Below, piece by piece: positions 1 to 64,000 of a stretch of 64,000 bases of DNA. Location: IMG/VR virus record IMGVR_UViG_3300025362_000004, positions 1 through 64,000 of that record; one strand, written 5' to 3'. The notes beneath the pieces were generated by a model. It did not search any database, was not told the origin of the DNA, and saw nothing but the letters and a program-made list of their open reading frames with translations. The DNA comes from a virus. Made by a program: the position numbers and the translations under genes. How positions within the stretch are numbered: position 1 is the first letter of the stretch; the number at the start of each line of letters is the position of its first letter.

Positions 1-2120
1 ATACTAGCTGTACGAGTAGCTAATCCTATTCCCATTGTACTCCAACCAACCCTATATGCAAAATAAGAAGATGCGTTATTTGATGTTTGCCCCTTTATTT
101 TAAAAGTCATTACATAATCATGTTCAAGTATTAAAGCATAATCATCTAAATATAATCTCATTCCACCTCACATAGTCCTTCCTGCTGGTGTTGGATAAAT
201 AAGATTTGCTGGTCTATAAATTCTATAACCATCGGTAGTTAATGTGACTAAGCAATTTGATTGTGTGTAAGAAGATAATCCATCTTCAAAAACTTGATTA
301 TTTATTGCATCATCTAATAACTGAGCTTTATTTTCATACTCATAAATTTCATTTATAAAAAAATTCCCTTGATTATCTAAACTTGCTTTACTTTTATATA
401 AATTTGATATATCAGTCGAAGATAATGCTGTAGAATATATCCTTACGTCATCTAAATCTGCATCTATTCCTCAAGTAGTATTAGCGTAAGCGCCAATACC
501 TAAATCTTCAGTATATCCACTTGGAGTACCACTATAAGAAAAGTTTAATTTTAAAATATTATCTATATATAATTTAGCTGATGATATCCCATCATGAGTA
601 GCAACTACATGATTTCATACACCTATTGTAAGACCTGATGTAGATGATTGAGATTGAGTTGGATTCCATAACCTATAATAAATTGAAGTACCATTAGTAT
701 AAAGTTCTATTTGACCACCTTTTCTAAAAATGGCGCCAGTTGCTGCAGAATTTGTTCTAATCCAAAAAGATATTGTAAAAGGTAAATTAACTCCTATTCT
801 TGGTAATACAGAAGCTCCAAGTGAAATAACTTTACTGCCTGATGAACTTCCTCCGATACCATTAAAATACAAAGTATTACTTCCTGTTTTTGAATCTGAT
901 ATTGTCACAGGGCTTGTACTTACTGCAACTGTTCCATTATTTCCATAAGGACTGATATCTTGTATTCCTATATTTCTAGTTGTTTCTGTATAAGAAGAAG
1001 CATATTCTCCTATTTCTCATTGTGCTCCTGCTCAAACAAAATACCCAGCAAAACTACCATCAATTACTCCATTTTTATAAGGATAAAAATATCCAGTCAT
1101 ATTACCATCAGATATAGCCTTTCTAGAAACTTTTTGTCAAGTTCCTTTTTTAGTCATATCATATAAATAGGTAAAATTAGCATCAGCCTCACTTCCTGTT
1201 TCTCCTTCTATTGTTACTCTAGAAGCATCTATATCACAATCTTCTGAAACTAATAACCATGCAGAGTAAGTTCCGTACTCTCCAGAAGCTGCTCCAGTAA
1301 AAGACATTCCCATGTACCCATAAGAATTACCACTTCAAGTAGAACTTAAAGCACCAGTTGTAAATTTATATGCTCTGGTATCTTTACCTATTAATTCATA
1401 TGGTAAAAAACCCGTCCAATCTTCTCTCGGTGTTCTAAGATTAGAAGCGCTAGCCATATCTCCATAATAATTTGTTGTAGCTTGTTCTTCAGGATTATTA
1501 AAATTATAATGTAAAACTTTTGCTTGCGCAATCAAATATATCTGTTTATCTGAAAGAACTTCATCATAAACTCTCACATCATTTAATTTTCCCTGATAGT
1601 TTCATTCAGGTGCAGATGAATCATCTGTACCTATATTCAATCCTCCAGTCCCGCCTGTTTTATCTCAAATGGTGCTGGTTTTAAATATTCCATTTACATA
1701 AATTTTTACGAATCCATTTATTCTATCAAAAACTCCAGTTATATGATTCCACTGATTCACTAACCCTGTTGATTGAGCTGAAACAGTAGGGTTATTATTT
1801 ACTGAAGCTATTGCAGTAGTACCGTTTATATATATACTTATACCAGTATAAACGGGAGGATTGAGACCTATAATCTGACCACTTGTTGCTTGTGATGCTC
1901 AACCCATAAGGGTGTAGGATTTATCCACTGTCGTAGTAATTGGTGTGCTTATATATAAAGCCGCGTTACTATGCACATAACTATATAAATTATTTATTAA
2001 ATAAGATGTACCTATTTTTCCAGTTTCACCTGAAGTACAACTATGATTTGTTGCATGGTTATTATTGCCACTTATATCGTTTGTATTTCCATCTAATGGC
2101 CAATGTGCTATTAAACTCAT
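1..2120 (-). CDS. LamG-type tail fibre/adhesin, 3' end beyond window
   Basis: The gene starts at the ATG at 2120 (GGAAGGTG just upstream) and runs off the left edge after about 706 codons. Two concanavalin-A-like/LamG domains are recognisable. The first opens with HWPLDGNTNDISGNNNHA. The second lies in the middle of the visible part (ISFWIRTNS, WNHVVATHDG, LYIDN). Such domains bind surface glycans in phage receptor-binding proteins. About ten in-frame TGA codons interrupt it under the standard code. One of them encodes the Trp of WNHVVATHDG, which is conserved in LamG domains, so TGA=Trp is strongly indicated. It is probably a distal fibre or adsorption protein. Confidence 0.8.
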
Positions 2121-2187
2121 TTTTTCACCTTCCTTCAGAAGTAAAGAAAATACTTCTATTTTTTTCTTCTGCCTTTCATTAACGAAG

Positions 2188-2264
2188 GCGGCGATACGAT
2201 AAATATTATGCGCATCGCCGCTTTAGTTAATGGGGGAGTTAGATTCCCACCATTTTTAACTAAA
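2188..2264 (-). promoter_or_regulatory. Paired hairpins at fibre gene junction
   Basis: In the minus-strand transcript the stop codon of the upstream gene (2256-2258) sits inside a stem, TTTAGTTAA pairing with TTAACTAAA (2222-2230/2256-2264). A second stem GCGGCGAT/ATCGCCGC follows (2188-2221). A further small AGAAGTA/TACTTCT stem precedes the next ribosome site. There is no T-run, so this looks like a processing, stability or partial-termination structure rather than a classic terminator. Confidence 0.45.
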
Positions 2265-2657
2265 TATAAAATCTAAACTTAATGTTGTTGTATTATATTT
2301 CATTTGTACTGCGCCTGTTATAAACCCATTCACTCCAGCTGTTATTCCACCACTTGCATCTCTATAGGGTATAGTACTTGCAGTACCAGCTACAACCGCA
2401 TTAGATGTAACCGTGAATGTTGTTGCACTACTTTGATTTGCTGTAAATGTGTCTGAACCAGAAAGTCCCAACCCCGATACATTCATAGTTAAAGTAGCAT
2501 TATTAACAATTGGTAATTCAGTATACTTTGCTACTCGAACGGCCGCATTATTATCATCACCGTATCATAGTAAATCTTGAGTAACTCCAAGCTCACCATG
2601 TAATAGTGAGCCTGCTGTATTACTATCTGTTTTTCTTTGTATTTTTATTGTTGCCAT
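2256..2657 (-). CDS. Short tail-fibre-associated protein (133 aa)
   Basis: Start ATG at 2657 with GGGGGAAAT upstream. The N-terminus MATIKIQRKTDSNTAGSLLHGELG closely resembles that of the larger fibre upstream (MASIKVKRKTGNPTIGTDVLYEGELG), so the two share an attachment motif. An in-frame TGA gives Trp in LLWYGDD. The rest is Ser/Thr/Ala-rich and beta-like (SGSDTFTANQSSATTFTVTS), as in fibre shafts. Probably an accessory fibre or a truncated paralogue of the 2670-4709 product. Confidence 0.6.
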
Positions 2658-2669
2658 ATTATTTCCCCC

Positions 2670-4709
2670 TTATGACCAAGTTCCGCCATCAATAGTTCCT
2701 TCTATAATGTTTGCTGTGAATGAACCTGACCATGTTAATTGACTCGTTCCTGCAGCTGGTGTAGCATCTGAGCTTAAATTGCCAGAAACTGCTGCTACGA
2801 ATCTTTTATATGAACCAGCAGTTATTGAACCATCTAAGATATCATTTCCTAATGTGAATACTGTTGGTATTGTTGGGAATGTTGTCCATACTGGCTCTGC
2901 AATGAGTCCAGCTCCTGCTAAATATTTACCACTTGTTCCTCCTATGCCTGGTGCATAGAATGTTGGTGATGCATTAAGGATATTATTCATTGTTATAGCG
3001 TTTGCTGTATACCCACTTGGGTTAGTTGCATTATATGGTGTGAAACCTAACGCACCAGTAATATCAGCGCTTGCCAATGTTAATGCATGGCTGTGCGTTC
3101 CTGTAGCAACTGCATTTGTTGTAGAACCTGTTACCGTGCTTGGTGTACCCATAGTAATTGTTCCACTAGTTGTGAATGTAGTGAAGTCCATACCATCTCC
3201 GAATGCTACTTGAGTTACTGTACCTGTTGTTGAACTAGTTCCTGCTCCGATTGCTGCTCTAAACAATGCTTTTGTATATGTTGTTATAGTATTGTTATCA
3301 TTAATACCAATGAAACTTTCCACAGAAACATTAGTTAATTTAAGTAAATTATAACCTACTGTAGTCGCACCATGGACTGCTGTAGTTGTATTTTGTGAAT
3401 GTGTATATGCTGTATCTCATTCTGTTTGTGTTACTGCTGCTGCTGAGATTAAACCACTTAATTTTGTTGCATCTAATGTTGAAGCTGCAGTTAAGTAGGT
3501 TTGTAAATCTGAAATATCGTCTTCTGTTATTGCTCTAAAATCTGGTATACTTGCGGATGTTCCTGCCATAAGTGCGTGTCTTGCTGTTTTAGCCGCATAA
3601 GGATTCTTTGTATCTCCGTAACTATCTGATAAACTAATAACTGGTGCTGTAGTCCCACTTGACACGACTGGACTTGTTGCAGTTACTCCGGTTACTGTAC
3701 CTTGGGGTATATCCGGAAATGTTGTTCATACAGGCGCTGTAGTAGTTCCTGCAGAAGCTAAATAACTTCCTGACGCCACTGCTGTACGTCTGGATAAAGT
3801 AGTTGCTGTACTTGCGTATAACAAGTCACCAACAACATAAGAACCTTGTCCTGTACCACCATAACCTGCTGCTATTGTACTTGCAGTTCAAGTACCGGCT
3901 GTAAGTGTTCCAACACTTACTATAGACGTATTACCAGCTCAAGTAGTTGATGATTCGTCGGCCATCGTTCCTAAACCTAAATCTATTTTTACATTCGCAT
4001 AGGTTCTATGTGTAACGCTGTTATCAACATTTGTTCTAAGATAACCAAGAGCACTTGGATTGGTTAAAGTTGCGAGGCTACTACCAATTGTAGTGAACTC
4101 AGTGTTAGTTTGGAATGTTTCAAAATCTGCGATATTAAAAGCGCTATTGTAATCAACCATTGCCATTACTAAGTCTCCGACTTGTAATACACCTAATCCC
4201 GTATTAGTACCTGCTGAACTTACTTTAAAAGCTCAACCTGCTGAATACCCTGTAAGGTCACCGCTATTTGATATAATTTTCCCATCTAAAGTAGGGTCTA
4301 CAAGTGAAGTAATAACTCCTGTGAAAGTCATTGAACCTTTTAATACTACAGCATCTGTTGCTGCAGCTACGCTATCTACGTAAGCTTTATTTGTTAAATC
4401 ATAATCTGTTGATGGTGTTAAAGCAGTTCTTAAATAGCCACCCATTGCATAATATTTTGTAGTACCAGCCGCATTAGCAAAAATAACACTCTGAGTTATA
4501 TCATTTGTTAAATATTGAAATGTATTAGCTTGACTAAAATTATTTATATCATTTTGTGCTGCAGCGAATTTAGCAACTACCGAAGCTACTCCGCCAGAGT
4601 TTGGTCCTCATCCTAAAAAAGAACCAGATATCCCAAGTTCTCCTTCGTATAATACATCTGTTCCTATGGTAGGATTTCCAGTTTTTCTTTTTACTTTTAT
4701 ACTTGCCAT
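2670..4709 (-). CDS. Tail fibre / receptor-binding protein (679 aa)
   Basis: One frame spanning several in-frame TGA codons (for example GWGP, STTWAG, APVWTT, TEWDTAY). The sequence is low-complexity and Gly/Thr/Ala/Ser-rich, with fibre-type repeats such as LGLGTMADESSTTW, AVATGTHSHALTLASADITG and LGFTPYNATNPSGY, which are characteristic of phage tail fibres. WTTFP occurs twice. It shares its N-terminal attachment sequence with the next gene downstream. Predicted role is host receptor recognition at the tail tip. C-terminal stop is TAA. Confidence 0.85.
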
Positions 4710-4722
4710 TTAATTCACCTCA

Positions 4723-5118
4723 TTATCAGCCACCTACATCTAGTACGTCGCTTGTTATCCATGTTGTTGCACTATTCACTAATATCTGTCCATCTGTCCC
4801 ATCGGGTAATGAGCTTCCACCACCTGAAATTAAATTTGGAACTCCAGAAGCATTATAATAATAAATACTATAAGTACCACTAGTGTTTAATATAACAAAG
4901 TTATTTGCGAATGAAGTATTTGTTGCCAATGTGTCAGTAGTTGTAATCAACTTGCTAACGATAACAGCACATCTATACCCCCCTACATCTTCGTAATACA
5001 TACCTTCGTCTGTAAAGAATTTCTGTCCAGCAGAATATGGATAGAACGGTGTTCCGTCTGTTACTGAGAAATAGTAAACAGAACTTTGCGCTATTCGTTT
5101 TATTAAATTTTTTGCCAT
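4723..5118 (-). CDS. Small tail/fibre-region protein (131 aa)
   Basis: MAKNLIKRIAQSSVYYFSVT start with GAGGTG ribosome site and its own promoter at 5138-5166. No known domain recognised; Tyr/Ser/Thr-rich, beta-like. It ends ...DVLDVGG, then TGA TAA: with TGA as Trp it gains one residue before TAA, and with TGA as stop this is a tandem stop, so the product is almost the same either way. Position at the head of the fibre genes suggests a fibre or baseplate accessory protein. Confidence 0.6.
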
Positions 5119-5137
5119 ATTCTCACCTCTTTAATTC

Positions 5138-5166
5138 ATTATAACATAAAATTGAAAAAATTACAA
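5138..5166 (-). promoter_or_regulatory. Promoter for fibre genes
   Basis: On the minus strand: TTGTAA, 17 bp, TATAAT with TGT ahead of the -10, about 20 bp upstream of the ATG at 5118. It would let the fibre genes be transcribed separately from the upstream tail operon. Confidence 0.65.
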
Positions 5167-5191
5167 ATTATGTTACCGTTTGAATCGAAAC

Positions 5192-5244
5192 ATTTCGGCC
5201 ATTATAGCCGCAATGTTCCCAATCAAGCGGGGGGATTACTCCCC
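5192..5244 (-). promoter_or_regulatory. Hairpins after holin-like gene
   Basis: In minus-strand RNA a GGGGA-GTAA-TCCCC stem begins at the last base of the holin-like gene's stop, followed by an AACATT...AAATGTT stem containing GCGGC/GGCCG. No clear T-run. Placed between the holin-like gene and the fibre promoter, so it may end or attenuate the upstream transcript. Confidence 0.4.
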
Positions 5245-5486
5245 TACTTTACTACGTGTTTTCCAGTAATTTCTTCAATGTGCTTAGCTGTACCAGCCGC
5301 ATTATATAACCAATCTTCTAACATTTTAAGAAAACTAATTACAGTCGTTGGCATACCAGGTATTAAACCTAAGATAAGCCCCAACACAGAAACGAATGGA
5401 ACGAGAACATTAGTAATTGTATTCGGAATTTCCTTGAATATAATTAATAATCTCTTTTTGAACTTTTGCCATTTTGTCATTTTCAT
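5244..5486 (-). CDS. Holin-like small membrane protein (80 aa)
   Basis: Basic N-terminus (MKMTKWQKFKKRLL) followed by one long hydrophobic stretch (residues ~20-52, VLVPFVSVLGLILGLIPG) and a polar C-terminus ending TGKHVVK. Size, topology and location between tail and fibre genes fit a phage holin or other lysis-associated membrane protein. No endolysin gene lies in the window, so the assignment rests on architecture alone. Confidence 0.45.
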   Translation of the reverse strand: MKMTKWQKFKKRLLIIFKEIPNTITNVLVPFVSVLGLILGLIPGMPTTVISFLKMLEDWLYNAAGTAKHIEEITGKHVVK

Positions 5487-5501
5487 TCTAATACCTCCGT
5501 A

Positions 5502-8174
5502 TTAAACAATGCCGATAAGTAATTTCTCTAACATTGCTATTGTATTTTTAATTCTATCTACTGTGAGAGATATATTTGAACTATCTCGCAAGCTTCTAGA
5601 AATTGCTGTTACTTTTAATTCATTTAGAAAAGCGGGGATTAAATCTAATTCATAATCTTTAACTGAAATAAAATCTCCAACTTCTATTTTATCAATTTCA
5701 ACCCCGATAATATCACTAATATCTAAATAAGTTATACTATATGTATCTTGAGGATTAATATATTTTGCATGGTATAAAATTGCTTGATTATATAAACTTG
5801 CTTGGTCTACTTCAATATCATTTTTATAATAACCCTCAAGTAAGAATTGTCCATAGTCTCTCTTAATTTGATACCATAATAGATTTTTTTCTGCTTTTAT
5901 AGTTGCGTATTGAGTTATTAAAGGAATGCCACCAGATGGCGTAGGGTCAACATATCCATCTTCATATTCGCTAAACAATAACCATAATCAATTATAAATT
6001 CCCATTTTTGATGTTTCATCTGTATTATGTATAAAGGGGTCAAGGTCTGTAGACTCATCATGAGTCCATGTTCCACATTGTAATGTTTTATCATCATAAT
6101 CTGTTTTTTTATTCGTATATTCCGCATCTAACAAAATATATAATTCAGTAGTGACACCATGAGCGGCTTCTTCTGTATCTCTTTCCGCTAGAGCGCTATT
6201 TCGTGCTTCTTCTATTATGTCTCTTTCATCTATTAATTCTACTAAATAATCTCTGTGTACTGCTAATTTCGCAGCTACTTCAGTGAATCCATTATAACTA
6301 GTCACTAAATCAAAATAATCATAGTAATCTTGGTCAGCAGTAGTATAATTAATAGAAAGTTTAGTCCAAGCTGCGGCTATAGTAGTACCAATAGTTAATT
6401 CACTACCAGAGCTCGTATAAGGGCCTCAAACTATTTGATAAACATAATATCTACCTTGGTCAACCATATAAATACCGTCTCCAACAGTATAACTACCAAA
6501 ACTCGGAAGTGTTGAACCAAGAATTTGTACGGCAGTCTCTATTCATGGTATTCGAACTCAAGCATCTATATTTTTTAAAGATTTATTTTGTGATGTTATA
6601 CCACTATTAGTAATTATAGCATCAGGAGTCACAGGGCTAGTCGCAATCCCCAATTGTATTGTAAATTGGTATCTAGTATCTGGAGTGCCTGATATTTCTA
6701 TTGTTTTTGATATAAGACCGCTTGAACTAGTTATACTTGTGTATCTATCATGTTTTGTTAAATTAATATCTAAATCAAAACTATATTCAGTTGGGAAATA
6801 AAAATTGTTAATATCAAATGTATCGGGCGTAATTGTATATACCCATTTAGTAGTGTATGAAATATCAGCTCTTAATCCATATGCATCAGTAAAATCTACT
6901 TCAACGCCTATCATAAACAAATCATCTATTTTTTGTTTTGAATTTATTATTTCTTCTCCTGTTTTAGCTTTCACCAAAATTTGACATTCAGTTAAAATCT
7001 GAGACTCAATATTATAAATATCTGACGACATGGTATATTTTTTTCTAATTACATCTTGATATCTGATATTAATTTTTCTTAACTCATTAAAAATTTTATC
7101 AAACAAATCATTGTTATCAGCCTCTGTTATTAAACTATTTTCTAAAAAATAATCTAAATTTATAATAAAATTATCTAAATAGGGAATCCTATCAATAATA
7201 GCGATTAAATCAGTATAGTCACCTTCTATACCTAGGTCGTCTCATACACTTGAATAATACCCTTCATTTGGTGTGTCTTTATTCGCTCAGTCAGCATAAG
7301 TTACATCGCGAATTCCGGTAGGTGGAGCTGATTCTCAGTCTATATTAAGAAATTCTTGTGGTAAAGTCGGGGTCAAACCAACATTCAATCCATAGTCATC
7401 TTCGCCTCCAGTCACAAATAATAATGAATATAATTGTTCTCCATTGTAATCTAATGAAAGGTCTTGTATATTTATATTCGGTGATAATTGATAATTTTTA
7501 TAAAAGCTATCATCATCCCTAGGATAATAAGTTACTGATAAAGTAGTTGAATAATAATTTATTTTCATTTGAGTATCTGTTAAATTTGCTAATTCAATTA
7601 ACGCATTATATGTATTTGAATCAGACAAACTAATATTAAATAAATCGGTATAAGTAGAAAATACTTCTCAACCATTAGTACTATTTCTTAATCCTCCTCT
7701 TTCTAATAAAAAATTACCTAAATCAACTATATTATTTGTTACAGTTTCCGCATCGAGTAAATCATTCCACTCTTCGTTCTCAATACTATCGAAAGTTAAA
7801 CCAATATTATTTCTTGTAAGAATATAACTAAAATAATCTATTGATGTTATATTATAAATTATATTTGAATTAGACTCTTGAGGAGTAATTGATTGTATAA
7901 TAAAATCTATATAATTATCTCCTTCATGATTCTCGCATTCAAGTCTTAACTTTCTACCAATTCTAAGGTAATCACTTATCTTAAATGTTGAGGAAAATCT
8001 GCTTGAGGAAGCTATATCAGAAGTAAAAGAAAATGTTAAATTGAATTGGTCATTTTCATTTTCTTCTAAATTTTCATTAAAAGTTATATTTGTATTAATA
8101 CTATCGGGCTCATATTGAGAAAATAGTATTGCATTGTTGCTATTGTCGTAAAGATAAAGTTTAAATCCTTTCAT
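5502..8174 (-). CDS. Baseplate / tail-tip (Tal-like) protein (890 aa)
   Basis: A single frame from ATG 8174 (MKGFKLYLYDNSNNAILFSQ) to TAG 5502, crossing at least eight in-frame TGA codons (STNGWEVF, NIDWESAPP, YADWANKD, SVWDDLG, IVWGPY, YNWLW). It follows Dit in gene order, where siphoviruses place the tail-associated lysin/tip protein. The first ~250 residues look like a phage tail protein core (YLRIGRKLRLECENHEG, IIQSITPQESNS). The middle (~500-650) is coiled-coil-like with Glu/Ala-rich EARNSALAERDTEEAAHG. No peptidoglycan hydrolase motif was recognised. Confidence 0.7.
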
Positions 8175-8269
8175 GTGTTCACCTCGGCTTGCTTGCTATC
8201 GGATGCGGCGATTTGGTTCCCATTGGAGCCGAGGCGCCGCATCAGATAACAAAGGGAAAAGTCCCTAAG
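8175..8269 (-). promoter_or_regulatory. Dit-Tal intergenic RNA switch-like element
   Basis: Minus-strand RNA can form GATGCGGCG/CGCCGCATC (8202-8210/8235-8243). Inside its loop CCTCGGC (8228-8234) is the exact complement of GCCGAGG (8182-8188), the ribosome site of the 8174 gene. AGGGA/TCCCT forms a third stem just after the upstream stop. The two pairings overlap spatially, so alternative folds could expose or hide the ribosome site. Confidence 0.45.
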
Positions 8270-9475
8270 TTAAATTATTTCTCTTGAAATTGGAGTTACA
8301 GTAACATAATCTCCATTCATAATATCATAATTAGTATAGACTGCCTTTATATATATATTTTCTGAGTACTCGATCCCTTTTAATCAAACACTACTTACTT
8401 CAATAAATTCATTATTTTCGTCTAAACCTATACCATACTCTGTATAAATTGTTGCATTAAGTATCTGTGTAGTATAGACATCATAGCTACCCGATGCCCA
8501 AAAAATTCTAAAATCTGTAATAGTATAGTTGGCTCAAACTGCAGATGTTATAGGGTCCGTATCAATAATACCAGTGGAACCTATACTAAATCTATAATAA
8601 GTTCCACCGTATGTAGTCCCGTTACTAATATATACTCCTAATTGATATAAATCAGCTCAATCATCATAAGTACTTGTTCTTACAAGCCCGGGACCCTGTC
8701 CAAGAAAATATAATCCGTTTTCGTAAGCAGTCGTTTGTCCAGTTAATAAAATTAAATCACCTTCTTGGAGTTCGTAGCCATCATATACATCAAGTTCTGC
8801 AACCGTAGCTAATACAATGTTACTGTCTATTAAGACTTCAGCAGTATCATAATTATTTAAACTTCATGACACTTTGAAATAATTTGTTGTATTATTATAG
8901 TTATAAACATAAAAATATGTATCAATTGGGACTATAAAATTATTACCTTCTGAATTATTAATGTAGTCACCAGTAGCATCTCAATGTAATATATCGGGAG
9001 TATCTAAAGTCCCAATTCATCTAGCTGCTCAGTCATTCTTAGTAATAAAATTAACCGTCATGTCAACATTATATAACGGACTACCGCCATTTCAGTTTAC
9101 TACATATTTTGCTTCCGTAATAGAATTAACTTTTACATCATACCCATAATTAGCATTGTAATCGAAAGATAATACTCCTTCACCATTCCCATCTAACCAT
9201 CTTAATACATCTCTATATTCAGTTAAGGTTATGTCTTCGAAAGCAATTGGAAAACTAAACTCTCTAGCTTCTCTTGTCGTTCCTATAAAATAACTTTGAT
9301 TACCAAACTGGGGCGTTGTAAAATCGTGTGAGAAAGAAGGATTGAAAAATGTTAAATCAAGTCCCTCATTCACTACGAAACCTCCGAAATCGGCATTTAA
9401 TCTATAGCCGTCAAAAGGTGATGTTCCCGTATAGTCACTTTTCTTATAATTAAAACTTAAATAATTGTCTGCCAT
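8270..9475 (-). CDS. Distal tail protein (Dit-like, 401 aa)
   Basis: Start ATG 9475 with GAGGTG. The N-terminal ~125 residues (DGYRLNADFGGFVVNEG, REAREFSFPIAFEDITLTEY, RDVLRWLDG) have the typical pattern of siphovirus Dit N-terminal domains that form the hub ring at the tube end. The C-terminal part is beta-rich and may be a carbohydrate-binding or gp27-like extension. Under the standard code it would end at residue 127 (KYVVN); TGA=Trp extends it through WNGGSPLYNVD and NDWAARWIG to TAA. Lies directly after the tape measure, as expected. Confidence 0.8.
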
Positions 9476-9486
9476 TTACATCACCT

Positions 9487-12400
9487 CTATCGTTTAGTAT
9501 TCATATTTAACCCACGACGTGATATCGCTGTGTTAAATGCTTCTGCAAGAGTAACTCCTGCTGTTTTGAAATCTTGATTATTGTTTAATTTATTTGTTTG
9601 AATAGTTATATTTTCTACTACCACTGATGAACCACCTTTTCCGTCTATTGCAACTTTTGAAAGTATATCTCGTAAGTTTGCAAATAACTCAGTTTGACCT
9701 GCACTAAGAAAAGCTTCAGGATTTGAAGAAGTTCCGTGGACCATTGCCGGTCCAGTGTAATCAACTAATCCACCTTTTTTGTAAAGTTTTTTTCCATTTT
9801 GATATCTACCAACGCCATTCCAAAGAGCACTCGCTGTATCTTCAGCACTAACACTTGGGTCAAAATTGTTATTATTTCTAATCCAGTCTTTACCATCACT
9901 AGTTAATTCATTATAAGAGCTATATTGTTTTAATGCTTGTGTAATATTATTGAAATATTCTTCTCATTGACTCTCTTTAAATGCAATTGTAGCATTTTCT
10001 AAAACTGTATTTCCAAGAGTATCAAGATAATCCTCTACGCTCAAACCACTACTAGTAAAATCACTATAGGTCCCTCCCATTTCAGTTATTAAAGGTTCGA
10101 TATCTACTCTGTTTGGGTTATCTACGTTAGGTAGAGTTTGAGTAGTTGTAATCGGAGTTGTAGGATTATATACTTCTGGCAAGATACCAAATGAATCGTA
10201 ATTAGTTTGTTCAGTAAATGCAGTTCCTGCTCCGGGGTCTCTATTAACCCGTCCACCTTCCATTAACGGATTGACTGCTATTATAGGCTCAATTATATCC
10301 TCTCCAAGTGCAGTTAAACCAGCGTTGTACTCGTCTAATGTTATTCCTCCAGCTGCATATAGGCTATCTAAATAAGCTTTAGCTGCTGATACCCCTCCAT
10401 CTTCCATAGCTGTTACCATCGTAGTCGCTATGTTTTCTCAAATTGCTTCATACTCTGTTTTTTCAAACTCAAGTCTATCAAGTAAATCATCTCTAGATTG
10501 TTCTCTTAGAGTGTCTGCAGCATCTTCATCAAGATTAATTAAGTCTTTTCTTAAATCTTTTGCTTTTTGACGAGAGGCTTCATCAGTAGCTCCTTCAAGT
10601 CTTTGAAGTTGTTTAACTATATCTTCTCTTGTTTGTTCTGTATCTCTTTTTTCTTCTAGTCTGTCAAGAGCATCAAAGTAATCTTCATAAGTTTTAATTT
10701 TTTCATCTAGCATTTCTTCATTATTTTCTACTGCAGCATCTTTAACTGTAATGAAACCATCTATTATGGTATCTACATACTCTTGACTCTTAGTTTGATA
10801 CTTGTCTAAGTAATCTTCGTAATTACCCATAAGTGTTTGATAAAGGTCAATATTTTTAATAGTTACTACTCCATTTATTATTTCAAATATATCAGACATT
10901 TTATATCCACTATCTTCTATTGCCTTATTATATTCTGTCTTTAAATCGTTAAGATTTTCTTCAGTTTGTTTTATAGTTTGTCCTGTTGTAATAATTAATA
11001 AATTCATCTGTTTTTTAGAGATTTCACTATTTTCTATACCCATATCTTGTAACTTAGTATATTGTTTATATATTTCGTTATATTTAACTTGAGTTTTTGT
11101 TAACCCTTTTAAAGAACCATTATATGCTAAAAGCATTTCCAATCTTGTTATTTCTAATTGAATCCCAGCTTTTTCCTCTTCATTGACAACAGCTAAACTA
11201 GCTCTTAATACTAATAAATCAGATTCATATTGTTTTTTAATTTCTTGTAAATTTTCCACAAGATACAAACCTAAATCAGTTCCCTCTTTAAAGGCTTCAA
11301 CAAAATCTTCATTTTTGAATAAATCTGGATGGTCGTCTACGAAATCATAGAAATCTTCGTTAGACATTTCGCCATTTCTATACTTTTCTTGTGCTTCTGC
11401 GATGGCTGTAATTGAATTTTCAATCTTATCTAAAGATTGAGCTGTAGTTTTTGTACTTTCTCCCATAGCCATATTAAATAATTTCGCTCTTAAAACTTCA
11501 TCATCTGTTGCTAGTCCCAATTCTACTAAAGCTTGAGTATAAGCCATCGTAGGCCCAACCCCATCATCCATTATTTCAGAAGTTCTCTTGACTAAACCTT
11601 TAAAAACAGTAGTTGCATCAAGTTCATACTCACTTAATAATGTTTCAAATGCATCAAAAGTTTCAACGCTAAATCCAAACTCATTCAAGAAATCTCAAAA
11701 ATTATCATCTTTAGTTTTTGTTTTAAAGTTCTCATAAATATATTCTAAGTCTTTAAATTGTGTAATTAAAGCGTTAAAAGCTGCAGAGTCCAATTGTAAA
11801 TTTTCTTTTAAATTAGAAAAGATTTTATATTTATCAGACAATGATTCCGCTTCAGCCATTTTGTCTTCTAAATCATCGAAGTTCCCTATAAATTTACTTA
11901 TAACCGCCTCTATATTAGAATCAGTATATCATGCCTCTAAATCACTTTTAGTCATCCTACTATCTGTATCTAATAGTCCAGAACTTTCTATATATTTAGT
12001 TAATGCATTTTTTTGGTCTGTAGACATATCTTCGCCAGTATCCCATTCATATTGTAATGAAATATATGATGTAGCAGCCTTAGCAAATTCTTCTTGACTT
12101 AATTTTTCTTTCATTGCTTTATTTCATGCTCTTCTAAAAACTTCTGCCATATTCTCAATCATTTCTTGTTGATTGTCCCTCATAGCTTTGTTCAAAGCTT
12201 TCATTGTTGCATCCCAATCAACTTCGCCGTTTAGAGTAATAAAATATTTTCCATTTTCTAGGGTTTCTATTTCATCTCTTAATACTTCAAGAGCCTCTAA
12301 ATCTTCATCTGTTTTTATTGATTTCGAACTCAATTCATCATATTTATCAATTAGTTTTTGTAATGATTTATTTGTTTTGTTTAATTCATAGTTCGCTGCA

Positions 12401-14895
12401 GCCATTTGTTGAGAAAGCTTATCATAAGATATAGTCGCTTTCCCAATAACCTTTATTAACGCAATGACTCCAACTACTATTGCAGCTATAATCGCTATGC
12501 CCGCTAATACCATAAGGTTTCAAGCTAATTGAACCGCTATAGCTTTTATTTTCAATGCTATCGCTTTCTTATTAAGTACACTTTTTATTCTCTGAAGTCC
12601 TATATTTTTTATAGTTTGCAACGCTTGTTTTTTATCGGTTACAAGTTGAGCTTGGGCAAAGTATATACTCTTTATACTCAAGGCGACTGAAGTAGCCTCG
12701 CCTGCATTTTCTTTTGCCTTTAACATAATATTTACTTTTGTTCAAAAAGCTTTCAACTTGCTTGCCGCTATTAGACCAATAATTAAAGTCATCATTACTT
12801 GGCTTTGTTGCCCAAAAATACCAACGACCTTATTTAATCCATTTAATAATCCTGTGATTGTCTTTATGATCCCTATCATTAAATCGCTACTAGTAATAGT
12901 GGTAATAAACTTTTGATAAGCATTTTGTAAATTAGTTAATGCAGCTTGCATACTTTCCATGTATTCAAGATGTTGAGCGCTAGTAGCGCCAGCTGACGCT
13001 TCTGACTCTTCAACTAATTCTAATGTTCTATCGAAATTTTGGAATACAGCAAGTAAACGAGATTGTTGACGTGTACCAGCAAGCGCAACAGCTGTTGCAG
13101 CCTTTTGGTTTGTGTTTAACGTATCCCACGTTCCACCAACTTCTCTTAAAACTGTTTCCATTTCTCTAAATTGTCCATTCGCATCCATTAAAGAAACACC
13201 AATAGACTTTAATGCTCCCTCAACACGACTGACATCCATTCCATCTTCCAGTGTTTTTCCATAATCACTAATTTCACGCATACGCGCTAAAACTGTTTTC
13301 ATCGCAGTACCAATTGATTCTGGTGCTTCACGAGTTGTTTCGACACCTTTCGCAAGCATACCAAGTGCAAAGTCCATAGACAATCCAGCGATATTTGCTT
13401 GTGCTGCATATTTACTAAGACCAACTGCAAGTTCTTCATAACTTGATGCTGATGTTGCAGCTAAAGCCGCGAACTTATCTGAGACAGACAATGCTTTTTC
13501 AGCCGCTAATCCAAATCCATTAATTGCAGATGTTAAGTAGTCAGCTGATTCCTGCGCTGAAATTCCAGCTACACGAGCCGCCTTTGCCGCAACTCTTGTT
13601 AGGTTAATAACATCTGTTAAAGACTTACCTTGACGGAAATAAACCGTAGAAAGTTTAGCGATCTCAGTTGTAGCGAATCCAGTTTCTACAGCTAATCCTT
13701 GGAATGTTTCAATTAGCCCTCAAGTTTCTTTTCTATTCAGTTGTGTAACAATAGCCATTTCTGTTAAGGCACTATCTAATTCCTTAATAGTTTTAATTGT
13801 TTCTCGATAAACTCTACGTAATAATTGTATTGCTAAACCATAATTTAATATGTTTTTAGCAGCCTTACCAATTGACGTACTATTAGAAGTCGTTGCAGTA
13901 GTATTTTTATTAGTTAATTCTGTATTCTCTCTTGTTTTTTTATTTTTTATAGATTGTTGGTGATTGTATTCAGCTGTTAATTTAGATATCGCTTGTATAT
14001 TTTTTTGAATTTCAATTCCTTCGTTGCCCTTAATCCCACCTTGTGCTTCTTTTTCTTTCTTTATGGCAAGGGCAACTTTGTCTCGTTCGAGATTTGCTTG
14101 GTCTACTATACCCTGAGCTGCTGATATTTGTTTCCCTTTTTCTTTATAAGCATTTTTTCTATCTATAATATCCTTATCTTCTTTTGCAAAAAATGCGGCC
14201 GAAGCTTGACTTTCTTTTTCAAAAGCCACAGTTGTCATTTTTATATTGTTTTCTGAAAGTGCTAATGCTAATTCCTGCTCAGCAAGTGCTTTAGCTTTCT
14301 TAGTAACTTCCTCTCCTTTCCTTTGAGCTTCAAGAGTTTTTAAAGTTTCAATTGTTAAATTTTTCTGAATAGTCTCAATTTTTTCTTTCATAGCAACAGC
14401 TGTTGCATAGGACTTAGCTTTTTCTCCAGATGCACCCAATAAACCAGGAGACTCTTTATCAAAAAACTTAGCTTTGGCACTATCACTTGTTACTGTTTTA
14501 CCTTTCTTATCTGTTTTTAATCCGAAAGCAGTTTTACTAGAGTTCATTTTAGCTGCTTTTAACTCACCTACTACTTTTTTAATAACACCTTCAGCCTTCG
14601 CCATATCTGCTTGCAATTCTTTACTAACGGCACTCATCATGTGTTTACGCAAACCATCAGTAGTATTTAAAAGCTTTTTGTATTTAGCTTCCATTTGAGC
14701 CATTAATTCACTACTCATACCACCTTTATTGATAGTCGCTATTAACCCTTTCATTTCATTTTCTATCAATTTTATTTTTGCTTTAGCATCTTTGCTATTT
14801 AAAAACTTTTTAGAGGTTTTTAGAAGGTCTTTAATATCTTTTACACCGTCTACAACATATTTAAGTTTAACTTCTTGAACTATTTGGTCTCCCAT
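9487..14895 (-). CDS. Tape measure protein (1802 aa)
   Basis: The longest gene in the window. N-terminal ~400 residues are Lys/Ala/Glu-rich coiled coil (KLKYVVDGVKDIKDLLKTSK). Then comes a tape-measure core (ISAQESADYLTSAINGFGLAAEKALSVSDKF, PESIGTAMKTVLARMREIS), hydrophobic segments near 13.4-12.4 kb (GIIKTITGLLNGLNKVVGIFG, MVLAGIAIIAAIVVGVIALIKV) and a C-terminus typical of the family (KGGLVDYTGPAMVHGTSSNPEAFL). Eight or more in-frame TGA codons join the segments (RKETWGLIE, KAFWTK, QLAWNLM, RRAWNKA, LEAWYTD, NFWDF, EAIWEN, SQWEEY). It sets tail length and is threaded in the tube. Confidence 0.92.
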
Positions 14896-14907
14896 TTATA
14901 ACACCTC

Positions 14908-15276
14908 TTATTTGAGAGTTTTTATTGTTTCTCCCAATTCGTCCCTCTGTTTTTCTAATTCTTCTAAACTAAAATTCTTTAATAAAGTTTGTATCGTTTC
15001 AGAATTTGTTAGCTTAGTAATAATCTCTACTATTTTGTTTGAAATTCTTTCTTCATCTAGAGTTTCTAACCACTCATTCATTTGTTCCATAAGTGAATTA
15101 TTTGCTTTTTGATAATTAAAGTAATTTTTATATAATTCCATTAATGGAATCCTTGTTGTTTTATAATAATCACTCAATCTGTATTCTTTTTCCCAAGATT
15201 TAATTAACTCTATCGAGTCTAAGAATGTTGAGTAATATGCTTCGTCTAAAACACTTAATATTTCTATTTTATTCAT
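14908..15276 (-). CDS. Putative tail assembly protein (122 aa)
   Basis: Small helical, acidic protein (MNKIEILSVLDEAYYSTFLD... EELEKQRDELGETIKTLK) immediately upstream of the tape measure, the position of tail assembly chaperones in siphoviruses. Its ATG follows directly on the TAA of the preceding gene (TAAATG). No frameshift site joining it to a neighbour was found. Function inferred from position only. Confidence 0.5.
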   Translation of the reverse strand: MNKIEILSVLDEAYYSTFLDSIELIKSWEKEYRLSDYYKTTRIPLMELYKNYFNYQKANNSLMEQMNEWLETLDEERISNKIVEIITKLTNSETIQTLLKNFSLEELEKQRDELGETIKTLK

Positions 15277-16671
15277 TTATTTTCTCCCTTTGGCATTAGC
15301 CAGATTTATTGTATATCACACTTGTGATATCATTGTATTATGTTTAATTTGTGGACCAATGCCCGCAAGTTCTTTATATATATCATCGCTACTACTTAAA
15401 CCTTTAAGTTTTTTTCTTTTGTTTTTTCATAGTGTTTTTAACTGTGATTTATTTGCTTTAGTATCCCATTTATTAACTCGGTAACTAATAACAGTACCGT
15501 CTTTTTTACTAACTTTATTTTTTAAATCTTTTACTATCATTTCTAAGACATCTGATGTCCATAGGAATCCGCCTTGGAATGAAATTAATACTGAATAATA
15601 TTCTTTACCATTTCTGATACCATCTAAAGCAGATATCAAATTATTATAAAAAGCTAATTCTCGCTCTATCTTAAAGAACTTCCTATAAATAACTTTAAAT
15701 TTATTTTCAGCTGCCATATCCTCTCCATAGTCTAAACTATATAATTGTAAAGCACCTAAGTTTCTTCTAATATAATTTAATTCCTTTCTATATTTTGTAA
15801 AATTAATACTCTCATTAGACTCAAAATTGGCTCTCTTTATAGAGTATTTTTCTGCTTGTGACTTAACGTTAATACCAAATGGTTGTTTTTTCCCATTTAA
15901 TATAATCTGTAAATCAATTACAGTGCCTGCGTCTTTCAATTCTTCACCAACAAGCAATGTATTTAAGGTTCTACTAATTGCTAATTTAGTTAATGGCTCT
16001 ATTGTCCAACCTACGTCTATAGTATGTTTTACAGCCATTTTAAATAATTTATTTAACGCATCTCTATCCATTGGACTAGTATTATAACCCGTAGCAAACT
16101 TTAATAAATTTTGAACAGATTCTCCATAAACCCCTGCTTTAGCATCATCAGATGTAGCACCTTTTTTAATAAGGTCTCCATACGATAATACATATTCTAC
16201 ATATGCACTTCCAATTTCTTGCATTTGTGTATTAAAATATTCAACAGCTTCTTTTTCAGCTTTATCTATATCTTCCTTAGTGCCTTTAGTGTTCTTACTT
16301 GTTTTCTTTGTAGCTTTTGGGTCTTTTTTTATTTTAGCTTTTAGTTTTTTTCAATCACCAACTGCAACATTAACCTTACTAGTCCCTTCTCCAAATTCTG
16401 CATCTAAACTTTCAATAAGATTTTCTTTAGTAGATTCTTCTTTCCCTGGAGTTTGCTTATAGGCTTCAATAAATTCTTTTTCTTTACTTTTTATAAGAAT
16501 TATTTGTTCTCTTACTTGTTTTTGAACTCTTAAATTAATCTTACTTAATCAAGTTTCATATTTATCAAAAGCGAGTTTATTTTCATATGTTCTAACAAAA
16601 GTTTCTTTATGAGTATGAGTATAAGTATTAAAAAGACTATCATCTTTTAAAAATATTGGTCTCCATTCCAT
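15277..16671 (-). CDS. Tail-region protein of unknown function (464 aa)
   Basis: Start ATG 16671 (MEWRPIFLKDDSLFNTYTHT), TAA at 15277-15279, with in-frame TGA codons at ETWLSK, VGDWKK, TLWKNK and QVWYTI and TGG elsewhere. The first ~170 residues are charged and helical. A central stretch (DAGTVIDLQIILNGKKQPFG then INVKSQ) has the spacing of a PD-(D/E)XK core, D...xVK, but with Asn where the acidic residue is expected, so any nuclease fold may be inactive. It sits between the tail-tube genes and the tape measure. Confidence 0.5.
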
Positions 16672-16673
16672 AA

Positions 16674-17396
16674 TTAATCCTCGAATATAATATAGTTATT
16701 TACGTCATCAATTATAATGAATTCAATAGGAATTTTGATTAAATCTTTAGGTATGAAATTAAATTCAACCATTGATTTTAAAGCAACTTTTCCAAGTTTA
16801 ATAATAATATTTTTTGTTTGTTTATCTATATTACCAACTCCTTGAATTTGGATTGACATATACGGTACATTAGATTGGTCTAAACTATACTTTGTGCCAA
16901 CTATTTCAGAAGAAAAAGAAATAGTGTAGTCTAATCCGTCTGTGATATTGGGACTTGTAAAAGAATTTGACGCGGCTGTATAGGTTACATCAGTAATCTT
17001 AGTAAAACTAGAATCGTATATAATAGCTGAAGTATCATCATAAACTTCTTTATTCATATATATAACGTTTCCACTTGCCGTTAAAACTGAAAATTCTTTT
17101 TTACCTTCACTAACTGTATCACCTGTATAGGCAATTAATAAGCTAACTATTTTTTTAGTTAATGATACTTGTCCAATTATTAAACTTTCTAGTCCTTTTA
17201 AGTTATAACTAACTACGTTTTTAACTGCAGAACCTTGTTTATTAAATTCTTTATATTTTAATAGTGTTAAAGCGTCTTTTATGTAAATATACGGTTCATC
17301 AGCCGCATACGTTTTTCCATTTATTATAGTCTCTACAACAAAGCTAATAATAATATTCGCTTTACTGCCTACTTCTATTAAACTCTTACCTGTCAT
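16674..17396 (-). CDS. Tail-region protein of unknown function (240 aa)
   Basis: MTGKSLIEVGSKANIIISFV start, GAGGTG ribosome site, own promoter at 17440-17468. Predominantly beta (VVETIINGKTYAADEPYIYI, YTISFSSEIVGTKYSL), no TGA needed. Located after the terminator that closes the tube-protein gene, so it opens a separate tail transcription unit. Could be a tail terminator or completion protein, but there is no motif to support one over the other. Confidence 0.5.
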   Translation of the reverse strand: MTGKSLIEVGSKANIIISFVVETIINGKTYAADEPYIYIKDALTLLKYKEFNKQGSAVKNVVSYNLKGLESLIIGQVSLTKKIVSLLIAYTGDTVSEGKKEFSVLTASGNVIYMNKEVYDDTSAIIYDSSFTKITDVTYTAASNSFTSPNITDGLDYTISFSSEIVGTKYSLDQSNVPYMSIQIQGVGNIDKQTKNIIIKLGKVALKSMVEFNFIPKDLIKIPIEFIIIDDVNNYIIFED

Positions 17397-17439
17397 ATTA
17401 ACACCTCTTTTAGAAGTCTATTCTTACCCTTCTATAAAT

Positions 17440-17468
17440 ATTATAACACAGAATACCTAAAAAAACAA
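17440..17468 (-). promoter_or_regulatory. Promoter for tail operon
   Basis: Minus strand TTGTTT, 17 bp, TATAAT, preceded by TGTGT, ~40 bp upstream of the ATG at 17396 and just downstream of the tube-gene terminator. Confidence 0.65.
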
Positions 17469-17502
17469 TTCCTTATCAACTAAGAATGGAATATCTAAAG
17501 CA

Positions 17503-17529
17503 TAAAAAAAGAACCCATAAATTGGGTCC
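17503..17529 (-). terminator. Rho-independent terminator after tube protein
   Basis: Minus-strand RNA: GGACCCAATTTATGGGTTC followed by seven T. It closes the abundant tail-tube transcript. Confidence 0.85.
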
Positions 17530-17552
17530 TTTAGTTTTGTTGTGTATATATA

Positions 17553-18365
17553 TTATGTTACTTTTTCTGTTATATAGAAGAAGTCTCCAGCTGCATTAGG
17601 GAATAATTCCCCAGCAAGCGACATAATTCCTAAATCTCCTTCCGATTCCATATTTATATTAAATATACCATCAGTTAAGAACTCAGGGAATACTAGCCAA
17701 ATATTTTCTACTTCTCCATCTGCCTTATTAACGACTGCAGTGTTACCTACGATTGCATAAGCATTTGGAAACGAATCATCGACTGATATAGTGTTTCCAT
17801 CAGTTGAAACATTAGCTCCCCCTATAATAGAAAGCGCATCTTTATTGAATACAACTCCTTCCATTTCAAGTCTCATAGTTTTCCCATAACGAACACAAGG
17901 TTTAGCTTCAGTTCCTCCTCTTACTTCTTTACGAGGGCCTTCTTGAGTTACGTTTGAAATTGTTAAACACTCTAGCGTTGCATCTTTTCTGATATAAGTA
18001 GCTAAAGCCGTACTAGACGGAATTAGTTCTGAAGCATCATGTGCGTCTATAACAAGAACTGCTACAGAAGCAGTGCTCATAGTAACTGAACCATCGCTTA
18101 AATCAATAGTTGCTGTACCATTAGTAGTGCTGGTTAATAATATTGTATTCAGAGAAGTTGTAACTGAAGCTATAGTTTCTCCTCCTACTGAACTGGTTGC
18201 CATTAAGGCCTCAAGTGCAGTGCTCTGCGCTGCAAGTTCAACAGGAACATCAACTGTTCCAGCCGCACCTACAACTAAATCATAACTTTTTCCTTCTGTA
18301 AATGCAGTATCAATGATATCTACATCCATTACTGTGACAAATGCTAAATTAGCTGCTAAAGCCAT
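17553..18365 (-). CDS. Major tail tube protein, long paralogue (270 aa)
   Basis: Shares N-terminus (NLAFVTVMDV) and the whole C-terminal ~135 residues (ECLTISNVTQEGPRKEVRGG, KPCVRYGKTMRLEMEGVV, INMESEGDLGIMSLAGELF) with the gene just upstream. It carries an extra ~90-100-residue insertion near residues 20-125 rich in Ala/Ser/Thr/Val (STALEALMATSSVGGETIAS). The conserved part looks like a tail tube protein. The insertion could be a surface-displayed domain on the tube. Confidence 0.7.
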   Translation of the reverse strand: MALAANLAFVTVMDVDIIDTAFTEGKSYDLVVGAAGTVDVPVELAAQSTALEALMATSSVGGETIASVTTSLNTILLTSTTNGTATIDLSDGSVTMSTASVAVLVIDAHDASELIPSSTALATYIRKDATLECLTISNVTQEGPRKEVRGGTEAKPCVRYGKTMRLEMEGVVFNKDALSIIGGANVSTDGNTISVDDSFPNAYAIVGNTAVVNKADGEVENIWLVFPEFLTDGIFNINMESEGDLGIMSLAGELFPNAAGDFFYITEKVT

Positions 18366-18378
18366 TATCTATCACCTC

Positions 18379-18891
18379 TTAACCAGTAATAACGAAGTAG
18401 TTACCATCATCATCGGCGAATAGTTCTCCCGCAAGAGAAATCATTCCGATATCCCCTTCTGATTCCATAGTAATATTCATTACTGAGTCTGGTAAAAAGT
18501 TATTAAATGTAATTGTTGCTTCTTGTCTCTCTCCTGTCGAATTGTCAACTACATAAGTAGTTCCTACAATCTTAAGTTGACCAGCGAATGTGTCTGTAAA
18601 TTTAACAGTATCAGCTGTATCAATGTCTGCCCCAAAGAAGGCGTTCATTAAAGATTTTCTCATAACTACATCTTCCATTTCTAGTCTCATTGTTTTGCCG
18701 TAACGGATGCAAGGTTTTGCTTCACGACCGCCACGAGCTTCTTTACGAGGCCCTTCTTGAGTGATATTTGAGATTGTCAAACATTCGATTGTTCCTAGGA
18801 GATTAGTCCATGTGTCATTCCCTAACACAGTTTCATTATAGATTGATACATCCATAACTGTGACAAAAGCTAAGTTTGTTGGTAATGCCAT
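18379..18891 (-). CDS. Major tail tube protein, short paralogue (170 aa)
   Basis: MALPTNLAFVTVMDVSIYNE start, GAGGTG ribosome site. Conserved core as in the 17553-18365 gene (ECLTISNITQEGPRKEARGG, INMESEGD-type segment ITMESEGDIGMISLAGELF) but without the inserted domain. Tandem duplication of tube genes with one elaborated copy is known from some siphoviruses. Stop TAA, no internal TGA. Confidence 0.7.
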   Translation of the reverse strand: MALPTNLAFVTVMDVSIYNETVLGNDTWTNLLGTIECLTISNITQEGPRKEARGGREAKPCIRYGKTMRLEMEDVVMRKSLMNAFFGADIDTADTVKFTDTFAGQLKIVGTTYVVDNSTGERQEATITFNNFLPDSVMNITMESEGDIGMISLAGELFADDDGNYFVITG

Positions 18892-18903
18892 TTATTTCAC
18901 CTC

Positions 18904-19608
18904 TTATTTTTCTATAAAGTATTTATGTTTTTTTGCTAAACCGTTACCAGCCGCTATTTTACTTACTTCATAGTTTGCAATTTTCCCCACATACTTAAAT
19001 AAATAGTATATGGTATATAAATTCATTTGCATTAAATCCTCAATTTTATATTGTGGAAATTCATAAAGGATAGCCGCAAACAAATCTTCAAAAGACGTAC
19101 CCTCTTTATTTTGTGCATTTCTACGAATTTTTGCAACTCGTAGTTTTGCTTGTTTTTCTTTCTTAGTAAATTCATCATCATCGTCATTTATTATTATTTT
19201 TTCTTTGTCTATACTCAGTAAAATAACTCGAATAATCTCATTAAATAATTTTTCATTTACTATTATATTTTTAATTTTTAGTACTTTATCAAAAATTATG
19301 CCATCTATCATTGAGGATAGCCCTTCTAAAATGCTGCTAGATAGAGTCTCGAATGTCGGGTTTGTAGTTCTTAAACTACAAATCAAATGAACGAAACTAT
19401 AATAACTTTTTATTGGTGTATTAATCATTTTTTGAATCTCTTCTAAATCTTGTTGGAAAAAATTTATACAAAATGACAAATCATCATTAGAATACAAAGA
19501 TTCTACAGTTGGCAATTTTAATTCAAATTGTATTTCTTCTTCTCCTGTAAAGATTACTGGCTTATTCGCTAATAGATAAAATTTTGTTGCATTATGTTTA
19601 AAATTCAT
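18904..19608 (-). CDS. Head-tail/tail region protein (234 aa)
   Basis: MNFKHNATKFYLLANKPVIF start; mixed then largely alpha-helical, with acidic DDDDEFTKKEKQ and a C-terminus ending KYFIEK. Size, helical character and position next to the tube genes resemble tail-assembly or Gp15-like proteins of Gram-positive phages, but no signature was recognised. Overlaps the end of the preceding gene by 11 nt. Confidence 0.45.
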   Translation of the reverse strand: MNFKHNATKFYLLANKPVIFTGEEEIQFELKLPTVESLYSNDDLSFCINFFQQDLEEIQKMINTPIKSYYSFVHLICSLRTTNPTFETLSSSILEGLSSMIDGIIFDKVLKIKNIIVNEKLFNEIIRVILLSIDKEKIIINDDDDEFTKKEKQAKLRVAKIRRNAQNKEGTSFEDLFAAILYEFPQYKIEDLMQMNLYTIYYLFKYVGKIANYEVSKIAAGNGLAKKHKYFIEK

Positions 19609-20092
19609 ACTCTCATCCAGCTCCTTCTTCTAGTCCGAAAATAACCATATATCCTGAGATTTCCTCGTTCAACACAACTAGCTGTGAACTCATAAAATGT
19701 AGCTTATGACTTATATCAAACTTCCTATTATTTAATAGATTATAAACATTCTCAATTATCTCTAACGGTCTAATTTTTTCATCATCTAATTCTCATAAAG
19801 TGTTTTTACACATGATATTAACTCGTAAAGCCCCTTCGAAGAGACTTTCTTCTTTATTCTCACTAAATTCTACCAAATTAATAGTAATAAAATTAGATTT
19901 GTTGAATGGTTCAACGTTAATATTAAAAACTGGATTCAAATAAATATAATCATTTATTAAAGAATAATCTACATCATCTTTTGCCAATGCATCGCTTGTT
20001 CCGTAATATAATAATTTTCTCAAATCAGAATTACCCTTTAAAGAGCTCTTTATTTGAAATAACGAAGTTTGTAAATTAGTAAAAATTCCCAT
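19598..20092 (-). CDS. Tail completion / connector protein (164 aa)
   Basis: MGIFTNLQTSLFQIKSSLKG start at 20092 in a TAATG overlap with the upstream gene. In-frame TGA gives NTLWELDD and, near the end, GAGWEYEF before TAA. With TGA as Trp the gene overlaps the next start by 11 nt, a normal coupling; with TGA as stop the reading frame would break at residue 99. Gene order suggests a tail terminator or neck protein. Confidence 0.5.
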
Positions 20093-20901
20093 TATGTAGT
20101 CACCTCGTAAGCTGTAACAACATCTTCACTACTAACATTATGAGTCGTGATATCTATTGAATCAAAACCGAAAGGTAATTTGAATGTTACAGTCGTAGCT
20201 GTTCTTGATATTATATTTATGTTTTCGCTACCAGCAAGGTACGCGTCATAAGTATCAAATGTATATTCTACCATAGGATGTAATATATCGCTATCTTCTG
20301 GAGTAAATGTTTCGATTGCTTCATTTTTAATAGTTGTTCTTTCTACATATAAGTAATTAATTCCATCGTTACTAATCTTATCATAATCAATTATTTTCCA
20401 ACCTTTTGTTCCGACAGTAATTTCTGTATTAATATCGAAACTTGAATCAGTTGGCATAATTAATAGTGCTGTCTCATCAGGCAATAATGCCGCATCGTTT
20501 TCCAAAGTATTAAAACTCTTTTGACGAATCCCGCTTATAAAATAAGCATAATAAGAAGTCGAACCAAGTGTCACTCTAACATTACATTCTAGCGATTTTT
20601 GTTTCTTCCAAACTAGCGTTGAATCTGTTAATTTTCTATTTTCATAAACCAAATAATAATTTTCATCATATATATAATAATCTCCTTTTAAAAGACTATC
20701 TTCGATTAAAGTAAAAATTATACTTTCATCTGGACCCTCTTTGTCTGTTATAACAACGGCGGCCTTAATATCCTTATCTAATCTTACATGTGTAATATCT
20801 TGTGATAAGCGGCCTTCAGTAATGAAAGCGGCTGACCTTTCATCATAACATGAAGTTTTTATCGCTTGTACTTTTCGAAAAGTGTCATAGACACTACTCA
20901 T
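20092..20901 (-). CDS. Head-tail connector region protein (269 aa)
   Basis: The chosen start is ATG 20901 (MSSVYDTFRKVQAIKTSCYD) because GAGGAGATATTA lies at ideal distance; an in-frame ATG further upstream has no such site and would overlap the previous gene more. Beta-rich with repeated hydrophobic strands (GDYYIYDENYYLVYENRKL). Unknown family; in the head-tail joining block. Confidence 0.5.
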   Translation of the reverse strand: MSSVYDTFRKVQAIKTSCYDERSAAFITEGRLSQDITHVRLDKDIKAAVVITDKEGPDESIIFTLIEDSLLKGDYYIYDENYYLVYENRKLTDSTLVWKKQKSLECNVRVTLGSTSYYAYFISGIRQKSFNTLENDAALLPDETALLIMPTDSSFDINTEITVGTKGWKIIDYDKISNDGINYLYVERTTIKNEAIETFTPEDSDILHPMVEYTFDTYDAYLAGSENINIISRTATTVTFKLPFGFDSIDITTHNVSSEDVVTAYEVTT

Positions 20902-21382
20902 TAATATCTCCTCATTTAGATGTCCCATCTGCATTTACTCTGTAATAATCATACTCTGTATCCTTCGCTTCTTTTTTAAATGTTTTATACATTTTATCTA
21001 GCTTATCTAGGGTATTCCCAGGCGAGTGCATTCTAATTTCTTTATCATAATATGCATTCGTAAAATTTCTTTCTGCTGATATTTGAAATTCAATTCAAAG
21101 TTGTTTCATGCGAGAGACAATTACATTGTATTCTCTTTGAGTAATAGGATAAGTTGTTTCATCAAAATAATAACCTTTTGCTATATCTGTGATATCAGTA
21201 TTAACAGTATCATCCCACGAATAACTTAATGAAATCTGTGGAAACTTGAACTTTGCAATTGCTCTAATAGCCAATTTGTCTAGTTCTCCTTGTATATCGT
21301 AATCGGTATATTCTGATATAGTACAACTATCTATTGATTGCAGGAACTGAGGAAATAGGGTATCTTCCCAGTAACTAGCCAT
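20894..21382 (-). CDS. Head-tail connector (gp6-like position, 162 aa)
   Basis: MASYWEDTLFPQFLQSIDSC start. Contains LDKLAIRAIAKFKFPQISLSYSWDD and YNVIVSRMKQLWIEFQIS, where W is TGA. A second TGA near the end (TSKWGDINE) leads to TAG overlapping the next start by 8 nt. Helical protein of the size and position of adaptor/connector proteins that attach to the portal. Confidence 0.5.
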
Positions 21383-21911
21383 CTAAGTCGACATCGTCTA
21401 AGATTGCGCTATAAGTTTCTTTGATATAGTTTATAGTTCCGTAATTTAATTTTTCACGGACAGCTCTAGCTGCACCAACAAAATCTCTAATTAGTTTACC
21501 ATTAGCATTGCCCATCAACGTTTTAATTACGCTAAGGTCGTTTTTAATTAATGCTTTTCTCATTTCTTTTATAGTAATCTTAGGGTCTTTAATAGAGTCA
21601 GGTACATATAGTCCTTCACTCTCAGCCAATTCAATTAACAAATCTAAATCTTTAAAAGCAATATATCCTTTATCTAATTGATTAAGCGCTCCATCTGTTG
21701 TGAATACTCCTAATGCTCATTTAGTAGGCACTACTTGGAATTCTTTATCATATCTCATGCTAATAGTTCTTCCAGGTGCTGATAAATCAAATGGTTCTAG
21801 AAAGACTGAAATACCGCCTCTATAGTTTTTTACCATCGTGAAGTTTTGTGGATATACTTTTGTTGCTTCTCCATCTTTTAGTGTTTGTTCTTTTCTTATA
21901 AATTGTGTCAT
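21375..21911 (-). CDS. Head-region protein (178 aa)
   Basis: MTQFIRKEQTLKDGEATKVY start, one in-frame TGA (PTKWALGVFTTDG), stop TAG overlapping the next start by 8 nt. The N-terminal half is beta-like, the C-terminal half helical (DPKITIKEMRKALIKNDLS). First gene after the capsid hairpin. Might be a head completion or head fibre protein; unassigned. Confidence 0.5.
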
Positions 21912-21933
21912 TTTATTTCTCCTTTTTTTAAGA

Positions 21934-21960
21934 ATAGGCTAGTAGGCTCTACTAGCCTAT
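21934..21960 (-). terminator. Strong hairpin after major capsid gene
   Basis: 12-bp perfect stem ATAGGCTAGTAG/CTACTAGCCTAT with a 3-nt loop, only TTCTT after it. Best read as an attenuator or mRNA-stabilising element that raises capsid mRNA over the downstream connector genes. Confidence 0.65.
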
Positions 21961-21991
21961 AATTATTTTAATAATATTCTTAATCGTACTA

Positions 21992-22999
21992 TTATACTGT
22001 TGTATCTTCGTATAATCCGATATTGTTGCTTAATAATAAGCTAACTCCAACTTGTTTGTGTCCATTTTGTTCTTTTGAACCAGTTGGATGTACATCTTCA
22101 GTAATATAAAAGTCTCCTTTTAATGCTACTTTGATAGGTTTAACGTCTCCAGGTAAGATAAATAAGAAACTTTCATCTAATAACCAAGTCGCGTTAGTAA
22201 CTTCGTTTGTAATGTAGTTAGGTAAAACTACTACTGGTGTTCCTTTGTATTTCCCAACATAGCCTTGAGCTTTAATTTCATCTAAATCTGAATTTGGAGC
22301 TGTAGCTGTTGAGTATGCAGGAGCCGCAATAATGTTATTGATTTTATCAACAACTGAACGGAATCCTAAAATCATTGGTGAGCCATAAGCTGCAATAATT
22401 CTTATGATTGGATCGATTGAAGCTTGAACGAATCCTGATGCTGTAGTCGCATTTGCTGCTGGAGAGTAACTTCCTGCTGTTTGTAATGCTTCAATTACTT
22501 GAACATACATTCTTTCAACGAATCCATCAAGGATGTTATTCATTAAGTCAACTAAACTTTCTTTACCTAAAATAATTTCTTCTAGTGTAACGAATACTCC
22601 AACAGTTTCAACCCATGTTTCCATAGCCATGTAAGCGTTGTCTAATCTAGCTGCTTGGTAAATTCCACCACGTGAACCTTTCTTGATTGTTAACCAAGCA
22701 CGTCTTTTACCTTTTTTGTTAATTTTGAACATAACTTCGTCATCACGAGCGAAGTTTTTAACTTCTGCGAATTGTCCTACTCTTTCTTGTAATGCTCTTG
22801 GTAATTCAATATCAAGAACTTCTTCGATTAATGCGAACATTTCATCTTTGTGAATACGAATTTCACGTGGAGAAAGGTCTTTTAATCCGTAGAATTCAAT
22901 TAGTGCATTTCTTGTAGCTGATTCTGTATCTGCGAAGTCGATACCTGCTACAGGTCTAAAGTTTGCTAATAATAAAGCTTTTAATTGTGTTTTTTCCAT
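21992..22999 (-). CDS. Major capsid protein (335 aa)
   Basis: The chosen start is ATG 22999 (MEKTQLKALLLANFRPVAGI) with AGGTG 6-7 nt upstream; GTG nine bases earlier is less likely. About 335 residues, preceded by scaffold and a small head protein and followed by a strong hairpin, as in HK97-fold capsid modules. The centre (LDNAYMAMETWVETVGVFVT, DLMNNILDGFVERMYVQVIE) and C-terminal strand (GHKQVGVSLLLSNNIGLYED) fit that fold. No TGA codon used. Confidence 0.78.
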   Translation of the reverse strand: MEKTQLKALLLANFRPVAGIDFADTESATRNALIEFYGLKDLSPREIRIHKDEMFALIEEVLDIELPRALQERVGQFAEVKNFARDDEVMFKINKKGKRRAWLTIKKGSRGGIYQAARLDNAYMAMETWVETVGVFVTLEEIILGKESLVDLMNNILDGFVERMYVQVIEALQTAGSYSPAANATTASGFVQASIDPIIRIIAAYGSPMILGFRSVVDKINNIIAAPAYSTATAPNSDLDEIKAQGYVGKYKGTPVVVLPNYITNEVTNATWLLDESFLFILPGDVKPIKVALKGDFYITEDVHPTGSKEQNGHKQVGVSLLLSNNIGLYEDTTV

Positions 23000-23011
23000 T
23001 ATTATCACCTA

Positions 23012-23548
23012 TTACGCGTGAGCTGCATATAACAATGAGTTATATAGTCCCAAGTAAGTTAATCTAACTGCTGCATCGCCAGTAGGTAGAGTTGATGCTT
23101 CAGAAGCAAAGATTGTATCTTTATCTGCTGATGTTTGTAAAGTTATTTTTCCAGATACTGCTTTCGCAAAAGCTTGTGTTGCTGGTGTTCCTGTAAATCT
23201 GTCTGTAGTAAATGTATCTCCTACATATAATCCGATTAGACGAGGATAAATTTCGTCGTCTGCGTCTTCTTCTACTGCGAAGTATTTTAATGCATCCATA
23301 TATGTATTAAGTTCTTCTGTGTAGTGTAGGAAAGGTTGTGTATGTGTTCCAATCGCAAAGTCTGCTATTTCTAAGTCGCTACCTAAACCTAAAATTGCAC
23401 CATTTTCTAAAAAGTCATTAGTGTAAGTTTCGTTTAAAGTAACACCAGAGCCAGCTAAGTATTGCGCTAGAACGTGTCCCATTCTTAATCCAGCTAGTGA
23501 GTTAACCTCTACTACTGGAAAAGTTGGTAAGTTGTCTAAAAATGCCAT
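23012..23548 (-). CDS. Head decoration / small capsid protein (178 aa)
   Basis: MAFLDNLPTFPVVEVNSLAG start with GAGGTG. Beta-rich acidic protein between scaffold and capsid genes, no internal TGA. Position and size fit a decoration or capsid-stabilising protein. Family not recognised. Confidence 0.5.
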   Translation of the reverse strand: MAFLDNLPTFPVVEVNSLAGLRMGHVLAQYLAGSGVTLNETYTNDFLENGAILGLGSDLEIADFAIGTHTQPFLHYTEELNTYMDALKYFAVEEDADDEIYPRLIGLYVGDTFTTDRFTGTPATQAFAKAVSGKITLQTSADKDTIFASEASTLPTGDAAVRLTYLGLYNSLLYAAHA

Positions 23549-23561
23549 TTATTTCACCTCT

Positions 23562-25067
23562 TTATTTGTATTGCTCGACTAAAGCTTTTATAGCAGATTC
23601 TCTGCTACTTTTCATCTTTGTCGCGTTTATTAGTAATGGGTTCATTACTGTTTTGTTTTTTTCGAACTCTCTCTCTTCTTTTTTTATTCGAGTGAATTCT
23701 TTTGATAGTGTAGTTTCTAATTCATCATAAGAAAAATTATCCACCATATTAACAACTTCTTTAATAAAGTCGCTTGATAAGTCCTCTCTGAAAGATTCAA
23801 CTAACGTTAATTTTCTTTCTTTTCTAAGGGCTTCAAGTTCTGCTCTTTCACCACTATCAAGTGTGGTTGAGCTAAACTCTTGTTCTTCTTGTTCTTCTTC
23901 ATCGTCTTGTCCTTCTTCGAACTCGTCTTTTTCTTCAAGTTCTTGTTCATCTGTTCCACCTTCTTGTTGGTCTTCTACAGATGTTTCATTTTCAAACTCG
24001 CCTTCTGATTCCTCTTCATCATTTTCTTCTTCATGATTTTCTTCTTCAAATTCTTCTTTTTCTTCTTCGTTTTCTTCTTCTTCAAAATCATTTTCTTCTT
24101 CGTTAGCGCCCAGGTCAGAAGATTCGTCTTCAAAGTCATCATCATGTTGTTCATAATCGTTCATAGTTTTTTCCCATTGAGAAATTTCTTCTGCTGTTAA
24201 GTATCTTGGATAAACTTGAATTTTATCACCAAATACTGTATTATCTTCTTCAGAAGTAAAAGAAATTCTAAAAGTATTAGCTTCATATGTTTCTTCATCA
24301 AATATAGTAACTATTACATAGTTCTCGAATAAATCGTTAATGTAGAAATAGTTATATTGAGTCGATAAACTTTTAGCCATGTCTTTCATTTTTTCAGTAT
24401 AGGTTTTTTCTATGAAGATGTTTGTTGCTTTGAATAAATCAAATTCCATTTCTTCATTACCTCTTTTTGTGCTCTCGTCGTATTTTTCTCATTCCGTATT
24501 AAATCCTTTAATAATATCTGTAAGGTCTTTTTGTAGCTTAAAGAATTCAGAGCCAGTAAATGCTGGTTGTTGGTCGTCTCCTAAGACGCTAAGTCCTAAT
24601 AGAGAACCAGTTTTAAATTCAATTGCTTCAACTTTCCCTTCTGCGTTCTTATGTACTTCATAAGTAACATCATCTGGATTTAATTCTAAAGAGTGAGGTT
24701 GTCCTACAATTTTTTGAGCGATTTCTCCCGTTTCGTCTTTTCTACCAGTATATAAGATTACATCGCATATTGCAAATTCTTTGCCATCTTCTTTTTCATA
24801 ATCTACTTGTGTGCTTTCTGGAACAACACCATAAATATACTGATTACTGTGATGTCCTTTAAAATCTTCTTTTTCTTTATCATAGAATCCTACCACGGGC
24901 ACGTAAGGTAGTGTCTTTAATAAATTGTCTGAAAACTCTTTTGTAAATAATCTCTTATCTGGAGTCATTCCAACATAAAAAATTTTCAATTTAGCAATAG
25001 AGTATAAAGGATTTTCACTTTCTTTGTAGTCGAAGACAGTAACAGGAATACTTAAATTAATATCCAT
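23562..25067 (-). CDS. Prohead protease-scaffold fusion (501 aa), TGA at the junction
   Basis: Residues 1-192 (MDINLSIPVTVFDYKESENP; GHHSNQYIYGVVPES; GQPHSLELNPDDVTYEV; KTGSLLGLSVLGDD) look like a phage prohead protease with candidate His and Ser catalytic residues. An in-frame TGA (24486-24488, NTEWEKYDES) joins them to a 300-residue scaffold-like part with a very Glu-rich centre and a basic, helical C-terminus. An internal ribosome site (AGAGGTAATGAAGAA) before ATG 24449 (MEFDLF) would also make the scaffold alone, like nested scaffold genes of other phages. Protease assignment is moderate. Confidence 0.65.
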
Positions 25068-25082
25068 TTTGTCACCCTCTTT

Positions 25083-26624
25083 TTACTTAGCTTTGTCATT
25101 CACTGCTGGCGTTTTTGTTTCTTCCTTTGGCTTGTCTGCTGTAGGTTCTGTTGTTCCCGGTGCTGAATCGGTTGATGTATCTTTGCCAGATTGTGTATGC
25201 GAGCTTTGTAATGGTTGTAATATTTCTTCTAGTTTCAAATAAGTTTCAAGTTCTGCTTTTGGAGTAATATGTTTTTGCTTCGTTCCAGACGCAACAATAA
25301 ACTCCAATATGCCAACACCGTATTCGGCATTACTTCTATAAAGTTCCAACGATTCAGCTTTGTTATAGTGTGTAATTGGTAGCATAGTAAGCTCCACTTG
25401 ATAACCTTTGAAATTATATAAATTGTTCAGCGTTAAGTTGTAAAAACTTACTAACTGTTCAATAAATTTTCATGTAGTCGCGGCATCTTTTGCTAAAGAC
25501 ATAGCTAGTGATTTATCACTATCGCCATTAAATATGTTTGTATTTAATCCGCCTGCGCTATATATAGCATTATGTGCTTTTTCTAAAATCTCGTTTTGAA
25601 TCTTATCATTCTCACCTAAATGATGAACTTCTAAATCTCCAAAAGTTGTAAGCAAACGAGTTCTACTGTTAGAAGCAAGTTGTGCTTTCATTGAAGTATG
25701 TAAATCATGAACTTCCTCAACCTCGAATAATAATTGGTCCTCATAAGACGGTATCTTATGACTTATAATTTTATCTAGTTGAGCGCTATTTCTTTCTACT
25801 TCATTTGCTCGGTATGTGTCATAATCAAAAATACTTTTGATTACTGATAATTTTGTTGGGAAATTCAAATCGTTTAATCTAAGAAACGTTCCGTATCTTC
25901 CGTCAATTATATGATATCTTTGATTTCTATCTGTTTGATAATCTGAATATGCTTGAGTTAATTCCTTAGGATAAAGTTTTAAAACTTCATCTCTAGTATC
26001 AACATTAAGCCCTAAGTTATCAAAATAAGTTGCATCGAACTGATAAATACCTGTTCCGTATTGACTCATCATAATTGGTTGGCAATATGCTGGGTCTAAT
26101 AAGAAAGTAATAACAGTTTGAGAAGATGTATCTTTAGATGTATAAAGATAAACTATTCCATCTTTGTATAAATTTGTTAGAATTATTGGAAAAATGACTT
26201 CTATGTTTAATCCATCGACAACGCTAGTCATCAAATCATAAATTTCGGTATAGTCAGCACTAACCTCTTTTTTCGCTTTTACTGGCATATAGAAATATCT
26301 TCATAAATACATATTAGATAAGAAATCAACTATTGTAGCATAATTGCTATTTGTTCCATAGGCATAATCTGTTAATTGTTTTGCTCTGTCCCAGTTAAAA
26401 CTACTAGAACCTGCACTATTTAATATAGTTGTTAAGTTCGAACTTGTAAAAATACTAGCTGCGGAACTTGTTGATTTTCTAACGAATGTTCTAACCCCAG
26501 TAGTATCGCTATACATTTGTTTAATAGCTTTTCTACGGATAGACATTTTAGAATTTCTTTCTGTTTCTTCTAATTTTAGTTTTTCTTCTAATTCTGACGT
26601 TAATGTTTTATTTATTTCATCCAT
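25083..26624 (-). CDS. Portal protein (513 aa)
   Basis: Start ATG 26624 (MDEINKTLTSELEEKLKLEE); two in-frame TGA codons (SNMYLWRYFYMPV, DAATTWKFIEQ) join three segments. Portal-like features are YGTGIYQFDATYFDNLG, a long helical region (NEVERNSAQLDKIISHKIPS; ILEKAHNAIYSAGGLNTNIF) and a Pro/Thr/Lys-rich tail. Lies directly after the large terminase. It forms the vertex ring for DNA packaging and tail joining. Confidence 0.78.
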
Positions 26625-26636
26625 TATATCGCCCCT

Positions 26637-28430
26637 TTAATCTACAAAAACTCATGACTTAGCATTTTTTCCTCTACGTCTACGTTTTTTATAGTATTCT
26701 AACTCTATGTATTGGTTCACGCCATAGATAGCGTATTCAGCTGCGGAGAAAAAGTCCTTTTGGATATTTGAATCTCTGCGCTTAATTTTCATTGTTTTGT
26801 TAATATTATCTTGAATATCAGCAATTTCTATATTACGAAGTTCTAATTCCATTTCATCCATAAATCTATATGGTCTTAATTTTCTTTCTCTTGTTGGATT
26901 GCTTGCTCTTTTAAATCCTTCAAGTCCAGCAAATTTAGCAATCGCTTCTTGACTTTTTATAAGAAATCTAATAGAACCATTACTTATTCTTGAAAAGAAT
27001 AAATTATGTATTTGTTCAGCTTTCTGTCCAGTCGCTTTTATTTCATAACATATTGTTTTATCTTTTGGGTATTTGATTACATCTTTTTCTGCATTAGTAG
27101 GCGGGTTAATAATTCCTAATCCGTCTAATGGGATGCCATCATGAGTAATACTTCTTTTGTTTAATCAGTCGCGGATAGCCGCACCGATACCATTAGCATC
27201 ATAGATTAATAGTCGTGCTTCATATACTAGAACTGTTCGTTTTAATATATTCGATATAACTTCATAATCTGTGCTATCGATTCTAAATAAATTAACTAAT
27301 TTATAATTAAACATATATTCTTTTGGGGTAACTTTGAATATTTCAACTACAGTAGCTGCAGTCCCATCTTTCGCCATATCGGCTGATACAGCATAAAATG
27401 ATTCATTGTCATCTTCTCTTGCTTTATATTCTGCTCTAACTATCTTGCGTAATGCTGTAATAGTTGCTGCAGAGAATGCTGCTCCTTTAGTAGCCCCACT
27501 CCATATGCTCATATACTCTCTTTCAAATGACTCTCTTGTAAAACTTGGTGCTGATATTATTTCTTGAATAGTTTTTTCTTCTAATAAACCATGCATTACT
27601 GGTATTTGATAACTACCGCCCATAAAACCATAATTGTCTGGGTCGATAACTGTATAACAAAGTGTTTCAATTAATTTGTCATAAGCATAAGTTCCTTGAT
27701 AACCAGCTGTTGTAACGAAAATCTTACTACTATTCGGTTCTTTAAGATTTACATTGCCTCTAATATCTTCTCTAGGTTTATTAAGTAGTGGAATAACTTG
27801 CTCATTAATATAAGTAGCATCCAACTGAATAACTTCCTCAAAAATACCTGAGTTACGTCTGAATCCACGAATTGTTCCACCAACAACATCAAATATTCCG
27901 CCGTGTGTGAATCTAAATTCTGCGTATCCATTACCTTGAACGAAAGCGGCTTTTCATTGTCCTGCTTTCTTTACTTTTTGCATTTCATTCATTAATAGCG
28001 GGAATCTTACTCATAAGTCCCCTTCAATTTTTTCTTTCGCGATTTGCGCAGCTTGTTCTTTTGTTCCTGCTGTAACAAACGCTTTATGTCTAGGAACTAA
28101 CATAGTCGTTACATATCTACTATAGAAAGCCAAAAATGATTTTGAAAATCCACGAGTAAATGTAAAAAAGCTTTGTCTAGTTCTTGCCATTTCTCTTAAT
28201 ACCATTCTTTGCATAAAGAACATTGAAAAACTTGAATCTTCAGGTGTCATTATATCTGCTAGAATATCTGGATAAGTAAGAAAAGTATTAATTGCATTAC
28301 CAATTTTATCTAAATTCTTATCAATTCTAGACTTAGGCACGATGTTTGGAGAACTTTGAGTATTCTTATTAAGAAAATCAAAATATTCCTTAATCTCAGG
28401 CTCTATACTACTCGTCATCAAAGTACGCAT
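26637..28430 (-). CDS. terL: Terminase large subunit (597 aa)
   Basis: The ATPase domain has a Walker-A-like RGFSKSFLAFYSRY and MLVPRHKAFVTAGTKEQA. The nuclease domain opens with YAVSADMAKDGTAATVVEIF (first Asp of an RNase H-like fold) and continues to GFKRASNPTRERKLRPYRFM. In-frame TGA codons at EGDLWVRF, GQWKAAF, IRDWLNK and AKSWVFVD must be read through. I prefer ATG 28430, 8 nt after AGGA, over the ATG two codons earlier. Overlaps the small-subunit gene. Drives ATP-dependent DNA packaging. Confidence 0.88.
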
Positions 28431-29415
28431 AATCATCTTCCTGTATATAATCTTCTATACTATCGTTCTCTAATTCTTCATCAAACTCTTGATTGTGCTT
28501 ATCTTTAGCGGCATCATATAGATTTTCTAAAGATACTTTCTTATAGCTCTCTGATTGTGCTTGAAGTTCTTTTTCGTGCTTTAGAGACTCATTAATTCCT
28601 TCAAAAACTATTTCTAATCCAGTTGCGTCTAAAACAACTCGTTTGATATAATCTTTAATATCTTTCATTGATTTATCAACAACGTCTCTTTCAACGCCAT
28701 CATAATAATTAAATTCAAAATTTTTCTCTTCAAGATAGGCAACTAAATCAGCGACTGTTGCAATAACTTCGCTGCTGGATTGTGTGATAATTTTATCAAT
28801 TTGAGCAGTACTTATAAAGTTTTTATAAGCCTTACTTAAATCATTTATTTGTTTTGTATCTCCGCCCATTATAGCTCTATCGAGTTGAATACTCATTTTA
28901 CAAGCCTTTTTAATAGCATCAATTTGCATTGGGTTACTAATGCTGTTGGCTGCTAGTGTACTAACAAACAAATTCTCTAAATTAACTAATTCTTCAAATG
29001 TATAGTTTGTTGCTCATTTAATCCTATTCCTTAATAGATAAGCTTCCTTAATCGGAGCGATTCTTTCAATTATTTCTTCATGTGTTCTAGCTAAAGCTCA
29101 TTCTTTATCAGCTTCTTTTCAAATGTCCTTAGCCGCAGATTCATATTGTATATTTTCTTCTTCTACAACTCAAGAAATATATTCTTGAAAAGTTTCTTTT
29201 TTATACATTTTAGAAAGCAATATTCATTTTTCTGGGTCAAACGGATAGTTATAAGTTCGACAGAAAAAATCCGCGTCTTCTATATTATTATAATCTAAAT
29301 TAGTAGTAATACAATGTTGACAGACGGACTGCGCTATTGGGTTATTTGAAGGCAAAATGATATTATAATTGCCACATTTTGGACATTTATCTTTTTTAAA
29401 TACCATATTTTTCAC
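28408..29415 (-). CDS. terS: Terminase small subunit with N-terminal zinc ribbon (335 aa)
   Basis: Starts MKNMVFKKDKCPKCGNYNII with CPKC...CQHC, a four-Cys zinc ribbon. After in-frame TGA codons (DPEKWILLSK, ISWVVEEE, DIWKEADKEWALART, RIKWATNY) the protein becomes helical and ends in a highly acidic tail (DYIQEDDYAYFDDE). Gene order (just before terL, first in the late operon) is the main reason for the terminase call. A zinc ribbon could assist DNA recognition. Confidence 0.65.
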
Positions 29416-29438
29416 ACTCCTATTTTTTAATCTAACTA

Positions 29439-29467
29439 ATTATAACTCATTTTCCAAAAAAAATCAA
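29439..29467 (-). promoter_or_regulatory. Late-operon promoter (palindrome-free class)
   Basis: Minus strand GAGATTTGATT, 17 bp, TATAAT, then AGTTAGAT and GGAG before ATG 29415. Same AGATTTGA -35 context as the promoters in 45-63 kb. Confidence 0.75.
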
Positions 29468-29514
29468 ATCTCGGAGGCTTCCATTAAGAACATCAAATAT
29501 CTATTTTTCAAAAA

Positions 29515-29543
29515 TTGATTTTTTAATCAATCTGTGATATAAT
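29515..29543 (+). promoter_or_regulatory. Divergent promoter with overlapping palindrome
   Basis: TTGATT, 17 bp, TATAAT followed by TATATTATAAAG. The -35 and spacer contain the inverted repeat ATTGATT-TTTT-AATCAAT (29514-29531), a possible operator. Drives 29595 onward. Confidence 0.75.
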
Positions 29544-29594
29544 TATATTATAAAGGGTAAGAAAAAGATTTTACCTAGCAAAAGGAGGAATAAA

Positions 29595-30068
29595 ATGCTA
29601 AAAGACGTAGTTAAGAAAAACAATGAAATTATTGAAGAAAATTTAAAGAGAGGCTTCGGACCAAATTATGAGGTTAAGGTAAATTGGGGATATCCATTAT
29701 GCCTAGTTAACGTCACTTCAGACAAAGAAGGCGTAAGCACATCTATAAAAGTTGTAATTAATATGGAAACTGAAGATTATAACTTAACAATTCTAGGTAG
29801 TAAGACAACTGAAATATCAAATGAAGATGGAAGTGAAAAATCTTCTGTAACTACTCCAGAACAAGTATCTATTGATAAGAATACAATTGTGTATATAATG
29901 GAATCAGCTCAGAATTTAACTGAACAACTTTCTGTATCTAAAAATATTTTAGAAAATGAAAAAAGACTAGCGGAAGAAGCTGCTAAAAAAGAAAGTGAAG
30001 AAATTGAAGAAGTTGAAGCAGAGATTATTGAAGAACCAGAACCAGCTTTCTTATCGGAAGAAGAATAG
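29595..30068 (+). CDS. Hypothetical acidic protein (157 aa)
   Basis: ATG 29595 after AAAGGAGG. Residues 1-80 are alpha/beta (YEVKVNWGYPLCLVNVTSDK), then a helical Glu-rich C-terminus (EIEEVEAEIIEEPEPAFLSE). TGG Trp only. First gene of the rightward 29.6-32.9 kb unit. Its TAG overlaps a perfect GGCTTTAATTAAAGCC palindrome (30068-30083). Family not recognised. Confidence 0.7.
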   Translation: MLKDVVKKNNEIIEENLKRGFGPNYEVKVNWGYPLCLVNVTSDKEGVSTSIKVVINMETEDYNLTILGSKTTEISNEDGSEKSSVTTPEQVSIDKNTIVYIMESAQNLTEQLSVSKNILENEKRLAEEAAKKESEEIEEVEAEIIEEPEPAFLSEEE

Positions 30069-30096
30069 GCTTTAATTAAAGCCAAGGAGCCGCAAG

Positions 30097-31068
30097 ATGA
30101 CCTGAATATACTGAGTAATAATGATTATACAATTCATTATTATTATTTCGTTGGCTACCAAAGAACCGCAAGTTATTGAAAAAATTAAAGACGTTTCTGA
30201 AGAGGAACGTCTAAAATTAGAACATGAGAAAACTAAACGATTAGCAGATTTAGAAAAAGAACTTTCAGAGAGACGTCTATCTTTCCAAAAAGAAATATCT
30301 GATAAGCGTGCGGAAGAATTAGAAGAAATTAATAAACTTAAAGAACGGAAGTATAATGAATTAGAATTAACAATAACTACTTGAGAGGAATCTCAAAAAT
30401 TAAGACAAAAAGAATTTTTAAATAAACAAGAAGAATTAAAATCTATGTATGCTGAGGAACTACAATCATCATTACAAGAACAAAAGGAAGAATTTGACGA
30501 TAAAGCCGCACAGGCTAAAGAAGAAACTAAATTAATCGAACAGGGGTTACTTGAATGAAAAACTAAGTATGACTCAGCAGTCGAAGTCTATAAAAAATTA
30601 GAAGAACTAAAGAATGCTGACTCACATTATAGAATTTCTTTTTCTCCTGATGAGAACGAAGAACTCGATGAATTAAATAGAGTTGTTCGTAAATTGAAGA
30701 ACCCGACACCATTTTACAAAGCTATATATGAAATATATTATAAAAATAAAGTTAAACAATTAACTTTAAGAGTTGTAGGCGTAGATAAAATCGCAGGCAT
30801 TTATAAAATTACTCATACAGAAAGCGGTAAATGCTATGTAGGGCAAAGTGTAGATATAGCAAATAGATGAAAACAACATATAAAAAGAGCTGTTGGAGCA
30901 GATACTCGAACAACTAATATGTTATATCCCGCAATGGCAGAATTAGGTATAGGAAGTTTCAATTTTGAAATAGTTGAAGTAGTAAATGACATAAATAAGT
31001 TAAACGAATTAGAAAAATATTGGCAAGAATTTTTAAAAGCAAAAGAATTTGGATTTAGTGTAAGATAA
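30097..31068 (+). CDS. Membrane-anchored coiled-coil GIY-YIG protein (323 aa)
   Basis: Start ATG 30097 with AAGGAG 7 nt upstream. Residues 1-20 are a hydrophobic anchor (MTWIYWVIMIIQFIIII) with two TGA-encoded Trp. Residues ~25-200 are a long charged coiled coil. The C-terminal ~90 residues are a GIY-YIG nuclease domain (IAGIYKITHTESGKCYVGQS, then IANRWKQHIKRA; Trp again TGA) with a late Glu (NELEKYWQEF) as possible metal ligand. The standard code breaks it into pieces. This domain order is uncommon; phage DUF4041-type GIY-YIG proteins have a coiled coil but usually a different N-terminus. Confidence 0.72.
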
Positions 31069-31079
31069 GGAGAAATAAA

Positions 31080-31289
31080 ATGAGCAAAGATGCAAGCGCA
31101 AGTGTAAGATTATATTATGTGCAGATTATATATGTTATAGAAACAACATATGATGATTTATTATGTGATGTTAAAGGCGATATTGAAGCAATAAATTTAA
31201 GTAATCTATTAATTCATATTAAACATTATATTGGAGAAGAGCACTACGATAATATAACATATTTAGAAATAACACCGAGAGAAAGATAA
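31080..31289 (+). CDS. Hypothetical protein (69 aa)
   Basis: AGGAGAAATAAA precedes ATG 31080. MSKDASASVRLYYVQIIYVI... has alternating hydrophobic/polar residues, no known motif. Its TAA overlaps the next ATG (TAATG), so translation is coupled. Confidence 0.7.
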   Translation: MSKDASASVRLYYVQIIYVIETTYDDLLCDVKGDIEAINLSNLLIHIKHYIGEEHYDNITYLEITPRER

Positions 31290-31828
31290 TGGAATATATT
31301 ACAGTAATTGGTAGTCGTAAAATAACTCCTGAAGAAGAAATGACCTTAATACTTTTTGGTCGCGTATTCCAGCAGTTAGGCTTCACTTTAAGGAGCGGAG
31401 GCGCAGGTGGTGCAGACAATACAGTTACCCATTACCATAGAGTAGAAATATTTATACCATGGAATGGATTTAACAATCTACATCATGACGGAGAGAGAAT
31501 ATTTTCTTTAGATAAACTACCTGATGTTCCTTTAGCAATTAAAAAAATGGAATCAATACATCCCGCCGCAGATAAATTAACTCAAGGTGCAAGGAAACTA
31601 CATACAAGAAATATTTATCAAGTAATTGGTAAGAATGGCGCTAATGGTCAAAAATCTTGTTTGGTTTTATATTGCTCTGATGAAGATATTATGACTAATT
31701 TTCCAGTAGGTGGAACTAGGACAGCTGTATTGTTTGCTAAGGACCTTGGTATTCCAACTATTAACATTAGAACACAAAACATAAATTTAGAAGATTTATT
31801 AGGTAAAATGAAATACACAAGTAAATAA
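31289..31828 (+). CDS. DprA/SLOG-like Rossmann protein (179 aa)
   Basis: MEYITVIGSRKITPEEEMTL then LRSGGAGGADNTVTHYHR (the glycine-rich loop of SLOG/DprA folds) and LVLYCSDEDI...FPVGGTRTAVLFAKDLGIPT. Phages often carry such small DprA-like proteins; possible roles are nucleotide binding or signalling. TGG at IPWNG. The call is to the fold; its partner or ligand is unknown. Confidence 0.7.
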   Translation: MEYITVIGSRKITPEEEMTLILFGRVFQQLGFTLRSGGAGGADNTVTHYHRVEIFIPWNGFNNLHHDGERIFSLDKLPDVPLAIKKMESIHPAADKLTQGARKLHTRNIYQVIGKNGANGQKSCLVLYCSDEDIMTNFPVGGTRTAVLFAKDLGIPTINIRTQNINLEDLLGKMKYTSK

Positions 31829-31842
31829 CAGTTTGATTAAAA

Positions 31843-31912
31843 CTGTTAGATAAGAGTCCCTGGCTAGACTTAACCTCCTTTCAGATAGTGATGAGGGGCT
31901 CCTATCTAACAG
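31843..31912 (+). promoter_or_regulatory. Structured leader upstream of thyX
   Basis: Ten-bp stem CTGTTAGATA/TATCTAACAG (31843-31852/31903-31912) continues into GAGTCCC/GGGGCTC. The loop holds AACCTCCTTT, whose CCTCC is complementary to GGAGG of the thyX ribosome site at 31934-31938. No known riboswitch class matched by eye. Confidence 0.5.
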
Positions 31913-31945
31913 CTTTAATCGGCACAACACGCCGGAGGAACATAA

Positions 31946-32665
31946 ATGGATAAAAACAAACAATTAGAAGACTGCCTTGAAGAAGGGATGTGCGCATGAA
32001 TAATGTCGCATACAGATGAACCAGTAAGAACAATTTTTACTGCTATAAGAACTTGTTATAGTGAACATGACCAAGAATATTTAGCTTATGAGGAATGGTT
32101 TAAATACTTATGGAAAGTCGCAGAAGGTTATCCAAATGATGCGGTTAGGTTATTATGTAAGGTAGCCGCTATGAAGCACTTAAGCGTTCTTGAACATGTA
32201 TCTTTTACTTTTGGAATAAGAGGGGTATCACGTTCTTTATTGGCGCAATTAACTCGCCATAGAATAGGTTGAAGTTATAGTGTCCAAAGTCAAAGATATG
32301 TAGATTTAGGAAGTGAATCAAAATCAAAAGGATTCAAATATTTTACTCCTGAGGCTATAAAAAATGATAAACCAGCAAATGGCATATTTAAACAAGCTAT
32401 GCGCGATTTACAACGTTCATATGATATACTTAGAATGAATGGTATTAAACCTGAAGATGCGAGATATCTATTACCAAATGCAACAGAAACTAATTTAACG
32501 GTAACTTGTAATTTCCGTGCATTTTTAGACTTCTACTCAAAACGAAGCACTAAAGCCGCACAATGAGAAATCAGAGAACTTGCTGAGGTCATGAAATCTC
32601 GAATTATCGAAATCGAACCAGATTTAGAATTTGTAATTAATGAATATATAAATCAAGGAGAGTAG
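31946..32665 (+). CDS. thyX: FAD-dependent thymidylate synthase (239 aa)
   Basis: Converts dUMP to dTMP with FAD, NADPH and methylene-tetrahydrofolate. Signature RHRIGWSYSVQSQRYV matches the ThyX RHRxxSxNxxSxRY type motif; also HLSVLEHVSFTFGIRG and DARYLLPNATETNLTVTCNF. Start ATG 31946 after CGGAGGAAC. Three in-frame TGA codons (MCAWIM, IGWSYS, AAQWEIR), one within the signature, so no functional ThyX is made unless TGA is decoded. Presumably supports phage DNA synthesis. Confidence 0.93.
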
Positions 32666-32669
32666 CCGC

Positions 32670-32864
32670 ATGGAGACCATTGAAAAATATGTAATAATCG
32701 AACAAACTTTTCATGGGATGCGGATAGTTTCTGAATCATATGATTCTGAAGAAATTATATTTGTTTTAACAACGTTTAAGCATAAAAATAAAAATGTTTA
32801 TTACTTTCTATGAAAAGTTATAGAGTTACAAATTGAAGATGAAATTTGAACTAGAATGGAATAA
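32670..32864 (+). CDS. Hypothetical protein (64 aa), two TGA-Trp
   Basis: ATG 32670, with AAGGAG inside the thyX stop region as ribosome site. METIEKYVIIEQTFHGMRIV... YYFLWKVIEL...DEIWTRME, both W being TGA, stop TAA. Co-transcribed with thyX and the last gene of the rightward TGA-recoded unit. No motif. Confidence 0.6.
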
Positions 32865-33126
32865 GAATTTTGAACCGATATTAATTAAACTTATATTGTA
32901 TTAGTATTAGTTTTGGTTAGTCTTTTCAGAAGAAATAAAAATAGTATTTTGAGAGCCGTTGAGGCTCTTTTTTATTTGGAGCGGCTTCATGGCTTTCGTT
33001 GGGGTGTTGTAAAAAAATTGCACAAATTCCTACTATACCCCTACATGCAGTCTGCCCTATTTCTGGCGGTTTTTTGGGATTGACCACCCCCCCCATATAG
33101 ATATTTAATTATTTATGCTATATCCC
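32865..33126 (+). other. Intergenic boundary between TGA=Trp and TGG-only halves
   Basis: No ORF of note. Holds the terminator at 32951-32974 and then a region with a run of eight C at ~33085 ahead of the promoter at 33127. It marks the change from TGA-recoded to TGG-only genes. Confidence 0.5.
32951..32974 (+). terminator. Rho-independent terminator
   Basis: GAGAGCC-GTTGA-GGCTCTTTTTT; closes the thyX unit. Confidence 0.85.
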
Positions 33127-33155
33127 TTGACATGGTTGTCTATCCGTGATATAAT
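33127..33155 (+). promoter_or_regulatory. Promoter with half-palindrome in spacer
   Basis: TTGACA, 17 bp, TATAAT. The spacer carries GGTTGTCT (33134-33141), one arm of the palindrome that precedes the 34.4-44.6 kb cassettes, but here on top of the promoter, a position that would repress. Confidence 0.7.
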
Positions 33156-33210
33156 TGACATATAAAGAGTTAGAAAACATCAACCCTTTAAAAAGAGAGA
33201 GAGCCAAAAA

Positions 33211-33768
33211 ATGGAAGATTACAAACAAATCTATGACTTATCAAAAAGAGATATACAAGCACTATGTATCAAGGAAATTGAGAGAGTTCAATTTTTACCT
33301 AGCACGAAAACAAACAGAGCAACAATTAAAAGAATGTTTACTATTTATGATATGGTTAATAATGCAAGTGAAAACTTTATTGCTCAAAATGTTGAGGGCG
33401 TTCGTGGAAATTTTGAAATAAGAGATTTCGAAATGTTTAATATTGGTTCAATGCTAGAGTGTTTAGTAGAACATTATACAACAGGAAAAGACCATTGTTC
33501 AAAATCATTTTTTGACCAAAATGACTTAGAAAACGGCTTCATGCCTTACGAAATAAAAACGAGTTTGGATAATGCAAGGTGTACTGTAAACACTAAAGCC
33601 CAAACTGTAAAGTTTATAAATAATAAAGGTTCATATATAATTAAAAAAAGCGCATATGAAACTATCAAAAAAGACAGTAAAAGCAAGTTATACGAGAATA
33701 TGGACTACTCGCAATTTGAAGGTGTAAGACTTAATCACTCGTTAAGTGTAAAGTTAGGGCTTATCTAA
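33211..33768 (+). CDS. Putative PD-(D/E)XK-like protein (185 aa)
   Basis: MEDYKQIYDLSKRDIQALCI start. The N-terminal half is helical. The second half has a possible nuclease-type core (NIGSMLECLVEHY then GFMPYEIKTSLDNAR with an E-x-K, and KGSYIIKKSAYE). The match is weak. First gene of the TGG-only half, under a promoter carrying one arm of the cassette palindrome, so it could also be the cassette regulator. Unproven either way. Confidence 0.45.
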   Translation: MEDYKQIYDLSKRDIQALCIKEIERVQFLPSTKTNRATIKRMFTIYDMVNNASENFIAQNVEGVRGNFEIRDFEMFNIGSMLECLVEHYTTGKDHCSKSFFDQNDLENGFMPYEIKTSLDNARCTVNTKAQTVKFINNKGSYIIKKSAYETIKKDSKSKLYENMDYSQFEGVRLNHSLSVKLGLI

Positions 33769-33777
33769 AAGCCCTAA
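33754..33777 (+). terminator. Hairpin containing stop codon
   Basis: TTAGGGCTT/AAGCCCTAA with the TAA of the 33211 gene in the loop; no T-run, so a weak terminator or mRNA 3'-end stabiliser. Confidence 0.5.
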
Positions 33778-33804
33778 CACCCTAACGGGGGAAAGCGAGA
33801 TATT

Positions 33805-33975
33805 ATGAAAAAATTATATAGTTTAATAAATAAGATAACAAAAAACGATATATATTATGCAGTTCAAGATTATGACGGTATCATTAGAGTAATGGGGACA
33901 AGCAAGACCATAGTAAAGTATATGAATAAGAATAAGTTATGGAATAAGGTAAGCTATAGTGTAGTGATATTATAA
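33805..33975 (+). CDS. Hypothetical protein (56 aa)
   Basis: ATG 33805 preceded by GGGGGAAAGCG. MKKLYSLINKITKNDIYYAV...NKNKLWNKVSYSVVIL, basic, TGG Trp, stop TAA in a GTAGTGAT/ATCACACTAC dyad. No family recognised. Confidence 0.55.
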   Translation: MKKLYSLINKITKNDIYYAVQDYDGIIRVMGTSKTIVKYMNKNKLWNKVSYSVVIL

Positions 33976-34088
33976 TCACACTACATATACAGAAAGGAGT
34001 TGATGCCATTATGGTGTTATGAGTGACAGTCACACGTGAGTAAATACGCCAAGATAATAGGTGGTAGCGTGTGACAGTGTATTATGCA

Positions 34089-34177
34089 CACAGTGCCGTG
34101 TGTGTCGGTATGTGGGGTGTGTGTATCCACAGTACCATGTGTGTCGGTATATACCCACAGTGCCGTGTGTGTCGGTG
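34089..34177. repeat. Three imperfect 22-bp direct repeats
   Basis: CACAGTGCCGTGTGTGTCGG-type units at 34089, 34128 and 34156 in an otherwise non-coding stretch (33976-34352). Possible iterons or protein-binding sites. Confidence 0.7.
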
Positions 34178-34212
34178 TCGGTGGTAGACAACCAAATTTT
34201 TTTGTCTGTCTA

Positions 34213-34348
34213 TGTAAGCGCTTACATATAGGGTGATGTAAGCGCTTACATATAGGGTGATGTAAGCGCTTACATATAGGGTGATGTAAGCGCTTACATA
34301 TAGGGTGATGTAAGCGCTTACATATAGGGTGATGTAAGCGCTTACATA
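34213..34348. repeat. Six tandem cre-like palindromes, 24-bp period
   Basis: ATGTAAGCGCTTACAT occurs six times with starts every 24 bp (cores at 34214, 34238, 34262, 34286, 34310, 34334), separated by ATAGGGTG. The palindrome matches the LacI/GalR-family CcpA site pattern TGTAANCGNTNNCA. Copies are identical, which indicates recent expansion or selection. Lies directly upstream of the first cassette promoter. Confidence 0.9.
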
Positions 34349-34352
34349 GGTT

Positions 34353-34410
34353 GGTTGTCTGAGGCAGACAACCTAAAAAACTTGTAAAGTTTCTCAAAAT
34401 ATGATATAAT
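34353..34410 (+). promoter_or_regulatory. Cassette 1 palindrome + promoter
   Basis: GGTTGTCT-GAGGC-AGACAACC (34353-34373), 8 bp, TTGTAA (34382), 17 bp, TATAAT (34405). Follows the cre-like array. Confidence 0.85.
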
Positions 34411-34439
34411 TGGGTAAAGATAAAAAGGGGGTTCCAAAA

Positions 34440-34775
34440 ATGTGTGTAAAAGATATAGTAAAAAATAAAGGTGCAACTTTAACAAAAACATTAAGAAAGT
34501 CAATATTAAAAACGGGTTATATGGTTAGTATTAAAGGTTATGAAATACAAGTAGACGCAAGTGATTTTACAAAATTGAGTAACGAAATTTTTAAAACACA
34601 ACAACTTTCAAAATTTCATAAAAATTCTTATATTGGAATTTGGATTGAAGATGAAATTGCTTATATTGATTTAAGTGTTAATATTAAAGATTTAAAAGAA
34701 GCAACTAGCTTCGGAACAGAAAATGAGCAACTTGCAATTTATGGAATTAAAAATAGTGAATTACTTTATATTTAA
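34440..34775 (+). CDS. Cassette 1 protein (111 aa), unknown
   Basis: ATG 34440 after AAGGGGG; an upstream TTG in frame is rejected because it falls at the transcription start. MCVKDIVKNKGATLTKTLRK start, then beta-rich (GYMVSIKGYEIQVDAS, SYIGIWIEDEIAYIDLSVNI). Size and beta/alpha content suit a small host-interaction protein; no motif. Confidence 0.65.
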   Translation: MCVKDIVKNKGATLTKTLRKSILKTGYMVSIKGYEIQVDASDFTKLSNEIFKTQQLSKFHKNSYIGIWIEDEIAYIDLSVNIKDLKEATSFGTENEQLAIYGIKNSELLYI

Positions 34776-34796
34776 GGGCTGAAAAGTCCTTTTTAT
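34774..34796 (+). terminator. Cassette 1 terminator
   Basis: AAGGGCT-GAAA-AGTCCTTTTTA; stem starts in the stop codon. Confidence 0.7.
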
Positions 34797-34807
34797 TTAA
34801 GGTAAGA

Positions 34808-34865
34808 GGCTGTCTGAGACAGACAACCTAAAAAACTTGTAAAGTTTCTCAAAATATGATATAAT
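34808..34865 (+). promoter_or_regulatory. Cassette 2 palindrome + promoter
   Basis: GGCTGTCT-GAGAC-AGACAACC (one arm mismatch), 8 bp, TTGTAA, 17 bp, TATAAT. The promoter and leader are nearly identical to cassette 1, indicating duplication. Confidence 0.83.
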
Positions 34866-34893
34866 TGGGTAAAGATAAAAAGGGGGTTTCAAA

Positions 34894-35163
34894 ATGTTAG
34901 GACTAAATACGCCATTAACAGAGGAACAAAAAAACGAGGTTGAATATCAAACACACTTAGTATGTTTAAATTTAGTAAACACACAACGCAACTATTTAAT
35001 AATGCAAGCAAATGAGGAGTATTTCAACGTAATAGACGACTACGATTTCAAATTTGTAATACGCAATGATTTCAAATACTATGACGATATCAAATGGAAA
35101 TATGTAAACTTTAACAAAGTTAAAGCCTACATCGTAGAAACATTAACAGAGTTAAGAGCCTGA
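34894..35163 (+). CDS. Cassette 2 protein (89 aa), TGA stop
   Basis: MLGLNTPLTEEQKNEVEYQT start after AAGGGGG. Hydrophilic, Tyr/Asn-rich (YFNVIDDYDFKFVIRNDFKY). Ends ELRA-TGA. The TGA lies in the loop of the terminator, so it very probably acts as a true stop; reading it as Trp would run through the terminator for 34 more residues. Confidence 0.65.
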   Translation: MLGLNTPLTEEQKNEVEYQTHLVCLNLVNTQRNYLIMQANEEYFNVIDDYDFKFVIRNDFKYYDDIKWKYVNFNKVKAYIVETLTELRA

Positions 35164-35180
35164 AAAAGGGCTCTTTTTTT
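35155..35180 (+). terminator. Cassette 2 terminator
   Basis: AGAGCC-TGAAAAAG-GGCTCT then T-run, with the TGA stop in the loop. Confidence 0.85.
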
Positions 35181-35193
35181 ATTAACGCAAGTG

Positions 35194-35251
35194 GGTTGTC
35201 TACCATAGACAACCTAAAAAACTTGCATTATTTCGGTGTATATGATATAAT
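35194..35251 (+). promoter_or_regulatory. Cassette 3 palindrome + promoter
   Basis: GGTTGTCT-ACCAT-AGACAACC, 8 bp, TTGCAT, 17 bp, TATAAT; precedes a non-coding cassette. Confidence 0.83.
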
Positions 35252-35257
35252 ATAAGT

Positions 35258-35385
35258 ATAGAGATAAGGTAGTCAATACCTCATCTCTCCACCAAAACTT
35301 TATTAGGCAAACCCACACTAACACGTGGAACCGTTGAATAAGTAAACTCTCTCTAAAAAACCCTATTGTGGCGATAGGGTTTAGA
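35258..35385 (+). ncRNA. Cassette 3 product: short structured RNA
   Basis: No ORF follows the cassette promoter. The ~130-nt transcript can fold a 5' hairpin GAGATaAGGTA/TACCTcATCTC (~35260-35287) and a strong 3' hairpin TCTCTA...AACCCTA/TAGGGTTTAGAGA (~35352-35385). The next palindrome begins 15 bp later. Looks like a small regulatory RNA expressed with the protein cassettes. Confidence 0.55.
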
Positions 35386-35399
35386 GAATATGCGCAAGG

Positions 35400-35457
35400 G
35401 GTTGTCTGCGGTAGACAACCTTTTTAATTTGACTTATTTCTTTATATATGGTATAAT
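35400..35457 (+). promoter_or_regulatory. Cassette 4 palindrome + promoter
   Basis: GGTTGTCT-GCGGT-AGACAACC, 8 bp, TTGACT, 17 bp, TATAAT. Confidence 0.87.
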
Positions 35458-35482
35458 TACTATATAAGAAAGAGGTAATAAA

Positions 35483-35770
35483 ATGAAAAAAATAATAGTA
35501 TTAGTTGACGATAAAGAGAACTGTATTTTAGCGACGTTAGATTTAGAAAAGAGAAAAGTTGATGTAACACCAGTTAAAAGATTTAAAGAATTATCATTTT
35601 TAGGACAAGCAAGATTTCAAAATAAATTAGAAAGAGCACTTTTAGAAACAACCAGACTCAACGACGAAGAAAAAGAAAACGCAATCTCTAATTTAGTTTA
35701 TAAAAGATTTCTTGACGAGTCTCCAGAATTAGAAGAAATAATGGAATTAGTCGAATTAATGAAAGACTAA
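35483..35770 (+). CDS. Cassette 4 protein (95 aa), unknown
   Basis: MKKIIVLVDDKENCILATLD with GAGGTAATAAA upstream. Short beta-rich N-terminus, then helical and acidic to the C-terminus (SPELEEIMELVELMKD). Stop TAA. No family recognised. Confidence 0.65.
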   Translation: MKKIIVLVDDKENCILATLDLEKRKVDVTPVKRFKELSFLGQARFQNKLERALLETTRLNDEEKENAISNLVYKRFLDESPELEEIMELVELMKD

Positions 35771-35782
35771 TTAATCGAAAAA

Positions 35783-35817
35783 AGAAAGTAGTCCTCCTCC
35801 TCTACTTTCTTCTTTAT
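35783..35817 (+). terminator. Cassette 4 terminator
   Basis: AGAAAGTAG/CTACTTTCT stem then TTCTTTATT. Confidence 0.7.
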
Positions 35818-35828
35818 TGTAAGTATTA

Positions 35829-35886
35829 GGTTGTCTACGGTAGACAACCTAAAAAACTTGCTATTATTGAGTTTATATGTTATAAT
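35829..35886 (+). promoter_or_regulatory. Cassette 5 palindrome + promoter
   Basis: GGTTGTCT-ACGGT-AGACAACC, 8 bp, TTGCTA, 17 bp, TATAAT. Confidence 0.85.
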
Positions 35887-35907
35887 ATATATAAGAGGTG
35901 AGAGATT

Positions 35908-36147
35908 ATGTTAGTATTACAAAGAAAGCATTATATTATGAGTGAGATTTTAAACGGTGGGAATACCTTAAAAGTTATACCAAAAAATGGGCTTGACAAT
36001 TACAGAGTAGGTCAAACAGTTAGAGTTTTTCATGAAATTAACTCGCAGAAATACCGAGAAGGAAAAATCACAAAAGTAAGACAACACGCATTTGAGTTTG
36101 GTTTTAGTGTTGGAACAACTGAATTGCCGAGAGTTATTATTTTATAA
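35908..36147 (+). CDS. Cassette 5 protein (79 aa), ASCH/PUA-like?
   Basis: MLVLQRKHYIMSEILNGGNT start after GAGGTGAG. The stretch LNGGNTLKVIPKNG-LDNYRVGQTVRVFHEINS recalls ASCH domains, which bind RNA or modified nucleotides, where a basic loop is followed by GD/GQxVxF. Short for the family. Tentative. Confidence 0.55.
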   Translation: MLVLQRKHYIMSEILNGGNTLKVIPKNGLDNYRVGQTVRVFHEINSQKYREGKITKVRQHAFEFGFSVGTTELPRVIIL

Positions 36148-36187
36148 ATTAAGACTTATAAGAGAAACAAATAGATAGGTCTGTGTT

Positions 36188-36226
36188 GAAGAAAAGGAAA
36201 CTTTGAAAAATCCTTTTCTTCTTTTA
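36188..36226 (+). terminator. Cassette 5 terminator
   Basis: GAAGAAAAGGA/TCCTTTTCTTC then TTTTAT. The 3' UTR closely resembles that of cassette 6. Confidence 0.75.
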
Positions 36227-36238
36227 TAATTCATGGTA

Positions 36239-36296
36239 GGTTGTCTGCCGTAGACAACCGAAAAGATTTGACATCATATCTAAATTATGATATAAT
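36239..36296 (+). promoter_or_regulatory. Cassette 6 palindrome + promoter
   Basis: GGTTGTCT-GCCGT-AGACAACC, 8 bp, TTGACA, 17 bp, TATAAT. Confidence 0.87.
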
Positions 36297-36320
36297 ATAA
36301 GTATAAAAGGGGTGAATTAA

Positions 36321-36575
36321 ATGGAATTTAAAACAGAGTTAAAAGTAAATATTCATTTTGAAAACAGAACAGTTTTTACAGATGAGGTAGTAAGGGATAG
36401 TATCACAGGCGAAGTTATCGCTGAATTAGTAAATGATATTGATATGGGAACTGCTACTACAGTAGAAAATGATATACTAAAAGATGGTTCTTGTATTTTA
36501 TCAGTAACAAAAGAAACAAGTGGCTTCAATGCTGAAACTGGGTTTTACGACTTAGATTTAACAATTGAAATGTAG
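36321..36575 (+). CDS. Cassette 6 protein (84 aa), unknown
   Basis: MEFKTELKVNIHFENRTVFT start after AAAGGGGTG. All-beta acidic pattern (TATTVENDILKDGSCILSVT). No Trp. Stop TAG. No family recognised. Confidence 0.65.
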   Translation: MEFKTELKVNIHFENRTVFTDEVVRDSITGEVIAELVNDIDMGTATTVENDILKDGSCILSVTKETSGFNAETGFYDLDLTIEM

Positions 36576-36612
36576 TTAAGGCTTATAGAATCTAAAATAG
36601 ATAGGCTTGTTT

Positions 36613-36652
36613 GGAAGAAAAGGAAACTTTGAAAACTCCTTTTCTTCCTTTA
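36613..36652 (+). terminator. Cassette 6 terminator
   Basis: GGAAGAAAAGGA/TCCTTTTCTTCC then TTTAT; homologous to the cassette 5 3' UTR. Confidence 0.75.
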
Positions 36653-36664
36653 TAAAATGATAGA

Positions 36665-36722
36665 GGTTGTCTGCAGTAGACAACCTTATTCGTTTGACTT
36701 AAAATAATATATATGGTATAAT
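36665..36722 (+). promoter_or_regulatory. Cassette 7 palindrome + promoter
   Basis: GGTTGTCT-GCAGT-AGACAACC, 8 bp, TTGACT, 17 bp, TATAAT. Confidence 0.87.
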
Positions 36723-36742
36723 ATATGTAAGAGGTGAGATGT

Positions 36743-37225
36743 ATGAAAAAGAAATTATATTTTGATATGGACGGTATTTTAGCCGATTTTGACAATGAGC
36801 CAAACGCTTTAACACGTTTTAAAAAAGAAAAAGGCTTTTTCGCAACACTACAACCAATAGAAGAAAATATTAAGGCTGTAAAAAAACTTATCGCAGAGGG
36901 TAAAAAAGTTTATATATTAAGTGTAAGTCCTAACAGACAAGCCGACACTGACAAAAAATCTTGGCTTAAGAAATATCTACCAGAAGTAAAAGAAAAGAAT
37001 ATATATATTATAAGGACAGGAACGCCAAAGAATAAAGCCGTAAAAGTAAAGAGAGCAATATTGTTTGACGATTACCGATTAAATGTTAGAAAATGGATTG
37101 ACGCTGGTGGCTACCTTGCTATAAAAATAACACAAAGAACAGATAAAAAACTCAAAGCCGAATATCAAGCAAGAACTTTAGAACAAAGTATTTCAAGATT
37201 AAAAATGTTTGGGGTGATACAATGA
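36743..37225 (+). CDS. HAD-family 5'(3')-deoxyribonucleotidase (160 aa)
   Basis: MKKKLYFDMDGILADFDNEP carries the HAD nucleophile motif DxDG; ILSVSPNRQADTDKKSWLKK and RAILFDDYRLNVRKWIDAGG are the later HAD motifs of the NT5C-type family that dephosphorylates deoxynucleoside monophosphates. ATG 36743 has GAGGTGAG upstream. Ends FGVIQ-TGA in an ATGA overlap with the next ORF, evidence that TGA is a stop here. May shape the host dNTP pool. Confidence 0.8.
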   Translation: MKKKLYFDMDGILADFDNEPNALTRFKKEKGFFATLQPIEENIKAVKKLIAEGKKVYILSVSPNRQADTDKKSWLKKYLPEVKEKNIYIIRTGTPKNKAVKVKRAILFDDYRLNVRKWIDAGGYLAIKITQRTDKKLKAEYQARTLEQSISRLKMFGVIQ

Positions 37226-37380
37226 AAACTATTTATATTGTGTCATGGGAAAGAAAACATGATATATTAAATGACGAAGAAATGGAAAAAATATTAAATG
37301 GTGGAGTAATAATAAAAGACGGTATAAGATATGTTTCTTTGTGGGGTTATATTGATATAAATATAGAGATTGAAAAATAA
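37222..37380 (+). CDS. Cassette 7 second protein (52 aa)
   Basis: ATG in ATGA overlap with the nucleotidase. MKTIYIVSWERKHDILNDEE...VSLWGYIDINIEIEK, two TGG Trp, TAA inside the terminator. The only two-gene cassette in the array. Confidence 0.6.
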   Translation: MKTIYIVSWERKHDILNDEEMEKILNGGVIIKDGIRYVSLWGYIDINIEIEK

Positions 37381-37390
37381 TCTCTTTTTC
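37365..37390 (+). terminator. Cassette 7 terminator
   Basis: AGAGATT-GAAAAAT-AATCTCT then TTTTC; stop codon inside the hairpin. Confidence 0.75.
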
Positions 37391-37403
37391 TTTCTTTTGA
37401 GTA

Positions 37404-37461
37404 GGTTGTCTGCGGTAGACAACCTAATTTATTTGACATTGTTTTCTTTCTATGGTATAAT
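37404..37461 (+). promoter_or_regulatory. Cassette 8 palindrome + promoter
   Basis: GGTTGTCT-GCGGT-AGACAACC, 8 bp, TTGACA, 17 bp, TATAAT. The ~55-nt leader can form GATAAAG/CTTTATC. Confidence 0.87.
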
Positions 37462-37520
37462 ATATACATAAGATAAAGAAAGATATTACTAAACTTTATC
37501 AAAAAAAGGGGTAACATATT

Positions 37521-37781
37521 ATGGCTAAAGTAACAAAAAAAGTAACAGAGTTGAGCGATAAAGCGAAAGAAATTTTAGTGGTTTTGCAAGGTGCTGACAA
37601 GGGTTTGACACTACAAGAAATCACAAGCAAGGGCGTTGTAAAGCCTAATGGCTCACACTTAAAAGCACTTGAAAACAGAAATCTTGTTACAAGCGTTGAT
37701 GTTGAAATTATCGTGCCAACTACAAGAACAGTAAAATCTTATTCTGTTGTTGTGGCTGAAGAAGAAACACCAGCCGAGTAA
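37521..37781 (+). CDS. Winged-helix-like DNA-binding protein (86 aa)
   Basis: MAKVTKKVTELSDKAKEILV, then GADKGLTLQEITSKGVVKPNGSHLKALENRNLVTSVDVEI fits a winged helix (HTH plus wing), followed by a Thr/Val wing and acidic end. Similar architecture in the 45970 and 57205 genes. A candidate regulator within the cassette array. Confidence 0.65.
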   Translation: MAKVTKKVTELSDKAKEILVVLQGADKGLTLQEITSKGVVKPNGSHLKALENRNLVTSVDVEIIVPTTRTVKSYSVVVAEEETPAE

Positions 37782-37787
37782 AAAACT

Positions 37788-37810
37788 AAAGCGAGAAATC
37801 GCTTTTTTTT
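37788..37810 (+). terminator. Cassette 8 terminator
   Basis: AAAGCGA-GAAA-TCGCTTTTTTTT. Confidence 0.88.
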
Positions 37811-37822
37811 CTATTCGCAAGT

Positions 37823-37880
37823 GGTTGTCTGCGGTAGACAACCTAAATGACTTGACTTATTTTAGTATCTATGGTATAAT
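37823..37880 (+). promoter_or_regulatory. Cassette 9 palindrome + promoter
   Basis: GGTTGTCT-GCGGT-AGACAACC, 8 bp, TTGACT, 17 bp, TATAAT. From palindrome to -10 it is almost identical to cassette 10. Confidence 0.87.
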
Positions 37881-37900
37881 ATATATAAGAGGTGATAAAT

Positions 37901-38224
37901 ATGTTATTTAATAATGAGTATTATAATATTCTAAAAAGAGAAGAAAGAGAAATGAAACAAGAGGCTTTAATCGAAAGGTCAAAAGAATTTACTAAAATGG
38001 TTTTAAAAACCGAAGAAGCAATATTACATTTTAACTTTAGTAAAAAATTAAAAACTAAAATTAGTATAATAACTTATGTGTGGTTAGGTCTTGCTACTTT
38101 TAGAAAAGAGTTTAAAGAATATTTTTATAGAGAGTACAAAGAAATGGAAATTGATATAGTTAGTATAGAATATGACAAATCTGAATTCTGTCACGATTTC
38201 ATTCTCAAATTGAAAAAGAGATAA
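37901..38224 (+). CDS. Cassette 9 protein (107 aa), unknown
   Basis: Start ATG 37901 with GAGGTGATAA upstream (GTG three codons earlier is rejected). Helical N-terminus (REEREMKQEALIERSKEFTK), basic-aromatic middle (WLGLATFRKEFKEYFYREYK) and beta C-terminus. No family recognised. Confidence 0.65.
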   Translation: MLFNNEYYNILKREEREMKQEALIERSKEFTKMVLKTEEAILHFNFSKKLKTKISIITYVWLGLATFRKEFKEYFYREYKEMEIDIVSIEYDKSEFCHDFILKLKKR

Positions 38225-38237
38225 TCTCTCTTTTTTT
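38217..38237 (+). terminator. Cassette 9 terminator
   Basis: AGAGA-TAA-TCTCT then a T-run; the loop is the stop codon itself. Confidence 0.75.
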
Positions 38238-38247
38238 ATTGTAGTTA

Positions 38248-38305
38248 GGTTGTCTGCGGTAGACAACCTAAGTGACTTGACTTATTTTAGTATCTATGGT
38301 ATAAT
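38248..38305 (+). promoter_or_regulatory. Cassette 10 palindrome + promoter
   Basis: GGTTGTCT-GCGGT-AGACAACC, 8 bp, TTGACT, 17 bp, TATAAT. Confidence 0.87.
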
Positions 38306-38324
38306 ATATATAAGAGGTGAGAAT

Positions 38325-38786
38325 ATGAAAAACTTAATCAAAGTATTAAATGAAATTACAAACGAAAAAATTATTGTTTCGGCTCGTGGTGGTAGCCCCA
38401 TCATAAACACAAATCAGCGTAGCGTTATAAAGCAAAGAATAGAAAAAGCATTTTTAACAGACTTGCAAGAAATTTTTGCTGAAACCGATTTAGTCCATAT
38501 TATTGGTAGGGCTGAAAAAGGTATAATGTTAGCCATAGAGCATAATGATTTAGTAGATAATGCAAAAACTGAAGGCGAAATTGCTTTAGAATTTAATATC
38601 AAAGTAAGCAATTTAGATTTTGACACAGACACAGAAATTAGACTACACACAAAAGAACAAGCTAACAAAGAAATAGAAAAACAAGAAAAAGCACTTGCAA
38701 AGAAAAGAAAAATTGCAAGAGATAAAAAAGATAGAGCAGATAGAAAAAAAATAAAAGAACAAAAATTAGCCAAGTTAAACGGCTAG
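38325..38786 (+). CDS. Cassette 10 protein, three-member paralogous family (153 aa)
   Basis: MKNLIKVLNEITNEKIIVSA...GGSPIINTNQRS, an alpha/beta domain of ~110 residues, ending with a basic/charged helix (KEIEKQEKALAKKRKIARDK). Paralogous to 45012-45410 and 56521-57039: all share the pattern (I/S)xLExNxKIxxLxFD followed by the charged tail. The tail suggests nucleic-acid or ribosome binding. Confidence 0.65.
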   Translation: MKNLIKVLNEITNEKIIVSARGGSPIINTNQRSVIKQRIEKAFLTDLQEIFAETDLVHIIGRAEKGIMLAIEHNDLVDNAKTEGEIALEFNIKVSNLDFDTDTEIRLHTKEQANKEIEKQEKALAKKRKIARDKKDRADRKKIKEQKLAKLNG

Positions 38787-38795
38787 TTTTTCTTT
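38766..38795 (+). terminator. Cassette 10 terminator
   Basis: TTAGCC/GGCTAG stem overlapping the last codons and TAG stop, then TTTTTC. Confidence 0.65.
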
Positions 38796-38806
38796 GACTT
38801 TCTAGA

Positions 38807-38864
38807 GGTTGTCTGCAGTAGACAACCTTCAATTTTTGACATTCTACTTAGTTTATGGTATAAT
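38807..38864 (+). promoter_or_regulatory. Cassette 11 palindrome + promoter
   Basis: GGTTGTCT-GCAGT-AGACAACC, 8 bp, TTGACA, 17 bp, TATAAT. Confidence 0.87.
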
Positions 38865-38884
38865 ATATATAAGAGGTGATAGAT

Positions 38885-39379
38885 ATGAAATTTAATGATG
38901 TAGTTGTAAAAATGGGCGAGTTAGTAAGTGGTTTTTTATCTGCTGTAAGTCCTGCGATATCTGTATCATTTGACAATTTTTCAAGTTTTGACCCTGAAGA
39001 AAATGTTATATATATAGGTCTATTGCCTATGACTGAAGAAAATCCCTATGACGATTTTCATAAAGGCTATTACAGAGCAAGTGGCTTTGATTATGAAAGT
39101 TATGGTATATCATTTGAAACTTTTACAATATTGCACGAGTTAGGACATATGGAAAGCAACCCAACAGAAAAAGAATACCAAGAATATTATAGATTAACAA
39201 ATATAATAAATAATTCAAATATGGAATTATCTACAAAAGCAAATAAATACTTTGCATTAGATTTAGAATATAAAGCAAATCAATGGGCTTTCAACTTCTT
39301 AAAAGATAATTTAGATATTGTTAGAGTGTTTGATAAAGCATTCAACCTCCTAAAAAGCGAATTACTCAATTGCGAGTAA
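38885..39379 (+). CDS. Zinc metallopeptidase, ImmA/IrrE-like (164 aa)
   Basis: FETFTILHELGHMESNPTEK carries HExxH with its flanking Gly; LEYKANQWAFNFLKDNL downstream has the E..AN.WA pattern that supplies the third ligand in ImmA/IrrE (DUF955) proteins. The ~80-residue N-terminus is different from known repressor-cleaving members. Members of this family cleave transcriptional repressors or toxins; a phage early copy could destroy a host repressor or defence regulator. Confidence 0.72.
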   Translation: MKFNDVVVKMGELVSGFLSAVSPAISVSFDNFSSFDPEENVIYIGLLPMTEENPYDDFHKGYYRASGFDYESYGISFETFTILHELGHMESNPTEKEYQEYYRLTNIINNSNMELSTKANKYFALDLEYKANQWAFNFLKDNLDIVRVFDKAFNLLKSELLNCE

Positions 39380-39391
39380 TTTCTTTTTCTT
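39360..39391 (+). terminator. Cassette 11 terminator
   Basis: AATTACTC/GAGTAATT stem across the stop codon, then TCTTTTTC. Confidence 0.75.
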
Positions 39392-39398
39392 CTGGGTT

Positions 39399-39456
39399 GG
39401 TTGTCTACGGCAGACAACCGCATTCGTTTGACTTAAGGCATTATATATGGTATAAT
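39399..39456 (+). promoter_or_regulatory. Cassette 12 palindrome + promoter
   Basis: GGTTGTCT-ACGGC-AGACAACC, 8 bp, TTGACT, 17 bp, TATAAT. Confidence 0.87.
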
Positions 39457-39478
39457 ATTTATATAAGAGGTGATAAAT

Positions 39479-40180
39479 ATGTTTTGTTCAAATACAACTA
39501 CAAGCGATTATATATTTTTAATAGTAACTCACGAGTGCGATAGGAATTGTGCTTTCTGCGTAGATAAGGACAGAGGAAAACAAGAATATATTACAATGGA
39601 AAATGCGGCGAAAGCAGTCCAATATTGTTTAGATAATGATATTAAAACGATTACTATATTAGGTGGCGAACCCACACTACACCCATTTATTGCATCAATA
39701 TGTTCTATGATAAGATATTATGGTATAAATATTGTAATGACTACAAATTACAGTAAACCTTCAGTTGTTGCTTACCTAGATAAATTTGTAAGTAGTTTTA
39801 ATATATCTTATTATGACCAAAAACACTTACCAAAGCAAAAAGATTTTAATGCCGACCTTACATTATCAAAGTTATTGTTTAAAGGTGGTATCGACACAAG
39901 AGAAAAACTAGACAACTTTATTGATAAACATCAAAATGATTTCAATGACTTAAAGTTCTCTACACTAACAGATATAAATAAGTTTACCCACGACCACAAA
40001 GACTTACTATTCTTAGACCAACTACCAATAGATAAAAAGGTAACTATTATGGGCGAAATTCAAGGTCATTATTATAGAGGTTATTTAATTAAGAGATTTG
40101 ATTTGAAAGCGACTGAAAATTATTATTGTCAAAGGTCAATGAAAATGCATACCAACGGGGAATTAAAAAGAGAGTGGTAA
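39479..40180 (+). CDS. Radical SAM protein (233 aa)
   Basis: HECDRNCAFCVDKDRG holds CxxxCxxC, the [4Fe-4S] cluster motif, and ITILGGEPTLHP is the SAM-binding GGEP motif. The N-terminal ~110 residues look like a radical SAM core. The C-terminal part (TIMGEIQGHYYRGYLIKRFD; ending YYCQRSMKMHTNGELKREW) contains another Cys. Not clearly QueE, NrdG or viperin; the CxxxCxFC spacing is shared with many families. Start ATG 39479 after GAGGTGATAA. Confidence 0.8.
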   Translation: MFCSNTTTSDYIFLIVTHECDRNCAFCVDKDRGKQEYITMENAAKAVQYCLDNDIKTITILGGEPTLHPFIASICSMIRYYGINIVMTTNYSKPSVVAYLDKFVSSFNISYYDQKHLPKQKDFNADLTLSKLLFKGGIDTREKLDNFIDKHQNDFNDLKFSTLTDINKFTHDHKDLLFLDQLPIDKKVTIMGEIQGHYYRGYLIKRFDLKATENYYCQRSMKMHTNGELKREW

Positions 40181-40194
40181 CACTCTTTTATTTT
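40168..40194 (+). terminator. Cassette 12 terminator
   Basis: AGAGTG-GTAA-CACTCT then TTTA, with the stop codon in the loop. Confidence 0.78.
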
Positions 40195-40204
40195 AAATTG
40201 AGAA

Positions 40205-40262
40205 GGTTGTCTACGGCAGACAACCGCATTTGTTTGACTTAATAATAAATATATGGTATAAT
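40205..40262 (+). promoter_or_regulatory. Cassette 13 palindrome + promoter
   Basis: GGTTGTCT-ACGGC-AGACAACC, 8 bp, TTGACT, 17 bp, TATAAT; very similar to cassette 12. Confidence 0.87.
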
Positions 40263-40289
40263 TAAGTAAAGAAAAAGGGGTATTAAGAA

Positions 40290-40853
40290 ATGGAATATTA
40301 CGGTAGAAATGATTTAAAGAGGGCTATCAAGAGATTTGAGAATGTCAAAAAGATAGCATTAAAATTAAAAGAGTTAGACATTCGTATAGGTCAACCGTTT
40401 AGGGTTAAACAGTTAGGCAATACGATTACTCATTCTGGGACTTTGTTTATGCAACTTGTAAACTCTGGAGTTCTAAAGGTTGTTGAAGTAAGGAAAGAGG
40501 TTTGCCCTTATATCAATAGAGGCGTTGAAACTGTTACAAGTTATAAGCGCATAACAGATGGCTGTATCATTAGCGCTGAAATGTATCACGATATGAATTG
40601 GCGCGGTAGAGATAAATATATTGGATGCCAAAAATCTTTTAAACCTGCTATGAGTAAATACAATGTATATGCAATTCAAGAGAATTGGCGTGGCATTCTT
40701 GTTAAAGAAATCAAAGAATTACAAGGTGCAGTTACGAACATTATTGCAAGAGAAACCAAATGGTTCGTAAACTCAGTTCAAGAATTAACTACTTTCTTTA
40801 AAAACGACGAATGGTCATTAAGAAGAGAAATAAGAAGAATTGAAAACTGCTAA
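40290..40853 (+). CDS. Cassette 13 protein (187 aa), basic, unknown
   Basis: MEYYGRNDLKRAIKRFENVK start after AAAGGGGTA. Basic throughout. The region LFMQLVNSGVLKVVEVRKEV is winged-helix-like and resembles LEKLKRYGLCRVVETRHQQV of the cassette 16 protein. Ends REIRRIENC. Possibly a nucleic-acid-binding pair with cassette 16. Confidence 0.62.
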   Translation: MEYYGRNDLKRAIKRFENVKKIALKLKELDIRIGQPFRVKQLGNTITHSGTLFMQLVNSGVLKVVEVRKEVCPYINRGVETVTSYKRITDGCIISAEMYHDMNWRGRDKYIGCQKSFKPAMSKYNVYAIQENWRGILVKEIKELQGAVTNIIARETKWFVNSVQELTTFFKNDEWSLRREIRRIENC

Positions 40854-40873
40854 AAGACCGCAAGGTCTTTTTT
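40853..40873 (+). terminator. Cassette 13 terminator
   Basis: AAAGACC-GCAA-GGTCTTTTTT. Confidence 0.88.
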
Positions 40874-40886
40874 CCCGTGTAAGGTA

Positions 40887-40944
40887 GGTTGTCTGCCGTA
40901 GACAACCTAAAATATTTGACAAACTTAACTCTATATGGTATAAT
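40887..40944 (+). promoter_or_regulatory. Cassette 14 palindrome + promoter
   Basis: GGTTGTCT-GCCGT-AGACAACC, 8 bp, TTGACA, 17 bp, TATAAT; precedes a cassette without a clear gene. Confidence 0.87.
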
Positions 40945-40950
40945 ATATGT

Positions 40951-41274
40951 ATAAGGTTGAGATAGAAACTCGTAAAAACGAAACATTGTTTAAACTCAAT
41001 TTGTAGTAGGAACCTTATAAAATGTGCTTATGTTAGCGAACCAGCGACTAACTAAAATTGCAAGTGTGAATGTGGAACTTGCAGGTATCCATTGCCTACA
41101 GCTATGGCGTAATTAGAAATTTTAACGACAAAAAAACCGTATACCTTGTTTGTGGTGCTTGTAACGATAACGAAAGTAACCGCCAAAGTCCTGTGGTAAA
41201 GGCAAAATAGGTTGAGAAATGTGGACTTTCTCATTAAATAAAGACTAATGCATAACTATTAGCCTATTTTTTTT
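40951..41274 (+). ncRNA. Cassette 14 product: ~320-nt RNA, no clear ORF
   Basis: The longest forward ORF is 46 codons (ATG near 41070, MWNLQVSIAYSYGV...VCGACNDNESNR) without a ribosome site; otherwise the transcript is non-coding. Local stems include AAGGTT...AACCTT near the 5' end and TGAGAAA-N7-TTTCTCA (~41213-41233). It ends at CTAAT/ATTAG plus T8. Either a structured RNA or a leader for a tiny CxxC peptide; I favour RNA. Confidence 0.5.
41244..41274 (+). terminator. Cassette 14 terminator
   Basis: CTAAT...ATTAGCCTA followed by eight T. Confidence 0.65.
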
Positions 41275-41285
41275 ACGCAAGGAGT

Positions 41286-41342
41286 GGTTGTCTGCCACAG
41301 ACAACCGAATAATTTGACAATGTAAGCGTTTTATGATATAAT
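41286..41342 (+). promoter_or_regulatory. Cassette 15 palindrome + promoter
   Basis: GGTTGTCT-GCCAC-AGACAACC, 7 bp, TTGACA, 17 bp, TATAAT. Confidence 0.86.
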
Positions 41343-41371
41343 ATAGGTAGTTAAGAAAGGACTTGACAAAA

Positions 41372-42130
41372 ATGAGCGAAAAAGAAAAAATCTTAATTTT
41401 AGATACAGAGGTCAACGGGAAATTTGTTTATGATATTGGTTTTATTATCGCTGAGGAAAGCGAAAAGGGTTTTTATCACGCCGTAGAAAAGCATCAATTT
41501 TTAGTAGAACAGATATATTATAATCATAGATTATTTACTACTGATTATTACGCAAAGAAACGGAAAACTTATACAAAACTAATGAAAGGTAGAAATGCAA
41601 TATCTAAAAAGTTTGGTTATATAACACAAATAATCGCACACACCATCAAAAAACATGATATTAAAAAAGTTTATGCTTATAATAGTAATTATGATAAAAC
41701 AAGGTTTGCATTTACAAGTAATGATTTCAAAGTTATAAATCCGTTTGATAAAATAGAATGGCACGATATAATGGCTATCTCTAATCACTTTATACATTTA
41801 AGTGAAAAATATATCAATTTCGCTATTGAGAATGAGTATATCAATTCAAGTGGTTTTATTGAAACAACAGCCGAAACAACTTATCAATTTGTAGATAGCA
41901 ATATTGATTTTAAAGAGGAACACACCTCACTTGCTGACTGTGAAATAGAAATGGAAATATTAAACTATTGCATAGCAAAGGGATACAATAAAGAACAAGT
42001 TTACAAAACAAAAAATATCCCAAGTGATAAATTGCAAGTATTAACAGTAATTCACGAAAGCACCGAACATAAATTTGGTTATGTAAAAAGAAAAAATAGT
42101 TATTTAAAAAATCAAATTACTCTCACATAG
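41372..42130 (+). CDS. DEDDh-type 3'-5' exonuclease (252 aa)
   Basis: KILILDTEVNGKFVYDIGFI has the Exo I D-x-E; VYAYNSNYDKTRFAF is Exo II; EEHTSLADCEIEMEIL gives HxxxxD of Exo III, the DEDDh signature of RNase T/DnaQ-like exonucleases. The spacing is compatible although the N-terminal half is longer than in RNase T. Might degrade host RNA, DNA or cyclic-oligonucleotide signals. Start ATG 41372 after AAAGGA. Confidence 0.75.
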   Translation: MSEKEKILILDTEVNGKFVYDIGFIIAEESEKGFYHAVEKHQFLVEQIYYNHRLFTTDYYAKKRKTYTKLMKGRNAISKKFGYITQIIAHTIKKHDIKKVYAYNSNYDKTRFAFTSNDFKVINPFDKIEWHDIMAISNHFIHLSEKYINFAIENEYINSSGFIETTAETTYQFVDSNIDFKEEHTSLADCEIEMEILNYCIAKGYNKEQVYKTKNIPSDKLQVLTVIHESTEHKFGYVKRKNSYLKNQITLT

Positions 42131-42140
42131 AGAGTTTTTT
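42119..42140 (+). terminator. Cassette 15 terminator
   Basis: ACTCTC-ACATA-GAGAGTTTTTT, stop TAG in the loop. Confidence 0.85.
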
Positions 42141-42156
42141 GCTTTTAATTTAATTA

Positions 42157-42214
42157 GGTTGTCTGCGGTAGACAACCGCATAAGTTTGACAAGTTTCTTT
42201 GTATATGGTATAAT
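42157..42214 (+). promoter_or_regulatory. Cassette 16 palindrome + promoter
   Basis: GGTTGTCT-GCGGT-AGACAACC, 8 bp, TTGACA, 17 bp, TATAAT. Confidence 0.87.
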
Positions 42215-42240
42215 ATAAGTATAGAAAAGGGGTAATAAAT

Positions 42241-42669
42241 ATGTTAAATGTAAATGTAGTAGACACTTACAGCGCGAGGGCGCTTGTCCGTGATTTTAGA
42301 ACTATCTATAGCAAGGTAGGGACATCAATTTTTAGGTCTAAAGAGGTTGGCGAACATTATCGCGCTGAATTAGAAAAGTTAAAAAGATACGGTCTTTGTA
42401 GAGTTGTAGAAACAAGACATCAACAAGTAGTAGATACAAGCCGTTGTTACAGAAACGATATGACTTTGGTAAATACAAGAAACCAAGATACAGTCGATGA
42501 AATTGAAAACGCCGTAGAGGGCGAAACTTACAAAGCCGTAAAAGGTAGAGTAATTAAAGGCGAGTTTTATACATACCAATTAACTTGTAATAGTATTAGT
42601 GACTTAATTGATGAAATCGAAAACCAATTATTCAAAGCCGGAAAAGATTTAAGAATGCATTTTTGTTAA
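42241..42669 (+). CDS. Cassette 16 protein (142 aa), unknown
   Basis: MLNVNVVDTYSARALVRDFR start after AAAGGGGTA. Its LEKLKRYGLCRVVETRHQQV segment resembles part of the cassette 13 protein, suggesting a shared small domain. The C-terminal half is helical (ISDLIDEIENQLFKAGKDLR). No Trp. Confidence 0.62.
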   Translation: MLNVNVVDTYSARALVRDFRTIYSKVGTSIFRSKEVGEHYRAELEKLKRYGLCRVVETRHQQVVDTSRCYRNDMTLVNTRNQDTVDEIENAVEGETYKAVKGRVIKGEFYTYQLTCNSISDLIDEIENQLFKAGKDLRMHFC

Positions 42670-42690
42670 AAGACCGAAAGGTCTTTTTTT
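42668..42690 (+). terminator. Cassette 16 terminator
   Basis: AAAGACC-GAAA-GGTCTTTTTTT. Confidence 0.88.
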
Positions 42691-42701
42691 GTTTTTGAGG
42701 T

Positions 42702-42769
42702 GGTTGTCTGCCGTAGACAACCTATTCAGAAGAAAATAAATTGACAAATGTTCGGCGATATGGTATAAT
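42702..42769 (+). promoter_or_regulatory. Cassette 17 palindrome + promoter, shifted by 10 bp
   Basis: GGTTGTCT-GCCGT-AGACAACC (42702-42722), 18 bp, TTGACA (42741), 17 bp, TATAAT (42764). The only copy with a longer gap, by exactly ten bases, i.e. about one helical turn. Confidence 0.87.
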
Positions 42770-42794
42770 CAGTATATAGAAAAGGGGTATTATT

Positions 42795-43085
42795 ATGAAA
42801 AAAATAAAAAAAGCATTAGACTTAATAGAAAATGAATTCTCAAAAATAATTGCAAAAATTACGGAAGATCTTGGGGTTGTAGTTTACTATTATGGCAAAT
42901 TAGAATTTCATCATGGGGTAGAATTTATCCAAAAAATTGAGTTTACAAGAAGTGACGAAGAATTCCTTTTTTACTTGACAGCAAATATAAAAGATATGAA
43001 ATTTAAAGCCGATATAAATAATATATTTCATCATAATTCATTTGAATTTGAAACTGTAAAGAGAATTGTAAAAGACTTTAACTAG
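42795..43085 (+). CDS. Cassette 17 protein (96 aa), unknown
   Basis: MKKIKKALDLIENEFSKIIA...KLEFHHGVEFIQKIEFTRSD. Amphipathic N-terminal helix, then beta strands. His-rich but no metal motif. Stop TAG lies in the terminator stem. Confidence 0.62.
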   Translation: MKKIKKALDLIENEFSKIIAKITEDLGVVVYYYGKLEFHHGVEFIQKIEFTRSDEEFLFYLTANIKDMKFKADINNIFHHNSFEFETVKRIVKDFN

Positions 43086-43093
43086 TCTTTTTT
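43071..43093 (+). terminator. Cassette 17 terminator
   Basis: AAAGACT-TTAAC-TAGTCTTT then TTT; the stem includes the stop codon. Confidence 0.8.
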
Positions 43094-43105
43094 AAAAATT
43101 AAAGT

Positions 43106-43163
43106 GGTTGTCTGCCGTAGACAACCGCATTTGTTTGACTTAAAACGTTATGTATGATATAAT
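43106..43163 (+). promoter_or_regulatory. Cassette 18 palindrome + promoter
   Basis: GGTTGTCT-GCCGT-AGACAACC, 8 bp, TTGACT, 17 bp, TATAAT. Confidence 0.87.
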
Positions 43164-43188
43164 ATAAGTATAGAAAAGGGGTATCAAA

Positions 43189-43578
43189 ATGAAAAAAATG
43201 TTATTATTATTAGTAGTATTAGTTATTGGGTTCGGTTTTGTAGGTTGCGACCAAGCGAGTGTGGCCGCCGATAATATCAGCACAGGTGCAGACAATTTTG
43301 AAGTTCTTAGAAAAGTAGTTTTCTATAATGGGATTACAGACGAGTATATGTATGCAATTGAAGGCTATTGTTCTATCAAGCAAGACAACATTGATAATCA
43401 ATTAGAAGTAACTTGTAAAACGGGCGAAGACGCCTATGTAAAACACTATTTATATTTGAGTGATAATATCACATACATGGTTATTCAGTTAGAGACTGTC
43501 AATGTAGACACCTATCATTATAGGTTTATTTTAAGACCGAATGTTTTAATTCCTGATATTGAAGTCGATTTACCGTAG
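43189..43578 (+). CDS. Phage lipoprotein (129 aa)
   Basis: A lipoprotein signal peptide MKKMLLLLVVLVIGFG-FVGC with Cys at residue ~20 as lipidation site, then a short linker and a beta-rich ~100-residue ectodomain (EYMYAIEGYCSIKQDNI). Phage-encoded surface lipoproteins often block superinfection or DNA injection by related phages, so this is a candidate exclusion factor. Identity of target unknown. Confidence 0.75.
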   Translation: MKKMLLLLVVLVIGFGFVGCDQASVAADNISTGADNFEVLRKVVFYNGITDEYMYAIEGYCSIKQDNIDNQLEVTCKTGEDAYVKHYLYLSDNITYMVIQLETVNVDTYHYRFILRPNVLIPDIEVDLP

Positions 43579-43585
43579 TTAAATT

Positions 43586-43608
43586 AAGACCTTCGGGTCT
43601 TTTTTTTG
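43586..43608 (+). terminator. Cassette 18 terminator
   Basis: AAGACC-TTC-GGGTCTT then T-run. Confidence 0.87.
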
Positions 43609-43618
43609 TGAGTTGAAT

Positions 43619-43676
43619 GGTTGTCTGCCGTAGACAACCGCATTTATTTGACTTAAAGCGTTGTGTATGGTATAAT
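43619..43676 (+). promoter_or_regulatory. Cassette 19 palindrome + promoter
   Basis: GGTTGTCT-GCCGT-AGACAACC, 8 bp, TTGACT, 17 bp, TATAAT. Confidence 0.87.
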
Positions 43677-43696
43677 ATATGTATGAGGTGATAGGT

Positions 43697-44110
43697 GTGG
43701 AAAAGTTAATATTTGAAGATAAAATGAGTGGTATTAGAGTTAATTTAAGTAAAGAATTAAGAGAAGAAATGAACGAGATAACAATGGGCTTAGATTATAT
43801 GACACCGAAAGACGTCCCTGATTTTGTTTTGTACGGTATTTGGTGGAGTTTTAAAGGTATGTTTTTAGAGATACTTTTTGAGAAAGACAGTACTAACGTA
43901 AAACTTAGAAAATCTGGTAAAACTGAAGAAATTTTAGTTAGTGAGTATTATTCTAAAAGTCTCTTTGACAGTTTAGTTGGTATGCTAGATAACGACGACC
44001 AAATAAAAGTTTGGCTATATACAAATCGCAAAGACATTTGGGAACAATTAGTTGATAAATTCGGTAGCGAAAAAAATGTGTTTGACGAATATATTAGATT
44101 TAACCATTAG
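43697..44110 (+). CDS. Cassette 19 protein (137 aa), GTG start
   Basis: The GTG at 43697 lies 6 nt after GAGGTG, the same spacing as in sibling cassettes; the in-frame ATG at 43679 would leave almost no leader. VEKLIFEDKMSGIRVNLSKE..., with LYGIWWSFKGMFLEILFEKD (two TGG). Unknown function. Confidence 0.62.
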   Translation: MEKLIFEDKMSGIRVNLSKELREEMNEITMGLDYMTPKDVPDFVLYGIWWSFKGMFLEILFEKDSTNVKLRKSGKTEEILVSEYYSKSLFDSLVGMLDNDDQIKVWLYTNRKDIWEQLVDKFGSEKNVFDEYIRFNH

Positions 44111-44124
44111 GTTAAATCTTTTTT
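44096..44124 (+). terminator. Cassette 19 terminator
   Basis: AGATTTAACC-ATTA-GGTTAAATCT then T-run; the last codons and TAG lie in the hairpin. Confidence 0.85.
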
Positions 44125-44134
44125 ATTTTAAGGT

Positions 44135-44192
44135 GGTTGTCTGCCGTAGACAACCTAAAATAATTGACAATTTAAAATATATATGATATAAT
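44135..44192 (+). promoter_or_regulatory. Cassette 20 palindrome + promoter
   Basis: GGTTGTCT-GCCGT-AGACAACC, 8 bp, TTGACA, 17 bp, TATAAT. Confidence 0.87.
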
Positions 44193-44222
44193 ATGTATAT
44201 AGAATTAAAAAGGAGAAATAAT

Positions 44223-44615
44223 ATGAAAAAGATTTATGCGTTCGGTTTCACCTACGATGATTTTGCGGACGGTGGTTTTAGTCCTAATTTTATTAGTTTT
44301 AGTAAAGAAGAATGTTTTAATAAATTAAAAAAAGAAAATAATGACTATGCAGTTGTGTCCTATGATTTTGAAAAAGATTTTGATTATGACGAAATTGAAA
44401 TAATTGCTATTGTTAGAGATGGCCAATTTACTATTTTAACAGATTTAGAAGAATTAAAAGAAAAAGCATTTCAGTTGGGTAAAAATTTAATATCAACTAT
44501 GAACATTATTAACGAACCAAATGAAGAACAATATACTTTCATAGATAATGAGTTTAAAAAAATGGGTTTACCAAATTTTGCTTCATTCCAAGTTTTTGAA
44601 AGGCTTTTTACATAA
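44223..44615 (+). CDS. Cassette 20 protein (130 aa), unknown
   Basis: ATG 44223 after AAGGAG. MKKIYAFGFTYDDFADGGFS...; acidic N-terminal alpha/beta part (DYAVVSYDFEKDFDYDEIEI) then helical LEELKEKAFQLGKNLISTMN. No recognised family. Confidence 0.62.
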   Translation: MKKIYAFGFTYDDFADGGFSPNFISFSKEECFNKLKKENNDYAVVSYDFEKDFDYDEIEIIAIVRDGQFTILTDLEELKEKAFQLGKNLISTMNIINEPNEEQYTFIDNEFKKMGLPNFASFQVFERLFT

Positions 44616-44628
44616 GCCTTTTTTTTAT
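44599..44628 (+). terminator. Cassette 20 terminator
   Basis: AAAGGCTT/AAGCCTTT then T-run, including the stop codon. Confidence 0.85.
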
Positions 44629-44637
44629 AAATTGTAT

Positions 44638-44686
44638 GGTTGTCTGCCGTAGACAACCAATTAGTTGAATGTTTAGGTTGTCTGCC
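44638..44686. repeat. Orphan palindrome and truncated copy, end of array
   Basis: Complete GGTTGTCT-GCCGT-AGACAACC at 44638-44658 with no -10 element at the expected place, then a partial GGTTGTCTGCC at 44676-44686. Looks like a decayed or unfinished cassette. Confidence 0.75.
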
Positions 44687-44786
44687 AAAAATGAACGAAT
44701 AAAGGAATGAGTTTACTTTTCGTTCACTGTTCAGGAGAAAAATAAATATACGCCGACCGTTATTTACCATACCAAGAAAACCCCAT

Positions 44787-44896
44787 TCATTATTCACTAT
44801 TCATTATACGCAAGAACACCGTGCCGTTCATTATTCATTATTAACACGCAAGAAGCAGCAGGCCTATGTTCATTATTCATTATTAAACACGCAAGA
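44787..44896. repeat. TTCATTATTCATTATT / CACGCAAGA repeats
   Basis: Three imperfect direct repeats of ~30 bp, each with TTCATTATTCA(T/C)TATT and then (C/T)ACGCAAGA, in a non-coding 300-bp stretch before the 45012 gene. ACGCAAG-like motifs also precede several cassette palindromes (35186, 37815, 41274). Confidence 0.6.
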
Positions 44897-44936
44897 GTGA
44901 ACTAAAAATTATTTTATTTTTTATTTCTAAATACAC

Positions 44937-44965
44937 TTGACAAAGTTGCCGAAATATGGTATAAT
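44937..44965 (+). promoter_or_regulatory. Promoter without palindrome
   Basis: TTGACA, 17 bp, TATAAT for the 45012 gene. Same core as the cassettes but the nearest palindrome is ~280 bp upstream. Confidence 0.8.
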
Positions 44966-45011
44966 ATATATAAGAGATAAGGAAAATATTTTATCTCAAA
45001 AAGGGGTAATA

Positions 45012-45410
45012 ATGAAAAATTTAGAAAAGTTGTTTAATGAATTAAGAGTAAGTGAAATTCAAGTTTCCAAGCGTAAAGGTGCAAAAGTAATCAGTCAGAA
45101 ACAGTTGTCCACTATTAAACAGTCAATCATGAACGCAATATTGAATGATATCAAAGAGGTATTAAGTGAATCTGAGTTCGTGGGTATTAACGAAAACGGC
45201 ATTGTAATTGAAATAATGAACGACCAAGTTGACTCATTATCATTTGAAATGAATCCTAAAATTAAAGGTTTAGAGTTCGACGCTTACTATTCAGTATTGG
45301 ACTTCAATATGGAACAAGAAGCCAAACGTGAACGTGCGGCTCAACGAAAGAAAGATGCCAAAGCGAAATTCACTAATGCGCAAGCACAAAGGAAAACTAC
45401 TGCAAAGTAG
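45012..45410 (+). CDS. Paralogue of cassette 10 protein (132 aa)
   Basis: MKNLEKLFNELRVSEIQVSK... MNPKIKGLEFDAYYSVLDFN then a basic tail (EQEAKRERAAQRKKDAKAKF). Same domain plan as 38325-38786 and 56521-57039. ATG follows AAAAAGGGGTAATA. Monocistronic with own promoter and terminator. Confidence 0.68.
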   Translation: MKNLEKLFNELRVSEIQVSKRKGAKVISQKQLSTIKQSIMNAILNDIKEVLSESEFVGINENGIVIEIMNDQVDSLSFEMNPKIKGLEFDAYYSVLDFNMEQEAKRERAAQRKKDAKAKFTNAQAQRKTTAK

Positions 45411-45419
45411 TTTTTTTTT
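45394..45419 (+). terminator. Terminator after 45012 gene
   Basis: AAACTACT-GCAA-AGTAGTTT then T-run. Confidence 0.88.
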
Positions 45420-45488
45420 GCAACATTATGAGTCAATAATGAATGTTCATTTTTATTATTATATGATTAATAATGAATAAAAATCACC

Positions 45489-45549
45489 TATTTTAGCCCA
45501 TTTTAGTGCATTTTATGCGTATTTTACGCCATTTTACATCATTTTAGTA
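45489..45549. repeat. Six helically phased ATTTTA tracts
   Basis: (C/T)ATTTTANNN units start near 45489, 45499, 45509, 45520, 45530 and 45540, i.e. every 10-11 bp, a spacing that bends DNA. Surrounded by AT-rich ATTCATTATT motifs. Could be a replication origin or architectural-protein site. Confidence 0.65.
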
Positions 45550-45599
45550 CAAAAATGAACAATAATCGTTCATTATTAATGATTATTGTTATTAAATAA

Positions 45600-45760
45600 A
45601 CGTGAATATAATGTGGTAATGTTTACTTAGTTTTATCCTCGTTGCCAAAACGTGACAACGTGAGACTATCGATACTCGATGGATCAGGTGTACCGTACGA
45701 ACCGCCGCATAGTCTACATATATTCACGCAAGAACACGCAAGGTTTTTGGAATTGTAGAT
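45600..45760 (+). other. Non-coding stretch with dyads
   Basis: No ORF. Contains CGTTG...CAACG, GACTAT...ATAGTC and an ACTATCGATACTCGATGG element related to the motifs flanking the 47.7-48.0 kb RNA, then ACGCAAG copies ahead of tandem promoters. Confidence 0.4.
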
Positions 45761-45899
45761 TTGACTTTTTATGTAGTCTGTGATATACTTATAGTATAAA
45801 GAGTAAGAGATAAAGTGAGAAAAGGTTCTATCTAACTTGGTAACTACCATAAAGTAATGGAAATATAAACTTGACTTTATATCTAATCTATGATATACT
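45761..45899 (+). promoter_or_regulatory. Tandem AGATTTGA-type promoters
   Basis: TTGACT-17-TATACT at 45761-45789 and TTGACT-17-TATACT at 45871-45899. The first has GGAATTGTAGA upstream; the second GGAAATATAAAC. Both read towards the winged-helix gene and the tRNA/tmRNA-like cluster. Confidence 0.78.
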
Positions 45900-45969
45900 A
45901 TATATGTAATAGAGTAGAGATACTTTATATACACTTGGTAGGCAAACCCTACCCGAAAGGAGAATTACA

Positions 45970-46215
45970 ATGGCTAAAGGTAAATTGACTGAAGGAACTG
46001 CGAACGCGTTAGAGGCATTAAAGGGCTTAGGCGGAAAAGCAACTTTCGCAGATGTTAAAGCAACTGGTGCTAAAGTAGGTACTTCTAACTTCACTGCATT
46101 GGTAAATGCTGGGTTAGTAACTGCTGAAAAAGTAACCAAAGTTAAGACTGTTGAGTACGAAGTTAACGAGTACACAGTAGTTGAAGTTGAAGCAACTGAA
46201 GAAGTTGCTGAGTAA
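45970..46215 (+). CDS. Winged-helix-like protein (81 aa)
   Basis: MAKGKLTEGTANALEALKGL, GKATFADVKATGAKVGTSNFTALVNAGLVTAEKV then a Val/Glu-rich wing. Same plan as 37521-37781. ATG after AAAGGAGAA; a GGTAGG/CCTACC hairpin lies just before the ribosome site. Codons here (GCT, GTA, ACT) look optimised, suggesting high expression. Likely a small DNA-binding protein. Confidence 0.65.
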   Translation: MAKGKLTEGTANALEALKGLGGKATFADVKATGAKVGTSNFTALVNAGLVTAEKVTKVKTVEYEVNEYTVVEVEATEEVAE

Positions 46216-46238
46216 TACCCCACCTGAATAAATAGAGT

Positions 46239-46258
46239 TGGGGAGTGCCGAACTCCCC
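46239..46258 (+). terminator. GC-rich hairpin before tRNA
   Basis: GGGGAGT/ACTCCCC stem without T-run, between the winged-helix gene and tRNA-Glu; possibly a processing site. Confidence 0.5.
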
Positions 46259-46265
46259 GTTACAT

Positions 46266-46342
46266 GCTCCCATAGACAAAACGGTAAAGTCACTAGGCTT
46301 TCAACCTAGAATTTGCGGGTTCAAACCCCGTTGGGAACACCA
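46266..46342 (+). tRNA. tRNA-Glu(UUC)
   Basis: Anticodon stem CTAGG/CCTAG with loop CTTTCAA (anticodon TTC), T arm with TTCAAAC loop, encoded CCA. The acceptor stem GCTCCCA/TGGGAAC has one C-A mismatch. Confidence 0.85.
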
Positions 46343-46485
46343 AATGGCCAATATGCGAATGGTCGCAACCAATTCGCCGCAGGGCTAAACCCTGCTAGGT
46401 CTCCAAAACGAGCGAAAGTCGTCCAGCCAAGGGCGTAACTCTTCTTGAGCTTCTCTAGAGTATAAAGAAAGAAAGGCTCACCCAT
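46343..46485 (+). other. Structured spacer between tRNA-Glu and tmRNA-like RNA
   Basis: No ORF. A GCGAAT..GGT/ACC.ATTCGC arm, a GCAGGG/CCCTGC arm and an encoded CCA-like end (TCTCCA) look tRNA-derived but no cloverleaf can be drawn. Possibly a degenerate tRNA or part of a larger processed transcript. Confidence 0.4.
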
Positions 46486-46567
46486 GGGGTTGTAAGGGTT
46501 CGACAGTATTGTAAACCAACAAACGGAGCAATGCTGGACAGGGGTTCAACTCCCCTCAATTCCACCA
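46486..46567 (+). ncRNA. Minimal tmRNA-like RNA: tRNA-like domain only
   Basis: The 5' part (GGGGTTGTAAGGGTTCGACAG) and 3' part (CTGGACAGGGGTTCAACTCC, then CCTCAATTCCACCA) match the ends of bacterial tmRNA. The acceptor GGGGTTG/CAATTCC has G3-U70, the AlaRS identity pair; the TTCGAC D-loop signature and T arm are present. Where tmRNA has ~250-300 nt with the tag reading frame, here a 7-bp AGTATTG/CAATGCT stem closes a loop of only 17 nt. It could be alanylated and bind SmpB but cannot encode a tag. Confidence 0.75.
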
Positions 46568-46584
46568 ATAACTGGAATATAGAT

Positions 46585-46613
46585 TTGACTTTATTAGTAA
46601 TCTATGATATAAT
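46585..46613 (+). promoter_or_regulatory. Promoter of large RNA A
   Basis: GGAATATAGATTTGACT, 17 bp, TATAAT, then TATAATATAAG: the palindrome-free consensus. Confidence 0.82.
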
Positions 46614-46619
46614 TATAAT

Positions 46620-47526
46620 ATAAGAAAAAGAAAAAAATAATTTTAGTCGCCTGAGCACTAACAGGTTCCATAATCTTAGGAATAATTAACCCGTATGAGT
46701 AGGAATAAAATATCAGCGATAGACCATTGGGAAAGATACGGATAGTTCGCGCCGTTCTAAAGACTAAATTATAATTTTCTCTATTGCACTGAGTGTTAGG
46801 TTCCCCCTAAGCCTAGCCCCGAGTGGAGCAGAGAAATACTGCATAGTCAGAGTAACGCCTGTATAAATCTCGCGTTTGAAAAAAGGGAATGGAGAGTAAC
46901 AGCCCTAGAAAAGACTTTCCGCGTTCGGGCTTGTGTTACTAATTTTATGGAGCCTTGCTACCCAGCAAAATCAAAAAAAATAGCGATAGGTTGTGAGCTT
47001 AATGAGGTTGAAAGAATACCAAACCAAACTCTCCTATATGTCGCATAGCTCAATTGGATAGAGCAACTTTAAATAAGAGACAGGGTTTGATTCCCCAAAC
47101 GGCACCGTGGCAGTAGATGGAGCTGACTGGATAAAACTACCGAGTGTGAGGACGCACTATAAACACAGTCACCTGACCAGTTTGAAATCTGGTGTATCAA
47201 AATTTATTGCGTGGTCTTAGGAAAGGCGCCCCAATAGGGGAGAAGTTGGTTCGATTCCATCCGCAACGGGGTAGCTCCCCATGTCCTGCAGGACTATAGT
47301 CTTTTAGTGTTTTATATACTCTTAATAAATCACTGTGTATGGGTTCCACCAGAAAACCTAGGCCTAAGAGTTCGGCCTTCAGAATTGAATCGGAGGAGCG
47401 GCAACCTCGGCGCAGAAAACCGCCCTTAATTTATAAGAATCTGCATTATCGTTTATATAAGACGACTGGGCGTCTATAAAAATTCCCTATACTTTAAAAG
47501 CTATCCTTTATTGGATAGCTTTTTTC
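46620..47526 (+). ncRNA. Large structured RNA A (~900 nt)
   Basis: From promoter to terminator there is no ORF of note. Many stems are visible, e.g. AGTAACAGCCC with GGGCTtgTGTTACT (~46890-46960), GTTAGG/CCTAAG, CCCC/GGGG. It contains tRNA-like pieces: a canonical D arm TAGCTCAATTGGATAGAGCA with TGTCG/CGGCA acceptor at ~47039-47104 but no proper anticodon arm; and an ACCAG-TTTGAAAT-CTGGT arm. Size, phage location beside tRNAs and embedded tRNA-like element are reminiscent of GOLLD-type RNAs; no alignment could be run. Confidence 0.6.
47496..47526 (+). terminator. Terminator of RNA A
   Basis: AAAGCTATCC/GGATAGCTTT then TTTT. Confidence 0.88.
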
Positions 47527-47661
47527 TATAACATTCCCTCCCAATAATGAATATTCATTTTTAATATTCAATAATAAAAATAAACAAAAATATGCCTCTA
47601 AAAGCGAAAATAAAAAATTTTCGTATTTAGCCACGCAAATTATCGATTATCGATAAACCAA

Positions 47662-48039
47662 TAAAAAAGAAGACAACACTTTGGTTTCCACACCATACAT
47701 GTTATCTTCTCTTTTGCCACTTTTCGCTGGCAACGCTGGATACGTATCTCGAGCTCGTTCATCCTAGTTAAACGTCGTTGGTAAACAAGTCTTGGGTTAG
47801 TCTCGACGGCATGATGTTTTCGCGCACATGCTTTACTACACCTCACATTTTATAGAGCTAGAGGTTTCCTACCGCTTTTATGGTACGTTTAAAGCTGGTT
47901 AAATTCCGTGTCCTTTACGAGACAAGTCGTCGCTACTTATTGAGCAATAGTCAAATCTCTTTTGCCGACTAAACAAGGCAGATTATTCCCTTTGTATAAA
48001 GAAAAATACTCAAGTAATTACTCTCTTTCTTTATCTTTA
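47662..48039 (-). ncRNA. Structured RNA C (~380 nt)
   Basis: Minus-strand promoter at 48046-48074, no ORF, and a strong terminator at 47662-47710 (AGAAGATAACA/TGTTGTCTTCT then T6). Internal sequence is richer in GC than the genome and has several dyads (CATGTGCGCGAAAACATCATG, CCAGCG...). Not recognised as RNase P, 6S or tmRNA. Confidence 0.55.
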
Positions 48040-48045
48040 TAACTA

Positions 48046-48074
48046 ATTATATCATAGATTAAGTAAAAAGTCAA
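48046..48074 (-). promoter_or_regulatory. Promoter of RNA C
   Basis: Minus strand AGATTTGACT, 17 bp, TATAAT then TAGTTATAAAGATAAAG. Confidence 0.8.
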
Positions 48075-48106
48075 ATCTAAAAAAATAAAATATTTTTGTG
48101 GCTCTA

Positions 48107-48229
48107 TTATCGACTATCGATAGTGCTATGACTAACTAAAAATTCATCGATATTATAATGATAGGTTAATTTTTCTCTATATTCTGGCTTCCCTAAAGCA
48201 ACAAAATCGCAATCCCGAACTCCAACCAC
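48107..48229 (-). CDS. Possible 40-aa ORF, GTG start
   Basis: VVGVRDCDFVALGKPEYREK... YNIDEFLVSHSTIDSR. GTG start with GAGAGGA 13-14 nt upstream, too far to be convincing; a TGA immediately precedes it in frame, so it could be the tail of a longer ORF if TGA were Trp. The rest of 48230-48330 shows only a CGTATCGCCGCATC element. Confidence 0.3.
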   Translation of the reverse strand: MVGVRDCDFVALGKPEYREKLTYHYNIDEFLVSHSTIDSR

Positions 48230-48330
48230 AATTCACAATTTCCTCTCTCTGAGGGTAATTGATGCGGCGATACGGTCAATCGTTTCTATTACTCCTGAAT
48301 AACAACTCACCTAGTCTCTTAAGTCTGAGT

Positions 48331-48480
48331 TTACTTACTCTCAAGTGCTTTCTTAATGCGTTTAAATTCCTCTGTATTCCTTATCCATTCCCAGCTATCC
48401 TTACCAGTATCCACATTTAACAAACTTATTACTCCTTCACCAAGCCACTCTAAATCATTCAGTAATCTGTTATTTTCCAT
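48331..48480 (-). CDS. Hypothetical protein (49 aa)
   Basis: MENNRLLNDLEWLGEGVISL...DSWEWIRNTEEFKRIKKALE, three TGG Trp, TAA. Overlaps the end of the preceding gene by 11 nt. No motif. Confidence 0.55.
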   Translation of the reverse strand: MENNRLLNDLEWLGEGVISLLNVDTGKDSWEWIRNTEEFKRIKKALESK

Positions 48481-48757
48481 CATTTTTCTCCAACTCGTTT
48501 ACTTTCTCTTCGAATACTTCAATCACAAAACATATCGCAAGGTTAAATATATCAGTTGCAACGTTTTCTAGATTATCTTGAACCATAATAATACGCTCAA
48601 TTTGTTCCTTAGCTTCTTTGCATTCAGGAGAATCTATTCCCTTAAACATTGTCACAAGTTTATAATGTTCTATTGCTATTAATTTTGCTTCCTCTAATTC
48701 ATTTAATATAAGAATATAAGCTTTTGCTCGTTTTCTTTCAATTCTACTTTTTCCCAT
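48470..48757 (-). CDS. Helical protein (95 aa)
   Basis: MGKSRIERKRAKAYILILNE..., all-alpha, with ICFVIEVFEEKVNELEKNDG at the end. RBS GAAAGGAAA. Lies downstream of the structured leader D. Unknown function. Confidence 0.6.
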   Translation of the reverse strand: MGKSRIERKRAKAYILILNELEEAKLIAIEHYKLVTMFKGIDSPECKEAKEQIERIIMVQDNLENVATDIFNLAICFVIEVFEEKVNELEKNDGK

Positions 48758-48774
48758 TTATTTCAATTTCCTTT

Positions 48775-49190
48775 CGTTAATTTTTATAATGCTTCGTTTA
48801 CTTTTGCTATTTCGTATCTAAGTGGTTATGCTTCGCCAGAGCTATCCATAGTCAGAAAAAGTGCGCCCGAAGATTGATTTAGACACGCCCAAGGGAATGA
48901 GCTCGGAGAGCGATTTTCCTTGTCCCCCTTGGGGGGTTGGGGGCAACTAACCTAAGAGCCTCGGTGCGGCTACTTCAACTTAATATAGAGCGGGAGTGGA
49001 AATGAGATTACATACCCCACCCCTACCCCTCCCAAGGGAGGGGATTCAAGACGTCAGGCCTTCGGCCTTCGTCATATCAGGAGAATAAATAAATTTCGGC
49101 TTAATTCCTTTTATGATAGGTTTAGGTCGGTGAAACAAATTATATTAAGATATAGTCCTACGGACGTTATCGAAGACTTAGCAGTCTTCT
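48775..49190 (-). ncRNA. GC-rich structured leader or RNA D
   Basis: Transcribed from the minus promoter at 49197-49225. No ORF. Much higher GC than neighbours, with hairpins GAAGACTGCTAAGTCTTC, CCCCTCCC-TTGGGAGGGG, GAAGGCCGAAGGCC and CCCCAAGGGGG-like runs. Could be an independent RNA or a ~400-nt 5' leader of the 48757 gene; no terminator was found between them. Confidence 0.45.
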
Positions 49191-49196
49191 ATTAAT

Positions 49197-49225
49197 ATTA
49201 TAACATAATCTTAAAACTTTTACAA
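49197..49225 (-). promoter_or_regulatory. Promoter for RNA D / 48757 gene
   Basis: Minus strand TTGTAA, 17 bp ending TATGT, TATAAT. Confidence 0.7.
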
Positions 49226-49260
49226 ATTTGCCACTATTTTTTTCATATTTTTCTTGTAGG

Positions 49261-50148
49261 TCACTCTTTATCCTCAATAATCTCCCATAATTTTATATAA
49301 TTCCAAGTAATTTGTAACTCTTTTTCAATATCATTTAATTCAACGTTTTTAAAAGCCTTCGTTGTATCTATTACATCAAGTCTTTTTAGCATGGCAATAG
49401 AATTTAGCTTCGGATTATTAGTATATCTGATACCAATAGGATTGCCATTATACTTACCTGCGGTTTTACGCTCTCCACGAAGGAAACCATAAAAGTTACC
49501 ACTATCAACTTCTAACTCTTGTGCGGCTTTGTAGGCTGTAAGATAAGTTCCTATTATTTGTTTACTATTCATATTATATACTTCCACTCCATTAGTAAAT
49601 TCAAGAGTTTGCATACGCCTACTTAAATGATTTTCTATATTTACTTTACTAAAATCTTTAACGAAAGCGAAAGTAAAACCATTTGCAATAAAATGACCAT
49701 CTTTTCTATGACATATATTTGAAATACTCGTTGGGGCGATATCCAACTTTTTACCCATAGCTGTTACACTATCTTCTTGAGAAATTATTTCAAATGTCCA
49801 AGCGTGTATTTGGTATACAGGCTTAGAATTTTTCTTGCTCAAACCACCCATACTTCGACCACCATTTGCTATATTATAACCTTTTGGTATCTTAGTGTCA
49901 AAATTAGAAATATAAAATATTTCCTTATCATCTAATTCGCTGTTCGGAATGTCGCCTTCGACTTCCTCAATTTTAAACTTATCAAAGCCATATTTTACCA
50001 TTGCAGATAAGATTGCTGAGTTATGCGAAATACTAGCAGATTTATGCCCGTATTTATAATTATTCCAACGATTTCCAATTGCTTGAGTTGTAAGCCCAAT
50101 ATAAATCTTATCATTTACTGAATTTGTTATTTTGTATATAAAACCCAT
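49261..50148 (-). CDS. GIY-YIG homing endonuclease (295 aa)
   Basis: GIY-YIG domain at residues 1-90 (FIYKITNSVNDKIYIGLTTQ; NRWNNYKYGHK; FDKFKIEEVEGD; ELDDKEIFYISNFD). Then two NUMOD1-type DNA-binding repeats (KPVYQIHAWTFEIISQEDSV; VEVYNMNSKQIIGTYLTAYK). Stop is GAG-TGA; reading it as Trp adds nine residues. Free-standing homing nuclease with own promoter, probably mobile within phages. No intron is apparent. Confidence 0.88.
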   Translation of the reverse strand: MGFIYKITNSVNDKIYIGLTTQAIGNRWNNYKYGHKSASISHNSAILSAMVKYGFDKFKIEEVEGDIPNSELDDKEIFYISNFDTKIPKGYNIANGGRSMGGLSKKNSKPVYQIHAWTFEIISQEDSVTAMGKKLDIAPTSISNICHRKDGHFIANGFTFAFVKDFSKVNIENHLSRRMQTLEFTNGVEVYNMNSKQIIGTYLTAYKAAQELEVDSGNFYGFLRGERKTAGKYNGNPIGIRYTNNPKLNSIAMLKRLDVIDTTKAFKNVELNDIEKELQITWNYIKLWEIIEDKE

Positions 50149-50177
50149 TAAATCACCTCTTTTATCTTTATAATATA

Positions 50178-50206
50178 ATTATACCATAAAGTGCATTTAA
50201 TGTCAA
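50178..50206 (-). promoter_or_regulatory. Promoter of homing endonuclease
   Basis: Minus strand AATTTGACA, 17 bp, TATAAT then TATATTATAAAGATAAAAG. Confidence 0.82.
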
Positions 50207-50246
50207 ATTTAGAAAATTTTTAATGGAATAAATTTTAATCTATTCA

Positions 50247-50296
50247 GCCGCGAGCGGTGTAACCAGAGTATATATTTTTGATACACCGCGTGCGGC
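50247..50296. repeat. Inverted repeat GCCGCGAGCGGTGTA/TACACCGCGTGCGGC
   Basis: 15-bp arms with one mismatch and a 20-bp loop, between a gene end (50309) and the next promoter (50178). One arm, extended by GATTTAGGCTT, recurs at 51822-51845 and in altered form at 58034-58056. May act as terminator on either strand. Confidence 0.6.
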
Positions 50297-50308
50297 GATT
50301 TAGGCTTA

Positions 50309-50557
50309 TTAAGCGACCTTTATATCTTCTTCTCTACGAACAAAATATCCAGTTTTTAATCCAAAGGTAACAATCCCTTGATAGAAAGCAGTTAAATAAT
50401 TTAACATACCTAAATAACCACCACTTGCAATCACTTCTTTGTCTAACAATATTTGTAATTGAATTTCTGTGGTAAAATTAATTTCTATATCAATGTTTAC
50501 TTCTCGTATTTTGTTTATAATTCCGTTTATTTGATTAATTGCTTGTTGTAATTCCAT
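50309..50557 (-). CDS. Hypothetical protein (82 aa)
   Basis: MELQQAINQINGIINKIREV... SGGYLGMLNYLTAFYQGIVT, helical; ATG with AGGTCGCCGC upstream. Fourth gene of the 51.7-50.3 kb operon. Unknown. Confidence 0.6.
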   Translation of the reverse strand: MELQQAINQINGIINKIREVNIDIEINFTTEIQLQILLDKEVIASGGYLGMLNYLTAFYQGIVTFGLKTGYFVRREEDIKVA

Positions 50558-50565
50558 GCGGCGAC

Positions 50566-50739
50566 CTACCCTCTATAATACTTATCTATGACGATAAATA
50601 AATTCACTAAATTAACTCCAAATACCAAACCATAAAAAAATGCAGATATGGCAAAACCTGAAATTATAGCCGATATACCTAATGTTAAGGTGAAGATTAT
50701 AAGAAGAATAGTTATTTCTAATAATGCATATTTACTCAT
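50566..50739 (-). CDS. Small membrane protein (57 aa)
   Basis: MSKYALLEITILLIIFTLTL...FAISAFFYGLVFGVNLVNLF, two transmembrane segments. TAATG overlap with the gene before it. Possibly alters the host envelope. Confidence 0.6.
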   Translation of the reverse strand: MSKYALLEITILLIIFTLTLGISAIISGFAISAFFYGLVFGVNLVNLFIVIDKYYRG

Positions 50740-51023
50740 TATTCCACCAAACTAACTCTGATATAATCTACATCTTCATCATCAGATATTCTATCTATTA
50801 CATAATTGTCTTGAAAACCTAATTCATACAAGATAGTAGCCATACATTTTTCTTGTATAAGAACTTCAACTAAACTCCAAGTTCTTTCTTCAGAATCTTT
50901 TATCATACTAGCAACATATAAAGGATTATATATTTCATGCATTTTCTTTATAATGTCGGCTTCTGTTGCTTCAAAATCCTTTTCATAATAAATTCTTTTT
51001 GAATATTCTACTTTAAATTTCAT
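50739..51023 (-). CDS. Hypothetical protein (94 aa)
   Basis: Start ATG 51023 has GGAGGAATGC upstream; an ATG 13 codons earlier lacks a site. MKFKVEYSKRIYYEKDFEAT... ISDDEDVDYIRVSLVE. Alpha/beta, acidic. Unknown. Confidence 0.6.
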   Translation of the reverse strand: MKFKVEYSKRIYYEKDFEATEADIIKKMHEIYNPLYVASMIKDSEERTWSLVEVLIQEKCMATILYELGFQDNYVIDRISDDEDVDYIRVSLVE

Positions 51024-51071
51024 TGCATTCCTCCAATATCTGTCTTGTTTTTCTATTTTCATAATTATCTC

Positions 51072-51437
51072 CTATAATCCCATTACTATTGAAATTAAAT
51101 CATTTCTAATATCTTCTGTTAAACCAATATTTTCACCCTTAATTGAGGCTATTATCAATTTTTTTACAAAATCATTCATTCTTGGTTCAATAGATTTTCT
51201 ACCATCTAAAAATTCTTGTATTTTATCTACTTCTTTATTCCAATTTTGGATAGCACGCTTAGGTGCTTTAATTTCTTTGTCTCTATCATAAATATCATCT
51301 GCAGATGCTTGTATTATTCCACATTTAGGACATTTATACATATAGTTTGTCTGGCCTGGATAGCCATGTCCATTACCTCTTCCCATATCTTTTGCTACTA
51401 ATTGCGGCTCTGCGCCACATATTGCACAATTTTTCAT
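51072..51437 (-). CDS. Lar-like zinc-ribbon protein (121 aa)
   Basis: CAICGAEPQLVAKDMGRGNG... YMYKCPKCGIIQASADDIYD...APKRAIQNWNKEV: two CxxC knuckles, the second followed ~30 residues later by AxxxWN, as in Lar (restriction alleviation) proteins and their phage relatives. ATG 51437 has GGAAGGAAAC upstream. The C-terminal ~45 residues are an added helical part. Lar modulates type I restriction in E. coli; here the role is inferred. Confidence 0.65.
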   Translation of the reverse strand: MKNCAICGAEPQLVAKDMGRGNGHGYPGQTNYMYKCPKCGIIQASADDIYDRDKEIKAPKRAIQNWNKEVDKIQEFLDGRKSIEPRMNDFVKKLIIASIKGENIGLTEDIRNDLISIVMGL

Positions 51438-51530
51438 AGTTTCCTTCCTTTTCTTTTCGTTATAATGAAAACACTGTTTCAAGTGTCCAAGATAAAACAT
51501 TCTCTGGAGTATATATTTTAAGTGTTAACA

Positions 51531-51713
51531 TTAGTATTCCCTCTGTAATTCCGATTTTAATTCTTTAATTTTTTGTTTAGTTTCAGCAATTCTGCGCTTA
51601 AGAAAAGATATTACTTCTACTTCTTTATAACAAGTAAAGAATAATCTATTTTTAAACATTTCTAAGTCTTGCTCTAATTCTTTAATTTTTCTTTTTTTAT
51701 TAAATTTATTCAT
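51531..51713 (-). CDS. Coiled-coil protein (60 aa)
   Basis: MNKFNKKRKIKELEQDLEMF...RIAETKQKIKELKSELQREY, heptad-like throughout, basic N-terminus. First gene after the promoter at 51748-51776. Confidence 0.6.
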   Translation of the reverse strand: MNKFNKKRKIKELEQDLEMFKNRLFFTCYKEVEVISFLKRRIAETKQKIKELKSELQREY

Positions 51714-51747
51714 TTTATTTCTCCATGTTCTTATATCTTATACTATA

Positions 51748-51776
51748 ATTATAACATAGACTATTAAAAAAATCAA
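51748..51776 (-). promoter_or_regulatory. Promoter, 51.7-50.3 kb operon
   Basis: Minus strand GGAATTTTAGATTTGATT, 17 bp, TATAAT. Confidence 0.82.
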
Positions 51777-51821
51777 ATCTAAAATTCCATTTCAGTAGAA
51801 AAGAAAAGATTTAATTCTTGA

Positions 51822-51845
51822 TACACCGCGTGCGGCGACTTAAGC
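51822..51845. repeat. ACACCG-GCGGCGAYTT element, copy 2
   Basis: TACACCGCGTGCGGCGACTT, same as one arm at 50282, placed between a gene end (51882) and the next promoter (51748). Confidence 0.55.
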
Positions 51846-51881
51846 CTAATTCATATATTTGGAATATCGTTACGCAATACT

Positions 51882-52145
51882 TTATATTCGATATTCCCAT
51901 GAGATTTTGTATCCTTGAACTCTACAAAAATCTACTTCGCTATAAACTGGCTTTACATAATAACCTTTATGAGTTAAAAAATCTCTTAAAGAAGGATGCA
52001 TTTGTCGATACTGTCCTGTTGTATAAATAATTTTATATTCACCTTTTTCAGCGGCTTTTATAATTCCATTCTCTATCTTTGTAATCTGTTCATGTAATTC
52101 ATTATAGCAATCCGCTATCTCTAATGCTTCTTTTGCTCTAATCAT
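51882..52145 (-). CDS. Hypothetical protein (87 aa)
   Basis: ATG 52145 after GGAGAAAGAAA, overlapping the upstream stop by 8 nt. MIRAKEALEIADCYNELHEQ..., then SLRDFLTHKGYYVKPVYSEV and KISWEYRI. The C-terminal half is reminiscent of small phage proteins with a winged or alpha/beta fold, unassigned. Confidence 0.6.
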   Translation of the reverse strand: MIRAKEALEIADCYNELHEQITKIENGIIKAAEKGEYKIIYTTGQYRQMHPSLRDFLTHKGYYVKPVYSEVDFCRVQGYKISWEYRI

Positions 52146-52572
52146 TTTCTTTCTCCTCTTTTTCGTATGTTGCTCTTTCTTCATCAACCCATTTATGCCA
52201 ATGATTTCCACAGCACCATTCATCTAACATATAAATCGTTACACGTGCAGCCCAAGCATTCATTCCGATAATCATCCATTCTTCGAACGTAGGTTCTGTT
52301 TTCTTCATAGTTATAGTCGGTTCTTCTTTTTGTCTTTTCCAAAATCTTAACATTCTATACATTGTCCTATCCATACGTAAAAGACGCATAATCATTTCCC
52401 ACTCATTAGCTCTATCTATAACTTGTGAGATAATACTAAATAACGTGGAATCTGTTGGTTCTCCTTCGTATGTTCCATAATATTTTTTATAATGTTCTTT
52501 TGTTCTACCGTCTTTTAAAGCAAAAATCCAAAGAACATCTCTTTTGTCTAATTTGTTTATAGTTTCGTTCAT
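52138..52572 (-). CDS. Hypothetical protein (144 aa), Trp/Met-rich
   Basis: Chosen ATG 52572 follows AAGGAGAAAA; the ATG seven codons upstream overlaps the previous gene. MNETINKLDKRDVLWIFALK; FEEWMIIGMNAWAARVTIYM; LDEWCCGNHWHKWVDEERAT. Many TGG Trp. Unknown function. Confidence 0.6.
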   Translation of the reverse strand: MNETINKLDKRDVLWIFALKDGRTKEHYKKYYGTYEGEPTDSTLFSIISQVIDRANEWEMIMRLLRMDRTMYRMLRFWKRQKEEPTITMKKTEPTFEEWMIIGMNAWAARVTIYMLDEWCCGNHWHKWVDEERATYEKEEKEND

Positions 52573-52582
52573 TTTTTTCTCC

Positions 52583-52756
52583 TTATTTTTCATAATCTAT
52601 ATAGACTTTTATTGGTTTTGTTTTTGGTCTCGCCCTATGAGCCTTTTTAATTTCACAGATAGCCGCATAAAGTGCCCAAAAGAAATATATCCATACAAAT
52701 GCTGGGTGAATAATCACACCAAGTAAAATCGGCAAGGGATATAATATTCTCTTCAT
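52583..52756 (-). CDS. Small membrane protein (57 aa)
   Basis: MKRILYPLPILLGVIIHPAF then VWIYFFWALYAAIC and a basic tail KKAHRARPKTKPIK. One or two transmembrane segments. ATG at 52756; the preceding gene's TAA starts at 52757, so they abut. Confidence 0.6.
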   Translation of the reverse strand: MKRILYPLPILLGVIIHPAFVWIYFFWALYAAICEIKKAHRARPKTKPIKVYIDYEK

Positions 52757-53014
52757 TTAATACATCTCTTGAATAAAATAACTTATATCCTCAATCTTTG
52801 TAACTCCAGAGGTTCTATCTTCATAATTTGTATAGATTTCACTTTTTTCAAAATCCATTTCAAGATACAAATCGTAATCTTCATTTATTAAACATTCGAC
52901 TGCATTTTCAGCTTGTTCTTTAGTATCATATATAATATTGATACAGAACGGAAACGTTCTATCATCTATACAATCGCGTGTTCCGTATATTACAAATCCT
53001 TTACAGTTATCCAT
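52757..53014 (-). CDS. Hypothetical protein (85 aa)
   Basis: ATG 53014 after GAGGAGTGTT. MDNCKGFVIYGTRDCIDDRT...YDTKEQAENAVECLINEDYD: an alpha/beta protein with a C-terminal acidic strand. Unknown. Confidence 0.6.
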   Translation of the reverse strand: MDNCKGFVIYGTRDCIDDRTFPFCINIIYDTKEQAENAVECLINEDYDLYLEMDFEKSEIYTNYEDRTSGVTKIEDISYFIQEMY

Positions 53015-53015
53015 A

Positions 53016-53180
53016 TTAACACTCCTCACTTAAATCACTAAGGTCTAGTAATTCAACATTATCATTCATAGAATAGAAGTCTTGCAAAGCCCAAAGACAA
53101 ATCTCTGCATCTTCTAAATCGCTAAATTTTGCTATAATTTCATCATTCACGCAAACTAACTTATTAAAAGGTTTATTCAC
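53016..53180 (-). CDS. Hypothetical protein (54 aa), start uncertain
   Basis: GTG at 53180 with GGTGG upstream gives NKPFNKLVCVNDEIIAKFSD-LEDAEICLWALQDF; the frame stays open to an ATG at 53249 without a good ribosome site. TAA before the next gene's ribosome site. Unknown function. Confidence 0.5.
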   Translation of the reverse strand: MNKPFNKLVCVNDEIIAKFSDLEDAEICLWALQDFYSMNDNVELLDLSDLSEEC

Positions 53181-53598
53181 AATATCCACCATATCTATCC
53201 CAAGAGCTTGTTTTATAATTTTTAATCGCGTCAAATAGTCTATTAACATCCTCTACTCTTTCAATAGAATAAATATCCTCAATTGAAAACTCTTTTTCGA
53301 GACTCCAAGAAGCAAAAACATAAAATCTTTTATCATATAATTTAACTCTACCATCAGAATAAACTTCATATTTATGATTATTATAATAGTATTCAAAAAA
53401 ATCTCTACCAACTTCAAAAAGAGGGAGTGCTTTTTTAACTTCTTTTACACATTTCTTAATATTTTCTTCTAAATCATTTGCTGTTTTTAAAGTATCAAAG
53501 ACTGATACCTTTTCTTTTCTACTTAAATCTTTTAACACTCTAAAAAAAGTTGCTCTATCATCAAGTAATTTCTTATAGCCTCTACTCATTTTTCCCAT
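53173..53598 (-). CDS. Hypothetical protein (141 aa)
   Basis: MGKMSRGYKKLLDDRATFFR after GGAGAG. Helical first half, then YNNHKYEVYSDGRVKLYDKR (beta hairpin). Ends SSWDRYGGYCE. Unknown. Confidence 0.6.
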   Translation of the reverse strand: MGKMSRGYKKLLDDRATFFRVLKDLSRKEKVSVFDTLKTANDLEENIKKCVKEVKKALPLFEVGRDFFEYYYNNHKYEVYSDGRVKLYDKRFYVFASWSLEKEFSIEDIYSIERVEDVNRLFDAIKNYKTSSWDRYGGYCE

Positions 53599-53619
53599 TG
53601 TTCTCTCCTTTATTTTTCA

Positions 53620-53991
53620 TTAGTTAAATCTCCTCCAGTATATTCTTAATCCTTTTCCAAGATAACTCCAATCAACTTTAAGTTCCTCTTCAGTTAAATA
53701 ACGAACTATTTCACCATATGCTCCGTCATCAGTATTCGACCTGTCATCATACATTATATCGCGAATGTGTTCGTCCCAATTTGCATAATCTTCATCAGAC
53801 CAATAATATTCTTCATCTCGGTCTAAACCAAAAGTATTGTCAAAACTATCAGCCTCTTCCATAGCAACTTCTATCATTCCTGAATGGATTACTCTAACTA
53901 ATTCATTTTTTCCAAGTTCTTTTTCTAATCTTTCAATTATATTATCTGCTAATTTAGTTTCATCTTCTTGTTCTTGTTTATATTTTTCCAT
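53620..53991 (-). CDS. Acidic protein (123 aa)
   Basis: ATG 53991 (MEKYKQEQEDETKLADNIIE). Strongly acidic middle (LDRDEEYYWSDEDYANWDEH) then WSYLGKGLRIYWRRFN. Could be a DNA mimic or an adaptor; only composition supports that. Confidence 0.6.
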   Translation of the reverse strand: MEKYKQEQEDETKLADNIIERLEKELGKNELVRVIHSGMIEVAMEEADSFDNTFGLDRDEEYYWSDEDYANWDEHIRDIMYDDRSNTDDGAYGEIVRYLTEEELKVDWSYLGKGLRIYWRRFN

Positions 53992-54032
53992 AATTACCAA
54001 CTTCTAAATATATTTTTTTATCTTTATAAGTA

Positions 54033-54061
54033 ATTATATCACAGATTAGTAAAAAAGTCAA
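54033..54061 (-). promoter_or_regulatory. Promoter, 54.0-51.9 kb operon
   Basis: Minus strand GGAATATTAGATTTGACT, 17 bp, TATAAT. Confidence 0.83.
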
Positions 54062-54076
54062 ATCTAATATTCCAAT

Positions 54077-54106
54077 ATATTAAAAAGACATATTATATAT
54101 GTCTTA
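54077..54106 (-). terminator. Terminator after 54107 gene
   Basis: Minus-strand AAGACATAT/ATATGTCTT then TTTAAT. Confidence 0.8.
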
Positions 54107-54268
54107 TTATATTTTTGTAATTACAACAACTATACCTTCACAGTATAATTTAACCTTTTCAAATCCCATATCAAAAAGTTTATTAACTTCTGGACTTACG
54201 TGACTAACTTCTTCACTTAGTATTTCTTTGGTTTCTCTTACAAACTCTCTAATTCTATATTTTGGCAT
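54107..54268 (-). CDS. Hypothetical protein (53 aa)
   Basis: ATG 54268 after GAGGAGTTTATA. MPKYRIREFVRETKEILSEE...FEKVKLYCEGIVVVITKI. Stop TAATAA. Unknown. Confidence 0.58.
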   Translation of the reverse strand: MPKYRIREFVRETKEILSEEVSHVSPEVNKLFDMGFEKVKLYCEGIVVVITKI

Positions 54269-54280
54269 TATAAACTCCTC

Positions 54281-54472
54281 TTATACTTCAAAAATTACAA
54301 CATCAGATTCTTTATAGGGAACTTCTATCACTATTTCAAAACTTGAATCGCATTCTTCATTATAACAAAGACACTCTTGATGATAACAAACTTTACCACC
54401 ATCAAGATATGTATCGTTTTGCATTACTTCATAATTTTCACTCCCACAAACGGGACACTTAAATCTACTCAT
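54281..54472 (-). CDS. Zinc-ribbon protein (63 aa)
   Basis: ATG 54472 (MSRFKCPVCGSENYEV), CPVC...CYHQECLCYNEEC: two Cys pairs, ogr/Delta-like layout (C-x2-C ... C-x4-C). Ogr-type proteins activate late transcription in P2 phages; here only the metal-site pattern is seen. Confidence 0.6.
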   Translation of the reverse strand: MSRFKCPVCGSENYEVMQNDTYLDGGKVCYHQECLCYNEECDSSFEIVIEVPYKESDVVIFEV

Positions 54473-54473
54473 A

Positions 54474-54824
54474 TTACCCACTCCCAACTGCAAGTTTAAC
54501 AGTAAGAATACTATTAGACAAGCGATACTCATATACTTCACCAGCAATTTTCTTGCCATTAACTTCTAAATTCCACATTTCCCAATCCCTATCCATCATA
54601 GTAAATTCTTCTTTTGTGATTTTAGCACTCGCACCTCTACAAGAAAATGTTTTCTTACTTTTCGGTCCGCCATTCCATGGAATCATTCTACCATGGCTAT
54701 CCCAATAAAAACTTAATCTTATGTGCAAATCAGTTCCTTCAACTAATACTGATTCTCTAACATTTGTTTTATCAAAACGCGTTGTAACTGACTTGCCTAT
54801 TGTTTCATCTACTTTAAATTCCAT
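54474..54824 (-). CDS. Hypothetical protein (116 aa)
   Basis: MEFKVDETIGKSVTTRFDKT first gene of the operon. Beta-rich (LHIRLSFYWDSHGRMIPWNG), with MMDRDWEMWNLEVNGKKIAG. Unknown. Confidence 0.6.
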   Translation of the reverse strand: MEFKVDETIGKSVTTRFDKTNVRESVLVEGTDLHIRLSFYWDSHGRMIPWNGGPKSKKTFSCRGASAKITKEEFTMMDRDWEMWNLEVNGKKIAGEVYEYRLSNSILTVKLAVGSG

Positions 54825-54857
54825 ATTTTAATCCCTTTTTCTTATCCTTATAATATA

Positions 54858-54886
54858 ATTATACCATAGGTTAAATAAAAAATCAA
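54858..54886 (-). promoter_or_regulatory. Promoter, 54.8-54.1 kb operon
   Basis: Minus strand GGAATATTAGATTTGATT, 17 bp, TATAAT. Confidence 0.83.
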
Positions 54887-54901
54887 ATCTAATATTCCAA
54901 T

Positions 54902-54927
54902 AAAAAAGGAAATGCGTAAACATTTCC
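54902..54927 (-). terminator. Terminator after 54946 gene
   Basis: Minus-strand GGAAATG/CATTTCC then TTTTTT. Confidence 0.88.
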
Positions 54928-54945
54928 TACTTAATTTTATTTTTA

Positions 54946-55587
54946 CTAAAACTTTGGATAAAACTCATGTAATCTTACTTGTGCATTACGTGTTTTATAT
55001 GTATATAAACCACAATTGAAATCTACTGCTTTTGCTACTTCGCCGCAGCGGTCTACTAACACAACAGCCTCACGACAACTTATCATACGAGATTCTAAAT
55101 GGAACTCATAACCCATACTGCAGTCATCACGGACATACAATCTTTCTGGCGCACATACTTCAGTAATACGTTCTAACATAAAGTCAGCCCAGCCCCAAAG
55201 TCCATTATCAATATTTAAAGAGTATCTAAATGTTTCTCTTGCTTCACTAAATTTTAATCCAGTAATTCTTGCGAAGGCGTCGCGATATTTCATCATATCA
55301 TTGTTAACTCCGAAAGAACCAGTTCTTGCGTCGTGGTTATACAAGTTATGACTTACAATTACTTTTTGTCCAACTTCGAAGGTTGGTTGGAAAATATCTT
55401 CGAACATATCCATTGACCAATACCAACGACTCCCTTGTAATGTGATACCATCTTCACAAACTCTTGTTACTTTAAGATACTTCCCTTTTGATTCTACCAT
55501 ATCCCAATTCACACGGTAACGATAACACTTGCAAACGTTTAAATTTCTTTTAATTCTTACATAATCTCCTGCTTTTAATCTACTCAT
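54946..55587 (-). CDS. SH3-like multi-domain protein (213 aa)
   Basis: MSRLKAGDYVRIKRNLNVCK; FEVGQKVIVSHNLYNHDART; DAFARITGLKFSEARETFRY; SLNIDNGLWGWADFMLERI. Repeated GDxVxI/GQKVxV openings and W-x-W strands look like tandem SH3-like barrels (KOW/Mib type). The C-terminal region has CREAVVLVDRCGEVAKAVDF. Phage function unknown. Confidence 0.6.
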   Translation of the reverse strand: MSRLKAGDYVRIKRNLNVCKCYRYRVNWDMVESKGKYLKVTRVCEDGITLQGSRWYWSMDMFEDIFQPTFEVGQKVIVSHNLYNHDARTGSFGVNNDMMKYRDAFARITGLKFSEARETFRYSLNIDNGLWGWADFMLERITEVCAPERLYVRDDCSMGYEFHLESRMISCREAVVLVDRCGEVAKAVDFNCGLYTYKTRNAQVRLHEFYPKF

Positions 55588-55756
55588 TTACTTCTCCTTT
55601 TATTTTTTTATTTTCTAATTCTACTGTCTCTACTGTTTCTACTTGCTCTTTTATTTGTTTTAATATATTTCTTCTACCTAAGGTTTGTTTAGCAAGTCTA
55701 ATTATTTCTTCTAATTCTTTATCACTATATAACCCGTAGTAAATAGTTTTATTCAT
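55580..55756 (-). CDS. Hypothetical protein (58 aa)
   Basis: MNKTIYYGLYSDKELEEIIR...RNILKQIKEQVETVETVELE. Helical; TAG overlaps the next gene's start by 8 nt. First gene after the promoter at 55789. Confidence 0.58.
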   Translation of the reverse strand: MNKTIYYGLYSDKELEEIIRLAKQTLGRRNILKQIKEQVETVETVELENKKIKGEVNE

Positions 55757-55788
55757 ATTTAAACCTACTTTCCTTACCTTATAATATA

Positions 55789-55817
55789 ATTATATCATAA
55801 ACTAAACTAAAATTCAA
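55789..55817 (-). promoter_or_regulatory. Promoter, 55.8-54.9 kb operon
   Basis: Minus strand GGAATATAGATTTGAAT, 17 bp, TATAAT. Confidence 0.82.
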
Positions 55818-55829
55818 ATCTATATTCCA

Positions 55830-56024
55830 TTATTCATGTAATAATGTAAAAATAACTAAGAAAATTATCATTAGTATTGCAAATGCAATTGTTAAAACTA
55901 TTGGTAACCACCAAACCCACACCAATACGAATAAATTAACAAAAATAAATATGAACATTCCAGTTGTTGCAGAACTGAAAAACATTGTCGCTAATAGCGA
56001 TATTAATGCAAATAATTCTCTCAT
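55830..56024 (-). CDS. Hydrophobic membrane protein (64 aa)
   Basis: MRELFALISLLATMFFSSAT, then FVNLFVLVWVWWLPIVLTIA; two transmembrane segments, almost no loops. Neighbour of another membrane gene, together perhaps forming an envelope complex. Confidence 0.6.
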   Translation of the reverse strand: MRELFALISLLATMFFSSATTGMFIFIFVNLFVLVWVWWLPIVLTIAFAILMIIFLVIFTLLHE

Positions 56025-56025
56025 A

Positions 56026-56283
56026 TTAATCTCCTAACATTGCGATTAACATTACAATAAAACCAAAAATAAATACTATTAATGGGACTATCGCAAAGAA
56101 AATCATTGCACTAAGAAATGTTAATGCCACTGGTATCCATAGCGGCGCAGTTACCCACCACCAAGACCAAGCAATAACTCCTACTAATTTTAGTATTAGG
56201 AATACTATAAATGTAGTGCCACACAATCCCATTCCACTTCTGCTATAAACAATTGTTTCTTTAAACTCTGTTTTATTCTCCAT
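56026..56283 (-). CDS. Membrane protein (85 aa)
   Basis: MENKTEFKETIVYSRSGMGL N-terminal tail, then TTFIVFLILKLVGVIAWSWW and two more hydrophobic stretches. Overlaps the previous gene by 11 nt. Unknown; superinfection exclusion is one possibility. Confidence 0.6.
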   Translation of the reverse strand: MENKTEFKETIVYSRSGMGLCGTTFIVFLILKLVGVIAWSWWWVTAPLWIPVALTFLSAMIFFAIVPLIVFIFGFIVMLIAMLGD

Positions 56284-56521
56284 CTTCTTCTCCTCGTAGC
56301 GAGTCCAAATTTCTTCTTGCTACTTTTACTCTAATCTTATCAACCATTTGGTCAATGATTTGATGTTGATATTTCTTTGGATAGCCTGTATATGTTTTAG
56401 TCACATAATGCAAGCAATCAATATAAATATCCCAATACTGTTCTTCACACATTTTTACACCATATTGAACTAAATCTAACTGTTCAATAAATTGTTTATC
56501 ATACTCATTCAACGGTATCAT
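56273..56521 (-). CDS. Hypothetical protein (82 aa)
   Basis: MIPLNEYDKQFIEQLDLVQY; helical; QHQIIDQMVDKIRVKVARRN. TAATG overlap with the preceding gene and 11-nt overlap with the next. Confidence 0.6.
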   Translation of the reverse strand: MIPLNEYDKQFIEQLDLVQYGVKMCEEQYWDIYIDCLHYVTKTYTGYPKKYQHQIIDQMVDKIRVKVARRNLDSLRGEEDGE

Positions 56522-57039
56522 TATTCTTCATCATCTTCTTTTTCTTCTGCTTCTTGTTCTTTTTGAAGATAGCGTTCTATTTTCTTCTCTTTAACTCTTT
56601 TCTTCTCTGCTCTAGCTTCTGCATCTCGTTTAATTTTTCTATCACGTTCTGCGGCTTTAGAGCGAGCTTTTTCTTCATCTTGCTCTTTCTTAAAAGCATA
56701 TTCTCTTTGTTGCTCTGACGCATCATAATCAAGATTTTTAATCTTTAATCCAATTTCTAATGAAATCATACCATTACATAAATCATCTTCATCTTTAGTT
56801 ATAACTTGTCTTTCAACTTTTTCATTATGGATTTCTAAAATCGGTCCATCCTTTGTAATGTAGACTTCAACACCCATTTCTTCTCCCAGTTCCTTTAAAC
56901 CTTCAAATAAGGCTTCAACTAATAAAGCCTTTTCTTGATTTCTTTCGGTTTGTTGAACTGATAAAACTCCTCGACTGGTTCCGACGGCTAAGTCTTTGTC
57001 TTTGAGTTCTTGCACTTTTGTAATAAATGCTTCAAACAT
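56521..57039 (-). CDS. Third paralogue of cassette 10 family (172 aa)
   Basis: MFEAFITKVQELKDKDLAVG... NGMISLEIGLKIKNLDYDAS, then a long charged helix (ERDRKIKRDAEARAEKKRVK). Longer N-terminus and tail than the 38325 and 45012 products. First gene of a four-gene operon. Confidence 0.66.
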   Translation of the reverse strand: MFEAFITKVQELKDKDLAVGTSRGVLSVQQTERNQEKALLVEALFEGLKELGEEMGVEVYITKDGPILEIHNEKVERQVITKDEDDLCNGMISLEIGLKIKNLDYDASEQQREYAFKKEQDEEKARSKAAERDRKIKRDAEARAEKKRVKEKKIERYLQKEQEAEEKEDDEE

Positions 57040-57083
57040 CTTATCAATCTCCTTTTAAAGTATATCTTTCACCTTATATAATA

Positions 57084-57112
57084 ATTATATCATAGATTAA
57101 GTAAAATTGCAA
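57084..57112 (-). promoter_or_regulatory. Promoter, 57.0-55.8 kb operon
   Basis: Minus strand AGATTTGCAA, 17 bp, TATAAT. Confidence 0.78.
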
Positions 57113-57155
57113 ATCTAAATTTAAGAAATATTTCAATTTGGAATTTTTTTTGTTG

Positions 57156-57188
57156 AAAAAAGGACATTATTATCAATGTCCTTTTTTT
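57156..57188 (-). terminator. Terminator after 57205 gene
   Basis: Minus-strand AAAAGGACATT/AATGTCCTTTTTT. Confidence 0.9.
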
Positions 57189-57204
57189 GATAAAATCTTA
57201 ATAA

Positions 57205-57477
57205 TTACTCTGCGTCTTCACTATAAAGAGCGCCTGCTTCAGTTAGAGTATACACATTTCTTTTAGATTTGTGGTTGCATGTTGGACATACGAACTCTGT
57301 CATTTCTGCACTAATTAATTGACGTCTTTTTAGTTGAGTCATGTTCGCACTAGCGACTGCTTCTTCTAAACCTTCGTTTAATTCAGCAAGTGTAACTCCA
57401 CCCTCAACGTTTCTCATAGCATTTAATGCATCCCATGATTTTTCAGTTAAGTTAGTTAATTTAGCTTCTGTTGGCAT
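57205..57477 (-). CDS. Winged-helix protein with C-terminal zinc hairpin (90 aa)
   Basis: MPTEAKLTNLTEKSWDALNA, GGVTLAELNEGLEEAVASANMTQLKRRQLISAEM, then FVCPTCNHKSKRNVYTLTEA. The layout matches the 37521 and 45970 proteins, with an added CxxC-H knuckle in the wing. Possibly autoregulatory. Confidence 0.65.
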   Translation of the reverse strand: MPTEAKLTNLTEKSWDALNAMRNVEGGVTLAELNEGLEEAVASANMTQLKRRQLISAEMTEFVCPTCNHKSKRNVYTLTEAGALYSEDAE

Positions 57478-57540
57478 TTGTAGTTCCTCCTTTTTCTTTG
57501 TCGATAAAATAGTTTATTTTTATTTTATCTTTATATCTAT

Positions 57541-57568
57541 ATTATATCATAACTTTAACAAAAGTCAA
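57541..57568 (-). promoter_or_regulatory. Promoter of 57205 gene
   Basis: Minus strand TTGACT, 16 bp, TATAAT. Confidence 0.65.
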
Positions 57569-57601
57569 TTTTAAGATATAATAAAATAACCATTTTTTAG
57601 A

Positions 57602-57934
57602 CTATCCGCAGATGAAATATACGCCATCACCAAGTATAGAATTTATAAGATATAATCGACCACGTATTTCATAAAGTTCTACTAAAAATTCCTTAGTTTC
57701 TACATAATCTATTTCATCAAAGTCTCTTTTAATAAGCATAGCATTTATTCTATTTTCAGTTTTTCTAATATATTCACTCACATCTTCGATTGCTAAACTT
57801 ATATCTTCTAACTCTGTATCTTGGTTATAGGCAATACTATAATTTTCAAGTATATATTGAACTGTGTCTGTATTCCTTGACATAGAAAATATTGTTTCAC
57901 CTGTTTTTGTTTTAAACGTTAAATATGCACTCAT
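57602..57934 (-). CDS. Hypothetical protein (110 aa)
   Basis: MSAYLTFKTKTGETIFSMSR; helical middle (EDISLAIEDVSEYIRKTENR; ETKEFLVELYEIRGRLYLIN). Helical-bundle pattern. Unknown. Confidence 0.62.
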   Translation of the reverse strand: MSAYLTFKTKTGETIFSMSRNTDTVQYILENYSIAYNQDTELEDISLAIEDVSEYIRKTENRINAMLIKRDFDEIDYVETKEFLVELYEIRGRLYLINSILGDGVYFICG

Positions 57935-57964
57935 TTTTCATCACTCCTTTTACTTTTATACTTT

Positions 57965-57993
57965 ATTATATCATAATCTAAATAAAATTACAA
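57965..57993 (-). promoter_or_regulatory. Promoter of 57602 gene
   Basis: Minus strand AGATTTGTAA, 17 bp, TATAAT. Confidence 0.75.
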
Positions 57994-58033
57994 ATCTGGT
58001 TGTGTTATTTCAGAAGAAAAAGAAAAGTTTAGT

Positions 58034-58056
58034 TACACCGAGCGGCGACTTGGCTT
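58034..58056. repeat. ACACCG-GCGGCGAYTT element, copy 3
   Basis: TACACCGAGCGGCGACTTGG between divergent promoters; related to the elements at 50282 and 51822. Confidence 0.5.
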
Positions 58057-58097
58057 CAATAAAGGCTTTAACTCTCCTAAAAATTTGGAGTATAGAC

Positions 58098-58126
58098 TTG
58101 ATTTATTTTATAGGTTATGATATAAT
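58098..58126 (+). promoter_or_regulatory. Promoter of 58157 gene
   Basis: TTGGAGTATAGACTTGATT, 17 bp, TATAAT then TATATTATAAAGATAAG. Confidence 0.82.
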
Positions 58127-58156
58127 TATATTATAAAGATAAGAAAAGGAGTTACT

Positions 58157-58534
58157 ATGAATTATTTTCACGTCGATAAAACAGATAATAAATGGGGTCC
58201 AAGATGTAACTGCCTTGGATATGCTTTGAACACTAAAGAATGGGTTTGTTTTGACCGTTTTAATCAAAGTTGCTATGAAGAATTAGTTTCTGATTTAGAA
58301 GCAGATTTTGAATGGACTCGTATATCTAAAAAAGACATGATTTTAGGCAAAGATTATGTAGCATTAAGATTTGCTGGAAATGACTATCATTTTATGTGGC
58401 GTGGTAAAAAAGGACACTGGAGACATAAGATGGGTAGACAACCAGTTGAAGCAATTTCACAAAAAGAAGTATTTAGTAGGTATTGGTATGGAGATTATTT
58501 TGGAACTATCTTCTTATTTGAAGTAAAAAGATAA
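58157..58534 (+). CDS. Papain-like (NlpC/CHAP-type) fold protein (125 aa)
   Basis: PRCNCLGYALNTKEWVCFDR with candidate catalytic Cys followed by GYAL; NDYHFMWRGKKGHWRHKMGR has the His motif (DYHF..., HWRHKMG) seen in small papain-like amidases and peptidases. Intracellular (no signal peptide). Might cleave a host peptide or act as an early lysis/anti-defence factor. Confidence 0.6.
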   Translation: MNYFHVDKTDNKWGPRCNCLGYALNTKEWVCFDRFNQSCYEELVSDLEADFEWTRISKKDMILGKDYVALRFAGNDYHFMWRGKKGHWRHKMGRQPVEAISQKEVFSRYWYGDYFGTIFLFEVKR

Positions 58535-58668
58535 AGCGCCGAGGAGTGACAGGCGGGTATAAAAGGTCAAAGTTGGGTAGGGTTATTGATGTGCTGGCAT
58601 AGTAAAGGGGATATAGCAGTATTTTATGTTTAAATCCGAATCGTTGTCGAACAAATCATAAACCAAAC
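58535..58668 (+). other. Non-coding 3' region or small RNA
   Basis: No credible ORF. GC-richer than its neighbours, ends in the 58669 terminator. Either a long 3' UTR or a processed sRNA. Confidence 0.4.
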
Positions 58669-58698
58669 GGAGAGTAGAAATACTCTCCACATTTTTAT
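58669..58698 (+). terminator. Terminator
   Basis: GGAGAGTA-GAAA-TACTCTCC then ACATTTTT. Confidence 0.8.
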
Positions 58699-58710
58699 AG
58701 TGATTTAGAT

Positions 58711-58739
58711 TTGATTTTTTTATTAGATTATGTTATAAT
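58711..58739 (+). promoter_or_regulatory. Promoter of methyltransferase gene
   Basis: TTTAGATTTGATT, 17 bp, TATAAT. Confidence 0.8.
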
Positions 58740-58770
58740 TATATTATAAGAGATAGAAAAGGAGTTAAAA

Positions 58771-59487
58771 ATGAGAGATTATTCAACATACTTCAATTTA
58801 ATGAGTGCTAACTTAAAAGAGAAAGCCGACTTTATAATCAAAGAGTTAGATAACGAACGCTATGATATAGTTTATGACTTTGGTTGTGCTAATGGCGATT
58901 TAACAAGATTATTAGCAGAGCAATTTCCTAATATTAAGTTTATTGGTATTGAGGTAAATGAAGAAGTTCGTAAAATAAATCAAAAAGAAAACATTTTTAA
59001 CAATATATATTACAACAGGAATATGAGTGAATTTACAAAAAATACTATGGTAATTTTTTCAAGTGTATTACATGAAATATTTAGTTTTATGGAAGAAAAT
59101 GAGATTATAAAATTACTTAATCAATGTAGACAAGCAAAATCTATTTTAATTAGAGATATGCTTTTTACTGATACTGAACTAATTAACTCATATGAAACAA
59201 ATGAACATGAAAACTATGTAAATCAATTTTTTAATGGATTAAAGCAAACAAATCAAACTTTTGCTCATTTCTTGATGAAAGTTAGATATAAAATTAATTG
59301 GTTTGAAGAATTAAAAGAAGATTATTTTGCAACAGATTGGGATTTAATACTTGATATGTTTAAAAATGATTATACCATCAAAGAACATAATTATTATATA
59401 AATGAATATCTTGCAAAGGAAATTCCTGATTTAGAAAAATATACAAAAACGACACATATAAAATTATTGTTGAGGAGGAAAGATTAA
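58771..59487 (+). CDS. Class I SAM-dependent methyltransferase (238 aa)
   Basis: YDIVYDFGCANGDLTRLLAE is motif I (DxGxxxG type); FIGIEVNEEVRKINQ follows as motif II; MVIFSSVLHEIFSFME is the motif IV region. Small-molecule type (no DNA-methylase catalytic motif such as DPPY or PC). The C-terminal ~100 residues form an extra helical cap. Substrate unknown. ATG 58771 after AAAGGAG. Confidence 0.8.
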   Translation: MRDYSTYFNLMSANLKEKADFIIKELDNERYDIVYDFGCANGDLTRLLAEQFPNIKFIGIEVNEEVRKINQKENIFNNIYYNRNMSEFTKNTMVIFSSVLHEIFSFMEENEIIKLLNQCRQAKSILIRDMLFTDTELINSYETNEHENYVNQFFNGLKQTNQTFAHFLMKVRYKINWFEELKEDYFATDWDLILDMFKNDYTIKEHNYYINEYLAKEIPDLEKYTKTTHIKLLLRRKD

Positions 59488-59654
59488 TGGCTATAGTTAA
59501 TTCAAAAGGTAAAATAAAAGCATTACCAGTTCTTTCAGTAGAACAAAAAAATAGAGTTTTAGAAGTTAGAGGCAAATGCTGGGACAAGCCTGTATCAATG
59601 TGGAAGAAAATGCACTTTGATAAGAGTAAAATATCTTTTGTAGGCAAGAGATAA
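59487..59654 (+). CDS. Hypothetical protein (55 aa)
   Basis: TAATG overlap with the methyltransferase, GGAGGAAAG ribosome site. MAIVNSKGKIKALPVLSVEQ...CWDKPVSMWKKMHFDKSKIS. Basic; TGG Trp. Confidence 0.6.
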   Translation: MAIVNSKGKIKALPVLSVEQKNRVLEVRGKCWDKPVSMWKKMHFDKSKISFVGKR

Positions 59655-59672
59655 AAAACTACTAATGTAGAT

Positions 59673-59701
59673 TTGATTTTTATATCAGTTTATGATATAA
59701 T
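59673..59701 (+). promoter_or_regulatory. Promoter of RNA B
   Basis: TGTAGATTTGATT, 17 bp, TATAAT then TATATTATAAAGATAAG. Confidence 0.82.
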
Positions 59702-59708
59702 TATATTA

Positions 59709-60613
59709 TAAAGATAAGAAATAAATATTTTTATCTTCGGTTGAGATACCCTACGGCACAGGTCGTTAAAAGAGGCGTGTTATCCGCCATACGGCACAGG
59801 TCGTTAAAAGGAACTAAGGCGAGCCATACCCGCGTGTGGTGTAACTCCACCAAATATGGTTTCTCCATGGTAATCGCCGCCTTATGAAAATGATATTTAA
59901 GTAATAAAGATACGGGTTTATACATTCTCCCAGCGATAAAAAATGTTTTGCGTTAAACTCTTATACAGAAAAGGGTGGGCTTAAAGGCGGGTCAGCATAA
60001 TGGTCTGGGCGTGTGGCGTCAGTAAAAATCCATGTGGCAGTTGTGGCTATGTCAATAGAAAATGTCATAAGTAGTAATACTTTCATTCGAAAGACGTAAA
60101 AATTATAGTGTTACGCAAAATTAGTAGAGAACACTTAAAATAAACGATACTGACATGATTATATGTTAAATAACACAGTTCAACAGGTTAGATTCAAACC
60201 GTCGCTGAGAGTAAGAGTCGTGTCTAAGGAAGCACTCTACCTCGCTTGAAGATTAAACACTAGCGAGTAAGAAATAAGAAAAGCGCTTTGGCGAAAATCC
60301 AAATGAGTCAACATAGAGGTGTTGGCCTAGAGCAAACTAGGTAGGGAAAACAACGCTGAGAGTTAGAGTTGCGTGTATTGATTAACCACTTTACTTTAAA
60401 CACTCTACCGTAAGGTCTGGAAGCTGTTACCTTATGAGCAACTATATTAAAAACAGCGTATTATTTAATTGCCTGTCGAGGAAAAGTAATATTAAACTAT
60501 ATGAGAATGACGACACGAATAAAATCCTTTCCAAAGGACTGCCCGCGATAAAGTGAACGGCGCAACGGCATGCGAAAGAAGACATCAAGGTTGGAAACTT
60601 GGTGTTTTTTTTT
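59709..60613 (+). ncRNA. Large structured RNA B (~900 nt)
   Basis: No coherent ORF between promoter and terminator, though flanking DNA is densely coding. The 5' domain has a perfect direct repeat TACGGCACAGGTCGTTAAAA (starting near 59749 and 59789). Two later segments share CGCTGAGAGT(A/T)AGAGT, each followed by an ACTCTACC strand that can pair (~60204 and ~60353). Local hairpins include CTTTCATTCGAAAG. Size and repetition suggest an ornate phage RNA of the GOLLD/ROOL kind, unverified. Confidence 0.6.
60582..60613 (+). terminator. Terminator of RNA B
   Basis: CATCAAG-GTTGGAAA-CTTGGTG then nine T. Confidence 0.88.
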
Positions 60614-60635
60614 ATGAGTTTTTGGAATATAAGAT

Positions 60636-60664
60636 TTGCTTTTTTTTTAAATCTATGATATAAT
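60636..60664 (+). promoter_or_regulatory. Promoter, 60.7-62.1 kb operon
   Basis: GGAATATAAGATTTGCTT, 17 bp, TATAAT. Confidence 0.78.
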
Positions 60665-60709
60665 AAAGTATAAAGATAAAAATATACTATTTTTGTGAGG
60701 TGTTGAAAT

Positions 60710-61093
60710 ATGAATAAACGATATACATTATTCCTTGCTATGGCGGGGACATATGACCCAAACTTAATAACAAGCAATTTAGTGCCTGTGGAATATGATT
60801 TCACAAAAATAAAACGGTCTTATCGTAAAGTGAAAAAAATATTGAAATATAATAATGTTGTAATAGAAATTCACGATAGACTGTTAGGTTTTAAAATTCC
60901 ATATATTTTAGTAATACCTGCAAAAGGAGTAGATAATACTCTATGGTATATGGAAAGAGGTTGGGTAGAAATAGATAAAAAATATGCTTATTTTAATAAG
61001 CGAAAAGAATTGAAAAGAAAAGTACCAAGAGAACATATAATACAATTAGACAATAAAGAATTATTAAATGAATATTTAGAAGGGAATGATTAA
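60710..61093 (+). CDS. Hypothetical protein (127 aa)
   Basis: MNKRYTLFLAMAGTYDPNLI after GAGGTG. Basic middle (KIKRSYRKVKKILKYNNVVI), mixed fold, ending LNEYLEGND. Unknown. Confidence 0.6.
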   Translation: MNKRYTLFLAMAGTYDPNLITSNLVPVEYDFTKIKRSYRKVKKILKYNNVVIEIHDRLLGFKIPYILVIPAKGVDNTLWYMERGWVEIDKKYAYFNKRKELKRKVPREHIIQLDNKELLNEYLEGND

Positions 61094-61095
61094 AA

Positions 61096-61362
61096 TTGGC
61101 AACTAAATTCAAAGAACTAATGAAATTAAAAGGTTATACACAAACACAACTAAGCAAAATTAGTGGTGTTGCTCAATCCAATTTGAGTATTTATTGTAAT
61201 CACAGAGAAACACTAGAGGTATCAACAATGGTTACTCGAGCAAGATTGGCAGGCGCTTTTAGTATGACAGTAAAAGAATTTGAAGAATATTTAGATTTAG
61301 AACCTGCAACACTAATCGCATCAAATAAACAAACAGGCAACTTTACATTACACAAAAACTAA
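61096..61362 (+). CDS. XRE-type HTH regulator (88 aa), TTG start
   Basis: ATKFKELMKLKGYTQTQLSK-ISGVAQSNLSIYCNHRETLE is a Cro/C1-type helix-turn-helix (residues ~5-60), followed by FSMTVKEFEEYLDLEP. TTG at 61096 is the only start near the N-terminus of the domain. Small repressor or activator size. Confidence 0.8.
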   Translation: MATKFKELMKLKGYTQTQLSKISGVAQSNLSIYCNHRETLEVSTMVTRARLAGAFSMTVKEFEEYLDLEPATLIASNKQTGNFTLHKN

Positions 61363-61374
61363 GAGGTGAAATAA

Positions 61375-61650
61375 ATGCCATTAACAACTACAAAGATTTT
61401 TGATTATCTCAACAAAAATGAATTAGCACACCAAGTACACATAAGAAACGATGAGATAATTTTTTATCATTGGAATAGGAATATGACAGATTTAATTAAA
61501 TCTGTTGTTTTGCACAATGACAAAATAGAACAAGTATATTATTCAAGGAACATAATTCCCATGTTATATACTTTTATGAATAGTGGAATAGTAAATGATT
61601 TTACTGGAGCAGAGAAGTATGTTAGGGATAAAAGAATTTATGCAAGATAA
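61375..61650 (+). CDS. Hypothetical protein (91 aa)
   Basis: MPLTTTKIFDYLNKNELAHQ after GAGGTGAAATA. Alpha/beta (VHIRNDEIIFYHWNRNMTDL). Overlaps the next gene by ~30 nt. Unknown. Confidence 0.58.
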   Translation: MPLTTTKIFDYLNKNELAHQVHIRNDEIIFYHWNRNMTDLIKSVVLHNDKIEQVYYSRNIIPMLYTFMNSGIVNDFTGAEKYVRDKRIYAR

Positions 61651-62083
61651 AGAACAACTTGTGTGTGCTATAAAATATTTATTAGATGTTGGACTACCTG
61701 AGAAATTAGTAGTTCTTGTTACTCAAGCAAAACAACCATACGTTAATAAAATTAAAAATGGTAAATTACATAGAAATACAAAAATAGAAGAAGGTTTTAA
61801 ACTAAATTCTGAGCAACAAAATAAATATGAAATCGTTAAAAAGATATTATTTATGCCTGAATTACCTACATCAGGTATAGGAGAGCAAGATGTTATTTAT
61901 ATGCAATTATTAAAGTTTTTTATGATACCGAAAGACAAAATAATTGAACTTTATAATAATTTAGCAAAAGTTAAAGTTAGTAGGTTATTATTAAAAAAGA
62001 AAATTGACTTAGGAAACTTTGATTCAGAATTAATTGGAGTAGATAAAAAAGAATATCTGGAATTAATGATAGAATTTCTGTAG
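61619..62083 (+). CDS. HTH-like protein (154 aa), start uncertain
   Basis: Chosen ATG 61619 follows GGAG with 9-nt spacing; ATG 61640 is an alternative. LPEKLVVLVTQAKQPYVNKIKNGKLHRNTK resembles an HTH (QPYVNKIKNGK as recognition region). The C-terminal part is helical (DKIIELYNNLAKVKVSRLLL). Follows an XRE gene in the same operon. Confidence 0.52.
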   Translation: MLGIKEFMQDKEQLVCAIKYLLDVGLPEKLVVLVTQAKQPYVNKIKNGKLHRNTKIEEGFKLNSEQQNKYEIVKKILFMPELPTSGIGEQDVIYMQLLKFFMIPKDKIIELYNNLAKVKVSRLLLKKKIDLGNFDSELIGVDKKEYLELMIEFL

Positions 62084-62090
62084 TGTAGAT

Positions 62091-62119
62091 TTGATTTTTT
62101 TGTGAGTTTATGATATACT
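62091..62119 (+). promoter_or_regulatory. Promoter of 62168 leader and phosphatase
   Basis: TGTAGATTTGATT, 17 bp, TATACT. Confidence 0.78.
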
Positions 62120-62167
62120 ATATATAGAAAGATAGAAAAGACTATCTTATTAAAAGAGGTGAAATGC

Positions 62168-62278
62168 ATGAAAAAAGTAATACGATTATTTAGTTATAAT
62201 ATTAGAACAGTTGGGCAAAACCCTAGTTTTTCAGCGCACCTTGATTATATGAGACAAATTTCTGTGAGTAGATACTAA
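62168..62278 (+). CDS. Leader peptide-like ORF (36 aa)
   Basis: GAGGTG ribosome site before ATG 62168. MKKVIRLFSYNIRTVGQNPS...MRQISVSRY, basic. Followed directly by a terminator hairpin and then the phosphatase gene; layout suggests a leader peptide or attenuator, though it may simply be a small protein. Confidence 0.5.
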   Translation: MKKVIRLFSYNIRTVGQNPSFSAHLDYMRQISVSRY

Positions 62279-62299
62279 CACGACCATAATAGGTCTATT

Positions 62300-62326
62300 A
62301 GTCCACAGAGATGTGGACTTTTTTTA
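62300..62326 (+). terminator. Terminator/attenuator
   Basis: AGTCCACA-GAGA-TGTGGACT then T7, between the 36-aa ORF and the phosphatase gene that has no other evident promoter. Confidence 0.85.
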
Positions 62327-62348
62327 TTAAAGAGAAGGAGAGGATAAT

Positions 62349-63113
62349 ATGAATAAATATTTTGTATTTGGTGATTCACACGGGCATTATGAAGCACTAA
62401 TTTCAAGCCTCGAAGCCGCAGGTTTCGATATAGATAACCCTAATCACATGATAATTGGTTGTGGAGATTACTTTGACAGAGGAGATAGAAACGCACAGAT
62501 ATATAATTTTCTTACTTCTGAAAAACTGATTGGAAGGGTATATCTTGTATATGGCAACCATGACGCAATGCTAAAAGATTTCTTAAGCAAACAAAATGAT
62601 GGCGTATTTAATGCGACATATAATGGCTTAAATAAAACTATTGGAAATTTTGCACAAGTAAGTTGTAATTCAAATATGTTGATGTATGATGGCGATTTTT
62701 ATATTAGTAAAATTAAACAAAATTATCCAAATCTAATGAAGTTCTTACAATCAATGGAAGATAGTTTTACATTAGATGAATACATATTTACTCACGCGGG
62801 ATTAAAGTATGAAAATATGTATGATACTTGGGCTAAACCAATTTGGGTAGTAGACCATTGGGCTAATACACCAACATTTGTAAATGAGTTTAAATCAGTT
62901 GGTAATTATTTAACTGAAGGAAAGAAATTTGTATTTGGACATTGGCATGCTAGAAGATTAAGAAGTGATTTCGGATTAGAACCAAGTAACGAGACATTTA
63001 AGTATAAAAACTTTATTGGATTAGATGCTTGCACTAACGCAAGTGGTTTCGTAAATGTTTTAGTAATTGAAAGCGATAATTTACCTCAAGTTAATAAAAA
63101 TTTGGAATATTAG
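62349..63113 (+). CDS. Calcineurin-like (PPP) phosphoesterase (254 aa)
   Basis: YFVFGDSHGHYEALISSLEA (GDxHG), IIGCGDYFDRGDRNAQIYNF (GDxxDRG), YLVYGNHDAMLKDFL (GNHD), IFTHAGLK (H) and FVFGHWHARRL (GHxH) give the full two-metal site of PPP-family protein phosphatases such as lambda phosphatase. GGAGAGGATA ribosome site. May dephosphorylate host proteins or nucleotides. Confidence 0.9.
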   Translation: MNKYFVFGDSHGHYEALISSLEAAGFDIDNPNHMIIGCGDYFDRGDRNAQIYNFLTSEKLIGRVYLVYGNHDAMLKDFLSKQNDGVFNATYNGLNKTIGNFAQVSCNSNMLMYDGDFYISKIKQNYPNLMKFLQSMEDSFTLDEYIFTHAGLKYENMYDTWAKPIWVVDHWANTPTFVNEFKSVGNYLTEGKKFVFGHWHARRLRSDFGLEPSNETFKYKNFIGLDACTNASGFVNVLVIESDNLPQVNKNLEY

Positions 63114-63115
63114 AT

Positions 63116-63144
63116 TTGAAATTTTAGTTAGATTATGGTATAAT
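63116..63144 (+). promoter_or_regulatory. Promoter of tRNA array
   Basis: GGAATATTAGATTTGAAA, 17 bp, TATAAT. Confidence 0.8.
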
Positions 63145-63149
63145 AAAGT

Positions 63150-63315
63150 ATAAAAATAAAGATATAAATATAGATATATGGGAAATGAACTCCCAGTCGT
63201 GCACAGACAAACTGTTCAAGGTACGTAGTCGTTCGGACCGCCAAAAGGTAAGTGAGACAAAGGTGTAGTGGGAGCTACCGATTGGATACCTAGAAACTAA
63301 AGTTCAATCGTATAT
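63150..63315 (+). other. Structured 5' leader of tRNA array
   Basis: Non-coding. CTCCCA...TGGGAG pairing and several short stems lie ahead of tRNA-Pro. Could be a processed leader or a separate small RNA. Confidence 0.4.
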
Positions 63316-63394
63316 TGGGATGTGGGCTAATTTGGTAAGCCACCTGCTTTGGGAGCAGGGCATCGTGAGAGTTCAAGTCTCTTCATCCCAACCA
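63316..63394 (+). tRNA. tRNA-Pro(UGG)
   Basis: Acceptor TGGGATG/CATCCCA, anticodon loop TTTGGGA, encoded CCA. Confidence 0.92.
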
Positions 63395-63395
63395 T

Positions 63396-63471
63396 GGTGA
63401 TATAGTAGAGTGGTTTAGAATGTCGGTTTGTCGAACCGAAGAACGGGGTTCAATTCCCCGTATCACCGCCA
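63396..63471 (+). tRNA. tRNA-Asp(GUC)
   Basis: Acceptor GGTGATA/TATCACC, anticodon loop TTGTCGA, G73, CCA. Confidence 0.93.
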
Positions 63472-63484
63472 AAAAAATGAATAT

Positions 63485-63573
63485 GTTGTCTGTGGTGGAA
63501 TGGTAAACACGCTAGGTTGTGGCCCTAGTGCCGATAATTCGGTTTGCGAGTTCAAATCTCGTCAGTCAACCCA
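63485..63573 (+). tRNA. tRNA-His(GUG) with long variable arm
   Basis: Anticodon stem CTAGG/CCTAG, loop TTGTGGC. Extra G at the 5' end faces C73, the His hallmark. The variable region is a CCGA-TAAT-TCGG hairpin, making it ~89 nt; His tRNAs normally have a short variable loop. One T-T mismatch in the acceptor. Confidence 0.85.
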
Positions 63574-63574
63574 T

Positions 63575-63652
63575 TCGAGTGTAGCTTATGTTTGGAAAAG
63601 CACCCACCTTATAAGTGGGAGAGCGTGGGTTCAAACCCCACCACTCGGACCA
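63575..63652 (+). tRNA. tRNA-Ile(UAU)
   Basis: Acceptor TCGAGTG/CACTCGG, anticodon stem CCCAC/GTGGG with loop CTTATAA, CCA. Reads AUA directly, useful in an AT-rich genome. Confidence 0.9.
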
Positions 63653-63656
63653 ATTT

Positions 63657-63730
63657 GGGGATATAGTATAATGGGATTACGGGTGGTTTGCAACCACTTA
63701 ATCGGGGTTCAACTCCCCGTATCTCCACCA
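63657..63730 (+). tRNA. tRNA-Ala(UGC)
   Basis: Acceptor GGGGATA/TATCTCC with G3-U70, anticodon loop TTTGCAA, CCA. Confidence 0.93.
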
Positions 63731-63738
63731 AATGAAAT

Positions 63739-63813
63739 GGATTAGTAGCTCAGTGGTAGAGCAAGCGGCTGTTAACCGCTAGGTCGTAGGTTCAAGTCCT
63801 ACTTAGTCCGCCA
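63739..63813 (+). tRNA. tRNA-Asn(GUU)
   Basis: Acceptor GGATTAG/TTAGTCC, anticodon stem AGCGG/CCGCT, loop CTGTTAA, G73, CCA. Confidence 0.93.
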
Positions 63814-63814
63814 T

Positions 63815-63891
63815 GCCGATTTAGTGTTAATGGCTTAACATAAATGCCTTGTAAGCATAAGATATGGGTTCAACTCCTGTAATCGGCACCA
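63815..63891 (+). tRNA. tRNA-Thr(UGU)
   Basis: Acceptor GCCGATT/AATCGGC, anticodon loop CTTGTAA, CCA. Confidence 0.92.
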
Positions 63892-63892
63892 T

Positions 63893-63966
63893 AGTCCTAT
63901 GGTATAAAGGGAACACACCTGTTTTACAAGCAGGAATTCACGGTTCAAGTCCGTGTGGGACTACCA
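63893..63966 (+). tRNA. tRNA-Val(UAC)
   Basis: Acceptor AGTCCTA/TGGGACT, anticodon stem CCTGT/GCAGG, loop TTTACAA, CCA. Last tRNA before the window edge; the array probably continues. Confidence 0.93.
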
Positions 63967-64000
63967 AAAAAAAAAATAACCTAAAACAAAGAGTTTGAAG

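What the first reader, a model, noticed from the sequence alone, without database searches (positions are those of the whole stretch)
46486..46567. An 82-nt tmRNA reduced to its tRNA-like domain
Both ends match tmRNA consensus (GGGG...TTCGACAG and CTGGAC...TTCCACCA), with G3-U70 for alanylation, but the mRNA-like domain and pseudoknots are replaced by a 17-nt loop. Such an RNA could be charged with Ala and bound by SmpB, entering stalled ribosomes without a tag frame. Inference: a decoy that blocks trans-translation, or a helper that releases ribosomes without tagging. I know of phage-borne complete tmRNAs, but not of this reduced form.
Basis: partly seen in the sequence, partly recalled or inferred. 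Interest (0 to 1): 0.86.

Follow-up and report, generated by a model that had tools for sequence, protein, structure and literature searches.

The report
Phage tmRNA cut to its tRNA-like part
This phage carries an 82-base RNA that looks like the charged, ribosome-entering end of the bacterial ribosome-rescue RNA (tmRNA) without its message, and I found about a hundred structurally matching RNAs in other phages, so a form reported before from one phage appears to be a widespread viral tool for interfering with, or reshaping, ribosome rescue.

Summary
[quoted passage not shown] Rfam tmRNA scores it 65 bits (cut-off 47; E=4e-23), with 302 model positions missing. ARAGORN does not see it. The kind is not new: Mycobacterium phage DS6A has a reported TLD-only tmRNA, and such an RNA inhibits tmRNA in E. 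coli. New here is its extent. A strict pattern scan of IMG/VR gave 110 passing contigs (78 unique sequences) before it was cut short; I estimate about 250. All four helices covary, and G3.U70 holds in 79 of 80 unfiltered sequences. It also occurs unannotated in sequenced Streptomyces phages (LuckySocke, Shaeky and others), in cyanobacterial tRNA arrays, and, in a set of viral contigs, between the prohead-protease and major-capsid genes. Carriers lack SmpB; 50 of 50 other long viral contigs lack a full tmRNA, but this phage has one as well. Most likely it is charged by host AlaRS, binds host SmpB and EF-Tu, and antagonises host trans-translation. Template-free alanine addition is the main rival.

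The parts
46486..46567 (+). TLD-only tmRNA (whole RNA, CCA encoded)
   Evidence: Rfam RF00023 65.1 bits; R1 76.8 bits over 46486-46564 (the model was built with this sequence included)
46486..46492 (+). 5' strand of acceptor stem GGGGUUG; G3 = 46488
   Evidence: pairs with 46557-46563; acceptor covaries in 27 homologues
46499..46504 (+). D-loop core UUCGAC, no D-stem
   Evidence: tmRNA consensus
46504..46512 (+). 5' strand of P2
   Evidence: pairs with 46528-46536; P2 covaries in homologues
46513..46527 (+). capping loop AAACCAACAAACGGA in place of the mRNA-like domain and pseudoknots
   Evidence: same loop, up to single-base differences, in viral L209/L210, cyanobacterial L136/L225-L234 and a Nostoc plasmid; most other homologues have a covarying hairpin here
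46528..46536 (+). 3' strand of P2
46540..46556 (+). T-arm AGGGG-UUCAACU-CCCCU
46557..46563 (+). 3' strand of acceptor CAAUUCC; U70 = 46561
46564..46567 (+). discriminator A73 and encoded CCA
46266..46342 (+). tRNA-Glu(UUC) upstream, probably on the same transcript
   Evidence: ARAGORN and Rfam
45970..46215 (+). 81-aa ORF upstream, unknown function
   Evidence: the ORF listing; no Pfam or PHROG match
45871..45899 (+). phage-type promoter TTGACT-N17-TATACT (TG-extended), likely start of the transcript with the ORF, tRNA-Glu and TLD-only RNA
   Evidence: motif enriched 34 vs 1.55 expected in the window; transcription not tested
46585..46613 (+). next phage-type promoter TTGACT-N17-TATAAT, 18 nt after the RNA's 3' end

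Best explanation
It is a phage-encoded, message-less tmRNA. Steps, with status. (1) It is cut from a longer phage transcript by host RNase P and 3' nucleases (inferred; the 3' CCA is encoded). (2) Host AlaRS charges it through G3.U70 and A73 (identity elements shown; charging inferred). (3) Host SmpB and EF-Tu.GTP bind its elbow, as they bind the artificial TLD fragments used in structural work (inferred). (4) It either holds SmpB away from host tmRNA or enters the A site of ribosomes stalled on truncated mRNA, where it offers no tag frame and no stop codon. The net effect most likely is to antagonise or tune host trans-translation during infection (inferred). Identity as a TLD-only tmRNA: about 0.95. 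Antagonism of trans-translation as main role: about 0.5.
For: Rfam tmRNA 65 bits over the whole RNA. 27 diverse homologues: 96.8% of cells paired (69.2 in shuffles, 40-50 when slid), covariation score 0.682 against 0.144, all four helices with double-sided changes, G3.U70 27/27. Before any filter on it, G3.U70 was present in 79 of 80 unique sequences. In 50 of 50 long viral records the only tmRNA hit above cut-off is the TLD-only one, and none of 50 records including this one encodes SmpB, so the partner would be the host's. The five bacterial genomes checked that hold one also have their own full tmRNA. A DS6A-like TLD-only RNA inhibits tmRNA in E. coli (cited in PMC4131195, PMC11915505). A TLD joined by a UUCG loop binds SmpB, and an alanyl-TLD-SmpB-EF-Tu complex is seen on stalled ribosomes (PDB 2CZJ, 4ABR, described in PMC3929946, PMC3968760).
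Against: No expression, charging or binding was tested. This phage and Streptomyces phage Riptide also carry a full-length tmRNA, which a simple SmpB decoy would be expected to inhibit too. Riptide's copy and most cyanobacterial array copies have lost UUCGAC. In at least five viral contigs it lies in the head operon directly upstream of the major capsid gene, which also fits an RNA-processing role. The original inhibition paper (Mao et al. 2009) was not readable here.
Confidence: 0.55

Rival explanations
1. Template-free alanine donor or tagless rescuer. Ala-TLD.SmpB enters stalled ribosomes and takes the peptide; release then needs another factor (release factor, ArfB, Pth), or alanines are added repeatedly, giving peptides a short alanine tail instead of a tag.
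For: SmpB with a TLD fragment supports polyalanine synthesis in vitro without mRNA (Shimizu & Ueda 2006, cited in PMC3929946). Mitochondrial CDS-less tmRNAs persist with SmpB (PMC11915505). G3.U70 is kept almost without exception, which bare SmpB titration should not need: Hudson et al. say such an RNA inhibits whether or not it is chargeable (PMC4131195).
Against: No co-encoded release factor was recognised among neighbours tested with PHROGs and Pfam (top 25 families shown). In vivo polyalanine addition by a TLD has not been shown.
Confidence: 0.22
2. RNA-processing element: the tRNA-like fold is a cleavage site for RNase P/tRNase that trims phage transcripts, for example giving the capsid mRNA a new 5' end.
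For: In five viral contigs it lies between prohead protease and major capsid genes on the same strand, 50 to about 300 nt before the capsid ORF as called; in others it lies in tRNA arrays.
Against: Processing alone does not explain near-invariant G3.U70 and A73 or tmRNA-type rather than tRNA-type D and P2 regions. In the window it sits in an RNA-gene segment.
Confidence: 0.1
3. A decayed or recombinant remnant of the phage's own tmRNA gene, without function.
For: Its 3' half is nearly identical to that of the full tmRNA of the same phage (compare), and the segment downstream holds tRNA-like pieces.
Against: Acceptor, P2 and T-arm are fully paired, the capping loop matches distant cyanobacterial and viral homologues, and the structure is preserved in dozens of diverged sequences.
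Confidence: 0.08
4. An attachment-site fragment left by integration into a host ssrA gene.
For: Some phages carry 3' ssrA or tRNA fragments beside an integrase; Validus and Madeline show tRNA-like fragments next to integrases.
Against: Both ends and all helices are present; no integrase was recognised beside this RNA or among the listed families of 70 neighbour proteins.
Confidence: 0.03

Closest known systems
TLD-only tmRNA of Mycobacterium phage DS6A (PMC4131195; PMC11915505)
   Same: [quoted passage not shown] a similar molecule is reported to inhibit host tmRNA.
   Different: Its sequence could not be fetched, so loop and P2 could not be compared. Ours is from a different type of phage with encoded CCA and coexists with a full tmRNA.
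Standard tmRNA (Rfam RF00023)
   Same: Acceptor with G3.U70, UUCGAC D-loop, P2 start, GGAC, T-arm, A73-CCA.
   Different: The mRNA-like domain, tag frame and all pseudoknots are absent; 302 of 374 model positions are skipped.
CDS-less mitochondrial tmRNA (Rfam RF02544) and about 65-bp plastid tmRNAs (PMC11915505)
   Same: A tmRNA that has lost the tag reading frame.
   Different: Organellar; the mitochondrial genes are usually permuted. The one here has the standard order.
Artificial TLD fragments (PDB 2CZJ RNA: 5' 25 nt and 3' 34 nt joined by UUCG; described in PMC3929946)
   Same: Nearly the same design: acceptor, D-loop, T-arm and start of P2 closed by a loop.
   Different: Made in the laboratory, not a natural gene.
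Full-length phage tmRNAs, one-piece or permuted (PMC9004378)
   Same: Phage-borne ssrA homologues, often near tRNA genes.
   Different: They encode a tag; ten such genes from other phages score 38 bits or less with the TLD-only model, against 54-90 bits for most TLD-only RNAs.

Membership tests
tmRNA (ssrA), TLD part | 7-bp acceptor with G3.U70 and A73 | tested here: met
tmRNA (ssrA), TLD part | stemless D-loop with UUCGAC, and GGAC before the T-arm | tested here: met
tmRNA (ssrA), TLD part | score above the Rfam RF00023 cut-off | tested here: met
   65.1 vs 47 bits
tmRNA (ssrA), complete | tag reading frame with resume and stop codons | tested here: not met
   only 15 nt between the P2 strands
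tmRNA (ssrA), complete | pseudoknots PK1-PK4 | tested here: not met
   302 model positions deleted
TLD-only (CDS-less) phage tmRNA, as DS6A | contiguous TLD in standard order without CDS, in a phage genome | tested here: met
TLD-only (CDS-less) phage tmRNA, as DS6A | inhibits endogenous tmRNA | not testable with these tools
   needs a tagging assay
TLD-only (CDS-less) phage tmRNA, as DS6A | sequence homology to the DS6A RNA itself | not tested
   the DS6A record is not held under either accession tried
tRNA | D-stem and 7-nt anticodon loop | tested here: not met
   homologues carry a short hairpin of about 4-nt loop at this place
permuted two-piece tmRNA (RF04321 and others) | 3' acceptor strand precedes the 5' strand in the gene | tested here: not met
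   standard order; RF04321 reaches only 23.7 bits, cut-off 47

The most novel reading that the evidence does not exclude
TLD-only tmRNAs are a widespread, selected family of virus-borne RNAs with their own signature (covarying P2 and capping hairpin, G3.U70), carried independently of tRNA arrays in most cases and in one set placed beside the capsid gene. Phages use them to rewire ribosome rescue of the host, by blocking SmpB.tmRNA or by template-free alanine addition; cyanobacterial stress-type tRNA arrays have acquired them too.
Probability: 0.6. Interest if true: 0.85.

Novelty: new member of a known kind. Interest (0 to 1): 0.7.

Why it matters
The 2025 tmRNA database lists nine standard-order CDS-less sequences in all; phage DS6A is the only phage case the sources read here name. 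The pattern and model used here turn that oddity into a family of about a hundred found and perhaps 250 in IMG/VR, missed because ARAGORN does not report them. Because sequenced laboratory phages (Streptomyces phages LuckySocke, Shaeky, GiJojo, BRock and others) carry one, it can now be tested directly whether viruses attack or reprogram trans-translation.

Tried and rejected
Ordinary tRNA: rejected. Permuted tmRNA: rejected. Attachment-site fragment: rejected for this RNA (see rivals). A split tmRNA whose message part lies elsewhere: acceptor and P2 are both complete, so nothing remains to be joined; an RNA acting in trans was not excluded. Exact-sequence scan of viral contigs: no hits. Relatives of this phage through the exonuclease-like protein 41363-42130: none. 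DS6A by two accessions: not held. Mao et al. 2009 and Hafez et al. 2013: not held. Of 63 pattern hits in 84,980 species genomes, by hand inspection only 6 (L136, L155, L160, L164, L178, L194) are TLD-only; most others show no tmRNA 5' half. Rfam scan of the noncoding stretch 46568-47530 found nothing convincing, its fold is not unusual (z=-1.0), and blastn against phages gave only short pieces. Pattern-forced columns (UUCGAC, GGAC, GGGUUC, UCCC) were not counted as evidence of conservation; G3.U70, A73, P2 and the inner hairpin were not forced in the 80-sequence set (at least six acceptor pairs were), but the 68- and 27-sequence sets were later filtered for a full acceptor and G3.U70.

Full report
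WHAT IS THERE. At 46486-46567 (+) lies GGGGUUG UAAGGG UUCGAC AGUAUUGU AAACCAACAAACGGA GCAAUGCU GGAC AGGGGUUCAACUCCCCU CAAUUCC A CCA. Rfam RF00023 aligns it end to end, 65.1 bits, E=4.2e-23, skipping 302 model positions. ARAGORN does not report it. The predicted fold is acceptor, P2, a weak inner pair and T-arm. G3 (46488) pairs with U70 (46561).

THE CARRIER. The window is part of a 123,582-bp virus record, G000. The same record holds a full-length tmRNA at 77588-77979 (94.2 bits) and a large tRNA region from 63.3 to about 80 kb. SmpB is not encoded. The RNA follows an 81-aa ORF and a tRNA-Glu, behind a phage-type promoter at 45871-45899; this promoter motif is enriched 34 to 1.55 in the window. 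Another such promoter starts 18 nt after the RNA (46585).

IT IS A FAMILY. Most are the same thing. Of 80 unique sequences with at least six acceptor pairs and short gaps (viral contigs plus the window's own), 79 have G3.U70; the one exception (L030) appears to be a wrong register. With a full 7-bp acceptor and G3.U70 required, 110 viral loci (78 unique sequences) pass. Two narrower patterns whose whole-collection counts are known (11 and 5, against 5 and 2 in the partial scan) suggest about 250 in all; this is an extrapolation.

STRUCTURE IS UNDER SELECTION. In 68 dereplicated sequences P2 pairs 1-4 are kept in 62-67, against 29-37 in shuffles, with four to six pair types each. In 27 aligned sequences all four helices covary, including the inner hairpin that caps P2: 96.8% of cells paired, covariation score 0.682 against 0.144 shuffled and 0.06-0.14 slid. 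Model R1 built from them gives 76.8 bits here and 54-90 to most others, but 38 or less to tRNAs and to full or permuted tmRNAs. The window sequence was in the training set. The motif A-CC-(4-9)-GG in the loop occurs in 51 of 68, against 14 in shuffles.

WHO ELSE HAS IT. Sequenced Streptomyces phages LuckySocke, GiJojo, pSt2308, BRock, Shaeky and (weaker) Alone3, within tRNA clusters and not annotated as tmRNA. Riptide has a degenerate copy and a full tmRNA. Among 84,980 species genomes, six cases by hand inspection. Two of these lie beside phage structural genes (L194 terminase, L155 head protein), and L160 appears to be the contig IMG/VR lists as viral L104. Five of the six genomes were checked and have their own full tmRNA. 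In relatives of one cyanobacterium, 9 of 97 genomes match, mostly inside long tRNA arrays. Their capping loop is nearly identical to that of the window RNA, while most array copies have lost UUCGAC; a Nostoc plasmid has one too. The Anabaena array of this type is induced by translation inhibitors (PMC10272220); whether that strain's array contains the RNA was not tested.

CONTEXT. 88 of 105 viral loci of at least 4 kb have no tRNA gene in the held flank, so it is not merely a passenger of tRNA arrays. In L011, L020, L031, L043 and L102 it lies between prohead protease and major capsid genes; L036, L042 and L069 show one of the two beside it. No integrase appears among the listed families of 70 neighbour proteins. 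In 50 of 50 long viral records no full tmRNA was found, which is weak evidence, since full tmRNAs are rare in phages (2.3%, PMC9004378) and many records are fragments.

MECHANISM. Shown: alanine identity elements, the TLD fold, constraint, and absence of a message. From the literature: a similar TLD-only RNA inhibits tmRNA (PMC4131195, PMC11915505); TLD fragments bind SmpB and EF-Tu on the ribosome and support polyalanine synthesis in vitro (PMC3968760, PMC3929946). Inferred: in infected cells it is charged, bound by host SmpB, and antagonises trans-translation. The near-invariance of G3.U70 suggests that charging matters, which keeps the template-free alanine donor alive as main rival. The presence of a full tmRNA in the same phage is the main difficulty for a simple decoy.

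NOVELTY. The kind was known from one phage in the sources read; this is a new member, and the breadth, structural signature and genomic settings described here were not found in the papers searched.

Noticed in passing
G000 record 77588-77979 (L001 1501-1892): The phage's full tmRNA, aligned to RF00023, has a frame reading GNLFNTVISWVKGLFSPRVALSV*, a long tag ending in ALSV rather than ALAA, which might escape ClpXP; ARAGORN proposes a different tag, SPEYRIRLLTNTKW. Read by eye.
   Followed up: partly
46585-47530: Noncoding stretch with its own phage-type promoter, tRNA-like pieces (for example near 47040-47108 and 47204-47270) and a terminator-like hairpin with T-run near 47500; no ORF of 60 aa and no Rfam family. 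Possibly a large noncoding RNA of about 900 nt or decayed tRNA genes.
   Followed up: partly
L011, L020, L031, L043, L102: TLD-only RNA placed between prohead protease and major capsid genes, same strand.
   Followed up: partly
L225-L234: TLD-only RNA in cyanobacterial genomes, mostly in long tRNA arrays, near tRNA-Arg(CCG)/Glu/Asp and tRNA-Cys; UUCGAC replaced in most.
   Followed up: partly
L248 672-748 (Streptomyces phage Riptide): Degenerate TLD-only RNA in a phage that also has a full tmRNA (annotated with tag ANSKFAFALAA).
   Followed up: partly
L208 (Tunturiibacter phage Tunturi_4): Permuted tmRNA directly next to a gene annotated as RF-1 domain peptide chain release factor.
   Followed up: no
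window 29439-59701: 34 matches in the whole window to TTGACT-N17-TATAAT with at most one mismatch, 1.55 expected; most have TG before the second hexamer. Likely the phage's promoter set.
   Followed up: no
34212-34348: Perfect tandem array, 24-bp unit ATGTAAGCGCTTACATATAGGGTG, 5.7 copies.
   Followed up: no
49261-50148 (-): GIY-YIG endonuclease gene, possibly a homing endonuclease.
   Followed up: no

What the first reader, a model, noticed from the sequence alone, without database searches (positions are those of the whole stretch)
59709..60613. Second ~900-nt RNA B of similar length but unrelated sequence
Same layout (palindrome-free promoter, no ORF, strong terminator). It carries a perfect 20-bp direct repeat near its 5' end and a duplicated CGCTGAGAGT motif, each with a nearby partner strand, suggesting modular repeated domains. 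Two large RNAs in one phage would be unusual.
Basis: partly seen in the sequence, partly recalled or inferred. Interest (0 to 1): 0.75.

Follow-up and report, generated by a model that had tools for sequence, protein, structure and literature searches.

The report
Orphan 900-base untranslated phage RNA
A large bacterial virus carries a free-standing stretch of about 900 bases with its own start and stop signals for transcription but no protein, one of at least four such RNA units in this virus, with no known relative and no proven structure or function.

Summary
The unit is real. Window 59709-60613 has a near-consensus copy of this phage's own promoter (56.2 bits, joint 4th of 41 sites), no credible ORF under codes 11, 4 or 15, a strong terminator, and a separate promoter for the next gene. 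Base composition resembles the phage's GOLLD RNA, not its genes. The 21-nt and 31-nt direct repeats exceed all 40 shuffles. It is very probably an untranslated ~900-nt RNA; transcription is inferred, not shown.

'Large structured RNA' is not supported by folding: B folds no better than shuffles (z +1.6 without terminator), while this phage's GOLLD (-3.6) and most ROOLs do better. It matches no Rfam family, ROOL, GOLLD and OLE included, and no relative was found, so covariation could not be tested.

'Two large RNAs would be unusual' does not hold here: this 123.6-kb SPbeta-like phage also has GOLLD, two ROOL-like domains before it, RNA A and a ~370-nt minus-strand unit. Two of 35 related records carry ROOL plus a GOLLD match below Rfam's cut-off. 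Best reading: an orphan of the large phage RNA kind, mechanism open.

The parts
59668..59716 (+). promoter of RNA B (phage-standard type; -35 TTGATT 59673-59678, -10 TATAAT 59696-59701)
59709..60613 (+). RNA B, inferred untranslated transcript of about 900 nt
   Evidence: promoter, terminator, no coding frame, composition; transcription itself not shown
59711..59737 (+). 5'-terminal hairpin (10 bp, 7-nt loop)
   Evidence: z -2.87, 4 of 200 shuffles as good
59752..59772 (+). direct repeat copy 1: hairpin ACGGC-ACAG-GTCGT plus TAAAAG
59790..59810 (+). direct repeat copy 2, identical 21 nt
59815..59884 (+). predicted branched stem closed by TAAGGCG/CGCCTTA
   Evidence: z -1.33, 17 of 200 shuffles as good, so weak
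60203..60241 (+). repeated module copy 1: CGCTGAGAGTAAGAGT ... CACTCTACC
60354..60409 (+). repeated module copy 2: CGCTGAGAGTTAGAGT ... CACTCTACC
60574..60613 (+). intrinsic terminator of RNA B
60631..60679 (+). separate promoter of the downstream gene (60710-61093), which marks the end of unit B
   Evidence: 34.3 bits
46640..47525 (+). RNA A, second non-coding unit of the same promoter type; holds a decayed tRNA-Lys-like stretch about 47040-47106
47660..48030 (-). third non-coding unit (about 370 nt, minus strand) from a promoter at 48079; terminator-like end seen by eye only

Best explanation
RNA B is an independent, untranslated phage transcript of about 900 nt. It is made from the phage's ordinary strong promoter, ended by an intrinsic terminator, and probably protected at its 5' end by a terminal hairpin. 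It acts as an RNA. The most likely way, by analogy with GOLLD and ROOL in the same phages, is as a long-lived scaffold or particle RNA made during infection. In that view its duplicated hairpins (ACGGC-ACAG-GTCGT twice; the GAGAGT/ACTCTACC module twice) are repeated contact sites for copies of itself or for a protein. Shown here: unit boundaries, lack of coding, repeats beyond chance, company of other large RNAs. Inferred: transcription, stability, function as RNA. Speculative: oligomer or particle.
For: Phage-standard promoter, joint 4th of 41 sites; 26 of the 41 lead to an ORF within 60 nt, B does not (next ORF +978 nt, with its own promoter). Terminator z -5.09 and 5' hairpin z -2.87. No coding frame in codes 11, 4, 15. 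Composition A .34 C .18 G .22 T .26, close to the phage's GOLLD (.36 .15 .22 .27) and unlike a gene beside it (.43 .09 .15 .33). Direct repeats beyond 40 shuffles. Same genome has GOLLD at 82645-83156 (150.4 bits) and ROOL-like domains at 81517-81769 and 81928-82217. B lies about 2.7 kb before the tRNA island that starts at 63316, the setting PMC12286853 gives for GOLLD (section 7 read).
Against: Folding gives no support: z 0.00 with terminator and +1.63 without it (56 of 60 shuffles fold at least as well); mean z 0.11 over 120-nt windows; ensemble spread larger than in 19 of 20 shuffles. No homologue in any collection searched, so no covariation and no sign of long-term conservation. No transcript data. 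The partner-strand repeat alone is at noise level.
Confidence: 0.5

Rival explanations
1. A long regulatory or decoy RNA without an ornate fold: the repeated hairpins and the GAGAGT/ACTCTACC modules bind a protein or small RNA several times over, and the rest is spacer.
For: Two exact hairpin copies 38 nt apart and two diverged module copies; weak overall fold.
Against: No extended complementarity to the phage's own genome: best antisense-type match scores 16 against 15 for one shuffled query. The host is unknown, so host targets were not tested.
Confidence: 0.2
2. A decaying remnant (of an older RNA, insert or gene) that happens to keep promoter and terminator and no longer does anything.
For: No relatives; no fold signal; RNA A in the same window holds a decayed tRNA-like stretch.
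Against: Promoter among the best in the genome and terminator intact. Composition is far from decayed AT-rich coding DNA (C .18 against .09). The exact 21-nt repeat means recent duplication or constraint.
Confidence: 0.16
3. A ROOL or GOLLD so diverged that the Rfam models miss it.
For: The same genome has ROOL-like domains that score only 31.7 and 19.7 bits, so divergence in this phage is strong.
Against: Rfam ROOL and GOLLD models searched at E up to 10 over the whole record hit only the 81.5-83.2 kb locus, not B. No nhmmer or local-alignment link of B to that locus.
Confidence: 0.08
4. A hidden protein gene or several small genes.
For: Short frames of 40-64 aa exist in code 11; this phage seems to read TGA as Trp in late genes.
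Against: No frame of quality in codes 11, 4 or 15.
Confidence: 0.03

Closest known systems
GOLLD RNA (RF02032)
   Same: Phage-borne, over 800 nt in many members, often near tRNA islands (PMC12286853, section 7 read); a copy lies 22 kb downstream in this phage under the same promoter type; like composition.
   Different: No covariance-model match of B at E up to 10, no sequence similarity to the local copy, no fold signal while the local GOLLD has z -3.55, no tRNA called in B.
ROOL RNA (RF03087)
   Same: Large non-coding RNA of SPbeta-like phages of this clade, found in 5 of 35 related records.
   Different: Model of 574 positions against about 900 nt; no model match of B at E up to 10; the core TAATCAAT of the ROOL-like domains is absent from B.
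OLE RNA (RF01071)
   Same: Large non-coding RNA of Bacillota (abstracts in the listing).
   Different: No OLE match in this phage at E up to 0.01.
RNA A of the same window (46640-47525)
   Same: Same promoter type, similar length, non-coding, weak fold signal.
   Different: No sequence similarity; A holds a tRNA-Lys-like stretch and none was found in B.

Membership tests
ROOL RNA | match to RF03087 covariance model (gathering score 99.1 bits) | tested here: not met
   No match of B at E up to 10 in a whole-record search; none in cmscan of 57900-62500 at E up to 5
ROOL RNA | octameric RNA-only nanocage | not testable with these tools
   needs mass photometry or cryo-EM
GOLLD RNA | match to the conserved 3' domain (RF02032, 150 bits) | tested here: not met
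   Only 82645-83156 matches in the record at E up to 10
GOLLD RNA | phage setting near tRNA island | tested here: met
   tRNA array from 63316, 2.7 kb downstream of B; about 40 tRNAs in the record
OLE RNA | match to RF01071 | tested here: not met
   no match in G000 at E up to 0.01
large phage non-coding RNA (kind, not a family) | own promoter and terminator, over 500 nt, no coding frame | tested here: met
   transcription itself not shown
large phage non-coding RNA (kind, not a family) | extensive secondary structure with covariation | tested here: inconclusive
   Covariation untestable, no homologues; single-sequence folding no better than shuffles. Of 5 known ROOLs folded, one also had z above -1, so the test is weak

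The most novel reading that the evidence does not exclude
RNA B and RNA A are founding members of new large phage RNA families, and this SPbeta-like phage runs a set of at least four large non-coding RNAs (A, B, the minus-strand unit, and a ROOL-ROOL-GOLLD composite) under its standard promoter. That would mean such phages collect, duplicate and recombine large RNA modules much as others collect protein genes.
Probability: 0.3. Interest if true: 0.78.

Novelty: new variant of a known kind. Interest (0 to 1): 0.48.

Why it matters
GOLLD and ROOL form RNA-only cages whose function is unknown (PMC12286853, abstract and sections 4, 7, 8 and 9 read). A phage that carries several large RNAs of different sequence, some joined end to end, would give natural comparisons: which parts are shared, which are swapped, and whether the RNAs act together. 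B itself is a clean, well-bounded unit that can be made and probed in a test tube.

Tried and rejected
Rejected as homologues: 31 IMG/VR stretches with the double hairpin motif, most of which read by eye as repeats in coding DNA; nhmmer with B gave no hit in any of them. Twelve GTDB stretches with the GAGAGT motif, all chance by nhmmer, best E 1.3. A weak alignment of B to a strand of G014 14096-14565 (z 6.3, best of 352 gap strands, about 0.06 by my own estimate after correction; the stretch holds a tRNA on the other strand). Similarity of the 5' part of B to 16S rRNA was a thought only; Rfam at E up to 5 lists none. A Pistol-ribozyme-like hit at the end of RNA A is weak (E 0.23) and was not pursued.

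Gave nothing: downstream protein 60710-61093 as bait in IMG/VR and phages; capsid-region protein as bait in IMG/VR; terminase alignment in GTDB.

Limits: the first alignment test had gap costs too lenient and was redone (then 62). Shuffle counts are small (20-60 in most full-length tests). Whole-record comparisons used 12 of 97 phage records, two of them not to their last base.

Full report
Setting. The window is part of a 123,582-bp IMG/VR virus record. Its DNA polymerase III alpha is about 42% identical to that of SPBc2 and relatives, its terminase is of the same broad group, and it carries about 40 tRNAs and a tmRNA. It is an SPbeta-like phage of unknown host.

The unit. B lies between a 55-aa ORF that ends at 59654 and an ORF that starts at 60710. 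Its promoter is a near-copy of a box repeated over the genome. A weight matrix built from twelve of these boxes, B left out, gives 41 sites over 14 bits; B scores 56.2, tied fourth. Of the 41, 26 lead to an ORF within 60 nt. B does not: the next ORF starts 978 nt on and has its own promoter at 60631. The seeds came from a BLAST with B's promoter, so the ranking is somewhat biased to B. The 5' end can form a 10-bp hairpin (z -2.87), and the end is an intrinsic terminator (z -5.09, 0 of 200 shuffles as good). Two other non-coding units of the phage also show a 5'-terminal hairpin, less clearly (z -0.62 and -1.74), and RNA A does not. That 5' hairpins stabilise RNAs is recalled from general knowledge, not from a call.

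No protein. Frames inside B under codes 11, 4 and 15 are short and score as non-coding. Codes 4 and 15 were tried because a remote relative of one structural protein lies in a phage of the code 15 clade, and because late genes of this phage are broken by TGA in code 11 and whole in code 4. Base composition of B is like the phage's own GOLLD and ROOL-like stretches and unlike the gene beside it.

Repeats. Self-comparison scores 22 and 17 against at most 14 in 40 dinucleotide shuffles. The first repeat is a hairpin with an ACAG loop and a TAAAAG tail; both copies fold in the local centroid and in the full-length minimum. In the twelve phage records the repeat motifs occur without mismatch only in B; matches elsewhere have two or more mismatches and look like chance.

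Structure. B folds no better than shuffles: z 0.17, 0.00 with and +1.63 without the terminator. RNA A without terminator gives -0.11, with it -1.20. Known RNAs in the same test: local GOLLD -3.55, five ROOLs -3.26, -1.58, -3.50, -0.88 and -5.55, a GOLLD 3' domain -0.79, the two local ROOL-like stretches -0.52 and -2.50 (run cut off after 14 of 22 rows). In 120-nt windows the mean z is 0.11 for B, 0.08 for A, -0.80 for the GOLLD locus and -0.30 to -0.78 for three coding stretches. Ensemble spread of B is larger than in 19 of 20 shuffles. One ROOL, one GOLLD domain and one ROOL-like stretch also lack a signal, so this does not rule a structure out, but it gives no reason to assert one. Whether A and B share a topology could not be tested.

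Relatives. None found. blastn against 50,697 phage records: nothing at 1e-5, and three chance-level hits at E 3 with a limit of 5. Plasmids: nothing. Exact and gapped motif scans of IMG/VR: nothing real. 96 IMG/VR records, 95 reached through terminase relatives and one through the polymerase: no match at E 0.01 or better (50 records, best E 0.0197 over 20 bases, 46 records). nhmmer without filters over 12 records and 108 loci: only B itself; over 17 further loci: best E 6.5. GTDB motif scan: 12 chance hits. Rfam: no family; ROOL, GOLLD and OLE models searched over the record miss B. The tools state that records very near the window's own may be left out of their answers, so near-identical copies may exist.

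Company. The claim that two large RNAs in one phage would be unusual does not hold for this clade. In this phage a unit of about 1.87 kb at 81330-83195 of the record ends in a GOLLD 3' domain (150.4 bits, threshold 150) and has two stretches before it that match the ROOL model weakly but beyond chance (E 5.9e-6 and 0.005), both holding GTAATCAATC, which lies in the ROOL model's core. One of the other 11 records has a relative of that ROOL-like part (G017, E 2.8e-8). Of 35 related records searched, 5 have ROOL over the cut-off; 1 has GOLLD over the cut-off and 3 have it at E below 0.001; two, G008 and G013, have both, their GOLLD under the cut-off (106.5 and 97.2 bits). I dropped 15 of the 50 records, the shorter ones for the most part, before those counts. 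Library searches (listings only, apart from PMC12286853 sections 4, 7, 8, 9 and the PMC5643018 abstract) did not show me a report of a phage with more than two such RNAs; that is not proof of absence.

Verdict. A real, well-bounded, non-coding unit and an orphan. It works, if at all, as an RNA.

Noticed in passing
G000 81330-83195 (L017:17330-19195): Single unit with a phage-type promoter: two tandem ROOL-like domains (31.7 and 19.7 bits) followed by a GOLLD 3' domain (150.4 bits); looks like a ROOL-ROOL-GOLLD composite.
   Followed up: partly
L017:18714-18812: The GOLLD linker holds a tRNA 3' half followed by a 5' half, between direct repeats AAACAATACAT, as if a tRNA were circularly permuted (by eye; weak tRNA hit of 24 bits).
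   Followed up: no
window 2670-29415, minus strand: Late genes are broken by TGA under code 11 and whole under code 4 (for example 1802, 890, 679, 599, 513 aa). Early genes look standard. No tRNA with anticodon TCA was called by ARAGORN in window or L017.
   Followed up: partly
window 46486-46567: 82-nt stretch that matches both ends of the tmRNA model (65.1 bits) with no mRNA part, just before RNA A; a full tmRNA lies at G000 77588-77979.
   Followed up: no
window 46640-47525 (RNA A): Non-coding unit with a tRNA-Lys-like stretch that has lost its anticodon arm (about 47040-47106), and a second T-arm-like stretch near 47250 seen by eye.
   Followed up: partly
window 47660-48030, minus strand: Third non-coding unit from a promoter at 48079(-), with a 5' hairpin and a terminator-like end seen by eye.
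   Followed up: partly
window 58535-58700: About 150-nt non-coding stretch ending in a terminator-like hairpin; shares AAGGGGATAT.GC.GT with the start of the ROOL-like unit, not significant (26 of 200 shuffles as good).
   Followed up: partly
L160:3164-3318 (G017 83164-83318, minus strand): A piece of OLE RNA (102.5 bits, model 437-594 of 616) within the tRNA array of an SPbeta-like phage record; 1 of 40 records searched.
   Followed up: partly
L147 about 9800-10330, L150 about 8700-9300 and the matching part of G008: ROOL in these phages is preceded, behind one promoter, by a non-coding stretch of some hundred nt that is shared by G008 and G014 but replaced in G013: looks like module swapping.
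   Followed up: partly
L018:3009-3083 (G000 87009-87083): c-di-GMP-I riboswitch (49.1 bits) in the phage, behind a weak phage-type promoter.
   Followed up: no
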